NCBI GenBank assembly: GCA_028275165.1
Contig: JAQCNF010000096.1
Span: 1-36,905 of the forward strand
Reading direction: 5' to 3'
Length of the DNA: 36,905 nucleotides
Origin: Haloquadratum sp.
Lineage (GTDB): Archaea > Halobacteriota > Halobacteria > Halobacteriales > Haloferacaceae
Shown here: positions 1 through 36,905 of the stretch, piece after piece
Position numbering within the stretch: the first letter of the stretch is position 1
Layout: every line of letters starts with the position of its first letter
Program-made: the position numbers and the translations under genes
The notes under the pieces: model-generated
Told to the model about the DNA's origin: nothing
Databases searched by the model: none
What the model saw: only the letters and a program-made list of their open reading frames with translations

Positions 1-527
1 TGGAACGTTCCGTATCGAATGTGGCTGTTCATCACTCGGACAAGGATGGCACCGGGTTCTGTCCGTCGCCGTTCGACTGCTTCGTCGGTTTCGACGACGG
101 CCAGACTCCGCGATGTCTTGATGTTGAGATGCTGCATCGCATACGAGTACAGATACTCTCTGAGCATCGAACTCACAGTAGCCCTACCATCGCCTCGACC
201 GGAGTACGGCGTTCGACCAGCCCCTTTCAGTTGAATATCGTACCTCTCCCCATTGCGTACGTGTTCGCCAAGTATCATCGCTCGCCCATCGCCCAAAATG
301 GTAAAACTTCCATACTGGTGGCCTGCATATGCCTGAGCAATCGGGTCCTCCAAACGGTCCTGGCCTGCTAACATCTCCGCATCGAGCTTCGCTGTCTCCA
401 ATCCAAGATCAGCACACACCCCATCATTTCGAACCAAAACTTCGGGATGAGCGATACGTTCCGGCGTTATCCTCGAATATAGACTTGCGTCTAAGTCTTT
501 GTACGTGGTGTCAAATGAAAAGGCCAT
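1..527 (-). CDS. selO: SelO family protein (YdiU/UPF0061), N-terminal part, cut by window edge
   Basis: The first 175 residues of a SelO-type pseudokinase are visible before the window ends. Family knowledge: SelO proteins bind ATP in an inverted pose and AMPylate other proteins, with a redox-linked role. Seen here: AGHQYGSF (residues 68-75), GDGRAMILGE (79-88), LKGAGRTPYS (100-109, with the Lys expected to bind ATP), a second GDGRA (112-116), REYLYSYAM (123-131) and SHIRYGTF at the cut end. The order and spacing match the N-terminal half of the family. The ATG at 527 is chosen because an in-frame TGA lies directly upstream of it. The distal half with the metal-binding residues is outside the window, so intactness cannot be judged. 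Confidence 0.9.
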   Translation of the reverse strand, partial: MAFSFDTTYKDLDASLYSRITPERIAHPEVLVRNDGVCADLGLETAKLDAEMLAGQDRLEDPIAQAYAGHQYGSFTILGDGRAMILGEHVRNGERYDIQLKGAGRTPYSGRGDGRATVSSMLREYLYSYAMQHLNIKTSRSLAVVETDEAVERRRTEPGAILVRVMNSHIRYGTF

Positions 528-576
528 TCAGTTTCGTATCCTGTTGTCCTGCTTGATTCAATAAGCTTGTCTTTGG

Positions 577-586
577 AAATATTAAG
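577..586 (-). promoter_or_regulatory. Probable TATA box for selO
   Basis: On the minus strand the run CTTAATATTT lies about 55 bases before the selO ATG. This would place transcription start near 553 and leave a leader of about 25 bases. It is the only A/T-rich promoter-like run in the upstream region. Confidence 0.4.
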
Positions 587-760
587 AAACGCTCAATTAG
601 AGAAGTTCAGATCAGCGTGTGCTGTATCCACGTTCTAACGCTCTGTACCTCGCACGTACGGCCTGATGTGTCACTGGCACAACACTCCGGGCCGGAGACG
701 ATGCAAAACACGCACCGGTCAGGACAATCTTAACCCACGATCAGATAAAACCCGGATAGG

Positions 761-970
761 ATGGGTGAAACACCACCTCGATGTCCGGATTGTAGTGTTG
801 AGATGGAGCAAATGACGCTGAAAGCAGGTGGGTACAATCTGCGGGTTGTCTCTGAAGAGAGCACGGAAGGGATTCTCGGTTCTCTTGGGGTCAAGGAGAA
901 GTTTGCTGCACACGTTTTCGTCTGTCCTGAATGCGGATTGAGCCGGGTGTACGCTGACATAGACGAGTAG
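761..970 (+). CDS. Small zinc-ribbon protein, function unknown
   Basis: A 69-residue acidic protein with two CPxC-type pairs: Cys8/Cys11 near the N-terminus and Cys55/Cys58 near the C-terminus. This is the usual layout of a compact zinc ribbon, with the intervening segment forming the strands. Such proteins are common as uncharacterised single-domain genes in haloarchaea. No partner can be deduced: selO is divergent and the CPBP gene downstream has its own promoter region. An A/T-rich run (CTTAA) about 30 bases before the ATG fits a leaderless TATA promoter and supports this start. Role is unknown. Confidence 0.75.
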   Translation: MGETPPRCPDCSVEMEQMTLKAGGYNLRVVSEESTEGILGSLGVKEKFAAHVFVCPECGLSRVYADIDE

Positions 971-1092
971 CCAGTCAAGCGTATGAGTCACACGTACCGG
1001 CTGAGTCTCCGCCTACCACGCTACGCAACGCAGTCTCTGCACTTTGCGCTCTCCGGTGTAGGTGAGTGTACATCTGTCTCCGGCACGTCGAA

Positions 1093-1110
1093 ACCCTGTA
1101 TATTCAGGGT
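1093..1110 (+). promoter_or_regulatory. Inverted repeat enclosing a TATA-like core before the CPBP gene
   Basis: ACCCTG at 1093-1098 and CAGGGT at 1105-1110 form a perfect 6-bp inverted repeat around TATATT (1099-1104). The core lies about 42 bases before the ATG at 1144, so a transcript would carry a leader of about 17 bases. A repressor bound to the two arms would cover the TATA box; this function is inference. Confidence 0.4.
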
Positions 1111-1143
1111 GTCTTTTTTGCAGTATAACAGGTAGAGAGATCT

Positions 1144-2109
1144 ATGGACTTGACGAACCGAGAGGAAGCACCCCAAGCCACAGACAGGCGAACGGCTGTC
1201 GAGCAGGTCTTGTATGGGGAGACCGACACGCGACTTCGAGCAACCTGGCGGATCCTATTCGCAGTGGTGGTGTTTATCGGACTCGTCATAATTGGAGAGA
1301 CGATCTTCAGTGCTGCCGACGTTCAACCTGTCATCACAGAGCTGAAACTCCCATATCTTGCCGCACTTGCTGGGACTGTCGTGGTTGCAGTCAGACTCGG
1401 AGACCGGTCTGTGTCGAGTGTTGGGTTCGATATCAACGCCGTCTGGTTCCGTGAGCTCGCTGCCGGCATCGGATTAGGACTCATTTTCCAGTTTGCTGTC
1501 ACCGTCATCTGGGCCAGAACGGGCGGGCTCACAGTCACGGACACGGCGGTCAGAGGCGTTACGACGGGGGCCTCGTCACTTGCTATCATCACTGGCGTGA
1601 GTCTGTTCGGCCTGTTGGTGACTGCAGTATGGGAAGAGTTCGTGTTCCGGAGTTTACTGATTCGGAACGCCGCAGAGGGACTTGCTGCACGAAGCGTCTC
1701 ACGCACAGGTGCACTAGCCGGTGCAATCATACTGAGTGCGCTTGTGTTCGGGCTTCCGCACGCGTTCGGTGCCGCAGCCGAGTTTACCAATCCGGTGTTT
1801 GGCGCACTACAGGCAGTTCTCTCCGTGTCGTACTTTGTGACGGCATATGTAGCGACGGGAAGCCTTGCGCTCCCGATCGGGATCCACTTTGCGTCAAACA
1901 CGTGGCTGACACTGGTCGTCGGAAGGCCTACCAGCCCGTATCCAAAGCTCTTCGTGGCCGAGCGAACGGTGGCCGGGACCATCGATACACTGCTGATTTT
2001 GCTGCCAGGTGCTCTCCTCGTTGTGGTTATACTGTGGTGGGCACGCTTCACCGGACGCACAGGCTTGTCGATTAACGACGCCTACCAACGCATCATAGAA
2101 CGTTCCTGA
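1144..2109 (+). CDS. CPBP family intramembrane metalloprotease (CAAX protease/Abi-like)
   Basis: A 321-residue integral membrane protein with several hydrophobic segments (about 35-55, 70-85, 105-125, 145-162, 190-205, 225-245 and 285-305). The catalytic motifs of the CPBP family are present in order: EEFVFR (Glu164, Glu165, Arg169), GLPHAFG (His206) and GIHFASN (His248, Asn252). Family members cleave substrates within or near the membrane. Bacterial and archaeal relatives are linked to prenyl-CAAX-like processing or to bacteriocin and halocin immunity. The substrate here cannot be deduced from context. The N-terminal 35 residues are charged and cytoplasmic-like. It appears to be a single-gene unit. 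Confidence 0.88.
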   Translation: MDLTNREEAPQATDRRTAVEQVLYGETDTRLRATWRILFAVVVFIGLVIIGETIFSAADVQPVITELKLPYLAALAGTVVVAVRLGDRSVSSVGFDINAVWFRELAAGIGLGLIFQFAVTVIWARTGGLTVTDTAVRGVTTGASSLAIITGVSLFGLLVTAVWEEFVFRSLLIRNAAEGLAARSVSRTGALAGAIILSALVFGLPHAFGAAAEFTNPVFGALQAVLSVSYFVTAYVATGSLALPIGIHFASNTWLTLVVGRPTSPYPKLFVAERTVAGTIDTLLILLPGALLVVVILWWARFTGRTGLSINDAYQRIIERS

Positions 2110-2764
2110 CCGCTCTCGACACTTCACCATACAAGCAAGTCGGGTCTTCCTCAGTGGCTTACACCCTTGAATAGAGTCTCCCGCGAGTGAACTCACCCGC
2201 TCACAATCTCCCAGAAGGTGTTGCTCGCCAACGATGGTGTGGATGTCCGTGGCGACTGCAACCCTCTATCTGTGCTCTCAGCAGCGGCAGCAGTATTCTC
2301 TGGAGTGCAGATACACGACACGCTATGGTGACTGCTGCGTCGAACCACTGACAGAATTCTTCTTGATACGACAGTAGTGGATGTAGCGAGGCGTGCGACC
2401 TGCTACCTGTTGGGCCCAACGACGCGCATCACAACTACGACCCCGTACTGACTACAGCCTCTGGCCTCTATATCTTGCACTGGCCTATTTACCAGTCGCC
2501 AGATAGGTACTGCTGGCTCTCTGCGTACGGCAAGAACCACTCGGGAAACGACCGACCCAACCAACCCGTCTATCAGGGTCACCCCAGTAGCTCTGCGCCG
2601 GGAGTTTACCAGAAGTCTGGCAAGCATCTCACCGAGATTTACTGCGATGGAGTGAGAAGAACTACACCACGACGCGGTGTGGCGACTGGAGCAGGGTAGC
2701 GTCTCATACGAGCCGTCACCTGGAAACTTATTTATGACATCTGTGATAATCGGGGTGCGTACCG
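2110..2764. other. Gene-poor stretch at the left edge of the accessory island
   Basis: About 650 bases follow the CPBP gene without a supportable gene. Short open frames exist on both strands, but none has a recognisable motif or a convincing start. The stretch could be decayed mobile DNA. The last 40 bases contain a TATA-like run (CTTATTTATG, about 2728-2737) that serves the fragment starting at 2765. Confidence 0.5.
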
Positions 2765-3010
2765 ATGGGTGAGTCACATAGCTCTTCTTCTCCACTCTCA
2801 GGGGACGAAGTCCAAGAGTTCGTTCAGGACAAATCCGAGATTTTGAAGCAAACCCCGGATTTGAACGAGGAAGAAGTGAAGACCGCCGTTATCACGGATT
2901 TCGTTGAGTTGCTCGGCTGGCAAATCCCGATCCACCTACGACGCAGACACCCCGCGCGAGCTTCGCGCGGCGGTTGCTGCCGAGACGGTTTCGCCAGCGG
3001 AGTCACGTAA
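2765..3010 (+). pseudogene. Truncated N-terminus of a restriction endonuclease-like protein (HsdR_N type)
   Basis: The first 55 or so residues look genuine: an acidic start, then helical segments ending in the signature-like VELLGW (about residues 47-52). This resembles the N-terminal helices that precede the nuclease core of HsdR_N-type restriction proteins. Just after the LLGW strand, near base 2930, the character changes abruptly to Arg-rich, GC-rich sequence with no similarity to the family, and the frame soon ends. A good TATA run about 30 bases before the ATG shows that the 5' end is original. I read this as the 5' stump of a deleted restriction gene joined to unrelated DNA. The family assignment rests on a short segment. 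Confidence 0.5.
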
Positions 3011-3086
3011 GTTGCGTCGTGCGGCCGCTGACTAGGAACTCTACGCGTACCAGGTGAGTCTCGTCGAAGACGCGATTGCCCGGTAA
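2937..3086 (+). pseudogene. C-terminal stump of an unidentified gene
   Basis: In the frame beginning at 2937, acidic protein-like sequence (containing DTPRELRAAVAAE and later LYAYQVSLVEDAIAR) continues from the junction at about 2930 to a TAA at 3084-3086. It is interrupted by a TAG at 3033-3035. It looks like the tail of a gene whose front was lost in the same event that cut the restriction gene. The protein is not recognised. Confidence 0.4.
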
Positions 3087-3087
3087 G

Positions 3088-3535
3088 ATGAGTACACAGG
3101 CTCACTCGTCCCTGCGTGAGCAGCGGGTCGGGTGGTCTGACGGGGGCCCGTCGTTTTCGACCGACCAGCATCGAATCCTTCGGGAGGTGATCGAAGGGCT
3201 GCGTCGCCATCCGGTCGTGACTGCTGTGGCTGGGTTTCCGCCGAGTGTGGTCACTGCGGTCCGCGCAACGCTTGCTCCGGACCGGTGGGCTACGAGGCTG
3301 CGGCAGCGACGCTTCTCGTGACGTAGCAGTATATAGAGCCGCCGGAGTTCGCGGTTCACTACAGTAGGGATAGGTTCGACTGCGGCGGCATCACGAACCG
3401 AATCCGCGCGTCGATGGCGACGCCTATCATCAACAACGGACGGGCGAGAGTAGATATCGATACGAGGCGATTTCATTCGATAGGGAGACAGCACCTGAAC
3501 TTGTCTGGGAAGTGATGAAGCGGCTGAAGCAGTGA
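3088..3535 (+). pseudogene. Decayed haloarchaeal hypothetical gene with several frame lesions
   Basis: An ATG two bases after the preceding TAA opens a frame whose sequence stays protein-like only if the frame is changed. It runs MSTQAHSSLREQ... to about 3285, shifts to a frame reading YEAAAATLLVT, meets a TAG at 3324-3326, continues with PPEFAVHYSRDRFDCGG..., and shifts again near 3450 to YRYEAISFDRETAPELVWEV ending with TGA at 3533-3535. Two frameshifts and one stop make a functional product unlikely. The composition is acidic and haloarchaeal. The family is not recognised. The tight junction with the preceding stump suggests the two genes once formed an operon. Confidence 0.55.
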
Positions 3536-3646
3536 CTGCTGGATGTAGTGTGCATCTGCTAGTGATTGGCTGTACGCGTGTCCGGTGGAGTGGCTAGTGA
3601 CGTGAATAACTGTGAATCGGTCGGTGCTCCAGCCCTCGCCGGATAG

Positions 3647-4084
3647 TCACTCGTCCCAGAAGGCGTTGATCCTGCTATCGAGATCGGTGAGGACGGTTAC
3701 GAGTATGTCTCGCCAGTCGTCAGGATATTCTGTATCGTCCCCGGGTGTTGGGGCATCTGGGGGCGGGTGGAAGTGCTCACTGGTGTTGTGGTCGTTCGGG
3801 TGGCGGTCCCATCGGCACTTCCACGTGTTACCAATCCGATGCTGTTCTGAATAGTGGATGCTGAAGTCGTCGGTTTCGAACCAGCGAGTCCGGAGATACG
3901 CACGGGTGACGCCACCTGGAAAGTATCCGAGATCATAGTCAGCGACGACTGCGTTCGGGGCGTATGCCGGTTGTGTGTGGAGACGATCGAATCGGTCGGT
4001 CCGAGCGAGGTGGGTGGCGATCCGGTCAAGCAGTTCCGTGTCGACCGGGCCCCGAGTGGGAGGGTCAGCCGTGTCTTCAGGCAT
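3647..4084 (-). CDS. TumE-like protein, candidate toxin of a two-gene module
   Basis: A 145-residue protein starting at the ATG at 4084, which lies inside the end of the upstream HTH gene (8-base overlap, so probably translationally coupled). The C-terminal half has a pattern reminiscent of TumE/DUF6516 toxins: GYFPGGVTRAYLRTRW, a CRWDRHPNDHN segment with a conserved-looking WD and His-rich stretch, then EHFHPPPDAP and a terminal helical segment. Family knowledge: TumE proteins are paired with an HTH antitoxin. Here the HTH gene lies upstream in the same transcript, which fits. The resemblance is by pattern only and remote; it may simply be a haloarchaeal protein of unknown function. Confidence 0.55.
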   Translation of the reverse strand: MPEDTADPPTRGPVDTELLDRIATHLARTDRFDRLHTQPAYAPNAVVADYDLGYFPGGVTRAYLRTRWFETDDFSIHYSEQHRIGNTWKCRWDRHPNDHNTSEHFHPPPDAPTPGDDTEYPDDWRDILVTVLTDLDSRINAFWDE

Positions 4085-4667
4085 CGACTGGGCCGGGCGT
4101 GCCACCGGAGACTGGAGTGTTGCGGCGTGCTGCGTCGAGGAGTGCAGCACGCTGTTCGAGTGTTTCCCACTCGGAGAGTGCTTCCCAGGCTGCTTCCGTG
4201 GACAGATTCTGCTCCTGGGTCGCATCGATGAGGGACACTTCATCCGGGTGCGTTGCGCCGAACCGTGTTGTGTAGTCCTCGGTATGGTCGAGCGTCTCAC
4301 TGAGGAGGTCAACGATCTCCTGTTCGGAGTAGTCTTCGCGGATCCGGTCGATACGCCGCCACTCGAAGTACGCGTCGTTCCGCTCATACCGAACCGGGCG
4401 GCCGTCATGCCGGTGAACCATCCCCATCTCGTCGAACCACTCTAAGTAGTCGCGTGCTGTCTCGATGTCGCACTCGGCACGTTCGGCAACCGTCGAGACC
4501 TTCGTCGGCGTCCGAAGTCCGACGACAACGTCAAGCAGTCGCTCACGGATTGACCCGCCTTTGAGGAGTGAATCAGGCGAGTCCAACGCATCGAGAGCAG
4601 GTAGAGGCTCCTCACCGTCGTAGGCATCATCGGGGATGTCTGTGAGATCCGTCCGTGAACGTTCCAT
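4077..4667 (-). CDS. Winged helix-turn-helix protein (haloarchaeal, DUF7342-like), candidate regulator or antitoxin
   Basis: A 196-residue acidic protein. Residues about 36-90 look like a winged HTH: GSIRERLLDVVVGL, then TKVSTVAERAECDIETARDYLEWF (the two HTH helices), then a GMVHRHDGRPVRYERND wing. The C-terminal half is helical and rich in Glu/Gln, suitable for dimerisation. It shares an 8-base overlap with the downstream TumE-like gene, so the two are probably made together. A TATA run about 27 bases before the ATG predicts a leaderless transcript. Family knowledge: related proteins are annotated as ArsR/TrmB-like regulators. Acting as the antitoxin-repressor of the pair is inference. Confidence 0.7.
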   Translation of the reverse strand: MERSRTDLTDIPDDAYDGEEPLPALDALDSPDSLLKGGSIRERLLDVVVGLRTPTKVSTVAERAECDIETARDYLEWFDEMGMVHRHDGRPVRYERNDAYFEWRRIDRIREDYSEQEIVDLLSETLDHTEDYTTRFGATHPDEVSLIDATQEQNLSTEAAWEALSEWETLEQRAALLDAARRNTPVSGGTPGPVDA

Positions 4668-4690
4668 ACTGTCTTCTACCAGTCAAACCA

Positions 4691-4697
4691 ATTTATA
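4691..4697 (-). promoter_or_regulatory. TATA box of the HTH/TumE-like pair
   Basis: TATAAAT on the minus strand, centred about 27 bases before the ATG at 4667. This is the spacing expected for a leaderless haloarchaeal transcript and supports that start. Confidence 0.6.
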
Positions 4698-4815
4698 TCT
4701 ATGGGATACTGAATTATTTCTGTATCGATTGTGTAAAGCCGAGCTGTGATTATGCGACTGCCCGCTCTATCGGTTGGATACTTTGATTACTAGCGTAGCT
4801 CCTACCAACGCGTCG

Positions 4816-5235
4816 TCAGTCGCCAGTACGCCAGACGGTTTCTTCACTGGTGAAGTTCTCGTCGTTCGTGATGATGGCCTCGGTTCCTCGGATGCGGTGG
4901 TTGGCGATGAGTAAGGCGTCGTGTAGCGTGTGGTGGTCGATGAGGCTCCCGTAGACGGCGAGGTCCTGGTCGTCAGTGGGAGCGATCCGTACCGGCCCGT
5001 CGTTGACGAGTCCCCGCAGCACCGCATTCGGTGTCGTCTCGACGGTGATGCCGGCAATCGTGTTCTTGTTGACTGCCGTCCAGATGGCTTCGCTGACGGT
5101 GACAGTCGGCGCTTCGATCACGTCGATTCCTCGTTCAGACCGCTTGAATACGTCGTCTGCGGCTGGTGGAAGTTGATCAACGAGGTACCGCGCCATCGCC
5201 ACCCCGTCTACAGTGTATCGGGTCACGGCTGCCAC
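4816..5235 (-). CDS. vapC: VapC-type PIN domain ribonuclease toxin
   Basis: A 139-residue PIN-domain protein. The acidic metal-binding residues expected in the fold are visible: Asp10 (in TVDGVAM), Glu49 (TVSEAIW), Asp106 (LHDALLIA) and Asp125 (ITNDENF). Family knowledge: VapC toxins cleave tRNA or rRNA when released from VapB. The start is a GTG at 5235 lying 13 bases inside vapB, so translation is probably coupled. A second GTG nine bases downstream is an alternative start. The residue after Asp10 is Gly rather than the more usual Ser/Thr/Asn. The gene otherwise looks intact. Confidence 0.88.
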   Translation of the reverse strand: MAAVTRYTVDGVAMARYLVDQLPPAADDVFKRSERGIDVIEAPTVTVSEAIWTAVNKNTIAGITVETTPNAVLRGLVNDGPVRIAPTDDQDLAVYGSLIDHHTLHDALLIANHRIRGTEAIITNDENFTSEETVWRTGD

Positions 5236-5507
5236 TCTTCGTGGCGTTTGTCACGGATCTCAGCTTCCATCTCTTCGGCCATCGCCTCGCGTTTTGCATC
5301 AGGCACATCGTCATCAACGAGCATCCCGCGACCGGCCGACCGTGTCGCCTTCCGGACGATGATCCCGTCATCGGTTTTCTCCCACGCGACCTCATCACCT
5401 TCTTCGAGCCCGAATTCTTCGCGGAGTTCCTTCGGGATGGTGACTTGCCCCTTCCTCGTAATGCGAGTCGTCTTCCCGTCGGTGTCGCTCTCGGTGTCGG
5501 TACTCAT
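5223..5507 (-). CDS. vapB: VapB-type antitoxin, AbrB/SpoVT DNA-binding domain
   Basis: A 94-residue protein. The swapped-hairpin DNA-binding domain is clear at residues about 14-50: TRITRKGQVTIPKELREEF followed by GLEEGDEVAWEKTDDGIIV. The acidic, helical C-terminus (about 60-94) is suited to wrap and block the VapC active site. The gene precedes and overlaps vapC, the classical order. Autoregulation is likely because a perfect palindrome sits directly before its ATG. Confidence 0.9.
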   Translation of the reverse strand: MSTDTESDTDGKTTRITRKGQVTIPKELREEFGLEEGDEVAWEKTDDGIIVRKATRSAGRGMLVDDDVPDAKREAMAEEMEAEIRDKRHEEWQP

Positions 5508-5512
5508 ACGAA

Positions 5513-5531
5513 GTACTACGACCCGTAGTAC
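5513..5531 (-). promoter_or_regulatory. Palindromic operator of vapBC
   Basis: GTACTACG (5513-5520), three-base spacer, CGTAGTAC (5524-5531): a perfect 8-bp inverted repeat five bases before the vapB ATG. A TATA-like run (AATACTCTTA, about 5533-5542) lies just upstream on the minus strand, so the operator covers the expected transcription start. Binding by VapB or the VapBC complex is inferred from the common arrangement of such modules. Confidence 0.65.
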
Positions 5532-5571
5532 CTAAGAGTATTGCCGACTCAAACTGACGCTGTCGCTTACA

Positions 5572-5589
5572 CCACCCCTGAAAGAGTGG
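5572..5589 (-). repeat. Possible right-end hairpin of a lost IS200/IS605-type element
   Basis: CCACCC and GAGTGG flank a six-base loop, preceded on the minus strand by a GCGGAAGTCCACTC run that resembles the 3' tails of haloarchaeal tnpB elements. The minus-strand frame leading into it has a TnpB-tail-like composition but no recognisable domain. Confidence 0.25.
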
Positions 5590-5652
5590 ACTTCCGCTCT
5601 CGATGTGTCACCTGAGATCAACTGCTGGCTGCGTATCTGGCTTCCCTGGGGT

Positions 5653-5862
5653 TCACCGACGGGACAGATCAAGTTGCTCATCATCGATCGCATCGAGAAA
5701 GTCCCACGCGTGGTAGTGCGTCCACCCATCCACGTGACTCAGGTCCAGATCATCCACGACAATGTACTCGGTTGCATCCGGGAACAGCTCTGCGAGGATG
5801 TGGAGCCGTTCGTCACGATCGGGCCACCACTCGTAGTACCCGTATTTATCCTGCTCACCCAA
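5653..5862 (-). CDS. Short acidic hypothetical protein, probably 5'-truncated
   Basis: A 69-residue frame with TTG start and typical haloarchaeal composition (for example IVVDDLDLSHVDGWTHYHAW). No domain is recognised. No ATG or GTG is available, and in-frame TAG lies a few codons before the TTG, so this may be the remaining 3' part of a gene disrupted at about 5870. It runs opposite to the small frame starting at 5879 and its 5' end overlaps that frame's promoter region. Confidence 0.4.
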   Translation of the reverse strand: MGEQDKYGYYEWWPDRDERLHILAELFPDATEYIVVDDLDLSHVDGWTHYHAWDFLDAIDDEQLDLSRR

Positions 5863-5877
5863 CGCTTCGTACTACGA
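5832..5877 (+). promoter_or_regulatory. TATA box flanked by two vapBC operator-like half-sites
   Basis: CGTAGTAC (5832-5839) and GTACTACG (5869-5876) are exact copies of the two arms of the vapBC operator. They lie on either side of a TATA-like run (GTATTTATCC, about 5842-5851), which sits about 30 bases before the ATG at 5879. The shared arms suggest the same regulator could act here, but the first copy also lies in a possible coding frame on the other strand. Confidence 0.35.
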
Positions 5878-5878
5878 G

Positions 5879-5995
5879 ATGCAACTCGTCCGTGCCGTGG
5901 AGAGTCTTCTCTCGCCGCTCGGCTGGGATCAAGCAGATATTCAGCGGAGACTAAACCGGTATACGACCCCCGAGTTACCGCGGTTCAGCCGGTGA
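5879..5995 (+). CDS. Possible 38-residue protein
   Basis: ATG at 5879 to TGA at 5993-5995, encoding a short peptide beginning MQLVRAVESLLSPLGWDQAD and ending PRFSR. It has a predicted amphipathic N-terminal helix. A TATA run at leaderless spacing and vapBC-like half-sites lie upstream. No homologue is recognised. It could equally be the tail of a decayed gene, because the frame continues a little upstream of the ATG to a TAG. Confidence 0.3.
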   Translation: MQLVRAVESLLSPLGWDQADIQRRLNRYTTPELPRFSR

Positions 5996-6130
5996 GTTGC
6001 GTAGGTGCGGGTGATGAACGCGAGGTGGTGTATCGAGAGATATTCAGAACCGCATAGTGGATGTCGCATCCGACAGATGAGAGGTTGTGGGGTGTGTTGT
6101 AACCACGGAGACGTGGATATGTCCGCTGGT

Positions 6131-6883
6131 TTACGCCGGGACGATGTGTTTCCGCTCGGCAATATATAGCTGTAGCTCCGCGTCAGGGTCTGGGAACTCG
6201 ACGGTGAACAGGAGATAGTGCGGTGTGAGACGAAGCGTGATAACACTGTTTGCAGGGAGAGTCGGGGTGAAGTTCCGAACCACGTTGATCGGGATGGTGA
6301 ACTTCGTTGCTGACCCCTGAATCGCTTCAACGTCATCAGGGCGGACGACGTACGTGAAATCATCTTTACCATCTTGTGTCGCGGTGAATTTGACACGATG
6401 GGTGTCCGGAGCGATCTGAATTTCCATTTCACCGCCGAGCCAGTTCGCTGTTCGCACGGCACGCTTGAACGGGAAGTGACGGATCGAAGTCGTTGCGACC
6501 GCCGTCGAATCTGGTGGAGAAGGCAAGTAATGGCCGTGCGGGGCGATCAGGGATCGGAACTGGTATACAAGCCCGTTGGATTCAATGACAACTGTTGAGT
6601 CAGGCGTTTCGAAAGGGAATGTGACCCGGACTTCACCGTCGGATATTCCGTTGAGGAATCGTGTGATTGGGTTCAGTTTAATCCAAGTGCTGTCGGTGTC
6701 GTCACCGATGGATGTGACCGAGTAGGGAAGTGAGTAGTCAAGGTAGATGGTTCGATTTCGCCTGAATGATTGAAGACGGACTCCGTCAGTGCTGATATCG
6801 ATCCGGCACTCGCTTTCGGTGTGGACGACCCCTGCTGCTCGAAGGATCTGCTTGAGTTTCCTGGCAGCAATCTGCAACGGCAT
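6131..6883 (-). CDS. Divergent PCNA-like sliding clamp paralogue
   Basis: A 250-residue protein, the length of canonical archaeal PCNA. Alignable features are present along the whole chain: an N-terminal AARKLKQILRAAG helix, ECRIDISTDGVRLQSF (strand-turn-strand of the first domain), a GLVYQFRSLIAPHG segment leading into the interdomain linker, FKRAVRTANWLGG (second-domain helix), TKFTIPINVVRNF, and LPANSVITLRLTPHYLLFTVEF near the C-terminus. Identity to canonical haloarchaeal PCNA is clearly low, so this is a paralogue, not the replicative clamp. Its ATG shares one base with the TAA of the upstream transposase-like gene (TAATG), so it is probably translated by coupling. An accessory clamp for the element is inference. 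Confidence 0.75.
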   Translation of the reverse strand: MPLQIAARKLKQILRAAGVVHTESECRIDISTDGVRLQSFRRNRTIYLDYSLPYSVTSIGDDTDSTWIKLNPITRFLNGISDGEVRVTFPFETPDSTVVIESNGLVYQFRSLIAPHGHYLPSPPDSTAVATTSIRHFPFKRAVRTANWLGGEMEIQIAPDTHRVKFTATQDGKDDFTYVVRPDDVEAIQGSATKFTIPINVVRNFTPTLPANSVITLRLTPHYLLFTVEFPDPDAELQLYIAERKHIVPA

Positions 6884-8328
6884 TATGAGTCGGGTTGTAG
6901 GTATTGGTACGCTTTCGAGCGAGTTGGTCCCCCGAAGCTGATTACTTGAATAGCCTCAAGCAACTCTGTCTGCTTTACATCTAGTTCAGCACCGCGTTTC
7001 GGTGATGGGACCGTATTCGCAATTTCATACAGATTGTAAAATAAAGTTGACATATTGTAGTAGAACAATTTCCGATTCGGGTCACGAGAATCCGTGGACA
7101 CGTCAAACCGGTTTTTCGTCAGGCGGAATTGCGTCTCGATCTTGCCACGTTGATCGTACTGTGAGTTCAACTGCCGAATCCGTCTATCCGTTTCTTCGGC
7201 ATCGTCCGGGAGCCGAATGCCGGCCCAGAACGCCCGATATGGATCAATGGACCCCGAATGTCCAAGTAGTTGTACTGGCGGCTCCAACTGTTCAGATCCC
7301 GCGTCCGAGATGACTGCCGTCTGGCCGGGTTCGAGGTTGCTTTTGAGCTTCGCATAATCAGAATCAAGGGCTGTTGAACCACTGGTCTCCTGTGCGTGGA
7401 TTGCCCACCGGTTCGGCACGAACGTTCGACACACCTCGAAATCACGAACCGCATCAAACCCACGATCTGCGAAGAACAACTCTACGTCAACCATCGATCT
7501 CAATGCTCGGAGCAGATTCTGTAACTCGGCTGCTCGCTGCGATTCCGACTTGAGCAACCGAAGCCCGAATGCGAACTCAAACTCAGCATCAACAAACGAC
7601 AGCGACGCAAACCGCCACCGACCGTCACTCGTCGTAAACACCCCGTCGAACGGTTCGGTTCCCAGACAGTCGATGTCCACAAGATCGTACGCAACCCGAA
7701 CCGGTTGAGTAATCGCCCCCGACTCAAGCACGTACTCAAGCAATGATGGATTAATAGCATCGAACATCCGCCTGATATCCCACTGATCTAATTTGTCGAT
7801 ACAGCGTCGAATTGCCGGGCCGCTAAGCGCATCCGCAACATCAAAGATATGGTGGGCTGCCTGCTTGTAGTTTTCAATGCTTTCCCCGGTGGAAGCAGCG
7901 TGTGCGAACACACCGGGTAAGCTCCACAGCCCTCGTGACGCATTCGAGGCACGCCCGAAATCAAGCTGCTCCACGACAATCTCTAAGACGTCAGTCAGCA
8001 ACTCATACAGCAGTATATCTCGTGTGTCAGACGAGAAGTCGCTTGCAGCAGGCCCAGCAGTATACGACAACCCATACTTGATCTTGACTACATCCGGCAC
8101 CGGCACCCCGCCGCAGAACAGCGCGTGTACGGCGAGATAACTCGCCTCGACAAGCAGTGAAAACCGCTCAGCATTCTTCAAGCGCCGCTTTGCGTTTCGG
8201 TAGGTTGATGCACTGAAAGCGCTCTGTAGCTCAAACTGCTCAAGTTGGTCAGTCGAACATTCTGAAATGTGCTCCTGTAACCCAGGAGATGAGAGCTCTC
8301 GCGTGACCCCGATCATCAGCGCACGCAA
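6883..8328 (-). CDS. IS4/ISH3-like DDE transposase, main open frame
   Basis: A 481-residue frame from a TTG at 8328. The RNase H-like catalytic set is visible: Asp215 (VAYDLVDID), Asp288 (FFADRGFD) and Glu398 within the exact IS4-type Y-x2-R-x3-E-x6-K signature (Tyr391, Arg394, Glu398, Lys405). The C-terminal RKLFYYNMSTLFYNLYEI matches the hydrophobic helix that ends ISH3-like transposases. The protein is longer than typical ISH3 transposases. The same frame continues upstream, past a TAG at 8368-8370, into the 8368-8631 segment, so the natural protein was probably about 580 residues and this frame is its larger part. Downstream it is coupled to the PCNA-like gene. Confidence 0.75.
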   Translation of the reverse strand: MRALMIGVTRELSSPGLQEHISECSTDQLEQFELQSAFSASTYRNAKRRLKNAERFSLLVEASYLAVHALFCGGVPVPDVVKIKYGLSYTAGPAASDFSSDTRDILLYELLTDVLEIVVEQLDFGRASNASRGLWSLPGVFAHAASTGESIENYKQAAHHIFDVADALSGPAIRRCIDKLDQWDIRRMFDAINPSLLEYVLESGAITQPVRVAYDLVDIDCLGTEPFDGVFTTSDGRWRFASLSFVDAEFEFAFGLRLLKSESQRAAELQNLLRALRSMVDVELFFADRGFDAVRDFEVCRTFVPNRWAIHAQETSGSTALDSDYAKLKSNLEPGQTAVISDAGSEQLEPPVQLLGHSGSIDPYRAFWAGIRLPDDAEETDRRIRQLNSQYDQRGKIETQFRLTKNRFDVSTDSRDPNRKLFYYNMSTLFYNLYEIANTVPSPKRGAELDVKQTELLEAIQVISFGGPTRSKAYQYLQPDS

Positions 8329-8367
8329 CTTCTGGAGTTCAACCCGGGAGTCCTCTATCCCGATGTT

Positions 8368-8631
8368 CTACAGTATTTTCTTCGCCACCGCACAGAGTGC
8401 TTCGTCAAAGGTCGCATCGACACTTCGTTTCGCGTCTTCCGCATCACAGTTCGGGTCGTACCTGTTCGCGCGCCATCGCAACAATGAGTGGCTTCTCTGC
8501 TTCGATCGTTTGACGACCGTCACCTGGAAGCTCGACTGTGTACTTTCAGCGTTGAATGACCGAAACTCATCAACCGGATCCTGATTCGCGTGGCGCGTTT
8601 CACCGATAGCCGCGTCTTGAAACTGTGTCAC
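8368..8631 (-). pseudogene. N-terminal segment of the transposase, separated by an in-frame amber codon
   Basis: An 87-residue segment from a GTG at 8631 to TAG at 8368-8370, in exactly the same frame as the 481-residue transposase frame. The sequence on both sides of the TAG reads as one helical region (FDEALCAVAKKIL, stop, NIGIEDSRVELQKLRAL), and there is no ATG between them. The natural start of the transposase therefore seems to be at 8631, and the TAG a recent nonsense change (for example from CAG or TGG). Either the protein is split, reinitiates at 8328, or is dead. Confidence 0.6.
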
Positions 8632-8885
8632 ACTGCGTGATTTTAATCATTAGAACTGTATCGGATAAAGCTTAGCCGCACCAGTATCTTTGTCCGTAAC
8701 CTCTTGCAGATCCTAACCTGCGTAATCCCGAATCACCAGACCCTCGAAACTGACGGGCAGCGACCCAAAACGGCAACAATCCCGATTTAAGTACCTCATA
8801 TACTGTTCTGAAAGCCTTCAAAACGATGAATGAACGTGTTGAAACCCGGTTTCACGCTATTCGTATCCTGCGCAAGAACAGTTTA
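8632..8885. other. Intergenic region with transposase promoter
   Basis: On the minus strand CTTTATCC (8663-8670) lies about 35 bases before the GTG at 8631 and is the likely TATA box of the transposase-PCNA transcript. On the plus strand a 26-codon frame (8826-8906) follows a TATTTAAG-like run, but nothing supports it as a gene. No terminal inverted repeats could be identified by eye. Confidence 0.4.
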
Positions 8886-9014
8886 TTAAGAATATTTTAT
8901 GAGTAGGATCTGAGTGATCTCTTCGGCTGGGCCGCGAATCGGGACGGTATCTTCAGGACGGCCGAGGTGAGTGAAATCTTCCAAGCCATCAGGTGTAGCT
9001 ACAAATTTGACACT
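8886..9014 (-). pseudogene. Relic of a second PCNA-like gene
   Basis: The minus-strand frame ending in TAA at 8886-8888 reads PSVKFVATPDGLEDFTHLGR, then PEDTVPIRGPAEE. This aligns with residues about 165-190 of the PCNA-like protein at 6131-6883 (HRVKFTATQDGKDDFTYVV, RPDDVEAIQGSATKF). The nucleotide sequences are also recognisably similar. Only this one-sixth of the gene remains; no start or C-terminal strands are visible. Confidence 0.6.
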
Positions 9015-9033
9015 GGGAGACTTTATTCGATGT

Positions 9034-9423
9034 TTACACTGCAGGGACTGTTGTCACGGTGAGCGAGCGGGTTCGTGGTCCATCGCATTCGATCAGCAGG
9101 ATCGACTGCCACGTCCCTAATGCAAGTTCTCCGTTCCGGATGGGAACAGAGATGCTTCGTCCGAGAAGTGACGTGCGAAGATGTGCGTCAGCGTTCCCAT
9201 CAAGCGCATCGTGCGCCCAGTCGTCTGAAGCTGACAGAGTCTCAACGAACTGTTTGATATCGGTGAGTAACTGTGGTTCGGCTTCGTTGATCGAGACGGC
9301 CGCAGTAGTGTGGTTCACAAACACGGTACACACACCGTCTTCGATGTCCGGTACAGCGGCCGCTACCTGATCAGTCACATCAACGATATCAATCGAATCA
9401 TCTGTTTCTACGCGGATACTCAT
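9034..9423 (-). CDS. yjbQ: YjbQ family protein (UPF0047, secondary thiamine-phosphate synthase-like)
   Basis: A 129-residue protein carrying the full YjbQ signature: VNHTTAAVSINE (residues 37-47), HDALDGNADAHLRTSLLG (71-88), SVPIRNGELALGTWQSI (92-108) and ECDGPRTRSLTV (112-123). Conserved His residues in the first two motifs form the presumed metal/active site. Family knowledge: these small trimeric proteins have weak thiamine phosphate synthase activity and an uncertain physiological role. The ATG at 9423 is preferred over an in-frame start nine codons earlier because a TATA run lies 28 bases before it. The gene is probably chromosomal rather than cargo, although it now sits inside the island. 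Confidence 0.88.
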   Translation of the reverse strand: MSIRVETDDSIDIVDVTDQVAAAVPDIEDGVCTVFVNHTTAAVSINEAEPQLLTDIKQFVETLSASDDWAHDALDGNADAHLRTSLLGRSISVPIRNGELALGTWQSILLIECDGPRTRSLTVTTVPAV

Positions 9424-9447
9424 ACGCGGCTGGACTGTGCCGTAGGA

Positions 9448-9455
9448 CAAATACT
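9448..9455 (-). promoter_or_regulatory. TATA box of yjbQ
   Basis: AGTATTTG on the minus strand, centred 28 bases before the ATG at 9423. It predicts a leaderless mRNA and settles the start choice. Confidence 0.5.
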
Positions 9456-9530
9456 TACTGCTGACTCAGGAGAATCACCTGTACAGGGCTTAGTTTTAAA
9501 AGTATCACGATAATAACGGTCGGTGCTATT

Positions 9531-10898
9531 ATGAATAGAACGGGACAGAATACCGATGACAGTATCGAATTCCTAGAGATCAGCGATCAGCTATCTGAAC
9601 AGGTTAGTGACGATGCTGACCGTGTAGAAAGAGAATATCAGGAATTCTACCAGTGGATGCGGGAGCGAGGAAACGACCACATCAAAGAGAACGGGTTGAG
9701 TAAATCAAATACAGATAACTACTTTCGTCGAGTAGACCAACTTCACCGGGTTGCACTTGGCTCATTCGACTCGGATGAGGTGATGCTTACCCCCGACCAA
9801 GCAGATGAACTGATGCTAATGCTTGCGCGGGATGAGATCACTAAGCAGAACGGTGGGACGTATGCTAAGACCTCTAAACGGAAGTTCTTGGATGCAGTGA
9901 AGAAGTATCTTGAATGGCGGTACTACGAAGGAGAGCTAGAGTTCGAATGGACACCACGAATTAAATTTTCTGATGGAAGTCACACACAAGCAGCCGAGTT
10001 CACCTACGAGGAGATCGGCCGCTTGCTTGAAGAAGCGGAATCGCACGGGAAGCTGCCCTCATATTATGAAACGTCTGCTGAGGAACGTGAACGGATCAAC
10101 GGGCTCGTTGCGCAGCGACTCGGAAAACCGAAAGAGACGATCAACCGCGACGACTGGCGCAGAGCAGATCAGAGTGCAACGATCGCTTGTCTCGGTCGGA
10201 TACGACTGCGGTCTCACGCCGAAAGAGGTGACGAAAGCCAAAGTCAACTGGTATAAACCGGAGCAACAGATCCTGAAAATCCCGACTGACGTAGCCCAAA
10301 AGAGCGTGAAAAAGAGATTATCTCGCTATCAGATGACGCTGCTGAGGATCTGAGCTTCTGGATCCGAGAACGCCGACATCTGGAAAAATACGATGGAACC
10401 AACCTACTCTGGTTGAACCGAGAGGGTAACCCATACACGTCCGGGAGCCTGTGTCGAATTCTCCGGAAGTTGTGTGATCAGGCTGATGTTCCGAGCAAAG
10501 ACCGGCCGATTCAGTGGTATAGTCTCCGGCACTCAGTAGGTCGCTATATGAAATCGGACGGGTCACTAAGCCAGACCAATGACCAACTGCGACACGATAC
10601 CTTCGAAACCACTGAAACAACCTGCGGGAATTCTGCGCCCGAGGAAAGACAAGTCACACTGAACGAAAGCCGGGAGAAAGCTGAACGGGCAGCGAACGAC
10701 CCGGATTATAATCCGTATGATGACGAAGTTGATATTACTAGAGAGTTTGGCGAGCCTGAGGGGGCTGCGCCCGATGATGCGGTTACGTCAACCGAGAGTG
10801 GGGTCCATGTGGACGCACACATCAAAGATACGACCGAGAACCGGGCGGATATCAGTCGGCAACTGCTCTCTGATGACGGGTCGTCTTCGTCGTCGTAG
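9531..10898 (+). pseudogene. Tyrosine recombinase/integrase, broken by two frameshifts
   Basis: Three consecutive frames together spell one integrase. The first (from ATG 9531) gives the N-terminal SAM-like core-binding domain up to about 10165. The second covers SLVSVGYDCGLTPKEVTKA to about 10305. The third runs from EIISLSDDAAEDLSFW through WYSLRHSVGRYM to TAG at 10896-10898. Besides the frameshifts, the active site is decayed: the box I Arg is Thr (GLTPKEV, against GLRPIEV in the neighbour), and the nucleophile Tyr region reads ETTETTCGNSAP where the neighbour has ETTMKYDQTP. It is homologous to the intact gene at 10899-12026 but has a longer acidic C-terminal tail. Confidence 0.85.
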
Positions 10899-12026
10899 TC
10901 ACCCCATTCTGTCTAAGGCGTCACGTCTGTCCTCAACTGGAGTCTGATCGTACTTCATCGTCGTTTCCGGACCGAGATGCCGGAGTTGCGTCTGCGCGGC
11001 CGCGAGATCCTCTTCTCGCGTCATATACGTCCCGGTTGAGTGCCGGACCGTGTACCAGCTCATCGTCCGGTTGTCAGTCGAGATCCCCGCGATGTCACAC
11101 AGTTTATATAGCACATACCGGAGAGCATAGGATCCGTAGGGGTTTGCTTCGCGGGTGAGCCACAGTGCGTCGGTATCGTCGTGCTTGTCGACCGCGCTCC
11201 GTTGCGACAGCCAGTAGTCCAGCATCTCGGCAGTCCGATCCTGTAAGCCGACGATCCAGTTTTCTTCAATCTTCGAACTTTCCTCACGGGGGATACGGAG
11301 CACGCTGTTGTCAATGTCTACCCAACTGACTGTCGCACGTTCAACCTCAATAGGCCGCAGCCCTGCGTCTAAACTGACCCAGACGAGTGTCGGGATCTTC
11401 CAGTTGTTGGCTCGCTCCCAGTCCTCTCTCGATATCTCGGATTTGGGCTTCTCGAATCGCTGCGCGAGGTGAGCTTTCCACCGTTCACGACGTTCCCCAG
11501 TGACGTTATCGAAACTAGGGACGGAACCGTATTCAAGCGCTGCCTCACGGATCTTGGCCCGTTCTTCCTGCGTCAGGTAGTCGCGGGGTGTGGTCGATTG
11601 ATTCGATCGGGAGAACGTGATGTCGGGCGACCACTCGTCTGCACCACAGCGATGAGACCGCCACTTGAACAGCATCATCAGCGCCTTCCAGCACGCGGAT
11701 TTGTGCCCGTTCGAGTATTCCTGCCGAGCGAGGTGCTTCAGACACGCATCCGCGTGGTCAGTCGTGATCGCGGATGTATACCCATCTTCGTGCTTCCAGA
11801 CCCACCGGTAGAACTGGTCCATCCGACTAGCCCGGTTCTTTACCGTGGAGTACGCATACCCCTCGGCGCTGTCAGGATCTTTCCCAAAGGTCAACAGCCA
11901 TTCGAGACACTGTTCGCGGTCGCTCCGATAATCAACTCGTTGGTGTTCGTTCAGCAGTTTCTCGGACGGTTCTGGCACGACAGAGATTCCCTCAAGCGGG
12001 CTCGTTGCCGGTGTCGAGTTCTTCAT
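10899..12026 (-). CDS. Tyrosine recombinase/integrase, intact
   Basis: A 375-residue phage-type integrase. Residues about 30-130 form the core-binding domain (YAYSTVKNRASRMDQFYRWV). The catalytic domain shows Arg224 (DAGLRPIEVERA), the box II segment WYTVRHSTGTYM (Arg328), His350 (LRHLG) and nucleophile Tyr359 (TTMKYDQTP). The start ATG is inside the remains of a small AbrB-like gene. The gene lies 222 bases from the 3' end of tRNA-Glu(CTC), the usual place for an integrase of an element that integrates into a tRNA gene. Its stop codon directly abuts the stop of the dead integrase on the other strand. Probably the functional recombinase of the island. Confidence 0.88.
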   Translation of the reverse strand: MKNSTPATSPLEGISVVPEPSEKLLNEHQRVDYRSDREQCLEWLLTFGKDPDSAEGYAYSTVKNRASRMDQFYRWVWKHEDGYTSAITTDHADACLKHLARQEYSNGHKSACWKALMMLFKWRSHRCGADEWSPDITFSRSNQSTTPRDYLTQEERAKIREAALEYGSVPSFDNVTGERRERWKAHLAQRFEKPKSEISREDWERANNWKIPTLVWVSLDAGLRPIEVERATVSWVDIDNSVLRIPREESSKIEENWIVGLQDRTAEMLDYWLSQRSAVDKHDDTDALWLTREANPYGSYALRYVLYKLCDIAGISTDNRTMSWYTVRHSTGTYMTREEDLAAAQTQLRHLGPETTMKYDQTPVEDRRDALDRMG

Positions 12027-12200
12027 TGCCTACCACCTCGACGGTAACCCGGTTGCTTGTTCCCCCAATTTTGGAAGCCGCCGGACAGCGGCGGAATTCC
12101 CTGCTTGAACTGCCATGCCTTCGATTTCACTCGAATCGCGAGATAGCGGCGGGGTCGGTACGATTTTCGAGTCGGATTGCCCAAGGCCACTGTTGGACAT
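11992..12200 (-). pseudogene. Remnant of a small AbrB/DUF2080-like gene overlapping the integrase start
   Basis: From an ATG at 12200 the first frame encodes SSEIEGMAVQAGNSAAVR, a motif typical of small AbrB/MazE-like or transposase-associated DUF2080 proteins (GNS followed by a LPK strand). The continuation is spread over two further frames: a NWGNK piece near 12075 and then RVTVEVVGNEELDTGNEPA ending with TGA at 11992-11994. The ancestral gene therefore overlapped the first codons of the integrase. At least two frameshifts now separate the parts. Confidence 0.5.
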
Positions 12201-12248
12201 ACTCTTGATTCACTGGGCAAAACCACCGGACAGCGACCGAAGAAGAAG

Positions 12249-12323
12249 TGCTCCGTTTGGGATTTGAACCCAAGTCCTTGCCGTGAGAGGGCAAGATGAT
12301 TGGCCGGACTACACCAACGGAGC
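12249..12323 (-). tRNA. tRNA-Glu (anticodon CTC)
   Basis: The minus strand folds into a complete tRNA of 75 bases. The 7-bp acceptor stem is GCTCCGT paired with ACGGAGC plus discriminator A, with no encoded CCA. The D arm has AGTCCGGCC. The anticodon stem TTGCC/GGCAA closes the loop CTCTCAC (anticodon CTC after U33). The T arm is TTGGG/CCCAA enclosing TTCAAAT. The D-arm sequence matches the usual haloarchaeal tRNA-Glu. An A/T-rich run (ATATACATATCC) just upstream is a plausible promoter element. The gene is intact, as expected if it is the integration site of the neighbouring element. Confidence 0.95.
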
Positions 12324-12835
12324 GTCCATTGGATATGTATATCGAATCGCCTAAAACGATTCCGTTTTGATGCAATGCGCGGTACTCAGTTGACACACGC
12401 GAGTGGGCTGAGAGAGATATTTGCCGAGCACCCGAGAGGACGACTGCAAGATGGAGTGAGGATCTCATCACGAGGTGAGTGGGATGTGTGACGTGACTGG
12501 CGTGCGAGCAGGTGTCGATTTGGATACGATCTTATCTCAGCCGCGCTTATTTGGACGGAGCCACTTGAGGAGGACGTTAATATGTCCATCTTGCAGATCG
12601 TCGCAGCAGATATGACTGTTCGAATTGACTGACAAGTATGAGTGCAGATGACTGGTCTGTGCTACGAGACTATTCAGACGGTACTCTGCAGCTTTCGCTT
12701 TGCCTGATCAGTGGATGTCAGGTCTTCGGCTGTTGCTTATACTGGGCCAAGAGGCCAGTGCTCTCGGAAATGCTCGCATGTTCGCATCGTTTTTCAGACC
12801 GAGAATTTTCGTGCTGTGCTACGGTCGTAGACGAT
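12324..12835. other. Region between tRNA-Glu and the proteasome gene, no supported gene
   Basis: About 510 bases. A plus-strand frame from 12638 to 12847 encodes 69 residues rich in Cys and hydrophobic residues, unlike the acidic proteins around it, and has no recognisable motif. A TATA-like run lies near 12575-12582. I see no convincing gene or RNA fold. Confidence 0.4.
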
Positions 12836-13576
12836 TCACTCGTCTGATTCAGCCGGGCGGAACGTCTCTATCTTCTCACCAATATTGTCCGCTGGGTAGT
12901 CTGTGTAGCCATCTGCATCGACAATGCCGACTGTTACTCCGTCACGTTCGATTTCTTCATCGGCCTCTAGCAATGCCTGAATCGCTAAGTCAACGCCATC
13001 TTCGGTGGTAAGTTCAGTTCCCCACTCGTCCTCAAGGAACTCTTGAATCGATTCTCGATTATTCCCAATCGCGATGGCTTTCCACTCCTGCGGAGCGCCG
13101 GATGGGTCAGTCTCAAAGAGTCGGGGTTCAGAGTTTCCGTTCGTGTTATCATAGCCACCAATAAGCAACGCAGCACCGAATGGTCGCGTTCCACCGATCT
13201 GCGTCGTCTCCTGAATCTCGTCAGAGAGCGTCCGTGTGAGCGTTTCAGCTCCAATCGGTTCTCCATAGCGGAGTCGGTTTCGCTGCGCGGCTGTGCGGGC
13301 TTCATCAATAAGCTTTCGTGCGTCTGCCACATGACCGGCCGACGCAGCACCGATAAATTCATCGAGTTTGTGTAGCTTCTCGATGCTCTCGGCTTCCATG
13401 AGCGAAGAGCTCGTTTGGCGACGCGCCGCGAGGATGACACTCTCTGATGTTCGAATACCTAAGCTCGGTGCGCCACGGTTGACGGCCTCACGGGCATATT
13501 CCACCTGATAGATCCGACCATCGGGAGAGAACAATGAGGTACCCCGATCGTATGCTTGCTGGTCGTTCCGTTGCAT
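12836..13576 (-). CDS. psmA: 20S proteasome alpha subunit
   Basis: A 246-residue alpha-type subunit. The N-terminal YDRGTSLFSPDGRIYQVEYA contains the alpha-subunit signature needed for ring assembly and gate formation, followed by AREAVNRGAPSLGI. The body has the ADARKLIDEAR helix, FGAALLIGGYD, and a VDLAIQALLEADE helix. Alpha subunits form the outer rings of the archaeal proteasome and interact with the PAN ATPase; they are not catalytic and have no N-terminal Thr. Several haloarchaea have two alpha genes (psmA and psmC), and the sequence alone does not decide which this is. A TATA box 27 bases before the ATG predicts a leaderless transcript. Confidence 0.92.
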   Translation of the reverse strand: MQRNDQQAYDRGTSLFSPDGRIYQVEYAREAVNRGAPSLGIRTSESVILAARRQTSSSLMEAESIEKLHKLDEFIGAASAGHVADARKLIDEARTAAQRNRLRYGEPIGAETLTRTLSDEIQETTQIGGTRPFGAALLIGGYDNTNGNSEPRLFETDPSGAPQEWKAIAIGNNRESIQEFLEDEWGTELTTEDGVDLAIQALLEADEEIERDGVTVGIVDADGYTDYPADNIGEKIETFRPAESDE

Positions 13577-13600
13577 AGATTAATTATGCGGTTGTACACT

Positions 13601-13606
13601 CATAAA
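13601..13606 (-). promoter_or_regulatory. TATA box of the proteasome alpha gene
   Basis: TTTATG on the minus strand, centred about 27 bases before the ATG at 13576, in the context TGCATTTATGAGTG. Confidence 0.6.
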
Positions 13607-13610
13607 TGCA

Positions 13611-14021
13611 CGAAAGTCACCCAAGCCTGCCGCAATTAGCGAGAGATGATCGTGATTGAGCGTCTCAAGATGACGATGAAAACCGAAACCCAATCTGAAG
13701 TCTGTATCTCTCCGACATCTATCTGAGTACGTCTTCAAAAATGAGGGGTAGACACTATTCGACGAAACATTCAGCAAGGTTGGGCTTGGGCACGCTCTCA
13801 GAAGCCATATCATAGACACGTCTCGCACGGCATCAACGAGGTGTCGAGCACATACGACTATTATCTGTGTGAAATGTGTACATTCTCCTCGGGATAACGA
13901 CGCAGGTACTCTCCGTCGATTTTTATCCCTCACATGACAGTGCTGATGACGCCGTCTATTTATGCCGTTCTCTCACTTGTCGAGGGTTTCCAACCGAGTC
14001 TGTTAGCATGCGTGTCACGTC
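13611..14021. other. Intergenic region before the proteasome gene, no supported gene
   Basis: A minus-strand frame of 117 codons (13580-13933) exists, but it would overlap the proteasome promoter, is rich in Arg, Cys and His, and has no motif, so I do not call it. The region may be a decayed insertion. It also contains the 3' flank of folA. Confidence 0.4.
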
Positions 14022-14537
14022 TTAGTTTGAGGTTTCAACTCGTTCGTATGTCACGAAATCGTATTTTTCGTGTGTCTCCCGCGCTGTTTCTGCCCATTTT
14101 TCGGTATCGAACGTTGGGAATGCCGTATCACCCTCATATGCATCTTCGAGCTCGGTCAACTCGAGTACATCCGCATCGTCGAGAAACTGTGCATATACGT
14201 TCCCACCACCAGCCACATACACACGATTAACACCACGACGTTCAGCATCACTCCGTGCGCGCTCAAGCGCATCATCGATCGAATGCGCCACAACAGCACC
14301 ATCCGGAACCGAGAGTGACTGCGAAGTCAGAACAACTGTCGTCCGATTGGGAAAGGGCTTCCCAAGTGCATCCAGCACTGATTCGTATGTTCTCCGCCCA
14401 ATGATAACGGGATGACCAACAGTCAGCTGTTTAAAATGCGAGAGGTCTGCCGGGAGGTGCCACGGCATTGACCCGCCACGGCCAATAATCCCGTTCCTTG
14501 CAATCGCGGCGATTAAGACCGTGCGTATCTCGCTCAT
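14022..14537 (-). CDS. folA: Dihydrofolate reductase
   Basis: A 171-residue DHFR with the expected order: LIAAIARNGIIGRGGSMPWHLPADLSHFK (catalytic-loop Trp26 and acidic Asp31), VIIGRRTYES (NADPH-binding), TTVVLTSQ, and VYVAGGGNVYAQFL (the GG turn of the cofactor site). It reduces dihydrofolate to tetrahydrofolate. Its ATG overlaps the stop of thyA by four bases (ATGA), so both are made from one mRNA. This fits recycling of the dihydrofolate that thymidylate synthase produces. The acidic C-terminal half is typical of haloarchaeal DHFR. Confidence 0.95.
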   Translation of the reverse strand: MSEIRTVLIAAIARNGIIGRGGSMPWHLPADLSHFKQLTVGHPVIIGRRTYESVLDALGKPFPNRTTVVLTSQSLSVPDGAVVAHSIDDALERARSDAERRGVNRVYVAGGGNVYAQFLDDADVLELTELEDAYEGDTAFPTFDTEKWAETARETHEKYDFVTYERVETSN

Positions 14538-15544
14538 TCGGCAACACCAAATTCAATTGCAGGTGCTGGATTATATCCAGAGAGCGAAATATCTTCGACA
14601 CTCAATTCATCGATTCCAACATCTGCAATGTCGATCGACGGCCGTGATTGAGGAAAGCGACTGCATTGCTTCAGCAATCCGGGGACGTGATCAAGCGGCT
14701 TGGCCTCCGTGTGAGCGTGATGCTGTGGCGCTGCTGTGCGTACCCATTCAGCGATATCGGCATACTCTGCTCGGTCGGTCACCGCAGCGACGCGTGCGGA
14801 TAACTCATCGAGATGATCGGCATACCATCGCCCACGGTCGCCCTTTCCGCAGTAGATGTGTCCATCAACAATCGTGTGTGCGAATCGACCGGGTGTGAAT
14901 GCTGTCTGCCCCGCGACAACATGAGCAAGCAGGGCATATGCCGCAATATTGAATGGAATACCTAATGCGATATCCCCCGACCGCTGCGTGAGGTGAACGT
15001 TCAATTTGTCTCCTTGGACACTGAAAACATAGCTATAATGACATGGTGGTAGTGTCGAGACTGCAGCATTCGCCGGATGCCATGCATTAACAACCATTCG
15101 GCGTGAATGTGGTGACTCTTGAAGCGTGTCGATGACGTATCGAAGTTGGTCGAAAACACCCTCGGAGGTAACCCACTCGCACTCAGACTCAGCCCAACTC
15201 TCTCCAGGGAGTTGAGCTTCGGCCGCTGGAATAGGATACCGCCGCCAAAACCGGCCATAGGCCGTATCGAGATGGCCTTCAGTGTCTGCCCATGCATCCC
15301 ATATACCCGTCTCTTTGCGCAACTCCCGAATATGCTCCTTACCGGAGAGATACCAGACGAGTTCATGCAGGAGTGAGTTCCACCGTCCACCGGAGAGATT
15401 CTTCGTAGTGAGGAGCGGAAACCCCGTGGTGAGATCGATATCGTACTGCATACTGAAACCCGAAATCGTATCTACACCTGTTCGGTTTGGTTTGTACTGT
15501 CCGGTCGTCAGTACGTCAGTGATAAGATCGAGATATTCCTGCAT
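14534..15544 (-). CDS. thyA: Thymidylate synthase
   Basis: A 336-residue classical ThyA, longer than the bacterial enzyme because of an insert after the YGRFWRRYP segment. The nucleophile Cys168 lies in LPPCHYSYVF. The substrate-binding PHSRRMVVNAWHP, the QRSGDIALGIPFN signature and the C-terminal half are all visible. It methylates dUMP to dTMP with methylene-tetrahydrofolate. The ATG at 15544 is chosen over an upstream TTG because TATA (TTCTATAG) is centred 28 bases before it. It is the first gene of the thyA-folA operon. Confidence 0.95.
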   Translation of the reverse strand: MQEYLDLITDVLTTGQYKPNRTGVDTISGFSMQYDIDLTTGFPLLTTKNLSGGRWNSLLHELVWYLSGKEHIRELRKETGIWDAWADTEGHLDTAYGRFWRRYPIPAAEAQLPGESWAESECEWVTSEGVFDQLRYVIDTLQESPHSRRMVVNAWHPANAAVSTLPPCHYSYVFSVQGDKLNVHLTQRSGDIALGIPFNIAAYALLAHVVAGQTAFTPGRFAHTIVDGHIYCGKGDRGRWYADHLDELSARVAAVTDRAEYADIAEWVRTAAPQHHAHTEAKPLDHVPGLLKQCSRFPQSRPSIDIADVGIDELSVEDISLSGYNPAPAIEFGVAE

Positions 15545-15567
15545 TATCTGTATCAACACTTTACCAC

Positions 15568-15575
15568 TATAGAAA
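15568..15575 (-). promoter_or_regulatory. TATA box of thyA-folA
   Basis: TTCTATAG on the minus strand, centred 28 bases before the thyA ATG; leaderless start expected. Confidence 0.55.
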
Positions 15576-15589
15576 AGTAATTGTCTCTC

Positions 15590-15919
15590 TTAGTTGCCGC
15601 CTCTGCGGTCGCTCTCGCTCTCGCTTTTGCCCTCAGTTTGCTCGCTCTCATCGCTATGTTCGGCTACTCCAAAGTATCCTGGTTCATCACCAGCCGGGTC
15701 GTTAATCACGAATTTATCTGCATACATGATAATCCATGGAATTGTCCACTCGATAACACGCTCCTCAGCATCAGGGGCTAATTCAGCATCTGGGTCAAGT
15801 CCCTGCAGACGGCGTGCGATCTCTGGGATGGTGTACATGAGGTCGCGCTCAAGTATCTCTGCAGGTTCGTATAATTGATATGGGTATAATGTCTCAAACT
15901 CAGCTTTTGATTTCGGCAT
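15590..15919 (-). CDS. Conserved haloarchaeal protein (DUF5827-like)
   Basis: A 109-residue protein of unknown function. The core reads FETLYPYQLYEPAEILE, MYTIPEIARRLQGLDPDAEL and ERVIEWTIPWIIMYADKFVI, then a PGYFGV segment, as in the haloarchaeal DUF5827 family from memory. The C-terminal 25 residues are a low-complexity Glu/Ser-rich tail. The ATG at 15919 is preferred because the conserved part starts right after it; an in-frame start nine codons upstream is possible. It lies close upstream of thyA in the same orientation but with a separate thyA promoter between them. Confidence 0.75.
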   Translation of the reverse strand: MPKSKAEFETLYPYQLYEPAEILERDLMYTIPEIARRLQGLDPDAELAPDAEERVIEWTIPWIIMYADKFVINDPAGDEPGYFGVAEHSDESEQTEGKSESESDRRGGN

Positions 15920-16017
15920 TGAGATGCATTGAACAGCAATGCTCAAAGAATCGGCGGTTTCGGCGGGGTTGTCACTCAGCGAACAGGTAATAAAAAAGTG
16001 GATTCGGACGTGTGGGC

Positions 16018-16617
16018 CTACTCAAACAGATCGACAGCCTGATTGTAGCGCGCGGCTGGCTCTTCCCAGTCGACAACGTTAAAGAATGCGTCAATGAAAT
16101 CGCCACGGTCCGGGCCGTAATCGTGATAGTAGGAATGTTCCCAGACATCCAGTGACAGAACCGGGTGTGCGCCCCAGAATGCACCTTCGTCGTGATTATC
16201 AACTACAACATTCCGTAGTTGATTTGAGAAGCTGTCATACACCAAGAGCGCCCAACCTGATGCGTCACCAGCGGCTGCTTCGAACTCGCCCCGCCAGGCC
16301 TCATAAGACCCAAAGTCGGCCTCAATGCGGTCGGCAAGGGCACCTGTTGGTTCGTCGCCGCCTTCTGGTGACATACACTGCCAGAAGAGGTCGTGCAGGA
16401 CATGGCCCGAGGAGTTATGCGTCACATCTCGAATCGCTCCAGCGGACGAATCAAACTCTTCTGACTCTCGGTTGGATTCCAGCTGCTCCTCAGCAGAGTT
16501 CCACCCGTTTACGTACCCCTGTTGATGGGTATCGTGATGCCAGGTGAGTACCTGCTCAGAAATGTGCGGTTCTAGTGCGTCGTACTCGTATGGTAGTGGA
16601 TCAAGTTCATAACTCAT
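16018..16617 (-). CDS. sod: Superoxide dismutase (Mn/Fe family)
   Basis: A 199-residue SOD. Metal ligands are visible: His27 (TWHHDTHQQGYVNGWN), His75 (GHVLHDLFW), Asp157 and His161 (LSLDVWEHSYYHDYG). The GPDRGDFIDAFFNVVDW segment closes the C-terminal domain. It converts superoxide to peroxide and oxygen in the cytoplasm. Haloarchaeal members are usually manganese enzymes. The gene stands alone, next to the photolyase gene block, which fits a light- and oxygen-stressed lifestyle but is not evidence of co-regulation. Confidence 0.95.
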   Translation of the reverse strand: MSYELDPLPYEYDALEPHISEQVLTWHHDTHQQGYVNGWNSAEEQLESNRESEEFDSSAGAIRDVTHNSSGHVLHDLFWQCMSPEGGDEPTGALADRIEADFGSYEAWRGEFEAAAGDASGWALLVYDSFSNQLRNVVVDNHDEGAFWGAHPVLSLDVWEHSYYHDYGPDRGDFIDAFFNVVDWEEPAARYNQAVDLFE

Positions 16618-16736
16618 AGTGAAATACCTCTATTATCACATAGCACTGGATGACTGTTAAGCGTTACAGGTGTGTGTTATCAATACCCAGTCGAAGCAGA
16701 CATTGGATTTTTGCTTCTGCCGCCGAGAATGTCAAT

Positions 16737-17135
16737 ATGAGTGAGAGATCAGCGAGTGACGAACTCAACGTGCTCGGTGAACCATTACAGCCCTGTAATT
16801 TCGATCCCGAGACGGGCTATCTTCGAGATGGACACTGTCGGGATATTGGTCGCGACCCTGGCCGGCACGAAATCTGCGGAGTCATGACAGAGGATTTTCT
16901 GTTGTATAGTAAAGACCAGGGGAACGATTTGATGACCCCGCGACCGGAGTTTAATTTCCCAGGTCTTGACCCTGGGGACCACTGGTGCCTTTGTATTGGG
17001 CGATGGCAAGAAGCAAAAGACGCCGGACACACACCACCGGTTGTGCTCCAGGCGACGGCTCGGTCAGTCCTCGCAGAAGTCTCACTTGAGACGCTGAAAT
17101 CGTGTGCTGCAGGTGACACAGCGGAATCTGATTAG
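16737..17135 (+). CDS. DUF2237 family protein
   Basis: A 132-residue protein with the family hallmarks: NVLGEPLQPCNFDPETGYLRDGHC near the N-terminus, GRHEICGVMTEDFL, GNDLMTPRPEFNFPGLDPGDHWCLC, RWQEAKDAG, and PPVVLQATARSVL. Several conserved Cys (in PCNF, GHC, EICG and WCLC) suggest metal or redox chemistry, but the function of the family is unknown. The ATG at 16737 is chosen because the homologous region starts just after it. Its stop overlaps the stop of the convergent photolyase gene. Confidence 0.85.
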   Translation: MSERSASDELNVLGEPLQPCNFDPETGYLRDGHCRDIGRDPGRHEICGVMTEDFLLYSKDQGNDLMTPRPEFNFPGLDPGDHWCLCIGRWQEAKDAGHTPPVVLQATARSVLAEVSLETLKSCAAGDTAESD

Positions 17136-18544
17136 TCGTCACCCCGAGCGGATTGAAACATATCCAGCGTTGCCTCGCGCCGGTGACTATGATCAACGAT
17201 CGGTGCAGGATAGTCAGGAGCACAGCGTGCTCGCTCGCTGAGGCTGCATTCGTGCCACGAATGAATGATATCTGGTGAAACGCCCTCTAACTCTGGAACA
17301 TATTGTTTGATGTATTTCGCATCAGGGTCGTATCGCTCCCCTTGCGTCATGGGATTAAAGATTCGGAAGTAAGGTTGTGAATCAGTCCCAGTTGAAGCAG
17401 CCCACTGCCACCCACCATTGTTATTCGCGATATTATGATCAGCAAGGTATTTTCGGAAATGCGCATATCCCTCTCGCCAGTCGATCTGCAGGTCCTTGGT
17501 AAGGAAAGAGGCAACAATCATCCGCATTCGATTGTGCATGTATGCCTCTTCGAGTAGTTGACGCATTCCCGCATCCACAATTGGATAGCCCGTTTTGCCC
17601 TGCTTCCACGCAGCTAATTCCTCGGGATTATCGCGCCAGTTAATTGGGTTTTCGTATGATTTGTAATTCTCTGTTTCGACATCTGGATTGAAGTACAGCA
17701 CGTGGGTGTAAAACTCACGCCAGGCCAGTTGTGATTGGTACTCTTCGACTGAGTCCGTTTCCTCCTCAGACGCTCGTTCCTTCGCCTCAACTGTCGCATC
17801 ATGCACTGTACGGACTCCGATTGTGCCAGCACTTAGATCGGCCGAGAGGCGCGACACCCCCTCGCGTGTGGGATAATCTCGGTCTGATTCGTATCGGAAG
17901 ATGCCGTCGTCACAGAACGTTTCGAGTCGTTCTGTCGCTGCGTCCATTCCTGCCGGTTGGATGTCTGCCTGAGGTGGAGAAAAGCCGATATCTTCCATCG
18001 ATGGGATGGTTTCTCCTTCCTCTTTAGCAAGAACCGGTGCAGGTGGGTGAGCTACGCGCGTCTCCTTCGGCCGGTCACGCCATTTCTTCCAGAAATATGT
18101 GTAGACGGAATATGGCTCACCTTTGTTCGTCGTGATATCTCCTGGTTCGAAGAAGAGTTCATCTCTCACTGTCTCAACGTCGATCTGAGCGGCTTTTATG
18201 GTTTCTGTCACCTGCTCGTCTCGCGCCCGCGCCTCTTTGTTGTAGAGCCGATTCCAATAGACTCCACTGATATCATATGTTGTCAGTAACTGTTCGAAGG
18301 TGTCGACTGCGTTACCCACAGTCACATAGATATCCCCGCCGTGGTTGCGATACCACTGCCGGAGCTCAGCCAGTGAGTCCAGTAGATACTGCATCCTTGG
18401 ATTTCCATCGTGGTCAGTCGTGAGCGAGTCAAAGATAAATACGGGCAAAAGGTGCTCGTCTGCTTCAGCCGCATCTTGTGCCGCCTGCATAAGCCCGCGA
18501 TTATCTGTCGCACGAAGGTCCTCGCGATGCCAGAATACTCGCAT
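17132..18544 (-). CDS. phr: Deoxyribodipyrimidine photolyase (cryptochrome/photolyase family)
   Basis: A 470-residue photolyase. The N-terminal Rossmann domain starts MRVFWHREDLRATDNRGL and binds the antenna chromophore. The FAD domain shows LAWREFYTHVLYFNP, TGYPIVDAGMRQLLEEAYMHNRMRM, ASFLTKDLQIDWREG, and the NNNGGWQWAASTGTDSQPYF segment with FRIFNPMTQ. This is the arrangement of class I CPD photolyases, which split cyclobutane dimers using blue light. It ends tail to tail with the DUF2237 gene with a four-base overlap. Confidence 0.94.
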   Translation of the reverse strand: MRVFWHREDLRATDNRGLMQAAQDAAEADEHLLPVFIFDSLTTDHDGNPRMQYLLDSLAELRQWYRNHGGDIYVTVGNAVDTFEQLLTTYDISGVYWNRLYNKEARARDEQVTETIKAAQIDVETVRDELFFEPGDITTNKGEPYSVYTYFWKKWRDRPKETRVAHPPAPVLAKEEGETIPSMEDIGFSPPQADIQPAGMDAATERLETFCDDGIFRYESDRDYPTREGVSRLSADLSAGTIGVRTVHDATVEAKERASEEETDSVEEYQSQLAWREFYTHVLYFNPDVETENYKSYENPINWRDNPEELAAWKQGKTGYPIVDAGMRQLLEEAYMHNRMRMIVASFLTKDLQIDWREGYAHFRKYLADHNIANNNGGWQWAASTGTDSQPYFRIFNPMTQGERYDPDAKYIKQYVPELEGVSPDIIHSWHECSLSERARCAPDYPAPIVDHSHRREATLDMFQSARGDD

Positions 18545-18613
18545 GTATGAATTATGTGCAGCATCATTCTGAAATTGTCGATACCGTTGTTGTACCCATT
18601 CACACTAAATTGA

Positions 18614-19258
18614 CTACAACGTATCAAATGAGTCTTGACGGCGTGTTGCTAAGAGTGTGAGTAGTTTGTCGGCCCAGGCAAGCTTCTTTGATTTTATGTC
18701 ACTGACCGTTGGATCGTCAAAATCCCATCCGACGAAGACGAGGCGCTCTGCACCGAATGTATCCGCAAGGTATGCTGCTCTGTCGCCGTCAGTGAACCCC
18801 CCAAAATTGTGGACAGTCTCTGTCGGCGCACACTGTGTCGTTGGGAGCACCCACTCTGTATCGAGTCTTGGGAGCCATGTGCGAAGGAGCGATCTGTTGT
18901 CTCCGTGTGCATGAACAACGACTGGCTTGCTGCGGTCAGTTCGGCATTTGACCGTCTCCGGATTCTTATCTAAGTCAGTCACCATCAGGTCCACACGATA
19001 GCCGGCACTGGTAATCACGTCAGCCGCCGTCGATGCAGCAATAATACAGTCAGCATCTTCGACATGCGTGACATGCTCCTCAAGCGTCGGTGCTGCGCCG
19101 ACAATTGCAACTGTCTTGCCAGTGTAATCCAGCGAGTCTGCGCTGTAGAACGGAGAGAAAGACGCCAACAGGTCCCGTGCGAGCTTATCACCCTGAGTGT
19201 CATATCCGAAATCAGTCCGTATCTGTCTGTAAATTGGCTCCCACTCAGCGAATTGCAT
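18614..19258 (-). CDS. mptE: 6-hydroxymethyl-7,8-dihydropterin pyrophosphokinase, MptE type
   Basis: A 214-residue archaeal MptE-like protein (DUF115 fold). The sequence shows GKTVAIVGAAPTLEEHV (nucleotide-binding turn), DCIIAASTAADVI, DLMVTDLDKNPE (acidic metal site), KPVVVHAHGDN, FGGFTDGDRAAYLA and LVFVGWDFDD near the end. Family knowledge: archaeal MptE makes the pyrophosphorylated pterin used by dihydropteroate synthase-type enzymes. This matches the folP gene just upstream in the same orientation. The 132-base gap contains a strong A/T-rich run before the ATG, so it probably has its own promoter. Confidence 0.88.
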   Translation of the reverse strand: MQFAEWEPIYRQIRTDFGYDTQGDKLARDLLASFSPFYSADSLDYTGKTVAIVGAAPTLEEHVTHVEDADCIIAASTAADVITSAGYRVDLMVTDLDKNPETVKCRTDRSKPVVVHAHGDNRSLLRTWLPRLDTEWVLPTTQCAPTETVHNFGGFTDGDRAAYLADTFGAERLVFVGWDFDDPTVSDIKSKKLAWADKLLTLLATRRQDSFDTL

Positions 19259-19390
19259 ATGAGTGACTCACGATATAATAAATATGAGTCGGAGCGGCCT
19301 AAGTACCCCTACCCAATTGCCTCTCCGACTACCAATCGCAGATTTCTGCATGCCGTGGTATAAGCTTTCTCGTATCTGTACGTGCGCAGT

Positions 19391-20548
19391 TCAGCATATC
19401 TGTGTGCGAAATATGTCGTGTAGACTGGATGAGGTAGTGCCCTCATCAGCTGAAAGATTCGCCTCAATTGCATCCAATCCAGCCTGTGTTGCTATGAGCA
19501 ATCCATGGTCTCCTGTCGAATCTGGAATAAAGCGTGCTGTCGTTCCTAACACAGCATTAGAGAGGAGTGAGACATGTTGATCATCAAGATCTCGTAGCTC
19601 GAATACTCGTGTGAGAGTCTCCGTCTGTATTCGCTGTGTTGATGGTATCATCTCCATTTGCTCGAAGTGTCGCTCTGCACTTTTCACGGTATCAATGTCC
19701 AACTCCGCGATCGTCATCGGTGACTCAGCGTACGTTCGTGCTGGCGTGAATCGGTCGCCAATCAGTGCCGCATCACGCGTCTCAGCGACGTCATGTGTTC
19801 TGATGACGTGAGCTCCGCGTTCAACTGCCATCGATGTCGCAGCCAGTGACACCGCAAGCGCGTCCTCAGTGGAGCGATTCGCGATTGACCGCAGGAAGTT
19901 CTTTCGATTGATCGAGACTAACATTGGACGTCCATAGCTGCGGAACTCCCTGAGGCGGTCAAACGTTTCGCGGTCTTCAGCCACTGTCTTCTCCTCAGAC
20001 CAACCACCAAAGGCAGGGTCGATGATTGTCTTTTCAGTGAATCCATTTTGTGTTAATGCATCATATATGTGGTCAACATCAGCGATTGCTCCCGGACTCG
20101 TCAAATCAGGCGGAGATGCCATCTTACCAACAGCGACACCATACTCTGTACATATGTCGGGCATTTTCGGGTCAGCGAAGCCACAGATATCATTAACCAT
20201 CTCAAAGCCCCGTTTGAGAGCTGCTTCAGCGACTTCATGATACCGTGTCTCAATAGAGAATACGGCGTCACCACTCACGCTCGCAATAGTCTCAGCGGCT
20301 ACGTCCAGTCGCTGGAGCTCTTCTTCGGCACTCAATACATCGAACCGCTTATTCGCAGACTCGAGCCCAATGTCGACAATATCAGCGCCCTCGTCAATCA
20401 ACTCCACATCAACATACTCAGCAGCTGCTGCTGGTTCATGAAATACACTTGGGTCATATGGTGATTCCTCTGAGACGTTGAGAACACCCATAATCCGAGG
20501 AGGGTGAGAATCACCAATCTTCAACCCAGCCGCATCGACTGTTCGCAT
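19391..20548 (-). CDS. folP: Dihydropteroate synthase
   Basis: A 385-residue protein. The N-terminal two-thirds are a TIM-barrel DHPS: RIMGVLNVSEES (first substrate motif), GADIVDIGLESANKR, FSIETRYHEVAEAA, MVNDICGFAD, TIIDPAFGGW, MLVSINRKNFLRS and HVIRTHDVAETRDAA. The last 110 or so residues form an additional domain not present in bacterial DHPS, as in other archaeal members. It condenses pterin pyrophosphate with an aminobenzoate-type substrate. A TATA run (CGTATTTGTATCC) about 25 bases before the ATG fits leaderless transcription, divergent from the gene at 20662. Confidence 0.9.
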   Translation of the reverse strand: MRTVDAAGLKIGDSHPPRIMGVLNVSEESPYDPSVFHEPAAAAEYVDVELIDEGADIVDIGLESANKRFDVLSAEEELQRLDVAAETIASVSGDAVFSIETRYHEVAEAALKRGFEMVNDICGFADPKMPDICTEYGVAVGKMASPPDLTSPGAIADVDHIYDALTQNGFTEKTIIDPAFGGWSEEKTVAEDRETFDRLREFRSYGRPMLVSINRKNFLRSIANRSTEDALAVSLAATSMAVERGAHVIRTHDVAETRDAALIGDRFTPARTYAESPMTIAELDIDTVKSAERHFEQMEMIPSTQRIQTETLTRVFELRDLDDQHVSLLSNAVLGTTARFIPDSTGDHGLLIATQAGLDAIEANLSADEGTTSSSLHDIFRTQIC

Positions 20549-20661
20549 ACGGACAGGATGCGTGCAGGATACAAATACGGTGTGTTTTAGCCGAGGGTGA
20601 ACAGAGCATCGTTACTCTTGATTCAGCGTGTTTTTATTTTCTCGAAACCTGAGACTGTGAT

Positions 20662-21255
20662 ATGGCTAAAGTCAGTATCGGACTCCGTGGCTGGCGGTTT
20701 GAGGAGTCGGAACTATTCGATGAAGCAGGCGAATTCCGGCCGCTCGATACGATGTCAGACTCGGCCCGAACGCGATTAGTCCGACTGACGTATCTGCAGG
20801 CAAAGCCATGCGATGGCTGCTATCTCATCCATGGTGAGGCAAACAAAAAGCGATGTAAACAAGCACAGATCGTGTACGGCGAGCCGATGGAGGAGGTGCT
20901 GCTGTGTGAAACACACGAATCAGACTTTCTCTACTGGTTCCGTGAAGCCGGTGGAAACCAGTTTATCGAGACTGAGGCATTTCGGAGGAGCTTTGTCGAA
21001 TGGTTCGATGCGGGGAATCGAGCACCGGATGGATATGAAGGATTGACACATGTCGATGTTGACCCGCACGCACTTCCGGACCCACCAGATCCGGCTGAGT
21101 TACAAAAACGACTCAACGATGGCTATACTGACCGGCGAAAGCGAATCAATCTGCGAACGGGTGAGATTACGTACGAGCGTACAGACCAGGCGCACGCAGA
21201 ACAGAACCGGATCCAGCAATTAGACCTTTCACGAGAATACCCAACGAACAAATGA
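20662..21255 (+). CDS. Conserved haloarchaeal protein with a possible zinc site, cotranscribed with trmJ
   Basis: A 197-residue protein of unknown function. Cys50, Cys53 (KPCDGC), Cys65 (KKRC), Cys82 and His85 (LLCETH) could bind zinc. The remainder is acidic and helical, with a charged tail. It overlaps trmJ by four bases (ATGA), so the two are almost certainly translated together. A link to tRNA modification is therefore possible, but it rests only on this pairing. A TATA-like run (TTTTTATTTTC) lies about 28 bases before the ATG. Confidence 0.8.
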   Translation: MAKVSIGLRGWRFEESELFDEAGEFRPLDTMSDSARTRLVRLTYLQAKPCDGCYLIHGEANKKRCKQAQIVYGEPMEEVLLCETHESDFLYWFREAGGNQFIETEAFRRSFVEWFDAGNRAPDGYEGLTHVDVDPHALPDPPDPAELQKRLNDGYTDRRKRINLRTGEITYERTDQAHAEQNRIQQLDLSREYPTNK

Positions 21256-22001
21256 GCGTTGAGAGGTCTCCCCCAGTTGTTGTTGTTGTCGAACCAGAGT
21301 CACCAGGAAATATCGGGACAATCGCGCGAGGAATGAAGAATTTCGGATTGAAGGAATTGAAACTGGTCAATCCCCCGCCGATTGAGCGTGATGGAGAGGC
21401 ATATGGGTTTGCGGGCCATGCACGAGAAGATATTCTTCCCGCTGCCGAGGAGGTCAACTTCGAGACGATAGTCAACGAGTATCATACGATCGGAACTACT
21501 GCAATCACTGGTGAGGATAGCCGTCGGCATATCCGGTTTCCGTATCAAACACCTGCAGAAGTCGCAGAGAGTCTACAGACCGTCGATGCAGAAACTGCAT
21601 TGGTGTTTGGCCGTGAAGGCCGTGGGCTCAACAATAATGAACTCGCCGAACTCGACGTCATCTGTTCGATACCTGCTTCTGCTGAGTATCCAGTGCTCAA
21701 TCTTGGCCAGGCAGCGACGGTTGTGTTCTATGAGCTCCGTTCCCTGATGCTCTCAGAGACACAACTTCCCGATATCGAACGTGAGCGTGCTGATGAACCT
21801 GATATCGACCGGTTACACAGCTTCTTTACGAAGTTCTTGACTCGCGTTGAGGGGCGTGAACATAAACGACAGAAAACGGCTCTCATGCTTCGTCGGCTGT
21901 TAGGGCGGGCTCACCCGACTCAGCGGGAGGTTTCGAGACTAACCGGACTGTTCCGTCGCGCGAATAATAAACTATCACAGATGAACGAATCATCTGAGTG
22001 A
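21252..22001 (+). CDS. trmJ: tRNA (cytidine/uridine-2'-O-)-methyltransferase, TrmJ family
   Basis: A 249-residue SPOUT methyltransferase. The N-terminal VVVVEPESPGNIGTIARGMKNFG carries the invariant Asn and Arg. The knot region shows LVFGREGRGLNNNEL and IPASAEYPVLNLGQAATVV, which form the S-adenosylmethionine site. The C-terminal 70 residues are a helical extension (FFTKFLTRVE, LMLRRLLGRAHPTQREV) typical of TrmJ. Family knowledge: TrmJ methylates ribose 32 of tRNAs. The gene is coupled to the upstream Cys-rich protein. Confidence 0.92.
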   Translation: MSVERSPPVVVVVEPESPGNIGTIARGMKNFGLKELKLVNPPPIERDGEAYGFAGHAREDILPAAEEVNFETIVNEYHTIGTTAITGEDSRRHIRFPYQTPAEVAESLQTVDAETALVFGREGRGLNNNELAELDVICSIPASAEYPVLNLGQAATVVFYELRSLMLSETQLPDIERERADEPDIDRLHSFFTKFLTRVEGREHKRQKTALMLRRLLGRAHPTQREVSRLTGLFRRANNKLSQMNESSE

Positions 22002-22080
22002 GCCAAGAGCGCGACACACCGGAATACGACTCAACACAGAACAAGAAGCCGAGACTCCCAGCTCATAGTTGTGCAAGGCG

Positions 22081-22470
22081 GAAGCCCACCGCTCGTTTGG
22101 TGAGAGGAAACCAACATGAGTAATCGATTGACCGTCCGGCGGCATGTCAACTCCCAAACGCTGCAGGGGGTTGCAGTTGAGCAGGTGAATCCAGAGAACG
22201 CGTCGTCTCGGTGTTCACACTGTGGCTTCACCCATACGACCGGGATGTGAAGAGCTCCACGTGTCTGAAGTGCGACCACCAGAACAACGCAGGTTATAAT
22301 CCTGTCAAGAGGGTCGGGGAGCGGTATCTCCGTGGCACCCAAACTGAGGTTGGCGGAGGCGTGGGGGGGCGCGCCTGAACAGCGGGACGCTGAAGCTAAA
22401 TGGCGAGTCTTCGTCTACTGGTATGAGCAGTGAGAACTGGGGTCCACGCTGAAAGCGACCCCTTTAACGA
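22081..22470 (+). pseudogene. C-terminal remnant of a TnpB (IS200/IS605 family) with right-end hairpins
   Basis: The plus strand reads GVAVEQVNPENASSRCSHCG followed by FTHTTGM and a TGA; one frame over, it continues SSTCLKCDHQNNAGYNPVKR, VGERYLRGTQTEVGGG and a stop. This is the zinc finger (two CxxC pairs) and RuvC end of TnpB. The catalytic Asp of the NADYN motif is Gly. Hairpin-forming sequences like IS right ends occur at both sides: CCACC...GGTG at about 22085-22102 and GCGACC...GGAGTCG at about 22444-22467. The N-terminal three-quarters of the gene are missing. It is dead and lies between trmJ and gatE. Confidence 0.75.
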
Positions 22471-22479
22471 TGGAGTCGG

Positions 22480-24351
22480 TTACGACATTCGTTGCTGAAT
22501 TGATTCACGAAGTGCTGTCGAGACAACCTCTCCATCTGCTTTTCCTCGAAGCGCGCCCATTGCCTCGCCCATGAGGGCTGAGAATGCAGCCATTCCCTCC
22601 TGTTCAACCTGACTCGCATTTCGTTCGACAATGTCCTCAACGGCTGCTTTAACCTCTGCCTCGGAAACACCGCCGAGGCCAGCCTCTTCGATTGCCGCTT
22701 CAACACTGAGTGTTGGTGTATCAGCAATTGTCTCAAGCACCGTTGGAACGCCCTCTTTTGCCAATTTACCCGACTCGACAGCTCTCATGACCGACATGAG
22801 GTGCTCATCAGAGAGATTCTCGATCGGAACAGAGTCACGGCGCAATTCAGTGAGCGTTGATTCGAGAAGCCCAGCGGCGAATGTTGGGTCGATATCTGCT
22901 GCGACAGCCTCCTCAAACAGAGACATCCGGCGACCGAATGCGACTTGCTCTGCGAGACCTTCGTTGAGTCCAAGGTCTGTTTCGTACCGATGTGCTCTCT
23001 CAGTGAGTAACTCCGGTTCGACAATCTCGGACAGATCAGGCGTGACAGGTGGAACGTCTGTCTCGGGATACATTCGCGCTGCTCCTGGTAGGGGACGGAG
23101 GTATGAAGTCGTTGCATCCTCATGTGCTCGCCGCGTCTCCTCGGGAACCCCCTCACATGCTTGATGTGCACGGTCAGCAACCGCGGAGATCGACTGCTCG
23201 GCTACATCGGGGGTCGCTGCGACGAGTGCGAATGCGTCCGCATTGAGTTCTGTGTGTACTGCAGTAACTGTCTCGTTGGTAATGCCATACGCAGGCAGTT
23301 CATCACTGTGGAAGATTCCACCTGCCCCGTATCGTTTTGCATGATCAGAGAACTCAGTTCCAAGTCGACGGTCATCTTGCAGCTCGCGCCCTAAGAGTCC
23401 ATCAAATCCTAACAGTGGAAGAGCGAGTACGCGTCCACCGTCCGAAAGTGCACTCTCGATGACGCTCGAATCGGTGTCTGCAAACACAGAAGACACATCA
23501 GTCACATCGCCGACCGTTGCACCCCGTTCAGAGAGTCTCTTAGAAATCCTGACAAGGGCAACTTGTCGACGCACTTCTTGAGTGACGATCTCGTCAATCT
23601 GGTCAAGCGCCTGAACACCTTTGATTTCGACACGTGCGCCCTCTGCGATTGAAACGTTTACATCCTGTCGAATCGTCCCTAGTCCACGCTTTACTGCCCC
23701 TGTCGAACGAAGAAGCATCCCGATCCGTTCGGCCGCCTCCTTTGCCTGTGCAGGAGTTGAAATATCAGGTCCGGTGCCAATTTCAACCAGTGGCACTCCG
23801 AGACGGTCGAGCGAAAATGTCACAACGCCCGCGTCTTCTTCGATTCGCTGGGCGGATTCCTCCTCCAACATGAGGTCCTCAATCCGTACGGGTCCCTCTG
23901 AGGTCTCTATCGACCCGCCATGTGCGATGAGTGAGCTTCGCTGAAATCCTGAGGTGTTCGACCCATCGATAACGAGCTTCCGCATGACATGTGCCTGATC
24001 GACAGGGTCCATGTCAAGAAGCGACGCAATCTGTAATGCGACGTGCTGCGCCTCTGTATCGAGCCGATGTGGCGGCTCCTCATCTGCCTCAACCAAACAC
24101 GTCGTGTCATAGCTCAAATATTTGAACTCACGGTCAATGATGCTTTCCTCAAGTGCTGCATCATCAAGCTCGCCAAGTTCACTCTTTGTTGGATGTAGAT
24201 AGCGTGTGAACGTATGTGAGGCTGCCTCAGGGTCGCGATTTGTTTCAGTTGGACACTGACAGAACAACTTGGTGGCCGTATCGAGTTGCTGGTGAATCTC
24301 CAGGCCCGCGGTTAATCCAAGATCCGCATAATCGAACTCCTGCACACTCAT
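22480..24351 (-). CDS. gatE: Glutamyl-tRNA(Gln) amidotransferase subunit E
   Basis: A 623-residue archaeal GatE. The N-terminal GatB-like kinase domain begins GLTAGLEIHQQLDTATKLFCQCPT and contains FQRSSLIAHGGSIETSEG, LDRLGVPLVEIGTGPDI and GLGTIRQDVNVSI, with Cys residues near the zinc site. A middle insert resembling the AspRS GAD domain (about 280-400) distinguishes GatE from GatB. The C-terminal helical and YqeY-like domains (about 470-620) contact tRNA. With GatD it transamidates Glu-tRNA(Gln) to Gln-tRNA(Gln); gatD is not in the window. Confidence 0.95.
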   Translation of the reverse strand: MSVQEFDYADLGLTAGLEIHQQLDTATKLFCQCPTETNRDPEAASHTFTRYLHPTKSELGELDDAALEESIIDREFKYLSYDTTCLVEADEEPPHRLDTEAQHVALQIASLLDMDPVDQAHVMRKLVIDGSNTSGFQRSSLIAHGGSIETSEGPVRIEDLMLEEESAQRIEEDAGVVTFSLDRLGVPLVEIGTGPDISTPAQAKEAAERIGMLLRSTGAVKRGLGTIRQDVNVSIAEGARVEIKGVQALDQIDEIVTQEVRRQVALVRISKRLSERGATVGDVTDVSSVFADTDSSVIESALSDGGRVLALPLLGFDGLLGRELQDDRRLGTEFSDHAKRYGAGGIFHSDELPAYGITNETVTAVHTELNADAFALVAATPDVAEQSISAVADRAHQACEGVPEETRRAHEDATTSYLRPLPGAARMYPETDVPPVTPDLSEIVEPELLTERAHRYETDLGLNEGLAEQVAFGRRMSLFEEAVAADIDPTFAAGLLESTLTELRRDSVPIENLSDEHLMSVMRAVESGKLAKEGVPTVLETIADTPTLSVEAAIEEAGLGGVSEAEVKAAVEDIVERNASQVEQEGMAAFSALMGEAMGALRGKADGEVVSTALRESIQQRMS

Positions 24352-24494
24352 TATTGCTCATTTTTCCCCAGGGTACAAAAATTGATTCAGTCGTAGACAC
24401 TGTTCTGAGCTCAGGGTAGCCGTGAAGACGCCGTTGTCGGTGTCACAGCGGTAGCAGCGCGAAAGCCTACGCTTCATATATGGCTGACAGACGC

Positions 24495-25928
24495 TCACTC
24501 ATCACTGAGAATCGCTCGCTCAGTCATTGCCTTAGGGTCAAGGACATCCTCTGCCTCTGCCTCTGTGAGATAGCCTTTCTCAATGACAACCCTCCGGATT
24601 GAGTTCCCCGTCTGTAATGCCTCTTTGGCAACTTCGCTTGCTTTATCATATCCAATCGCTGGATTGAGTGCTGTCGCGAGTGCGAGCGAGCGGTCAACCT
24701 GTGTTTCACACACATCCTCGTTGACTTCGAGCTTCTCAACGAATTGTGTTGCAAATACCTCCGCAGCATTTGTGAGGAGACGAGCTGACTGAAGGAAATT
24801 ATGAGCGATAACTGGCTTGTACAGATTTAATTCGAGTTGGCCCTCTGCAGCCCCTGCTGCAATAGCTGCATCATTTCCAACGACCTGTTTGTGCACTTGA
24901 TTGACTGCCTCTGCAATGACCGGGTTTACTTTGCCGGGCATAATCGAACTGCCGGGTTGGTTCTCTGGCTGCTCCAGTTCACCAATCCCGTTTCGTGGCC
25001 CAGAGGTGAGCAAACGGAGGTCATTCGCGATTTTATTCAGTGACCCTGCAACTGTCCGGAGTGCACCATGGGCAGCTCCCATTGCATCGTGTGCAGCCTG
25101 CGCTGCCGGTGGGCTTTCTGCCGGCTGAAATGTGCATCCCGTCTGAGCGTTAATAGACTCTATAGCTCTCTCTGGAAAGCGCGGGTCAGTATTCAACCCT
25201 GTCCCAACGGCTGTCCCTCCAAGCGCTAGCTCAGATAGATGCCCGATGCCCTCCTCAGCGCGCTCGATACCGTGAGTGATCTGAGTTCGATACCCATCGA
25301 ACTCCTGTCCGAGACGAATCGGTGTTGCGTCCTGCAAGTGCGTTCGCCCGGTTTTGATCACAGTATCAAAAGCGCTAGCCTTTCGTTGAAGTGTTTCTTC
25401 AAGTGTTGTGAGTGCCGGAATCAGATCCTTCCTGAGAGCTTCAACTGCGGCGACGTGCATCGCTGTCGGAATAACGTCATTTGATGATTGGCCAAAATTA
25501 ACATGATCGTTTGGGTGAACAACCCGGTCACCGATTGATTCTCCACGAAGCTCTGCGGCTCGGTTTGCGATCACCTCATTCGCATTCATATTTGAGGAGG
25601 TGCCCGATCCAGTTTGAAACACATCAACCGGAAACGCATCGTCATGTTCGCCACCGATAACTTCCTCTGCCGCCTCGGTGATTGCCTCTGCGACAGGAGA
25701 TTCAAGATGACCCAGCTCTGCATTCGCTCGCGCGGCTGCTTTCTTGACAATCCCAAGTGCCCGGATAAAGCGCCGTCCGAAGGGTATCCCCGAGATTGGG
25801 AAGTTCTCGATTGCCCGTTGTGTCTGCGCTCCCCAGTAGGCGTCTACTGGGACCGACATTTCACCGAGGCTGTCACGCTCGATACGTACCTCATCAGGCT
25901 CATCCTCAGTTTCAGGTCTCTCTGGCAT
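24495..25928 (-). CDS. fumC: Fumarate hydratase, class II
   Basis: A 477-residue class II fumarase. Key motifs are TGSGTSSNMNANEVIANRA, HVNFGQSSNDVIPTAMH, TGRTHLQDATPIRLGQEF (catalytic His), and GSSIMPGKVNPV (the mobile catalytic loop with its Ser). It interconverts fumarate and malate in the TCA cycle. The ATG at 25928 is preferred over a GTG 12 codons upstream because the GTG directly abuts the stop of the decayed tnpB at 25965. That IS remnant lies within 40 bases of the ATG, so the promoter either survives as a weak run (CTTTACC, about 25954-25960) or is supplied by the insertion. Confidence 0.93.
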   Translation of the reverse strand: MPERPETEDEPDEVRIERDSLGEMSVPVDAYWGAQTQRAIENFPISGIPFGRRFIRALGIVKKAAARANAELGHLESPVAEAITEAAEEVIGGEHDDAFPVDVFQTGSGTSSNMNANEVIANRAAELRGESIGDRVVHPNDHVNFGQSSNDVIPTAMHVAAVEALRKDLIPALTTLEETLQRKASAFDTVIKTGRTHLQDATPIRLGQEFDGYRTQITHGIERAEEGIGHLSELALGGTAVGTGLNTDPRFPERAIESINAQTGCTFQPAESPPAAQAAHDAMGAAHGALRTVAGSLNKIANDLRLLTSGPRNGIGELEQPENQPGSSIMPGKVNPVIAEAVNQVHKQVVGNDAAIAAGAAEGQLELNLYKPVIAHNFLQSARLLTNAAEVFATQFVEKLEVNEDVCETQVDRSLALATALNPAIGYDKASEVAKEALQTGNSIRRVVIEKGYLTEAEAEDVLDPKAMTERAILSDE

Positions 25929-25964
25929 GTCTGCCCAAAAGTGAGGCGATGGGGTAAAGCCCAC

Positions 25965-27390
25965 TCATTTACGCAGAGGCTGCAAGGCTCCAACCTTCCA
26001 ATTTTCAGTAGCTTTCAGTCGTACCCCGGTCGCCTTCGAACCCACACCGTTGTCACACCGGAAGTGCCCGCCACTGTTCTTGCTGTTGGTCGGGCGATTT
26101 GCAGGGCCGGGTGAGCCACACCGGGGACACGACCGGCTCGTCCCCTGTGGATAGACTCGTTCAACAGCGACTTCAACGCAGTCTGCTCGGTATTCGATGT
26201 TCTCACGCTGAGCCCACGACGACAATTCCCACGACAACGTGCCTTCGTCACCCGGTGGGGAGAGCGACCGAAAATCCTCGTGGACAGTCGCGTCCACGTC
26301 GTAGGTGAGCGCAAGTGCGAGAACTTGGTTGGCTACATCGTGCGTCAGTTGTTCGCGCTTGTGCCGAATCTTGCTGTTTACCCGTTCGCTCTGGATGTCC
26401 GCGAACTCGTTGAGCGACCATCACGGCGCAACGCGGCAAGGCGGTCGTTCAGTCGAGTTCGTTCACGGTGGAGCCGTCGCATCCCGTCACGGTCAGTGAA
26501 CTGGATAAAATGTGGCGTGGATAGTTGTTCGCCGTCGTCAGTGACCACCACGGCAGTTTTTCGGCATCCCAGTGTCGAGGGCCAGCACGCAATCAACGTC
26601 GTCGTTCGTCTCTGTCTGATCGACTTCGACGGGAAAGGACAGTTCGTAATAGGCGTCACCGGTCTTTCGCCGGGAAGGTTGGAACTCAGGAGCCGAGAGA
26701 TCACCGTAGGACAATAGCTCGTGAAACGCTTCGTAGCCGTCGCACTCGTACTCCGTCCACGACCAGTCCCCTCGTGTCTCCGGCGACGGCGTGTCTGGCG
26801 TCTTGAGCCGAATGATCAACATCTCACTGTCGGCGTCGGACTGGTATTTGACGGCCCGCTGGTTGGGCCGTCGTCCGCAGAGAACGGCAAGACGCCGCTA
26901 TCGTACTCTGGACCTGCATTTCGAAATACGTGGCTGGATACGCCCCGTGACGGTCGTCGCAGCTGGTGAGTTGGTCGATGAGGATGTCAACGTAGCCTGA
27001 CAAGAGGTGGTCACCGCCGTCCCAGAGTTGTTCTTTGATGCGACGACGGTGGATGCGTCGGATTTTATGATTGTGCTTTGGCAACACGCTTTGGATAGAC
27101 TGGAAGGCGTCTCGGCAGTCGGCGTGACTCCGGAGGGTTTCACCGACTTTCTGCAAGATGCACCGTCGAAACCGCGAGGGGAGATACAGGTCAAGTTCTT
27201 CGACCGGTTCGTGTTCATCGAAATGTTTCCACGCCTGATGCGATACGTCAGCAATCCCGTCCAGATGGACTGGAGTCTAGTGGTCTTCGAGGACATGGTT
27301 GGCGACACGACGGGTGAGTGTTGCCAGTCACTCGAATCGTTTGTCCTCTTCGTCTGGCAAGCGAATTGGGAGTGAAAGGTGGTCACTCAT
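25965..27390 (-). pseudogene. TnpB of an IS607-type element, broken
   Basis: The frame opens at ATG 27390, eight bases inside tnpA, but meets TGA at 27328-27330 (after 20 codons) and TAG at 27277-27279. It then continues for about 130 codons (LYLPSRFRRCILQKVGETLR, HLLSGYVDILIDQLTSCDD). Further parts lie in other frames: YELSFPVEVDQTETNDDVDC leading to the RuvC-like LALDTG near 26560, and the C-terminal zinc finger IEYRADCVEVAVERVYPQGT, SRSCPRCGSPG near 26110. The gene has two stops and several frameshifts. Family knowledge: TnpB is an RNA-guided nuclease; this copy cannot make one. It ends directly upstream of fumC. Confidence 0.8.
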
Positions 27391-28008
27391 CGGGTTTCAC
27401 CTCTGATTCGACGGTATTGACGACCTGCTGTTGTTTCGATGAGCGCATACCGTAGAGTGTGCCGCTGAAGCTGGCGACGAACTTGATAAGATCATCAACG
27501 AGTTCTTCCTGTGCTGATTTGTCCGTCTCGTCTTCGATGACGCTGACTGTGACGCCGTAACAGTCGAAGTGCCGTTTGAGATACGAGAAGCCAAAGCGAG
27601 TGAGTCTATCTTCGTAGGTGACGAGAATGCGTCCGTAGTCGGCTTCCTGTGCTTCATCGAGAAGGGAGTTGAGCCCACGGCGGCCTTCATTGAGGCCACT
27701 TCCAATGTCAGTATTGTGTTTTCGACGCTCCATCCGTGGTCGTGAGCGTATTCTGTGAGTCGGTCGAGTTGGCGGTCGAGGTCGCTGTTTTCTTTCTGGC
27801 CGTGACTTGAGACGCGGGCGTAGAGTCCAACACGGCCTGTGGGGCGAGTGTCGCCTGCGAGCCGGCGGAGTTCTCGGTGTGGAATTCGACGTTCACCGCC
27901 GGGTGTTCGGGTGGAGTCGAGATCGGCGTTGCGACACTAGCCCTTGACGGTCTGGGGGTGAACACCGAGTTCGTCTGCGAACTCGCCAATCGAGTACGAC
28001 CGTGGCAT
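27383..28008 (-). pseudogene. TnpA serine recombinase of an IS607-type element, broken
   Basis: The ATG at 28008 starts a MerR-like HTH (YSIGEFADELGVHPQTVKG), then an amber TAG at 27937-27939 where the family has Trp. The frame continues with TRTPGGERRIPHRELRR and the catalytic GRVGLYARVSSHGQKENSDL (nucleophile Ser). A frameshift near 27715 moves the rest (TDIGSGLNEGRRGLNSLLDE, ILVTYEDRLTRFGFSYLKRHF) to another frame ending with TGA at 27383-27385. All family parts are present, so inactivation is by point lesions only. The eight-base overlap with tnpB is the usual IS607 arrangement. Confidence 0.85.
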
Positions 28009-28290
28009 TCTGATGTTCCTGTTTGCTACTGGTAGTGAGTTATAGGCACTGAATTCTGTAACAGTTATACAACCCTGCCCTCAGGCTCGGATACAGCCGA
28101 CAACCTCCATACAATCCACTGTCGCTGCCAGATATTCCACGCCAACCGACAGTATCAACAAAACGACATAAGCAATTCTGAAATCAGCAAATGAGTCGAA
28201 CCGTCCGATTTTCGAGGTTACAATCGTGAACCGATAACAGGTTCGTGACTATCTTCACTAACTCGGATGGGCCGACTATAGTCTTAACTT
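28009..28290. other. Region between the IS607 remnant and the next TnpB remnant
   Basis: About 280 bases without a gene. CCTATAACTC on the minus strand (about 28041-28050) may be the tnpA promoter. A short symmetric run CTTAACTTAAG lies near 28284-28294. Nothing else is recognisable. Confidence 0.35.
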
Positions 28291-28690
28291 AAGATTGTAC
28301 GCGTGGGCGTTCGACCGCTTCACGATGCTACTTGACAACAAGCTGGAAGCCGAAGATACCGACGTGGGTTTGACATCGGAACGCAATACGCCGAAGTCGA
28401 GTCGTGTCTGTCGTGTGGTCGCACAGACGACACACAACGTGTTGAGCGTGGACTGTGCGTATATGAAACGCGCGAGACGGTTGCGAATGCAGGCGTGAAC
28501 GATGCGGAGAAGATTCGGGATTTCCAGAGGGGCTGCTGAGTCTCACCACGGGTGGCGGCAAGAGGGATAACGGCTGGTTGGCACAAACAGCGGTTCACCT
28601 GTTGACAGTCGGCTGTTTTCGCCCCATGAGAACAGGTGAGTTGCGAACCGTATATCCCAACGGTAGTCGGAATTCTTGCTGACGGGCGGG
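28291..28690 (+). pseudogene. C-terminal remnant of another TnpB (IS1341 type)
   Basis: The plus strand reads YAWAFDRFTMLLDNKLEAED, then in a shifted frame GTQYAEVESCLSCGRTDDTQ and VANAGVNDAEKIR with a TGA, then (shifted again) a DNGWLAQTAVHL-like tail and a right-end-like sequence ending near 28690. The order zinc finger, then RuvC end, then tail matches haloarchaeal IS1341-type TnpB. The second CxxC pair is lost (CVYETRE) and the catalytic Asp of the NADVN motif is Gly. It is a different lineage from the remnants near 22 kb and 35 kb, judging by the tail. It ends against the bolA 3' end. Confidence 0.65.
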
Positions 28691-28697
28691 GAGGAGG

Positions 28698-28940
28698 TCA
28701 ATCGGGCACCTGCGTGGATAATTCAAGCGCGTGAATTTCAGTTGTCATTTTCTCATCTATCGCGTCATACACCTGCTGATGCTGTTCAACGAGCGACTTG
28801 CCCTCGAACGCTGGCGAAACAACTGTTGCAGCAAAGTGTGCATCCTCGTGATTTGGGTCCGGTGCACGAGGGAGCGAAACAGTTGCTTCTGCATCTGGCA
28901 GTTTCGATTCGATCAGGTATTCGAGTTCATCTGGCGTCAT
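28698..28940 (-). CDS. bolA: BolA family protein
   Basis: An 80-residue BolA domain covering the whole protein: an N-terminal MTPDELEYLIESKLPDAEATV helix-strand, an AHFAATVVSPAFEGKSLVEQHQQVYDAI core (the FxGKSxVxxHQxVY signature) and a terminal helix. The His of the EQHQQVY helix is the usual Fe-S ligand in BolA-glutaredoxin complexes. Family knowledge: BolA proteins act with monothiol glutaredoxins in iron-sulfur trafficking. An A/T-rich run (AGTATAGATACAT) about 20-25 bases before the ATG is the likely promoter. Confidence 0.92.
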   Translation of the reverse strand: MTPDELEYLIESKLPDAEATVSLPRAPDPNHEDAHFAATVVSPAFEGKSLVEQHQQVYDAIDEKMTTEIHALELSTQVPD

Positions 28941-28966
28941 CTATATGTATCTATACTTGATCCCGG

Positions 28967-29258
28967 ATAAGATGATTTCCGAAACAGAAACAATAGTGTG
29001 TCTGTGCCTGCACCGACTGTCACTTGCCGACATTCGGTATCCATTTTGTAGAGGCCTTCACGCCGGACACATGGATCAGACCGCATGGTCATCTCTTGGA
29101 TTCGATGCGATATGATACAACGTGGTGCGGTGCGGAGTGAGATGGGGCACAATGCAGTAACGCAAGCGCGAAATCACAGCCTTGCGTCTTGTCGCACCGG
29201 AGTTTCTCGGCTGTGTCATCGCTCTGGTGTCTTTCATCCATCAACGTAACACAATTCA
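28967..29258. other. Intergenic region between bolA and mutY, no supported gene
   Basis: About 290 bases between divergently transcribed genes. Minus-strand frames here lack motifs and overlap the mutY start. No stable fold or repeat stood out. Confidence 0.4.
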
Positions 29259-30212
29259 ATGTCTGCACGTATGATCCAATATATGAGTGATTCGCCGGGT
29301 GAGGCTCATACTCACTCACAGAATATCGAACAGCTCCAAACGGCATTGGTTAGCTGGTATGAGTCTGACCACCGGTCGTTTCCATGGCGCGACACAGACG
29401 ACCCCTATGCGATTTTAGTCTCAGAGGTGATGAGCCAGCAAACGCAATTAAGTCGTGTCGTCGAACCATACCGCGATTTTTTGGATCGATGGCCAACAGT
29501 CGGATCACTTGCGACAGACGAGCAATCGGCGGTCGTCCAGTTCTGGAGTGCGCATTCACTCGGATATAATAACCGCGCACAATATCTCCATACAGCCGCA
29601 AATCAAGTCATTGACGAGTTTAACGGGGAATTCCCGCGAGATCCTGACGAACTTGAGTCGTTGATGGGAGTCGGTCCCTACACAGCAAATGCGGTCGCCT
29701 CGTTCGCGTTCAACAGTGGGAATGCAGTCATTGATACGAATGTGAAGCGTGTCTTGTACCGACTCTTCGATGTTGAAGATGAAGATTCAGTATACGCTGA
29801 ACAGGCTCAACGACTCATGCCATCGAACCAGTCACGCGTTTGGAACAATGCTATGATGGAATTAGGTGCTGTTGCGTGCCAGAAACAGCCGCGATGTGAT
29901 ACGGCGGGATGTCCATGGCGTGGGCAATGTCAAGCATATCGAAAAGGAGACTTTAGCGCCCCAGATGTGCAGAGCCAGACAGCCTTTGAGGGAAGTCGTC
30001 GACAGATGCGTGGTCGCGTGATTGCCACTCTTGGTGAGTATGAAGAACTCCCGTTAGAAAAATTAGGCCCTCGCATTCGCGTTGACTATGCGAATGATGG
30101 GCAGTACGACCGTGAATGGCTCCGGAACCTGGTGATGGATTTGGCTGATGATGGACTTGTTGTCATCAAAACAGAGACTAAAACAGGGACAGACCGCGTC
30201 GCTCTCCGATAG
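29259..30212 (+). CDS. mutY: A/G-specific adenine glycosylase
   Basis: A 317-residue MutY. Features: Glu56 of SEVMSQQTQLSRV (general acid), the helix-hairpin-helix LMGVGPYTANAVASF (135-149), catalytic Asp159 in VIDTNVKRVLYRLF, and the iron-sulfur loop Cys207, Cys213, Cys218, Cys224 with spacing 5-4-5. The C-terminal 90 residues (MRGRVIATLGEYEELPLEKL) look like a small winged-helix domain instead of the bacterial NUDIX-like domain. It removes adenine mispaired with 8-oxoguanine. Three in-frame ATGs occur in the first 25 bases; the third (29283), giving MSDSPGE, resembles other haloarchaeal starts and may be the true one. Confidence 0.92.
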   Translation: MSARMIQYMSDSPGEAHTHSQNIEQLQTALVSWYESDHRSFPWRDTDDPYAILVSEVMSQQTQLSRVVEPYRDFLDRWPTVGSLATDEQSAVVQFWSAHSLGYNNRAQYLHTAANQVIDEFNGEFPRDPDELESLMGVGPYTANAVASFAFNSGNAVIDTNVKRVLYRLFDVEDEDSVYAEQAQRLMPSNQSRVWNNAMMELGAVACQKQPRCDTAGCPWRGQCQAYRKGDFSAPDVQSQTAFEGSRRQMRGRVIATLGEYEELPLEKLGPRIRVDYANDGQYDREWLRNLVMDLADDGLVVIKTETKTGTDRVALR

Positions 30213-30263
30213 CGCATATTGATCAGCCAATACAATTAAGCCGAGTGACGAGAGATGCGTCGT

Positions 30264-30377
30264 ATGATTCCACTCGCAGTCGGCGGTGAACCGATCCCGA
30301 TTATCGAAATGTCTGTCGTTATCTTGATAATAGGTGTTGCAATGACGATTGGGTGGGTTGGATTGCTTTATCGGTGA
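30264..30377 (+). CDS. Small single-span membrane protein
   Basis: A 37-residue frame (MIPLAVGGEPIPIIEMSVVI, then a hydrophobic stretch, ending GLLYR). Residues about 14-34 would span the membrane, with a short basic C-terminus. A TATA-like run (CAATTAAG, 30230-30237) is centred about 30 bases before the ATG at 30264, which fits a leaderless gene. An in-frame ATG at 30255 is an alternative. It lies between mutY and the convergent CinA-like gene. Function is unknown. Confidence 0.6.
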   Translation: MIPLAVGGEPIPIIEMSVVILIIGVAMTIGWVGLLYR

Positions 30378-30389
30378 GAGAGTTCTGCT

Positions 30390-31079
30390 CTATTCTGCCA
30401 ATATGACGCGTTCGCGAAGCCATTCAATTGCAGATTCCACCTCTGCTGAATCCGCGGAACTGACTTTGATGCGCACTGACCCACCTGGATAACTCCCAAC
30501 AGAAACATCGAATCGGTCTTGCAGTTGTGTCATCCGGTCGATTAAGTTGCTCTCTGGTTCATCGACTTCTAAGCTCTCTGAATAGGTGCGCTCACCATTG
30601 AACTCCGTCTCAATACGTTCGAACATCGCTTTCATCTCCTGAGGGACGCCTGGAAACACGTAGATTGACTCAACCACGACACCAGGCGCAACTCCGACCG
30701 TATTTGGAAGCATTCTGGCGCGTGCAGGAAGTGTTGTCGTGCCCTCAATGAGTTCAGAATCGGTATATCCTCCTTTCGTTGTCAACCACTCACGTGCCTC
30801 TGAGTGTGGCTCTAAGGGCCGTCCAACGGCAGCAGCCACGGCTTCCATCGTGATATCGTCGTGCGTTGGGCCAAGGCCACCCGTGACCAGAACGGCATCG
30901 TATTCAGCACGATATTCATTGACGACCTGTGCAATATCTGCGACATCATCGGGAACGGTCGTCACCCGACGTAAGTCGACACCACGCTCTGATAGACGAT
31001 GGCAGAGCCATGTGGCGTTTGAATTCGCCGTATCACCGCACAGTAGTTCGTCTCCGACAGTGACGATTGCAGCGTTCAT
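30390..31079 (-). CDS. CinA-like/MoaB-Mog domain protein
   Basis: A 229-residue protein consisting of the molybdopterin-binding-like N-domain of CinA. It shows AIVTVGDELLCGDTANSNATWL, LVTGGLGPTHDDITMEAVAAA (the conserved GGLGPTxDD), PNTVGVAPGV, and YVFPGVPQEMKAMFE. The C-terminal 60 residues contain a ferredoxin-like segment (VSVGSYPGGSVRIKVSS). The nicotinamide-mononucleotide amidohydrolase domain of full-length CinA is absent. Family knowledge: related domains act in pyrophosphate hydrolysis of ADP-ribose-like nucleotides. The ATG at 31079 starts directly at the domain. It is the last gene of the tfe operon, 40 bases after DUF5803. Confidence 0.85.
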   Translation of the reverse strand: MNAAIVTVGDELLCGDTANSNATWLCHRLSERGVDLRRVTTVPDDVADIAQVVNEYRAEYDAVLVTGGLGPTHDDITMEAVAAAVGRPLEPHSEAREWLTTKGGYTDSELIEGTTTLPARARMLPNTVGVAPGVVVESIYVFPGVPQEMKAMFERIETEFNGERTYSESLEVDEPESNLIDRMTQLQDRFDVSVGSYPGGSVRIKVSSADSAEVESAIEWLRERVILAE

Positions 31080-31119
31080 ACTGCTGATAACTGTATCATC
31101 TCTAAAAGCATCTCGGGAG

Positions 31120-31881
31120 CTATTCGTCGTCTGCTTCGATATCGAGTCCCATTTCTTGTCGCTCTTTACGCAGTCGGTGAATACGCTGGCGATATCGATA
31201 GAGACCACCCAGCCCTACAAGGATAATCCCACCTAAGACTCCTCCAAAGATATAGAGATCACGCTGGAGGTAGAATCTGGCTGAAGCCGTCTCGGCATCC
31301 ATCGACTCCCATGTGATTTCGAGTCGATTCTGCTCGTCAATTCGTTTTTGTGATCCACCGGGTGAGACTGACCCAAAGATAGGGAACTCCACGCGTCGAT
31401 TCGGTGGGAGCGTCAGCTGATAGGAGCCATCAACATACGTCGGCAAGGAGAATCGCTTTCGATTCCCACTGCTGGTAAAGGCGATCTTTCCGGGGGGCTG
31501 TGAGTCGCTATCCGGAAACGTAATGACTGTTTCCTCTCGCGTCTGCCGAACCTCCCCACCGCGCGATTGGAAAGTAGAACCATTGATGATTGTCCCGTTT
31601 GGGTACTGATATCGAACGGCTGATACCGAGAGTGGATTCGTCCCGCCTATGCTTCGTCTAAACAACCGCAACTCTGTATCAGTTGCATTGATAACCATCC
31701 GGAACTGTGTGTTCTCTTGGACGGTAATATCAACGTCGTGAGTGGAATTCCAGGCGTACGATCGATCAGGCGCCGAGTCAAGCTCTTCAGCAGGAACTGG
31801 GCCAGTTCCAATCCCTAGGCACCCACTCATCAACAGGAGGGCGGCGAGTCCGAATGCACCGTATAGAAGACGTCGGTTCAT
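31120..31881 (-). CDS. DUF5803-like membrane lipoprotein
   Basis: A 253-residue exported protein. An N-terminal signal with basic MNRR start, hydrophobic core and lipobox LMSGC (Cys21) predicts lipid attachment. The extracellular part (22-205) is a beta-rich domain with several NxT/NxS sites (WNST, INAT, NGT, NGST) where archaeal N-glycosylation could occur. A second transmembrane segment (about 209-228, LYIFGGVLGGIILVGLGGLY) is followed by a basic then acidic cytoplasmic tail. Function is unknown. It follows the DUF2110 gene after ten bases, so it is in the same operon as tfe. Confidence 0.85.
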   Translation of the reverse strand: MNRRLLYGAFGLAALLLMSGCLGIGTGPVPAEELDSAPDRSYAWNSTHDVDITVQENTQFRMVINATDTELRLFRRSIGGTNPLSVSAVRYQYPNGTIINGSTFQSRGGEVRQTREETVITFPDSDSQPPGKIAFTSSGNRKRFSLPTYVDGSYQLTLPPNRRVEFPIFGSVSPGGSQKRIDEQNRLEITWESMDAETASARFYLQRDLYIFGGVLGGIILVGLGGLYRYRQRIHRLRKERQEMGLDIEADDE

Positions 31882-31891
31882 CGTACTGAGA

Positions 31892-32566
31892 TTACGTCAG
31901 GACACATTTCAACTCTGACTGAAGGTATGTACCAATACTCGCGATCAGACCTGGTGGATCAGTGTCTTCAGGACAAATGATACTCTGCTCGAGTAGCCCA
32001 AGCCTCTCGACAGTAATAATATCCTTTGCATGGCCTGCACGGTTGACTGTCGCACGCACTTCTCCACGTGTCGCACTGTTTATATTCACTCGACCAGCCC
32101 CTTCCTCGCGAGTCCAGTTATACAGTTGGTCACGAGTTCTATCAGCCAACCGGGGCTGCTCGCCCGCCACGAACCACAGTGGCATGTGCTGGACGACGCC
32201 GAATCGGTCACGGATCTGGCTCGGCGTTCCCTGACCGAGACCAAGATCATCCGCTGCGATAATCACCTCCTCGCCACCGACAAGCAACGTCCATCCAGAC
32301 GCATCCCAGTGTTCGAGTGTCCCGACGTATGTCTCACCGGCTTCTCGCTCGGACGGGATTTGGCCCCAGTGTTCGATGAGCGCGTTCTTTGCGACGTGCG
32401 CGTCTTCCCCATCAAGATGCACAGAGACAAACTCATCTGAGCGAACGGTGATCTCCCAGTTGACCGCGAGGTCGCCGATGTCGTTGTCGATGAGTGAATC
32501 GAGCCCATCGAGTGCTCGACGGGATGCCTCTCCAGACACATAACACTGTGTGGCGAGAGTGACCAT
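31892..32566 (-). CDS. DUF2110 family protein
   Basis: A 224-residue archaeal protein of unknown function. Recognisable parts are VTLATQCYVSGEASRRALDG at the start, WEITVRSDEFVSVHLDGEDA, a GTLEHWDASGWTLLVGGEEV segment, ADDLGLGQGTPSQIRDRFGV, and the C-terminal INSATRGEVRATVNRAGHAK (resembling a nucleic acid-binding strand-helix). Its ATG shares one base with the stop of tfe (TAATG), so the two are translationally coupled. This linkage is common in haloarchaea as far as I recall and suggests a role in transcription or RNA metabolism. Confidence 0.85.
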   Translation of the reverse strand: MVTLATQCYVSGEASRRALDGLDSLIDNDIGDLAVNWEITVRSDEFVSVHLDGEDAHVAKNALIEHWGQIPSEREAGETYVGTLEHWDASGWTLLVGGEEVIIAADDLGLGQGTPSQIRDRFGVVQHMPLWFVAGEQPRLADRTRDQLYNWTREEGAGRVNINSATRGEVRATVNRAGHAKDIITVERLGLLEQSIICPEDTDPPGLIASIGTYLQSELKCVLT

Positions 32567-33096
32567 TAGGCGCTTTGTGTCACACCGACGTTCAGTTCAT
32601 CACGAAGTTCGTGAATTCGTTGCTCCATTGCGGCGACCATCTCGTCATTTTCTATCGGCTCAAGCGGTGCACCAGTCTCTGGACACTGAAATCCCAGCTC
32701 CATCGCTTCAGAGAATTCAAATCGAATCCCAGCTGGCTCCGACAGATAGAACTCGTGGCTTCGCTCATATTCGAGTCGTTCTTCAAGTGCTTCAAGCAAG
32801 CGGTGCATTTCTCCCTGGAGATTTTCAGGGATATTTTCATAATGGAAGGTCCACAAATATGTGAGCCACCCAGAGTCTTCATCGCGAACTCGTCGATATG
32901 TTGCCAGGTCATTTTCATATAGAATAAAGAGCGCTCGCCTGACATCATTGAGTTCGAGACCCAGTTCCTCAGCCAGTTCCTCATCAGTAACTTCTCCATC
33001 TGGCGGTGCCGCCGCGACAGGCATTCCAGTTGGGCCGACGAGTTCGTGGAGGTACTTCTGGATAACAGGGTCGTTAAGCAACTCCTCAAAAGCCAT
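32566..33096 (-). CDS. tfe: Transcription initiation factor E, alpha subunit
   Basis: A 176-residue TFE. The N-terminal winged helix is clear (MAFEELLNDPVIQKYLHELV, then EVTDEELAEELGLELNDVRR ALFILYENDLA split by the wing, and DSGWLTYLWTF). It helps TBP/TFB open the promoter. The zinc ribbon region (117-146) has the family framework FEFSEAMELGF but only one Cys (Cys138); positions that are usually Cys read SEPAG and PETG. The ATG at 33096 is chosen because the upstream in-frame ATG at 33150 overlaps the TATA box. First gene of an operon with DUF2110, DUF5803 and cinA-like. Confidence 0.92.
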   Translation of the reverse strand: MAFEELLNDPVIQKYLHELVGPTGMPVAAAPPDGEVTDEELAEELGLELNDVRRALFILYENDLATYRRVRDEDSGWLTYLWTFHYENIPENLQGEMHRLLEALEERLEYERSHEFYLSEPAGIRFEFSEAMELGFQCPETGAPLEPIENDEMVAAMEQRIHELRDELNVGVTQSA

Positions 33097-33134
33097 TGCC
33101 TGTAAGTCGTCGGGGCAATCGTTTAGACCTTGCG

Positions 33135-33145
33135 GATATATATTT
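33135..33145 (-). promoter_or_regulatory. TATA box of the tfe operon
   Basis: AAATATATAT on the minus strand about 45 bases before the ATG at 33096, giving a leader of about 18 bases. It overlaps codons of the alternative longer start, which rules that start out. Confidence 0.65.
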
Positions 33146-33305
33146 GACATCGCAATATCATGTATACTGTGTCACCCGTGGTGACGTGAGAGAATATGTG
33201 TGTTCAATTGTTTAGTGTAACTCTGTAGAGAACAGAACGATCGAGCGCTATCGCGTGTCTCGAAAGATAAAGCACAGTCTCAATTGTGTTTCAAACCATT
33301 CGAAC

Positions 33306-33468
33306 CACAGAAAGTTGATGACCGTGGCTTCTCTCACAACGAAAGTTGTGGGCCTTTTAACGGACTTTCTGTGACCTGACGTCATCTCACCTCCAGCTGA
33401 TACCCAACGATAGTTAACACGTGAGACGTGCTTGATCATGGGTAGTCGTGCTCTCCGGGCGTTAACTA
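33306..33468. repeat. Nested inverted repeats between tfe and the UspA-like gene
   Basis: CACAGAAAGT (33306-33315) pairs with ACTTTCTGTG (33364-33373). Inside it CACAAC (33335-33340) and GTTGTG (33345-33350) form a perfect stem closed by a GAAA tetraloop. Farther on, TAGTTAAC (33411-33418) pairs with GTTAACTA (33461-33468). The region is 345 bases long with no gene. It may encode a structured RNA, be a small decayed mobile element, or regulate the flanking genes. Confidence 0.45.
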
Positions 33469-33495
33469 CTACCGTCTTTAGCCGACTGTTTAAAT

Positions 33496-33921
33496 ATGAG
33501 TATCTTGGTCGCAATCGGCAACGATGGCCGATTTGAAGAGGTTCTGACAGTTGCAATGCAGTTGGCTACTGGGCTTGATGAGGGGCTTTATGTAGCGCAC
33601 TTGACGGAGAACAAGAGTGCCTCTGCAGATGACCGTTCATTTCGGGATAATGTGCAATCGTTCCTTTCGAGTGCGGACGTGCCCGTCGAGTTTAGTCTCG
33701 AACATCTCAACAGGAGCGGGCTCCGTTCAGGCACAGCAGTTGGAAAGCAACTCGTTGACCTCGCGAGTGATGTCGAAATTGAACACATTGTGATTGGACA
33801 CCGATCAAAAAACCGACTGGCAGCAGTCCGTGAGGGTCATACTGGATTTGTCGTCGCTGAAGGAGCAGCAGTTCCGGTAACGATTGTGCCTGAAGCAGTT
33901 GAATTAGGGCAACATACCTGA
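33496..33921 (+). CDS. Universal stress protein (UspA) family protein
   Basis: A 141-residue single-domain Usp. It begins with the typical strand SILVAIGNDGRFEEVLTVAM and has DVEIEHIVIGHRSKNRLA followed by GFVVAEGAAVPVTIVPEAV. The ATP-binding G-x2-G-x9-G-S/T loop of nucleotide-binding members is not preserved (GHRSKNRLAAVREGHTG), so ATP binding is doubtful. It probably forms a dimer. A TATA-like run (TTTAAATA) lies too close to the ATG to serve it at the usual spacing; a weaker GTCTTTAG run at about 33474-33481 is nearer. Role is unknown beyond stress association of the family. Confidence 0.8.
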   Translation: MSILVAIGNDGRFEEVLTVAMQLATGLDEGLYVAHLTENKSASADDRSFRDNVQSFLSSADVPVEFSLEHLNRSGLRSGTAVGKQLVDLASDVEIEHIVIGHRSKNRLAAVREGHTGFVVAEGAAVPVTIVPEAVELGQHT

Positions 33922-33991
33922 TAGACAGGACGAGGTGGGCCGTATGTACTATCTAATTGAGCATACACGGCTGCCAGAGCGACTCCAACGG

Positions 33992-34174
33992 TCAGTTGTT
34001 CTCGATGATCTCTGTGATTAGTTGCTTTCCAACCGAACGGGTTGACCCATCAGTGAGTTCCATCTGTATCATACTGCCAAAGTCATCATACTCAGAGATC
34101 TCCAGTTCTGTCTGGTCACCGTCTGTGAGTGTATGTGGCTCTGCAAACACGACGGTATATGCACTATCGCTCAT
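33992..34174 (-). CDS. Small acidic protein, function unknown
   Basis: A 60-residue protein (MSDSAYTVVFAEPHTLTDGD, then ELEISEYDDFGSMIQMELTD and an RSVGKQLITEII end). It alternates short strands and looks like a compact beta fold. The composition is acidic and haloarchaeal, with no motif. It is convergent with the UspA-like gene. Confidence 0.6.
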   Translation of the reverse strand: MSDSAYTVVFAEPHTLTDGDQTELEISEYDDFGSMIQMELTDGSTRSVGKQLITEIIENN

Positions 34175-34357
34175 ACAGATATTTTGAGTCGTAGCTACAT
34201 GATATATTCGTTCTTCTGAAATTAAACAGGAGTGCTCTGCGCTCTATACAGAAATGAACTCAGGTGTCAAGACGGTCTCTCTATTCAGAGCAAAACGGAT
34301 GACAGATTCATTCCATCTCTATCATGCAAATCGTGAACGGAACGTCTGAAATTCCTA

Positions 34358-34416
34358 CCGATACTGTGGCCAGAATGGGAGTCAACGCTGAATGCCACCC
34401 GTTTACCGGTGGGTAG
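34358..34416 (+). repeat. Solitary right end of an IS200/IS605-type tnpB element
   Basis: This 59-base stretch closely matches the end of the tnpB element at 35755-35813. Both contain GGGAGTCAACGCTGAA followed by a hairpin; here it is CCACC and GGTGG around an eight-base loop. There is no tnpB body directly before it, so it is the leftover of an element whose gene was lost, or of a tandem copy. Confidence 0.65.
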
Positions 34417-34577
34417 CTCAGCGGATCAATCGCGGATAATCCTCTCTCTATTCAACGAGATCACAGCGGATACGGCGCGGAAACCCACAGGAAGCGCGTA
34501 CACTCCGTGCGACAACCCACTGACATTGGCAGGGCCGACTCCCAAACTTTCTGAACTACCAACTCTACATGTGATAT

Positions 34578-35804
<1,227 letters not shown>

Positions 35805-35816
35805 CGGTGAGTTAGC

Positions 35817-36695
35817 TTACGATAGCGGCCGTGGTAACTGTATGTCTGCCTTGTGGGAGAGTCGACGAAATGCTGGTTGAGATACCCGTACATCTCCAAT
35901 TTGTGTCGCTGATGTACCCAGTCCGTGACAGTCTGAGCCCCCAGTGTGTAGGAGTTCGATATTGGTCGCTATCGTGGCTGCCTGTGGAGCACTGAATCCA
36001 AAGTCTCCATATTCGTATGACACTTCTATTGCGTCCAATCCTGCAGCGTGCAAACGTTCAACAAGTGATCTGAGTGAATCGAACGTTTCGTCTGACTCAG
36101 AGGGCTGAAAATACCCAGGATGTGCGAGTGATGCGATGCCACCGGCAGCATGAATCGCGCTGATGACTGTCGCACAATCGACCAACTGGAGTGGTTCGTG
36201 GGTACTTCTCCCGGAGTTCAAGTATTGCTGAAAGGCCTCTCGATGCGTGTCTACGACTCCTTCACGCTGGAGTTGCTCGGCCAAGTGTGGACGTGTCAAG
36301 ACACCATCGCAACGACGAGCGAGCGTATCATACGTTGTTTCAAATTCAGTCTGGGTGCGGAGCGCCTCTACGATCGCCTGATTACGGTCAATCCGATGCT
36401 GCTGGGCACGTGCTAAAACGTCTTGGAGATCTGAGGCTTGTGGATTCAAAAAGAGACCAAGAAGTTCGATTTCGTGGCCCTCGACACCCGCCCGAATCTC
36501 AGCGCCACTGATCACATGACACTGTTCGTACTTGATGACTGGTTTCGAAAGGGCTGGATGGAGAGAGTCATGATCAGTCACAGCAAATGCAGGCAGACCA
36601 ACTGCCTGAGCTTGGGCACACCGCTCGGCGAGCGTGTCTGTGCCATCAGATGCAGTCGTGTGAACGTGTAAATCTGCGAATCCGTGTTCAGTCAT
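35817..36695 (-). CDS. PHP domain phosphoesterase
   Basis: A 292-residue protein with the four PHP metal motifs: DLHVHTTASDGT (Asp8, His10, His12), VTDHDSL, SGAEIRAG, and late LAHPGYF and GSDCHG. This is the TrpH/YciV-type layout; such enzymes hydrolyse nucleotide or short RNA phosphates (for example 5'-3' exonuclease or 3',5'-bisphosphate activity). The ATG at 36695 starts directly at the domain; the upstream 40-codon extension is not family-like. The stop codon is four bases from the right end of the tnpB element, so the last few residues may have been altered by that insertion. Confidence 0.85.
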   Translation of the reverse strand: MTEHGFADLHVHTTASDGTDTLAERCAQAQAVGLPAFAVTDHDSLHPALSKPVIKYEQCHVISGAEIRAGVEGHEIELLGLFLNPQASDLQDVLARAQQHRIDRNQAIVEALRTQTEFETTYDTLARRCDGVLTRPHLAEQLQREGVVDTHREAFQQYLNSGRSTHEPLQLVDCATVISAIHAAGGIASLAHPGYFQPSESDETFDSLRSLVERLHAAGLDAIEVSYEYGDFGFSAPQAATIATNIELLHTGGSDCHGLGTSATQIGDVRVSQPAFRRLSHKADIQLPRPLS

Positions 36696-36905
36696 TGTAC
36701 ATAGAGATACTTCCCTGTACACTTGGACGAAATTTGTGTTTTCGCATATCAATATACTGCTCTCCGAGGATCGTGACATACTTGTTGATAAACTGTGACC
36801 GAGGCTCCTGCCCACGTGTCAAGCATCACCTCACATCGACGAGTAACCAGCATAGTTTCATGTCATTCAGTGTTTTCAACCTTCGCCTTCAGATTCCGCC
36901 GGAAA

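Follow-up and report, generated by a model that had tools for sequence, protein, structure and literature searches.

A DDE transposase gene paired with a predicted PCNA-like sliding clamp gene across haloarchaea

Introduction

Why should a transposase gene run straight into a gene for a sliding clamp? The question is raised by a 36,905-nucleotide stretch of DNA from Haloquadratum sp. (assembly GCA_028275165.1, contig JAQCNF010000096.1; here called the window), on the minus strand of which the stop codon of a transposase gene and the start codon of a PCNA-like gene have one base in common within TAATG (6881..6885). This junction had been pointed out in an earlier note on the sequence and is present in the frames of the window. 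Transposases commonly rely on the replication clamp of their host, and a clamp of its own in a transposase lineage would show that this dependence can move in-house. The two-gene system is small, clamp-guided DNA cutting or targeting would be directly testable in Haloferax, and a new archaeal mechanism of the defence or the transposition type may be added. A transposase operon encoding PCNA was not found in a literature search that missed most subscription journals and bioRxiv.

Results

The downstream gene (6131..6883, minus strand) is intact, starts with ATG and encodes 250 amino acids. Its product is identified by sequence profiles and by a predicted structure as a diverged PCNA paralogue, in agreement with the earlier note. 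The NCBIfam sliding clamp model matches it with an E-value of 6.7e-6, and a profile of 11 cassette clamps aligns with positions 3-248 of Haloferax volcanii PCNA (3hi8; E 3.8e-40), that is with homology over the full length. In a Foldseek search with the model of the window clamp, which is of moderate confidence (pLDDT 62, pTM 0.55), H. volcanii PCNA was the best match (E 7.8e-13), and all 50 matches listed were PCNA or PCNA complexes. Fold and full-length homology are thus shared with H. volcanii PCNA, whereas identity in the Foldseek alignments is just 13-14%. Nothing was retrieved for the window clamp from Pfam or by a single-sequence PDB search; the clamps of genomes G052 and G362 exceed the cut-off of Pfam PCNA_N. 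Assignment is weaker for the two clamps of group C (groups are introduced below), which are missed when the profile is built only from ten other PCNAs, and the very diverged clamp of G069 reaches an hhalign probability of 5.6 (E 0.0068).

The connector loop (IDCL) and the C-terminal sequence of haloarchaeal core PCNA form the PIP-binding surface. Both the EPDIPDLDL-type loop and the APRI tail found in seven other haloarchaeal PCNAs are missing in 13/13 aligned cassette clamps, which are also less acidic than these seven proteins. Since, in addition, the host genome contains an ordinary, separate PCNA gene (contig C33), the earlier suggestion that the cassette clamp might replace the host clamp is unlikely.

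The upstream gene (6883..8631, minus strand) belongs to the IS4/ISH3/IS1634 superfamily of DDE transposases and comprises 582 codons with a GTG start and one in-frame TAG (8368..8370). It had been read as a gene for 481 amino acids with a TTG start, which is wrong: the open reading frame 8368..8631 matches six full-length homologues, the N-termini align by eye and the frame is the same as that of the downstream part, so the 481-residue frame covers just a portion of the gene. As the break is a single in-frame TAG, a frameshift was ruled out. Broken transposases occur at two of the 17 loci described below, namely in the window and in H. laminariae, where the letters TAATG are retained, yet both frames run into each other.

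As judged from the alignments, the catalytic residues of the encoded DDE transposase are intact. The signature Y-x2-R-x3-E-x6-K is exact in the window (YDQRGKIETQFRLTK), as the earlier note had it; across 15 transposase rows D, D, E and R are invariant and Y and K are conserved to at least 90%. The copies of G268, G260 and G333 exceed the cut-off of Pfam DDE_Tnp_1, and the window fragment gives an E-value of 0.094. With the NCBIfam ISH3 model five proteins scored 37-57 bits against a cut-off of 225 and hence lie outside ISH3 as defined by that model. The closest structures to the transposase model are piggyBac (E 2e-7) and Tn5 (E 1.5e-5), with TM scores of about 0.4.

The pair was found at 17 haloarchaeal loci, distributed over four deep transposase groups (A to D) with identities down to about 20%. 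Gene order is fixed in all four: the clamp lies downstream of the transposase, on the same strand and at a distance of at most 88 nt. Among 392 genomes, a clamp adjoins each of the 14 transposases with E≤2e-197; 13 of these had contributed to profile building and that of G729 was found blind. None of the 13 more distantly related transposases outside the four groups (E-values from 9e-114 to 2e-62 in the same genomes) adjoins a recognisable clamp; beside one of them there is a weak candidate. A one-base overlap is present at eight of nine group A loci with varied codons (TAATG, TGATG, TAGTG), and three loci outside group A (G069, G165 and G360) show a four-base overlap.

Distances between transposases are matched by those between clamps (r 0.945, and 0.774 inside group A alone; 0/5000 permutations as high in either case). 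Groups B, C and D are recovered in the transposase and the clamp tree alike and group A in both 13-row trees; the larger clamp tree leaves group A unresolved, and the cassette clamps are not monophyletic in a tree that includes 24 further PCNA-like proteins. For both genes dN is well below dS in five of five pairs, with dS near saturation, and clamp dN is 1.5-2.1 times transposase dN. Both genes are under constraint. Because the pair is kept at 17 loci with matched distances and dN far below dS, the coupling is not accidental, and the possibility raised beforehand that the two are not neighbours elsewhere, or that the clamp gene is a relic under relaxed selection, does not hold. Prokaryotic operons often show short overlaps such as TAATG; nevertheless, chance neighbourhood or an accident of annotation has a negligible probability given 17 loci in four groups and no permutation as well matched.

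Is the pair a free-standing insertion sequence? No sign of one was found at the cassette loci. An ungapped search for inverted repeats in the 1-kb flanks, run without control, gave nothing conspicuous, and in the 400-nt flanks the best ungapped pair was equalled or exceeded by 10-100% of 156 mismatched pairs at all 13 loci. The upstream region contains 13 invariant columns, including a conserved element (ATTAnCGGATTG) and a TATA-box-like core, TTTAT (8665..8669, minus strand), that is invariant at eight of eight aligned group A loci; the region after the clamp contains one invariant column, and a conserved right flank was not found. No two of the 17 copies are more than 70% identical, and sister-group copies with 81-83% DNA identity have homology endpoints that differ between pairs. 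A DNA search within the genus gave no clean empty site, and among the best few candidates scored per genome there was no second clamp-bearing transposase. Of the proposed mobile element carrying its own clamp, the carried clamp stands, whereas ends, right flank and recent copies were not found and the neighbours are of the island type.

Integrases or restriction- or defence-type genes adjoin the pair at 13/17 loci. In the window, the side of the cassette on which the transposase starts carries a decayed remnant of another clamp gene, a close one (8913..9011, minus strand; 33 residues, 52% identical to clamp residues 164-196, E 1.5e-5), the remains of a tyrosine integrase (9531..10898, plus strand; two open reading frames, 9531-10256 and 10413-10898), a second tyrosine integrase of 375 amino acids (10899..12026, minus strand) and a tRNA-Glu(CTC) gene (12248..12323, minus strand) as a possible island integration site, of which no direct or inverted copy serving as att site was found. 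On the other side, a fragment (5693..5869, minus strand) is about 77% identical to part of a HEAT-repeat gene that adjoins the cassette in G033 and G052. Two tyrosine integrases accompany seven of the 17 cassettes, representing all four groups, one less than 900 bp away and the other further out, and tRNA-Glu(CTC) lies within 5.4 kb at six loci. Genes of the mREase, Mrr, HerA, PLD or TmtA type are located near six other loci; these defence-type neighbours were picked by eye, without a control set. PADLOC gave no family at E≤0.01 for the transposase copy of G268 and the window clamp. Among the scanned neighbours one protein alone is TniB-like, an AAA protein of the Cdc6 type next to G261, and its match (E 3e-4) is below cut-off; no relatives were confirmed in viral contigs, searched with a few peptide patterns, or in phages.

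A candidate contact between transposase and clamp is available for group A. The PIP-like octet QFELQSAF noted earlier is not conserved as such, homologues reading DFGLHTAY, RFELHSDY, QYGLRYAY and others in that position, and a canonical PIP box is absent from all 13 transposases scanned. Group A transposases share an N-terminal tail motif, [QK]-x2-[VT]-x2-F-x2-[FL], which groups B to D lack and which is a candidate clamp contact; the structural model has very low confidence in this tail. An N-terminal H-x-D-x-F motif is not clamp-specific because sister transposases without a clamp possess it too.

Discussion

The explanation that we prefer, with about even confidence, is an island-borne two-gene module, maybe for defence, whose transposase-type nuclease acts together with a dedicated clamp. 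The operon would be cargo of integrated haloarchaeal genomic islands and consist of a dedicated, fast-evolving PCNA and an RNase H-fold nuclease of the transposase type, both made together by translational coupling. The clamp may form a homotrimer or a mixed ring with host PCNA, would be loaded by host RFC at forks or nicks and would bind the nuclease physically, thus holding or directing it on DNA. Such an island-borne nuclease, perhaps antiviral or anti-plasmid, would not be a self-moving insertion sequence. In its favour are the PCNA homology, the intact catalytic residues, the conserved adjacency and overlap, the matched distances, the constraint on both proteins, the island-type surroundings and the lack of detectable element ends, as well as the known binding of host clamps, archaeal PCNA among them, by a transposase of this superfamily (PMC4549789). 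Against it count the missing canonical PIP box, the restriction of the tail motif to group A, the lack of a PADLOC match, the tree in which the cassette clamps are scattered, the weak assignment of the group C clamps and the two broken transposases; moreover, related transposases do without a clamp, and the island context also fits a transposon landing in islands.

A genuine transposon, whose private clamp takes the place of host PCNA in finding replicating DNA or processing ends and would spare the element fitting each new host's PCNA, is an alternative, albeit on balance an unlikely one. The intact DDE and YREK-type motifs, the proximity of the model to piggyBac and Tn5 and a spread over haloarchaeal families that departs from host relationships all agree with it; the conserved upstream element could serve as an end-binding site, and for an IS1634 transposase, a relative, clamp binding is reported together with a rise in transposition when the binding is stronger (PMC4549789). 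It is opposed by inverted repeats that do not exceed the control, the missing right flank, the lack of closely similar or, among the candidates scored, second copies and the shifting homology endpoints. The integrase pairs bring up a helper for island maintenance or replication, in which clamp and nuclease aid the two integrases in copying, excision or stabilisation. Haloarchaeal plasmids and viruses do carry extra PCNAs, but ten of 17 loci have no integrase pair in the searched flanks (those of G268 are short, and G385 bears a different integrase) and cassette orientation relative to the nearer integrase varies, so that we regard this role as improbable. Even less probable is a clamp that by itself decoys or poisons the replication of host or virus, next to a merely co-transcribed transposase: the higher dN of the clamp and its lack of the IDCL and C-tail typical of the other PCNAs might fit a conflict protein, but matched distances, fixed gene order and invariant catalytic residues of the transposase contradict it.

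It appears somewhat more probable than not that nuclease and obligate private clamp constitute a new class of two-protein DNA-processing machine, ancient in haloarchaea and exchanged between islands as a unit, that attacks replicating foreign DNA or allows host-clamp-free targeting of transposition.

Several known systems share features with the pair. ISH3 elements have a length of 1.2-1.5 kb, conserved ends and target duplications of 4-5 bp, according to PMC2266710; the DDE triad is shared, and the cassette transposases bear the IS4 signature YREK together with the ISH3 signature E-(3)-R, whereas the coding sequence of the cassette comes to about 2.5 kb, its ends escape detection and its transposases score far below the ISH3 cut-off. 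PCNAs of plasmids and tailed viruses (e.g. phiH) resemble the cassette clamp as extra, diverged PCNAs on mobile replicons, but in six plasmid copies examined out of 17 records no transposase of the cassette family lies within 3 kb. One transposase adjoining a plasmid PCNA in Natronomonas marina was rejected as not belonging to this family. TnsE of Tn7 is a mobile-element protein that targets the clamp on replicating DNA; Tn7, as portrayed in PMC5371812, is however a bacterial multi-gene transposon that uses the host beta clamp and unrelated proteins. Another relative is the IS1634 family, which PMC4549789 calls related to IS4, ISH3 and IS701 and whose transposases, binding beta clamp or archaeal PCNA, are of the same superfamily and act through a sliding clamp. 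There the host clamp is borrowed via a short motif, whereas here no canonical motif was found and the operon itself encodes the clamp.

A transposase gene directly followed by a PCNA-like gene

The minus strand of the window carries a DDE transposase gene (6883-8631) and, directly after it, a PCNA-like gene (6131-6883) with an intact frame; in the letters TAATG the transposase stop and the clamp start have one base in common. The transposase frame of 481 residues proposed in the earlier note is real transposase sequence but only the larger part of a gene of 582 codons, from which a single in-frame TAG splits off an open reading frame (8368-8631) that lies in the same frame as the remainder and matches six full-length homologues.

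The first gene of the pair encodes a transposase of the IS4/ISH3/IS1634 superfamily. Across 15 relatives the residues D, D and E are invariant and the YREK positions are invariant or conserved to at least 90%. Scores against the ISH3 model (37-57 bits) stay under its cut-off of 225, and a structural model of the Halorubrum vacuolatum protein (pLDDT 69) is nearest to piggyBac (E 2e-7) and Tn5 (E 1.5e-5), with TM values of about 0.4.

The second gene encodes a PCNA. The window clamp found no match in Pfam or in a single-sequence PDB search; it was assigned to the sliding clamps by NCBIfam (E 6.7e-6), and a profile of eleven cassette clamps gave a full-length match to H. volcanii PCNA (E 3.8e-40). 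The same protein is the best Foldseek match (E 7.8e-13) of an AlphaFold model built from 6 sequences (pLDDT 62, pTM 0.55), and all 50 matches listed are PCNA or PCNA complexes. The 17 cassette clamps carry net charges from +6 to -31. Seven haloarchaeal PCNAs used for comparison range from -32 to -44, and their connector-loop and C-tail sequence is missing from the 13 cassette clamps aligned.

A normal PCNA is also encoded in the window's genome (contig C33). The end of another of its contigs (C160:36-782) holds a further clamp of the cassette kind with one internal stop, by eye closest to those of group C (see below); any transposase partner would fall off the contig. Between the window transposase and a UPF0047 gene, just upstream of the former, lies a degraded piece of another close clamp gene (8913-9011, minus strand).

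Recurrence and co-evolution of the pair

Overlapping genome samples drawn at class level (391), phylum level (392) and order level (392) were searched together with the GTDB contig collection, and scanned loci included about 1.5 kb on either side. The pair recurs at 17 loci in 17 genomes, so that the neighbourhood elsewhere that the earlier note proposed as a check is borne out, with conserved overlap. The transposases form four deep groups (organism names beside genome handles are inferred): A with nine loci (window, G029, G348 (Halorubrum vacuolatum), G268 (strain SHR40), G033, G385, G354, G729 and H. laminariae), B with four (G052, G260 (H. alkaliphilum), G261 and G333 (Halomicroarcula SYNS111)), C with two (G069, G165) and D with two (G360, G362). 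The clamps of G069, G165 and G360 were recognised among 18 further stretches scanned around related transposases. In the order-level search all 14 transposases scoring E≤2e-197 had an adjoining clamp, and none of the 13 with E between 9e-114 and 2e-62 did; G729 is the independent case, because 13 of the 14 clamp-bearing transposases had built the profiles.

A one-base overlap is found at eight of the nine group A loci (six TAATG, TGATG in G268, TAGTG in G385). H. laminariae keeps the letters TAATG; its transposase is frameshifted, the last part being in frame with the clamp. Four bases overlap in G069, G165 and G360 and seven in G261. The genes are 2 nt apart in G362 and, by called starts, 25 nt (G260), 36 nt (G333) or 88 nt (G052) apart elsewhere.

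Transposase and clamp distances are correlated (0.945; within group A 0.774), a value reached by none of 5000 permutations in either case. Trees of 17 rows contain groups B, C and D for both proteins, group A being a clade for the transposase and unresolved for the clamp; 13-row trees hold group A together in both. When 24 other PCNA-like proteins are added, the cassette clamps, which have long branches, do not form one clade. In five of five pairs dN is far below dS for both genes, with dS near saturation, and clamp dN is 1.5-2.1 times transposase dN.

The group C clamps are strongly diverged. Before their inclusion, a profile built from 37 PCNA-like proteins, to which cassette clamps contributed 13, detected those of G069 (E 2.3e-8) and G165 (E 4e-4); neither was picked up by a profile restricted to ten other PCNAs. 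With the NCBIfam sliding clamp model G069 scored 0.053 and G165 gave no match, and hhalign returned E 0.0068 but a probability of 5.6 for G069. Position, length and the four-base overlap weakly suggest that they are PCNAs. A possible eighteenth pair, not counted among the 17, resides on Haloarcula halobia plasmid NZ_CP119788, where a 227-aa ORF (5602-6285 of locus L139), missing from the PLSDB gene table, follows a distant transposase after 9 nt; it matches the NCBIfam sliding clamp weakly (E 0.0076) and its profile score is near nil.

Genomic setting

Seven of the 17 cassettes, from all four groups (window and G354; G261 and G333; G069; G360 and G362), have two related tyrosine integrases beside them, the nearer at most 900 bp away and in variable orientation relative to the cassette. 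In the window this nearer integrase is in two pieces, and in G069 the frame called for it overlaps the cassette as called. A tRNA-Glu(CTC) gene occurs within 5.4 kb of six of the 17 cassettes and any tRNA gene within that distance of ten. By our estimate, chance would put a given single tRNA gene this near a randomly chosen position in a 3.5-Mb genome about 0.3% of the time. Arrays of 14-15 tRNA genes adjoin the cassettes of two Halorubrum species (L064 3871-7652, L070 3452-7547). The cassettes of G348 (group A) and G260 (group B), whose tRNA arrays resemble each other, sit at opposite array ends. At two loci of different groups (L068 8661, L071 11551) the segment between clamp and nearer integrase contains 17-18 nt of tRNA-Glu anticodon-stem sequence in inverted orientation, which may once have served as an attachment site.

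Defence-type neighbours, chosen by eye without a control set, are seen at six other loci: a methyl-directed restriction enzyme (G033, G165), Mrr with HerA (H. laminariae), a PLD-type protein with HerA (G348; the PLD match stays below its cut-off, but the protein has its homologue at G385), an NgoFVII/PLD-type protein at a distance of 3.6 kb together with another integrase (G385), and TmtA (G052). ADP-ribosylglycohydrolase genes occur near the cassettes of G033, G052 and G729 and HEAT-repeat genes near those of G033 and G052, with a HEAT-gene fragment just downstream of the window's clamp. At 4816-5507 (minus strand) the window also contains a MazE-type antitoxin gene and, after it, a gene for a probable PIN-type toxin; the toxin was recognised by eye and has no Pfam match. 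Genes at 3646-4658 have DNA copies of 73-80% identity in other parts of the same genome, in that of a congener, and next to a sister transposase without a clamp (L136).

These sister transposases (about 700 aa; L126, L136, L128, L130), which have no recognisable adjoining clamp, have other genes recurring downstream, for either a XerA-like recombinase of 205 aa or a protein of 164-185 aa that weakly matches a zinc ribbon (L136 6003-6617; L130 4750-5241). The lineage may swap partner genes.

Gene cassette or transposon

The earlier note envisaged a mobile element with its own clamp. This idea finds partial support; the ends, flanks and copies speak more for a gene cassette than for an insertion sequence. 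At 13 loci, 10-100% of the 156 mismatched flank pairs used as controls equalled or bettered the best inverted-repeat pair within 400 nt. Eight group A loci share 13 invariant columns in the 200 nt upstream, including a TATA-like TTTAT, versus one in the 200 nt after the clamp; the upstream region also holds a less strictly conserved ATTAnCGGATTG element. No two of the 17 transposases are more than 70% identical, and none of the top few candidates scored per genome was a second clamp-bearing transposase. The clamp-less sister group has copies of 81-83% DNA identity in different genomes with differing shared boundaries. A true transposon carrying a clamp, whose degenerate ends could evade the inverted-repeat and flank tests, ranks second; the search turned up no empty site for the cassette.

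An IS1634 transposase is described as binding bacterial beta and archaeal PCNA, stronger binding giving more transposition (PMC4549789), and TnsE of Tn7 as reaching replicating DNA via beta (PMC5371812). None of 13 transposases scanned contains a canonical PIP box, which would fit a private clamp with an altered PIP-binding surface. The N-terminal tail of all nine group A transposases carries a common motif, [QK]-x2-[VT]-x2-F-x2-[FL], which a pattern search found in eight and which G729 shows if its reading begins at an internal ATG. This motif, a candidate clamp contact, lies in a low-confidence, shallowly aligned stretch (residues 1-71, pLDDT <50) and is absent from groups B-D. Together these points lead us to favour a transposase-type nuclease that would be tethered by its clamp and carried by islands, perhaps serving defence.

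Comparison with known systems

Full-text searches of open-licence papers returned no description of a transposase operon encoding PCNA; this literature covers host-clamp binding by transposases and viral PCNAs. Both protein families are known, and their pairing was not found described. YREK is given as the hallmark of IS4 and E-(3)-R as that of ISH3 (PMC2266710); the cassette transposases carry both.
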